Shown: one piece after another, positions 1 to 11,593 of the stretch | Numbering within the stretch: position 1 is the first letter of the stretch | Layout of the letters: each line of letters starts with the position of its first letter | Source of the DNA: an uncultured Eubacteriales bacterium | Lineage (GTDB): Bacteria > Bacillota > Clostridia > Lachnospirales > Lachnospiraceae | Reading direction: 5' to 3' | Length of the DNA: 11,593 bases | Assembly (NCBI GenBank): GCA_900313765.1 | Contig: OMSN01000040.1 | Span: forward strand, 1-11,593 | Translations under genes and position numbers: made by a program | Notes under the pieces: generated by a model | What the model was told of the DNA's origin: nothing | Databases searched by the model: none | The model's input: the letters and a program-made list of their open reading frames with translations, nothing else

Positions 1-685
1 CCTTTATTAATTCAGCATTCGTCAATGGAATCTTGCCCATATTAATTTTAGAAAAAACAGCAGTTTCTTCATATTCATCGCAATCAACTAATTCGTACCA
101 GATAATCTTCATAAAATTGTCGAAGACTTTTTTCATATCCGATTCATAATTTCTTGATTGAGGATTTTTTTGAAGCTCGTTAAAATATCGGCAAATCTCT
201 CCATAAGCCGTTAAGACGTAAAAACAATCAATATCATTCCTAAACTTTTCAAAAGCAGGGACTAAATGCTCTTCCTCGCAATATTCCTCATTTTTTATTT
301 GTTGCAAGCACATTTCAAGCGTATTCTTGTCATTATAATGCAATTCAAAAGGAAGAGATGGTTTGCGACGCCCGGCGGTATTAATATAATACAGATAGAT
401 AAGATAGATTGTGGTAAGTCGCTGTTGACCATCAATCACTTTCCAAGAAATACCATCGGTATTTTTCGTGACGATAATCGGCTGTAGACAGTAAAATCGA
501 CTTGGCAAAATGTTGTCATGAGATTCATAATCAGAGTGGCTGAATTCAAGAATGTCATCCAATAAATCCTTGACTTCAATTTTAGTCCAGCGATAGCCTC
601 GCTGATAAGCATCAATAAAGAAACTCTTTTTTTCTTCTTCAAGGTTTGCAATCGTTTTTAATTCGACAGAAGTTCTGCTGCTCAT
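1..685 (-). CDS. DUF262 (GmrS-like) domain protein, N-terminal 228 residues, cut by window edge
   Basis: This frame has no stop before the window edge, so only the N-terminus is visible. It starts at ATG 685-683, six bases after an AGGA box, with an in-frame TAG just upstream, so the start is secure. Seen: the motif IDAYQRGYRW at residues 24-33, the DUF262 signature IDGQQRLTT at 84-92, and FSKINMGKIPLTNAELIK at 211-228, which matches the family's 'F.riN..G.pLt..EliK' block. Known of the family: DUF262 is the ParB/Srx-like NTPase half of GmrSD-type modification-dependent restriction enzymes and of BrxU and SspE. It is often fused to a DUF1524 HNH nuclease, which would lie beyond position 1. 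Inference: a phage-defence or type IV restriction protein. The coding region is clearly more AT-rich than rpoBC, which suggests transfer. Specificity cannot be told from this fragment. Confidence 0.87.
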   Translation of the reverse strand, partial: MSSRTSVELKTIANLEEEKKSFFIDAYQRGYRWTKIEVKDLLDDILEFSHSDYESHDNILPSRFYCLQPIIVTKNTDGISWKVIDGQQRLTTIYLIYLYYINTAGRRKPSLPFELHYNDKNTLEMCLQQIKNEEYCEEEHLVPAFEKFRNDIDCFYVLTAYGEICRYFNELQKNPQSRNYESDMKKVFDNFMKIIWYELVDCDEYEETAVFSKINMGKIPLTNAELIK

Positions 686-710
686 TTCAGTTCCTATTTT
701 TATAAAAGAA

Positions 711-758
711 TTAATAATCAAATTTTTGGTGTTTTTCTAACAAATACTCATTAGCCAT
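711..758 (-). CDS. 15-codon ORF with good RBS, possible leader or gene remnant
   Basis: ATG 758-756 begins a short frame, MANEYLLEKHQKFDY, that ends at TAA 713-711. It sits four bases after the stop of the upstream ORF and has a clear GGGAGAG ribosome site about 7 bases before the ATG. The next start, for the DUF262 protein, is 25 bases beyond its stop. It may be a translational-coupling leader, the head of a gene lost by deletion, or chance. No product is recognised. Confidence 0.2.
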   Translation of the reverse strand: MANEYLLEKHQKFDY

Positions 759-762
759 AATT

Positions 763-1164
763 TTACTCTCCCTTAGCCCCTATTTTTGATTCCATCTCTT
801 CCCTTAAATCAGCCAGAACTTTCCCTTTATAAGAGAAATACTTCGCGCCCTGATAGGCACCGGATTCATTTTGCTGATTTTCAGGCAAAAAAGTGCCCAC
901 AAACGGAGAGAGCTTGTATATACGGCCGTCATATTCTATTGCATTGTCTGCAGCAACGGTTACCTTCAAGCCTGTTGGAATAAAGGTCAATTCTTCTCCG
1001 ATGGCAATATTCAGCATACTGAATTTTAGTTTCGGACGCTTTTTTACTTTAGAGTCCTGATCTTCAGGATGACAACACATCGGATCAGCTGTCTGAGGAC
1101 ATTCCGCTCTCCGGTCTGTTCCGGAAACGGAAATGATGTGAAACGGAAATGGTGCGGAAATCAT
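763..1164 (-). CDS. 5'-truncated ORF with a small C-terminal domain of restriction-associated type
   Basis: Only the last ~95 residues look like a real protein, from about SKVKKRPKLKFSML onward. They form a compact beta-rich domain with the elements IGEELTFIPTG, DGRIYKLSPFVGTF, YQGAKYFSYKGK and a terminal LADLREE. This layout recalls the RAMA-like or related small domains at the C-terminus of DNA methylases and other restriction proteins. That likeness is from memory and uncertain. The first ~40 residues (Cys/Pro-rich, MISAPFPFH...) look like chance coding, no ribosome site precedes the ATG at 1164 or the alternative ATG at 1080, and the frame stays open back into the rpoC terminator. I infer the C-terminal stub of a larger protein whose 5' part was lost when the AT-rich segment was joined near 1050. 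It ends four bases before the 15-codon ORF and lies in the same direction as the DUF262 gene, so the three were probably one operon. Confidence 0.45.
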   Translation of the reverse strand: MISAPFPFHIISVSGTDRRAECPQTADPMCCHPEDQDSKVKKRPKLKFSMLNIAIGEELTFIPTGLKVTVAADNAIEYDGRIYKLSPFVGTFLPENQQNESGAYQGAKYFSYKGKVLADLREEMESKIGAKGE

Positions 1165-1170
1165 TCCGTA
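1124..1170. repeat. Imperfect 16-bp tandem repeat between rpoC terminator and AT-rich segment
   Basis: GAAACGGAAATGATG (1124-1138) recurs with one mismatch as GAAACGGAAATGGTG (1140-1154), followed by a partial third unit GGAAATCATTCC. The array sits in non-coding DNA next to the presumed junction of the foreign segment. Its function is unknown. Confidence 0.5.
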
Positions 1171-1180
1171 AGCACTACTG

Positions 1181-1224
1181 AAACAGAAAAACTGCCGGCC
1201 AGGGCAATATGCCCGGCCGGCAGT
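1181..1224 (-). terminator. Intrinsic terminator of the rpoBC operon
   Basis: The arms ACTGCCGGCCAGGGC (1191-1205) and GCCCGGCCGGCAGT (1211-1224) pair as a 14-bp GC-rich stem with one bulge and an AATAT loop. On the minus strand the stem is followed by TTTTTCTGTTT. It lies about 30 bases after the rpoC stop. The plus-strand side also ends in TTTTT, so it may work in both directions and shield rpoC from the downstream region. Confidence 0.92.
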
Positions 1225-1255
1225 TTTTATTTACAGTTCAGTTCCGGAGAACTCT

Positions 1256-4200
1256 TTATTCTTCTTCGTCCGGAATCTCTGCCAGAACCTCTTCTGTGAC
1301 AGCGTCGCTGCTGCCCTCTTCTCCTTCGAAGATTCCATCCTCTTCAGGGAACATGACAGGCTCTGTCTTCTCGATCTCAACACTGCGGTAGCGCTTCATA
1401 CCGGTTCCTGCCGGGATCAGCTTACCGATGATAACGTTCTCCATCGGTCCGACCAGGTGGTCGACTTTACCCTTGATGGCTGCATCTGTGAGGACCTTCG
1501 TGGTCTCCTGGAAGGATGCCGCGCTCAGGAAGGATTCGGTTGCCAGTGATGCTTTCGTGATACCGAGAAGGATCTGCGTGCAGGTTGCAGGCTCCAGACC
1601 TTCTTCCTCAAGTCTTCTGTTGATCTCATCAAACTCGAGGGCATCTACTTTGGTTCCGGGGAGCAGCTGCGAATCGCCTGAGGTATTGACCTCGACCTTC
1701 TTCAGCATCTGGCGCACAAGGACCTCGATATGCTTATCCGAGATCTCAACACCCTGCAGACGGTAGACACGCTGAACTTCCTTGAGCAGGTAATCCTGTA
1801 CAGCGTCCACGCCCTTGATCTTCAGCAGATCGTGCGGGTTGATGGAACCTTCGGTCAGCTGGTCTCCGGCCTTGACGATGGTACCATCGCCAAGATGTGT
1901 GCCGTCGGGAAGCTTCTTCAGCTCCGTTCCGTAGGTATGGAGATACGCCTTGGAATTGCCCGTCTCCGGATCAATGACGACGATCTCTTCCTTCTTTTTA
2001 TTCTGTCTGATCTCGACTACACCGTCGATCTCAGAGATGATGCACATTCCTTTCGGCTTTCTTGCCTCAAACAGCTCCTCGACACGGGGAAGACCCTGTG
2101 TGATATCGCCGCCTGCAACACCGCCGGTATGGAATGTTCTCATGGTCAGCTGTGTACCGGGTTCACCGATGGACTGTGCAGCGATGATGCCGACCGGTTC
2201 GCCTACCTGTACCGGCTCGCCGGTTGCCATGTTGGAACCATAGCACTTCGCGCAGATACCGACTCTGCTGCGGCAGGTAAGGATCGTGCGGATCTTCACC
2301 TTCTGAACCGGGCAGTTGCCGTCCGCATCTACACCTTCCTCCATGATCCGCTCTGCTCTGGAGCGTGTGATCATGTGGTTCGCCTTCACAAGGACTTCTC
2401 CATCCTTGTTGCAGATCGTCTCAGCGGCATAGCGGCCGGTGATCCTCTCGCGCAGGCTCTCGATCTCCTCCTTGCCGTAGGCAAACTTGCGAATATAACG
2501 GCCGGGGATCTCATCTCTTCCTTCCGTACAATCCTTCTCACGGATGATCAGATCCTGTGAGACGACAACCATACGTCTGGTAAGGTAACCGGAGTCAGCA
2601 GTACGAAGAGCGGTATCGGACAGACCTTTACGCGCACCATGCGCACTCATGAAGTACTCCAGAACGTCAAGACCTTCACGGAAGTTGGACTTGATCGGAA
2701 GTTCGATCGTATGACCGGTCGTATCCGCCATCAGTCCGCGCATGCCGGCCAGCTGCTTGATCTGCTTGTCAGAACCGCGGGCTCCGGAGTCTGCCATCAT
2801 GTAGATGTTGTTGTACTTATCCAGACCATCGAGCAGGTATCTTGTCAGAGTCTGGTCTGTTTCCTTCCAGGTCTCGACAACTGCCTTATAACGGTCATCC
2901 TCATTGGAGAAGCCTCTTCTGTGCATCAGGTTGATGCGGTCCACATCTTCCTGTGCCTTCTTCAGCAGCTCTTCCTTCTGTGCCGGAACCGTCATATCGG
3001 AGATCGAAACCGTCATGCCGGCTCTTGTGGAGTAGCCATAGCCCATTGCCTTGATATGGTCAAGAACTTCCGCCGTCCTGGTTGCACCATGGATATTAAT
3101 GACCTTCTCAAGGATCTTCTTCAGATCCTTCTTCTTGACCAGCTGGTCTACTTCAAGCTTGAGTTCATTTTCTGGATCCCTGCGATCCACAAATCCAAGA
3201 TCCTGCGGGATGATCTCGTTGAACAGGAATCTTCCCAGTGTCGATTCTACGATGCCGCACTTCACGGTTCCGTCCGGCATCTCCTTCTCCACGCGGACCT
3301 TGATCCTGGACTGAAGGGTGATCACTTTGTTCTCGTAGGCAAGGATCGCTTCGTTGATATTCTTGTATACGCCGCCCTCGCCCTTTGCTCCGGGTCTTTC
3401 CTGTGTCAGGTAATAGATTCCCAGAACCATATCCTGTGACGGAACCGCAACCGGGCCGCCGTCAGAGGGCTTCAGCAGGTTGTTCGGCGAGAGCATCAGG
3501 AAGCGGCACTCTGCCTGTGCTTCCACGCTCAGCGGAAGGTGAACAGCCATCTGGTCACCGTCGAAGTCTGCATTGAATGCGGTACAGACCAGCGGATGAA
3601 GCTTGATCGCCTTACCTTCGACAAGGATCGGCTCAAATGCCTGGATACCAAGTCTGTGCAGTGTAGGAGCACGGTTCAGCATGACCGGATGCTCTCTGAT
3701 CACATCTTCCAGAACGTCCCAGACTTCGCCTTCCAGACGCTCAACCATCTTCTTGGCATTCTTGATATTGTGGCTGATGCCTCTCTGTACCAGTTCCTTC
3801 ATAACGAAGGGTTTGAACAGCTCGATGGCCATCTCCTTCGGCAGACCGCACTGATAGATCTTCAGTTCGGGGCCGACGACAATAACAGAACGTCCTGAAT
3901 AGTCAACACGCTTGCCCAGCAGATTCTGACGGAAACGTCCGCTCTTTCCCTTGAGCATGTCAGACAGGGACTTCAGGGAACGGTTGCCGGGGCCAGTGAC
4001 CGGGCGGCCTCTGCGGCCGTTATCGATCAGGGCGTCGACTGCTTCCTGCAGCATACGTTTCTCATTGCGGACGATGATGTCCGGAGCACCAAGCTCGAGA
4101 AGACGGGACAGTCTGTTGTTTCTGTTGATGATTCTTCTGTACAGATCATTGAGGTCACTGGTCGCGAAGCGGCCGCCGTCCAGCTGTACCATCGGGCGCA

Positions 4201-4963
4201 GATCGGGCGGAATGACCGGGATCACGTTCAGGACCATCCACTCCGGCTTATTTCCGGATTCGCGGAATGCTTCCACGACTTCAAGGCGCTTGATGATCTT
4301 GGCAGATTTCTGGCTGGTCGCTGTCTCCAGCTCCTTGCGAAGCTGTACGCTCAGCTCTTCCAGATCCAGATCCTTCAGCAGCTGCTGCACGGATTCTGCA
4401 CCCATACCTGCCTTGAACGCATTCGGTCCAAGTTCAGCGCGAAGTTCCTGATAGCGGACCTCGCCCATGATCTCTTTATAATGAAGACCGGTGATCGCGG
4501 TGTCGCCCGGATCCAGGACTACATAGCTTGCAAAATAGAGCACCTTCTCCAGATCCTTCGGAGACATGTCCAGGATGAGACCCATTCTGGACGGGATGCC
4601 CTTGAAGTACCAGATATGAGATACGGGAGCTGCAAGAACGATGCAGCCCATGCGCTCTCTGCGGACAGAACTCTTCGTAACCTCGACGCCGCAGCGGTCG
4701 CAGATCACACCCTTATACCTGATCTTCTTGAACTTGCCGCAATGGCATTCCCAGTCCTTGCTCGGCCCGAAAATGCGCTCGCAGAAGAGTCCGTCTGTCT
4801 CAGGTTTCAGCGTTCTGTAATTGATGGTCTCCGGCTTCTTGACTTCGCCGAGCATCTTATTTCTGGTAGCCCACTCACGAATCTTTTCCGGGGAAGCCAG
4901 TCCGATCTTAATCGCATCAAAAGTCATAGACTGATAAACTTCATTTGTCGTATTATCCGGCAT
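1256..4963 (-). CDS. rpoC: DNA-directed RNA polymerase subunit beta'
   Basis: This is the beta' subunit of core RNA polymerase, which carries the catalytic magnesium and clamps DNA. I chose ATG 4963 ([12 protein letters not shown]..., 1235 aa) because AGGAG lies seven bases upstream; a TTG 33 bases further up only overlaps rpoB. Seen in order: the N-terminal zinc site C73, C75, C88, C91; the catalytic motif NADFDGD with D466, D468 and D470; the bridge helix around 756-795 ([19 protein letters not shown]); the second zinc site C812, C897, C904, C907; and the trigger loop around 933-950 ([13 protein letters not shown]). The acidic C-terminal tail ends in IPDEEE. The length is close to the B. 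subtilis protein (1199 aa), with no large insertion. It is co-transcribed with rpoB and followed by a strong terminator. All key residues are present and nothing suggests damage. Confidence 0.99.
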
Positions 4964-4976
4964 GAATGGTCTCCTT

Positions 4977-7900
4977 TCACTCGTTGTCTTCGCCAAAATC
5001 CGCGAAGCTGTCAGCTACCTCATCATCCGTATCGCCGTAGTCATCCTCGATGTCATCACTGAAGACAACACCTGTATCAGGCAGCTCAGAATCCACCTCT
5101 TCTCCATCCACCACTTCCTTGGTGGAGAAGCCGGCCTGCTCGAGTGATGCGCGGGATGTGTCATTCTGCTGACCGAATCTGCGATCATCGTCCAGAATGT
5201 GGCGCATATCGGTATCGCCGTAATCCACGCTCTCGATCAGTTTAACCTCGCTTCCGTCATCCTTGAGGACACGGACATCCAGCGCCAGGGACTGCAGTTC
5301 CTTCAGAAGTACCTTGAAGGACTCCGGAATACCCGGTTCAGGAATGTTCTCACCCTTGATGATCGCTTCATACGTCTTCACACGGCCGATCACATCATCC
5401 GACTTCACGGTAAGGATCTCCTGCAGTGTGTAGGATGCGCCGTACGCCTCGAGAGCCCAGACTTCCATCTCTCCGAAACGCTGTCCGCCGAACTGGGCCT
5501 TGCCGCCCAGAGGCTGCTGCGTAACGAGTGAGTAAGGACCGGTCGAGCGGGCATGGATCTTATCGTCGACCAGATGGTGCAGCTTCAGATAGTTCATGTG
5601 TCCGATCGTTGTCGGGCCGTCAAACGGCTCGCCGGTACGTCCGTCACGAAGCTGGACCTTACCGTCGCGATGGATCGGAACGCCCTTCCACAGCTCTCTG
5701 TGATCACGGTTGTCGTACAGATACTCCAGCACGGAGGGAAGCAGTTCGCCTTCATGCTTTTCCTTGAACTCATCCCACTCCATGTTGACATAGTCGTTGG
5801 CAAGTTCCAGGGTATCCTGAATGTCTTTTTCATTTGCGCCGTCAAATACCGGCGTCGCAATGTTGAAGCCAAGTGCCATGGCGGCAAGGCTCAGATGGAT
5901 CTCCAGGACCTGTCCGATATTCATACGGCTGGGAACGCCAAGCGGGTTCAGCACGATATCGAGCGGACGTCCGTTCGGAAGGAACGGCATGTCTTCGATC
6001 GGAAGGACTCTGGAAACAACACCCTTGTTTCCGTGACGGCCTGCCATCTTGTCGCCAACAGAGATCTTTCTCTTCTGAGCGATATAGATACGGACCGACT
6101 GGTTGACACCCGGTGACAGCTCATCACCGTTCTCTCTGGTGAATACCTTTGCGGCAACAACGATACCGTACTCGCCGTGAGGTACCTTGAGGGAAGTGTC
6201 TCTTACTTCTCTTGCCTTCTCACCGAAGATCGCTCTGAGCAGTCTCTCTTCGGCTGTCAGTTCTGTCTCGCCCTTCGGTGTGACTTTACCGACCAGGATA
6301 TCGCCTGCGCGGACTTCTGCACCGATGCGGATGATTCCGCGCTCGTCCAGATCCTTCAGAGCATCCTCGCCAACGCCCGGAACATCTCTTGTGATCTCTT
6401 CCGGACCGAGTTTGGTATCTCTGGACTCTGCCTCATACTCCTCGATATGAATGGAAGTATAGACATCATCCATGACCAGACGCTCGCTGAGCAGGACAGC
6501 ATCCTCATAGTTATAACCTTCCCAGGTCATGAATCCGATCAGCGGGTTCTTGCCCAGTGCCAGCTCGCCGTTCGATGTGGAAGCGCCGTCTGCGATGATA
6601 TCGCCCTCTTCCACGACATCGCCCTTGAAGACGATCGGTCTCTGGTTGTAGCAGTTGGACTGGTTGCTGCGCACATATTTGCGAAGATGATATTCATCCT
6701 TCTTGCCGTCGTCTGTGCGGATGATAATGCGGTTCGCCTCAGCGCGCTCTACCACACCTGCATGCTTTGCAAGTACGCAGACGCCGGAGTCGACAGCTGC
6801 CTTCACTTCCATGCCGGTACCGACAGCTGCAGCCTCTGTGGTCAGAAGCGGAACTGCCTGTCTCTGCATGTTGGATCCCATCAGAGCACGGTTCGCGTCA
6901 TCGTTCTGAAGGAACGGGATCAGTGCCGTTGCCACTGAGAAGACCATTCTCGGAGATACGTCCATGTACTCGAACATGGTCTTGGGATACTGCTGCGTCT
7001 GGTCGCGGAAACGACCGGACACGTTCTTATTGATGAAATAACCATTCTCGTCCAGTTTGGTATTCGCCTGTGCGATATGGTAATTATCCTCTTCATCCGC
7101 TGTCATGTAGACAACTTCATTGGTGACACGCGGATTGGCAGGATCCGTACGGTCAACCTTGCGGTACGGAGCTTCCACGAATCCGTACTTATTGATACGG
7201 GCATAGCATGCCAGTGAGTTGATCAGACCGATGTTCGGTCCTTCAGGTGTCTCGATCGGGCACATACGTCCGTAATGGGAATAGTGGACATCTCGAACCT
7301 CGAATCCGGCACGGTCTCTTGAAAGTCCGCCGGGGCCGAGTGCGGAAAGACGTCTCTTATGTGTCAGTTCGGACAGCGGGTTGTTCTGGTCCATGAACTG
7401 AGACAGCTGGGAAGATCCGAAGAATTCCTTGACCGCTGCAGTCACGGGCTTGATGTTGATCAGGGACTGAGGTGTGATCCCCTCGATCTCCTGCGTTGTC
7501 ATACGCTCGCGGACGACTCTCTCCAGACGGCTCAGGCCGATACGGTACTGATTCTGAAGAAGTTCTCCGACAGCACGGATACGGCGGTTTCCAAGATGAT
7601 CGATGTCATCGCTGTTGCCGATGCCATATTCCAGATGCATGTTGTAGTTGATGGATGCGAGGATATCTTCCCTGGTAATATTCTTCGGGATCAGGTCATG
7701 GATATGCGCACGCACATCTTCCCTGGCCGCCTCCTCATTCAGAACTCCGTCTGCGGAATTGCGCTCAAGGAGCTGTGCAAGGTACGGATAGTAGACCAGC
7801 TCGGTGATGCCGAGTTCTTCCGGCTCACAGTCCAGATACTCCTTCAGGTCAACCATCATATTGGAAAGAACGCGTACATTGCGCTCTTCCGTTGCAAGCA

Positions 7901-8891
7901 CGACATGATCCACTGCAGCATTCTGGATCCTGTCTGCCATCTGCGTATCGACGACAGTACCCGCTTCTGCAATGATCTCACCGGTCTGCATATTGACCAC
8001 ATCCTCAGCCAGTGTATGGCCGGTAATGCGGTTGCGGAGCAGAAGTTTCTTATTGTACTTATAGCGGCCGACCTTAGCCAGGTCATAGCGGCGCGCGTCA
8101 AAGAACATGCCGTGGATCAGGCTCTCGGCACTCTCCACCGCAAACGGCTCACCCGGGCGGATCTTCTTGTAGAGTTCTCTCAGACCGCTCTCATAGTCAT
8201 TTGCCTCGTCCTTCTCAAGCGTCGCTACGATCTTCGGCTCTTCTCCGAACAGCTCGATGATCTCCGCATTGGTTCCCACTCCGAGGGCGCGGACCAGCGT
8301 CGTAACCGCAACTTTGCGGGTACGGTCTACGCGGACATAGAAGATGTCGTTGGAATCTGTTTCATATTCCAGCCAGGCACCACGGTTCGGGATAACGGTG
8401 CAGGAATAGAGAGGCTTGCCGAGCTTATCGCGCGCAATCCCGTAATAGATTCCGGGGCTTCTGACAAGCTGGCTGACGATGACACGTTCCGCACCATTGA
8501 TCACGAAGGTGCCGGTATCTGTCATCAGCGGCAGATCTCCCATGAAGATCTCATGCTCGCTGATCTCGTCATTCTCCTTGTTATGGAGTCTCACCCGTAC
8601 CTTCAGCGGAGCCGCGTATGTCGCGTCTCTCTCTGCGCACTGCTCGATGGTGTATTTGACATCATCCCTGCACAGCTGGAAGGTGGTGAATTCAAGGCTG
8701 AGCTTTCCGCCGTAATCTTCGATTGGCGAGATGTCTTTGAAAGCTTCATCCAGTCCGTCCGTGAGAAACCAATCATAGGAGTTCTTCTGAACTTCGATCA
8801 GGTTGGGCATCTCGAGGACTTCCTGACTTCTCTGGAAGCTCATTCGCATGCTTCTGCCAGCCTTTACCGGGCGAATTCTGTTTTTTTCCAT
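4977..8891 (-). CDS. rpoB: DNA-directed RNA polymerase subunit beta
   Basis: This is the beta subunit of core RNA polymerase and the target of rifamycins. The start at ATG 8891 has GAGGTGA seven bases upstream; the protein has 1304 residues. Seen: rifampicin cluster I at about 492-523 ([20 protein letters not shown], then [13 protein letters not shown]) with D501, H511, R514 and S516, equivalent to E. coli D516, H526, R529 and S531. All are wild type, so target-based rifampicin resistance is not expected from this cluster. The lysines K948 and K956 in [12 protein letters not shown] match the active-site K1065 and K1073. The clamp-side C-terminus ([20 protein letters not shown]) is intact. The protein is longer than the B. 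subtilis one (1193 aa), partly through an Asp/Glu-rich tail of about 60 residues, which is common in Clostridia. Its stop is 13 bases before the rpoC start, and the rpoC ribosome site lies in that gap. Confidence 0.99.
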
Positions 8892-8987
8892 TAACTGTTC
8901 ACCTCTGTACTTTCTGCTGCCGATGTATAGTTATTTTTGGGCGCACTAAACCCATGGCGCATAGTCATGGACAATAATGCAACGTAC

Positions 8988-9016
8988 AGACTACCACGCC
9001 ACGGGCTCCGTGTCAA
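8988..9016 (-). promoter_or_regulatory. Promoter of rpoBC
   Basis: A perfect -35 box TTGACA (9016-9011) is separated by 17 bp from TAGTCT (8993-8988), which is preceded by TGG, an extended -10 element. Transcription would begin near 8981, giving a 5' leader of roughly 90 bases before the rpoB ATG. The design is the same as that of the rplJ promoter. Its presence means rpoBC need not rely on read-through from rplJL or the amidase gene. Confidence 0.75.
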
Positions 9017-9043
9017 ATGGTTTTTTTATTTTTTTGACCAATT

Positions 9044-9919
9044 TTACCCGGCGCTGCCGGCCTGCGCGAAATAAGCGTCAATGCCAGCCTTCAGTCCCTT
9101 CGCGTACCTGGCGCAGGATTCCTGCGAATGGTCACTCGCCCGGTCTCCAAGTTCTATATCCATGCTCGGAATGGTGGAATAGGATGTCTGGGTCAGATCC
9201 ATCGGAAGGCTTCCTCCCTGGAAGACGTTGACTCCTTCCTTCTGCAGTCCCTCTACCAGCGCCTTCCCCAGCGCTTCATGCTGCTGCCAGTGGGAGGCGA
9301 CCGGTTCCATGCTTCGGTAGGAAGCCACATCCGGCACACTGCAGTAGAAACATCCTTTATTGCTGTCCGTGGAATCAAAATGAATCGCAACGTGGATGTC
9401 CGCACAGTTGTTTGCCATGACCGTACGGGCGATGTTATCCAGCTGCACATCATCACTCTCCCGAATCATCAGGACATCATATCCGTCTTCAAGGAGCAGC
9501 TTCTTCAGCTCCATTGCAACCTGAAGATTCACGGAAGCTTCCGTTGCCCCATCGAGAAAGGTCATCCCGGTGGAGATCGCTGTGGAATTCACCTGTCCCT
9601 GGGCAGTCGTCCCGCCGGTCACCTTCGGAGTTCCGTCCGGATGGCTGAGAGTCTGGGCGCTCTCCCCTCCGCGGGTTCCATGCCCTGCATTGACACATAC
9701 GGTATGGTTCTTCCTGGGAGCTGAGTCTTCACTGGCTGTGTACAGTTCTGCGCTGCCGGTATGGATCACCGAGTTTCCCGCATAGGTCCAGTTCGTATCA
9801 AATGCCACTGCTCCAGCCTTCCTCTCCTGTACAGTCTCTGCACAGACCGCCATGGTTCCCGTCAAAAGCATCGCCGCCAAAGCCCATGTCATGTGCCTGA
9901 TCAGTCTCATCTGTCTCAT
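9044..9919 (-). CDS. Secreted N-acetylmuramoyl-L-alanine amidase (Amidase_3 family)
   Basis: This zinc enzyme cleaves the bond between N-acetylmuramic acid and L-alanine in peptidoglycan, outside the membrane. The start at ATG 9919 (MRQMRLIRHM..., 291 aa) is preferred because AGGAG lies about eight bases upstream; an ATG at 9937 has no ribosome site. Residues 1-27 form a signal peptide (basic start, hydrophobic ALAAMLLTGTMAV, likely cut after AVCA). No lipobox is clear. The Amidase_3 catalytic set is visible: H80 in VNAGHG, E127 in GATEASVNL, H180 in VAIHFDS, and catalytic E256 in PSMDIELGD. No SH3, LysM or other wall-binding domain is present, so it is a minimal enzyme. It lies between rplL and rpoB, an unusual place for a wall hydrolase. 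No convincing terminator separates it from rpoB, so its transcript may read into rpoBC. The exact role (cell separation, germination or wall turnover) cannot be told. Confidence 0.93.
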   Translation of the reverse strand: MRQMRLIRHMTWALAAMLLTGTMAVCAETVQERKAGAVAFDTNWTYAGNSVIHTGSAELYTASEDSAPRKNHTVCVNAGHGTRGGESAQTLSHPDGTPKVTGGTTAQGQVNSTAISTGMTFLDGATEASVNLQVAMELKKLLLEDGYDVLMIRESDDVQLDNIARTVMANNCADIHVAIHFDSTDSNKGCFYCSVPDVASYRSMEPVASHWQQHEALGKALVEGLQKEGVNVFQGGSLPMDLTQTSYSTIPSMDIELGDRASDHSQESCARYAKGLKAGIDAYFAQAGSAG

Positions 9920-9950
9920 ATCCTTTTCTCCTGTCATGATTATTGTTCTG

Positions 9951-9956
9951 ATTATA
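9951..9956 (-). promoter_or_regulatory. Probable -10 box of the amidase gene
   Basis: A consensus TATAAT (plus strand ATTATA) lies about 30 bases upstream of the chosen start, just downstream of the rplL terminator. No good -35 box is visible at 16-18 bp, so the promoter may be weak or need an activator or alternative sigma factor. Confidence 0.45.
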
Positions 9957-10010
9957 GCGGATCATACCTGCACATTTCCGCAGAGAACCTTAACAGTCTC
10001 TTTATTTCCA

Positions 10011-10058
10011 TATAAGTATTAAAAGAGGGAACTTGTGTCTGCACACAGTTCCCTCTTT
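10011..10058 (-). terminator. Terminator of the rplJ-rplL unit
   Basis: AAAGAGGGAACT-T-GTGT (10022-10038) pairs with ACACAGTTCCCTCTTT (10043-10058): 16 bp with one bulge and a four-base loop. On the minus strand it is followed by TTTTAATACTTAT, a modest U tract. It starts 21 bases after the rplL stop. It separates rplJL from the amidase gene and rpoBC, though some read-through is possible given the imperfect tract. Confidence 0.82.
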
Positions 10059-10079
10059 GTATTCGGGTAATGGTCTGGA

Positions 10080-10455
10080 TTATTTCAGGGTAACCTTTGC
10101 TCCCTGCTCTTCCAGCTTAGCCTTCAGCTCATCAGCCTCAGCCTTGGAGACCTGCTCCTTGACAACCTTCGGAGCACCGTCAACAACGTCCTTAGCTTCC
10201 TTCAGTCCAAGACCGGTAGCTTCACGGACAACCTTGATAACCTTAACCTTGTTCGGGCCAACCTCAGTCAGCTCAACGTCGAACTCGGTCTTCTCTTCAA
10301 CTTCTTCTGCAGCTGCTGCAGGACCTGCAACAACAACACCCGCTGCTGCGGATACACCAAACTCTTCCTCACAAGCCTTAACCAGCTCGTTCAGCTCCAT
10401 AACCACTCAGTTCCTTGATCGCTTCGATAAACTCAGCAGTTGTAAGCTTAGCCAT
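10080..10455 (-). CDS. rplL: 50S ribosomal protein L7/L12, with an apparent one-base frameshift at codon 18
   Basis: L7/L12 forms the flexible ribosomal stalk that recruits and stimulates translation GTPases. The genuine start is ATG 10455 ([17 protein letters not shown]) with AGGAGGA upstream. After codon 17 there is one base too many (GG at 10403-10404 on the complementary strand, AGTGGTTATG where AGTGTTATG is expected). The start frame then gives only GYGAERAG and stops at 10380-10378, a 25-residue peptide. The remaining protein, [15 protein letters not shown] through GAKVTLK, is intact in the other frame and is near consensus: an Ala-rich hinge, then the C-terminal GTPase-binding domain with [12 protein letters not shown]. 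Repairing the base gives 124 residues, a normal length. The break falls in the N-terminal dimerisation and L10-binding domain. The gene is usually single-copy, so a sequencing or assembly error is most likely. Restart at GTG 10406 or ATG 10400 would give a stalk protein lacking that domain. Confidence 0.93.
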
Positions 10456-10496
10456 GATAATGATTCCTCCTGTTTTATTTGGATATTTTTACGAAA

Positions 10497-11033
10497 TTAC
10501 TCTGCCGCCGGTGCGGTTTCTTCTGCCGGTGCGGACTCGGCTGCTGCCGGGTCGTCCTTCTCGGCAATCTGCTTGACGACTCTTGCGAAGTTCGCAACCG
10601 GGCTCTGCATAGAGCCAAACAGTCTTCCAAGCAGGACTTCCCTTGTCGGGACATCTGCCAGTGCGAGCACTCCAGCCTCGTCATAGAACTTGCCCTCGAC
10701 TACGCCACCTACCAGATGGATCGTCGGATTCGCCTTGAAATGCTTCTTGATGATGCGTGACGGTGCAGTTGCATCATCCTTGGAGATCGCCAGAGCATTT
10801 GCACCATGAAGATGCGCGCACAGCGGTTCAAACTCCGTTCCCTTGAAGGCGAAATTCATCATCGTGTTCTTGCATACCTTGTAGGTGATGCCGGCTTCAC
10901 GCAGCTCCTTACGAAGTGCAGTATCGCCTGCAACGTTGATCCCAAGGTAATTGACAAGAACGACAGCGTCAGCATCCTTGACACTTGCTGCGATCTCTTC
11001 CACGATGGGCTGTTTCAGTTCCACTTTTGCCAT
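10497..11033 (-). CDS. rplJ: 50S ribosomal protein L10
   Basis: L10 anchors the L7/L12 dimers to 23S rRNA at the base of the stalk and, with L12, is the known autoregulator of its operon. The start at ATG 11033 (MAKVELKQPIVEEI, 178 aa) has AGGAGGT at a 7-base spacing; the ATG six bases earlier is too close to that site, and a much longer frame starting at 11120 would run through the leader RNA. Seen: the N-terminal L10 globular domain with VVLVNYLGINVAGDTALRKE and ITYKVCKNTMM, then GMxSPVANF-like SMQSPVANFARVVKQI, which begins the C-terminal L7/L12-binding helix, and an Ala/Glu/Pro tail. The length is typical of Firmicutes (about 165-180). It lies 41 bases upstream of rplL and downstream of an L10 leader RNA. 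All expected parts are present. Confidence 0.98.
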   Translation of the reverse strand: MAKVELKQPIVEEIAASVKDADAVVLVNYLGINVAGDTALRKELREAGITYKVCKNTMMNFAFKGTEFEPLCAHLHGANALAISKDDATAPSRIIKKHFKANPTIHLVGGVVEGKFYDEAGVLALADVPTREVLLGRLFGSMQSPVANFARVVKQIAEKDDPAAAESAPAEETAPAAE

Positions 11034-11079
11034 AACCATTACCTCCTTATAGATTTTGTAATGACCGCAAAAGAGAAAT

Positions 11080-11113
11080 AAAAAACGCCGTTCCGCGAAA
11101 ACACGAAAAGGCG
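11080..11113 (-). terminator. Attenuator hairpin at the end of the L10 leader
   Basis: CGCC...GGCG encloses an inner TTC-GTG / CGC-GAA stem with small internal loops and a TTTT loop (11113-11086), followed directly by six T residues (11085-11080). This is a classic intrinsic terminator lying 47 bases before the rplJ start. It would be favoured when L10 is bound to the leader; the upstream AATTCTTTGAATGTTCGCG stretch could form the competing structure. Confidence 0.75.
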
Positions 11114-11195
11114 CGAACATTCAAAGAATTCACACTTCCTCGGCAGGCGCATCTCGCATTATACCCTCTCGGGAACCTGCTGTCTTCGGCAGTCA
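11080..11195 (-). ncRNA. Ribosomal L10 leader (autoregulatory mRNA element)
   Basis: The transcript contains GACTGCCGAAGACAGCAGG (from about 11193) and, after a CCCGAGAGGG hairpin, CCTGCCGAGGAAG near 11147-11135. These match the conserved blocks of the Firmicute L10 leader, which L10(L12)4 binds to repress rplJL. GCAGG (11180-11176) pairs with CCTGC (11147-11143) to close the element. It ends in an attenuator-like hairpin. The position just downstream of the promoter and upstream of rplJ fits. Confidence 0.87.
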
Positions 11196-11204
11196 TCGTG
11201 TTGT

Positions 11205-11233
11205 ACTCTATCACCATGGGATGAAGATGTCAA
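11205..11233 (-). promoter_or_regulatory. Promoter of the rplJ-rplL unit
   Basis: TTGACA (11233-11228), a 17-bp spacer, then TAGAGT (11210-11205) preceded by TGA, an extended -10 motif. The start of transcription would be near 11198, so the L10 leader begins almost at the 5' end of the RNA. This shows that rplJL is expressed on its own and not as the tail of an rplKA transcript. Confidence 0.82.
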
Positions 11234-11266
11234 GCCCGGAATTACGAATCCGCTGACACGATCGCT

Positions 11267-11449
11267 CTATTCCTTCAAAGCTTGATCTATGCTGCGGCCC
11301 GTAATAAACAACTTATAAACGACAAATAAGATCAGGAAGGCAGTGAAAGGCATGACATATGCAACATAGTGAAGGACCGAACCGGTACTGATAAACAGGT
11401 TGAACATCGCATGGAATGTTATCGGTACACAGGATCCGGCAGCAATCAA
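11267..11449 (-). pseudogene. C-terminal remnant of a polytopic membrane protein, possibly PrsW/CPBP-type intramembrane protease
   Basis: The frame can start only at TTG 11449, with no ribosome site, and has an in-frame TGA at 11461-11459. It encodes 60 residues with two hydrophobic segments (VPITFHAMFNLFIS and VAYVMPFTAFLILFVVYKLF) and a short tail ending SIDQALKE. The FHAMFNL motif resembles the last conserved His-containing helix of PrsW or CPBP family intramembrane proteases; this is a tentative match. The family proteins are 200 residues or more, so most of the gene is missing. No missing part is visible in other frames upstream. The remnant begins inside the T tract of the preceding terminator, which marks a deletion or rearrangement point. 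Its stop lies 34 bases before the rplJ -35 box. Confidence 0.4.
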
Positions 11450-11486
11450 AAGCGGGGATCAAAAGAACTTTTCTTTTGACCCCCGC
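11448..11486 (-). terminator. Terminator of the gene entering from the right edge
   Basis: GCGGGGATCAAAAGAA (11452-11467) and TTCTTTTGACCCCCGC (11471-11486) form a 16-bp stem with one G-U pair and a 3-base loop. On the minus strand it ends in TTTT (11451-11448). It lies about 47 bases after the stop at 11533. Confidence 0.8.
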
Positions 11487-11516
11487 CCTGGTGTCAGAAT
11501 CTCTGCGCTGTTCGCC

Positions 11517-11538
11517 GCCTGTTATTTGCCTGTTATTT
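11517..11538. repeat. Perfect 11-bp tandem duplication at the end of the edge gene
   Basis: GCCTGTTATTT occurs twice head to tail (11517-11527 and 11528-11538). The second copy contains the stop codon of the edge gene. It looks like a small slippage duplication. Confidence 0.7.
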
Positions 11539-11592
11539 CTTCAGAACCACTTTCTTCTTAGCCTTCAGGTTCTTCTTCGTAAAGCTCTTCTT
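11533..11592 (-). CDS. C-terminal 19 residues of an unidentified Lys-rich protein, cut by window edge
   Basis: The frame reads KKSFTKKNLKAKKKVVLKK and stops at TAA 11535-11533, followed by a terminator hairpin. Nine or more lysines in 19 residues recall the basic tails of some secreted repeat proteins or RNA-binding proteins, but no family can be named. A second frame (EEELYEEEPEG, stop near 11558) is also open; I prefer the Lys-rich one only because its stop is closer to the hairpin. It is not recognisable as rplA, which would be the expected neighbour of rplJ. Confidence 0.3.
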   Translation of the reverse strand, partial: KKSFTKKNLKAKKKVVLKK

Positions 11593-11593
11593 C

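Follow-up and report, generated by a model that had tools for sequence, protein, structure and literature searches.

Does the bacterium from which this DNA was sampled carry a broken gene for ribosomal protein L7/L12, or does the break belong to its draft genome? The stretch of DNA analysed, hereafter the window, is 11,593 nucleotides long and constitutes the entire contig 251 of a draft of 2.2 Mb in 346 contigs, 75% complete. Within it, the reading frame of rplL is interrupted by one extra G. Comparing sequences, we consider this base to be, with a probability of roughly 0.88, a draft-assembly artefact rather than a property of the organism; the sequence does contain the frame break, which the organism most probably lacks.

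The rplL frame and its surroundings

The features on which the analysis relies are as follows.

1256 to 4996, minus strand: rpoC, a single open frame of 1246 codons
4977 to 8891, minus strand: rpoB, a single open frame of 1304 codons
9044 to 9937, minus strand: Amidase_3 gene (PF01520) between rplL and rpoB, from its open frame and Pfam
10080 to 10406, minus strand: remainder of L7/L12, read in the neighbouring frame over 108 codons starting at GTG 10406, from its open frame and Pfam
10378 to 10455, minus strand: rplL start frame, from ATG 10455, 25 amino acids, ending in TAA 10380-10378
10403 to 10404, minus strand: GG pair, a single G in aligned relatives, and site of the frame break, from alignment and from the change-point with relatives G005 and G018
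10466 to 10471, minus strand: AGGAGG ribosome-binding site of the rplL ATG, read directly from the sequence
10497 to 11033, minus strand: rplJ (L10), a single open frame upstream of rplL, named from its translation
11072 to 11207, minus strand: L10 leader RNA (RF00557), 51.3 bits against a gathering score of 44

From its ATG, rplL runs through 17 expected codons to the GG pair, after which the start frame adds eight residues (GYGAERAG) before terminating. The preliminary description of this DNA had reported a one-base insertion here, and alignment bears it out: in each of the 29 relatives aligned, one G stands where the window has two. It had also described a 25-residue dead end beyond codon 17; the dead end stands, whereas the 25 residues make up the start-frame ORF in its entirety and the tail comprises only the eight. 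The neighbouring frame is open from GTG 10406, which a TGA immediately precedes, to a stop at 10082-10080. Pfam analysis of this 108-amino-acid frame recovered the complete C-terminal domain (PF00542, positions 1-67 of 67, 105.7 bits) and a dimerisation domain truncated towards its N terminus (PF16320, positions 14-45 of 48), compared with positions 1-45 in P0004, an intact L7/L12 protein.

The gene lies in an rplJ-rplL-rpoB-rpoC cluster with an L10 leader; we take rplJ, rpoB and rpoC to be correctly named from their translations. The rplJ start at 11033 is our choice, the ORF list beginning that frame at an earlier ATG, 11120. The gene at 9044-9937, encoding an N-acetylmuramoyl-L-alanine amidase, diverges fast: DNA identity was 59-84% per 100-base bin in the seven genus relatives in which it could be aligned (G005, G018, G010, G012, G007, G009 and G008). 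Downstream of rpoC, a GmrSD_N (PF03235) open frame at 2-721 runs off the left end of the window. Upstream of the L10 leader, at 11270-11458 on the minus strand, is a 63-codon open frame that had no Pfam match at E 0.001 and may resemble the end of a PrsW-like membrane protein; G005 has at this place a gene that, from its translation, we take to be rplA. Positions 11208-11593 had no DNA match at E 0.001 in the 18 other genus genomes and may represent a true rearrangement or another wrong join.

Intact L7/L12 in other assemblies and in relatives

A protein search with the 108-amino-acid frame, in which 7994 candidates sharing most words were scored and the best 120 listed, showed that an intact version of the window's L7/L12 exists in other assemblies. 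P0004, 124 amino acids long and present on 106 contigs, equals the 17 residues of the start frame followed by 107 residues of the neighbouring frame, letter for letter. This identity of both pieces excludes a chance resemblance, and the continuation of L7/L12 in the neighbouring frame, as previously proposed, is thereby confirmed.

The search also returned shortened and altered forms. P0016, of 106 amino acids, starts at the internal ATG 10400 and is found on two contigs; the longer measures 11593 bases, the window's own size, and the second may hold a copy truncated at its start, repeat the deposit of this record or be an independent occurrence. A protein of the kind that automated annotation had been expected to report if the base is an error, here 106 amino acids long, is already in the protein collection. 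A similarly short form from a sister lineage, P0100 (105 amino acids, six contigs), is known as a protein only, and contig ends or gene calling may explain its shortness. Three variants each occur on a single contig: P0001 to P0003 show an inserted repeated stretch (142 amino acids), a seven-residue gap and a single substitution adjacent to the break. The gap is that of P0002, where seven codons are absent and the missing stretch ends at the same residue as the break. These variants suggest further assembly faults in rplL.

At the DNA level, the extra G was absent from 29 of 29 other loci, which represent 29 of the 47 other matching genomes, loci having been fetched for those only. The best 80 of 551 confirmed loci in named genomes all read through the break site (79 according to a pattern script, and L036, missed by the pattern, according to its translation). 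The exact 35-base junction was found in no stretch of the named genome collection, which may omit the window's own genome. Within the genus, 16 of 19 genomes, that of the window included, had an rplL match. Eleven of the 15 others had one full-length, single-frame match, and G010 had, besides one full match, a 60-codon piece of 68% identity where a contig starts; in G007 and G012 the gene lay in two pieces at contig ends, and G014 yielded only a weak match, of 45%, containing a stop. In the family, 375 of 397 genomes matched. Among the 150 family matches listed, an internal stop and a start past residue 4 occurred in the window's alone; re-examination of odd family genomes revealed two more stops, one in G230 and one in G175, where the match runs to a contig end.

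The second frame has also retained its coding character relative to the nearest relatives. Over the 107 post-break codons, the window differs from G005, G018 and G010 at 7, 8 and 14 synonymous positions, respectively, and at 1, 1 and 3 nonsynonymous positions, with more differences of both kinds in more distant genus members. These counts make a long-standing pseudogene unlikely, and the lack of decay would be compatible with an artefact or with a lesion of very recent date. The latter would be a genuine mutation that arose very recently in the strain sampled and is tolerated through an intact second rplL, located in the quarter of the genome that is missing, or through a mixed population; a lesion that young is expected to show no decay either. 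Nevertheless, we regard it as unlikely, given that a single copy of rplL is the rule in the genus and that the intact P0004 is found on 106 contigs against two for the short P0016. A whole-genome check for a second copy, which the preliminary description had proposed, detected none by either domain; at 75% completeness a second copy could escape detection, so that its lack is weak evidence.

A change in similarity at the extra base

The resemblance of the window to its relatives changes within rplL. Relative to G005, 10 mismatches fall in the first 51 coding nucleotides and 8 in the 320 nucleotides after the break (p = 1.9e-5). This contrast is the largest of 91 pairs drawn from 14 genus sequences, the pairs not being independent of one another; the three largest contrasts all include the window, and the largest without it reached p = 0.094. 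The first 51 bases are nearest, among 13 relatives, to G017 (3 mismatches) and then to G008 (4). Over the 960 nucleotides of rplJ-rplL, the maximum-likelihood change-point lay at 10403 for G005 and G018 and at 10434 for G010, the third relative tested.

These data suggest a faulty join at a conserved stretch, and a plain base error would also fit. In the first form, the assembler would have joined two paths, representing alleles or co-occurring relatives, at the strongly conserved stretch around codons 14-40 of rplL, leaving one base too many at 10403-10404; in the alternative form, a plain one-base error would have arisen at the same site. Under either, the living cells would carry an ordinary, intact rplL encoding a 124-amino-acid L7/L12. 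Since the similarity profile shifts at the extra base, we rate a faulty contig join no less likely than a plain error. The absence of read support for the extra base and the join mechanism are both inferred rather than shown.

A strict chimera of two species was considered and is not shown, the flanking genes having the same nearest relative among those compared. G005 was the nearest of five relatives for rplJ, rpoB and rpoC (tied with G018 for rpoC), and its equal divergence of 12-13% on both flanks gives no sign that these come from clearly different organisms. The mosaic may instead be natural, the species' own sequence, because an intact protein with the same combination of residues, P0004, is common; the extra base would then be a separate, simple error. 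The occurrence of P0004 whole on 106 contigs likewise weakens the two-template form of the join.

Breaks of assemblies in rplL were encountered elsewhere. In G012, the end of one contig and the start of another both fall in the 35 bases corresponding to window positions 10386-10420, the two 34-base contig ends being identical save for one base, and in G007 contig ends overlap by 85 nucleotides elsewhere in the gene. We re-examined 12 of the 397 family genomes, picked for weak, double, cut or absent rplL matches. The gene was cut by a contig end in five (G116, G175, G265, G399 and G320), four had one full-length copy with a weak second match, and two had no match. The twelfth, G230, has an out-of-frame gap in mid-rplL on the 222-kb contig C16 (L155); this draft, from another genus, is rated 100% complete, and its rplL is without the conserved middle stretch. 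From these sequences, rplL looks like a spot prone to assembly breaks, a plausible reason being the close similarity of its DNA between co-occurring species.

Frame breaks elsewhere in the draft were surveyed through ABC_tran domains. Two of 95 were broken here compared with 1 of 203 in G005 and G018 combined (Fisher p = 0.24), the single case being a domain of G005 that seems to be split, to judge only by its two rows in the table, with none in G018; a general excess of frame breaks in the draft was rejected on this rate, which is not significantly raised. One of the two broken ABC transporter ATPases (L145, G000:C339:2300-4400) lies beside a 23-base direct repeat with 26-base spacing, a pattern typical of either a poorly merged overlap or a genuine short duplication, and the other (L146, G000:C135:3700-5600) is broken just past its Walker A motif. 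Partial ABC matches on C81 and C257 are single frames running to contig ends. Around the rplL break, no exact direct repeat of at least 9 bases with spacing of at most 149 was found within 10300-10520 as a candidate for slippage.

The preliminary description had taken a sequence error as the simplest reading. This is supported by the lack of the insertion in all 29 relatives and the intact P0004 on 106 contigs, and further by the undecayed second frame relative to the nearest relatives, by the lack of a recoding signal (see below) and by the fragmented and incomplete state of the genome, which we count in favour of an artefact.

Restart, frameshifting and comparison with known systems

Were the base real, the strain would lack the normal start of an important ribosomal protein, a striking case of recoding. 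That it makes its stalk protein through a +1 shift close to codon 18, or gets by with one that has no first helix, is in our judgement quite improbable.

Internal restart at GTG 10406 or ATG 10400 would give a stalk protein of 106-108 amino acids that lacks its first 17-18 residues. GTG 10406 is preceded, at a distance of 5 bases, by an AAGGA stretch, the frame is open to its end, and P0100, seen as a protein only, is comparably short and comes from a sister lineage. However, the AAGGA consists of Lys-Glu codons and is present in 13 of 14 other aligned genus loci, whose frames are unbroken there. Moreover, the product would retain only positions 14-45 of the dimerisation domain, a region that, according to PMC12548414, contains the dimer interface and uL10 site. 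The same paper describes the N-terminal domain as dimerising bL12 and holding the uL10 binding region and reports bL12 to be essential in one species (PMC12548414); a second paper calls the ribosomal stalk critical for translation factor recruitment (PMC10931766). A protein minus its first 17 residues would probably be impaired, and we consider restart very unlikely.

Restoration of the full protein by programmed or spontaneous +1 ribosomal frameshifting appears the least probable of the readings weighed. The two frames overlap openly for about nine codons, and a shift there could in principle yield a full-length protein. Nevertheless, the two-frame arrangement was seen in none of the compared relatives (29 other aligned loci and 80 loci in named genomes), and conserved recoding was rejected on that ground. 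Judging the codons by eye, we found no P-site codon in the overlap that re-pairs well after a +1 move, none on a known shift motif, and no slippery codon combined with a slow or stop codon in the A site, in agreement with the earlier statement that neither a stop codon nor a known slippery motif sits at the break. An RNA stimulator was likewise rejected, as the downstream fold is not exceptional (z = -1.73; 15 of 200 shuffles fold as well). A single literature search returned no paper on programmed frameshifting of the ribosomal protein gene rplL.

An assembly artefact, our preferred reading, calls for caution: short or split L7/L12 predictions in such drafts should not be taken as biology, because P0016 is already in the protein collection and rplL lies at contig ends in several related drafts.

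Compared with known systems, the locus resembles bL12 (L7/L12; rplL; PF00542 and PF16320) in that both domains are present across its two frames and in its order rplJ-rplL-rpoB-rpoC with an L10 leader; it differs in the frame broken after codon 17 and in the Amidase_3 gene between rplL and rpoB. Programmed +1 frameshifting of the prfB type involves an in-frame stop at a slippery codon. The window shares with it two overlapping frames that a +1 shift could join, but has no such stop at the break, and its arrangement is not conserved in the compared relatives. In form, the locus also resembles frameshift errors in metagenome-assembled genomes: a conserved gene, intact in other respects, has its frame broken by one base, and the draft is fragmented. 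For long-read assemblies, from which the window's platform may differ, one study states that predicted proteins are shortened by indel errors and that cases of this kind are generally errors, with some genuine pseudogenes (PMC13087279). The window departs from such errors in that its break coincides with a change in similarity, which suggests a join beyond base-calling noise.
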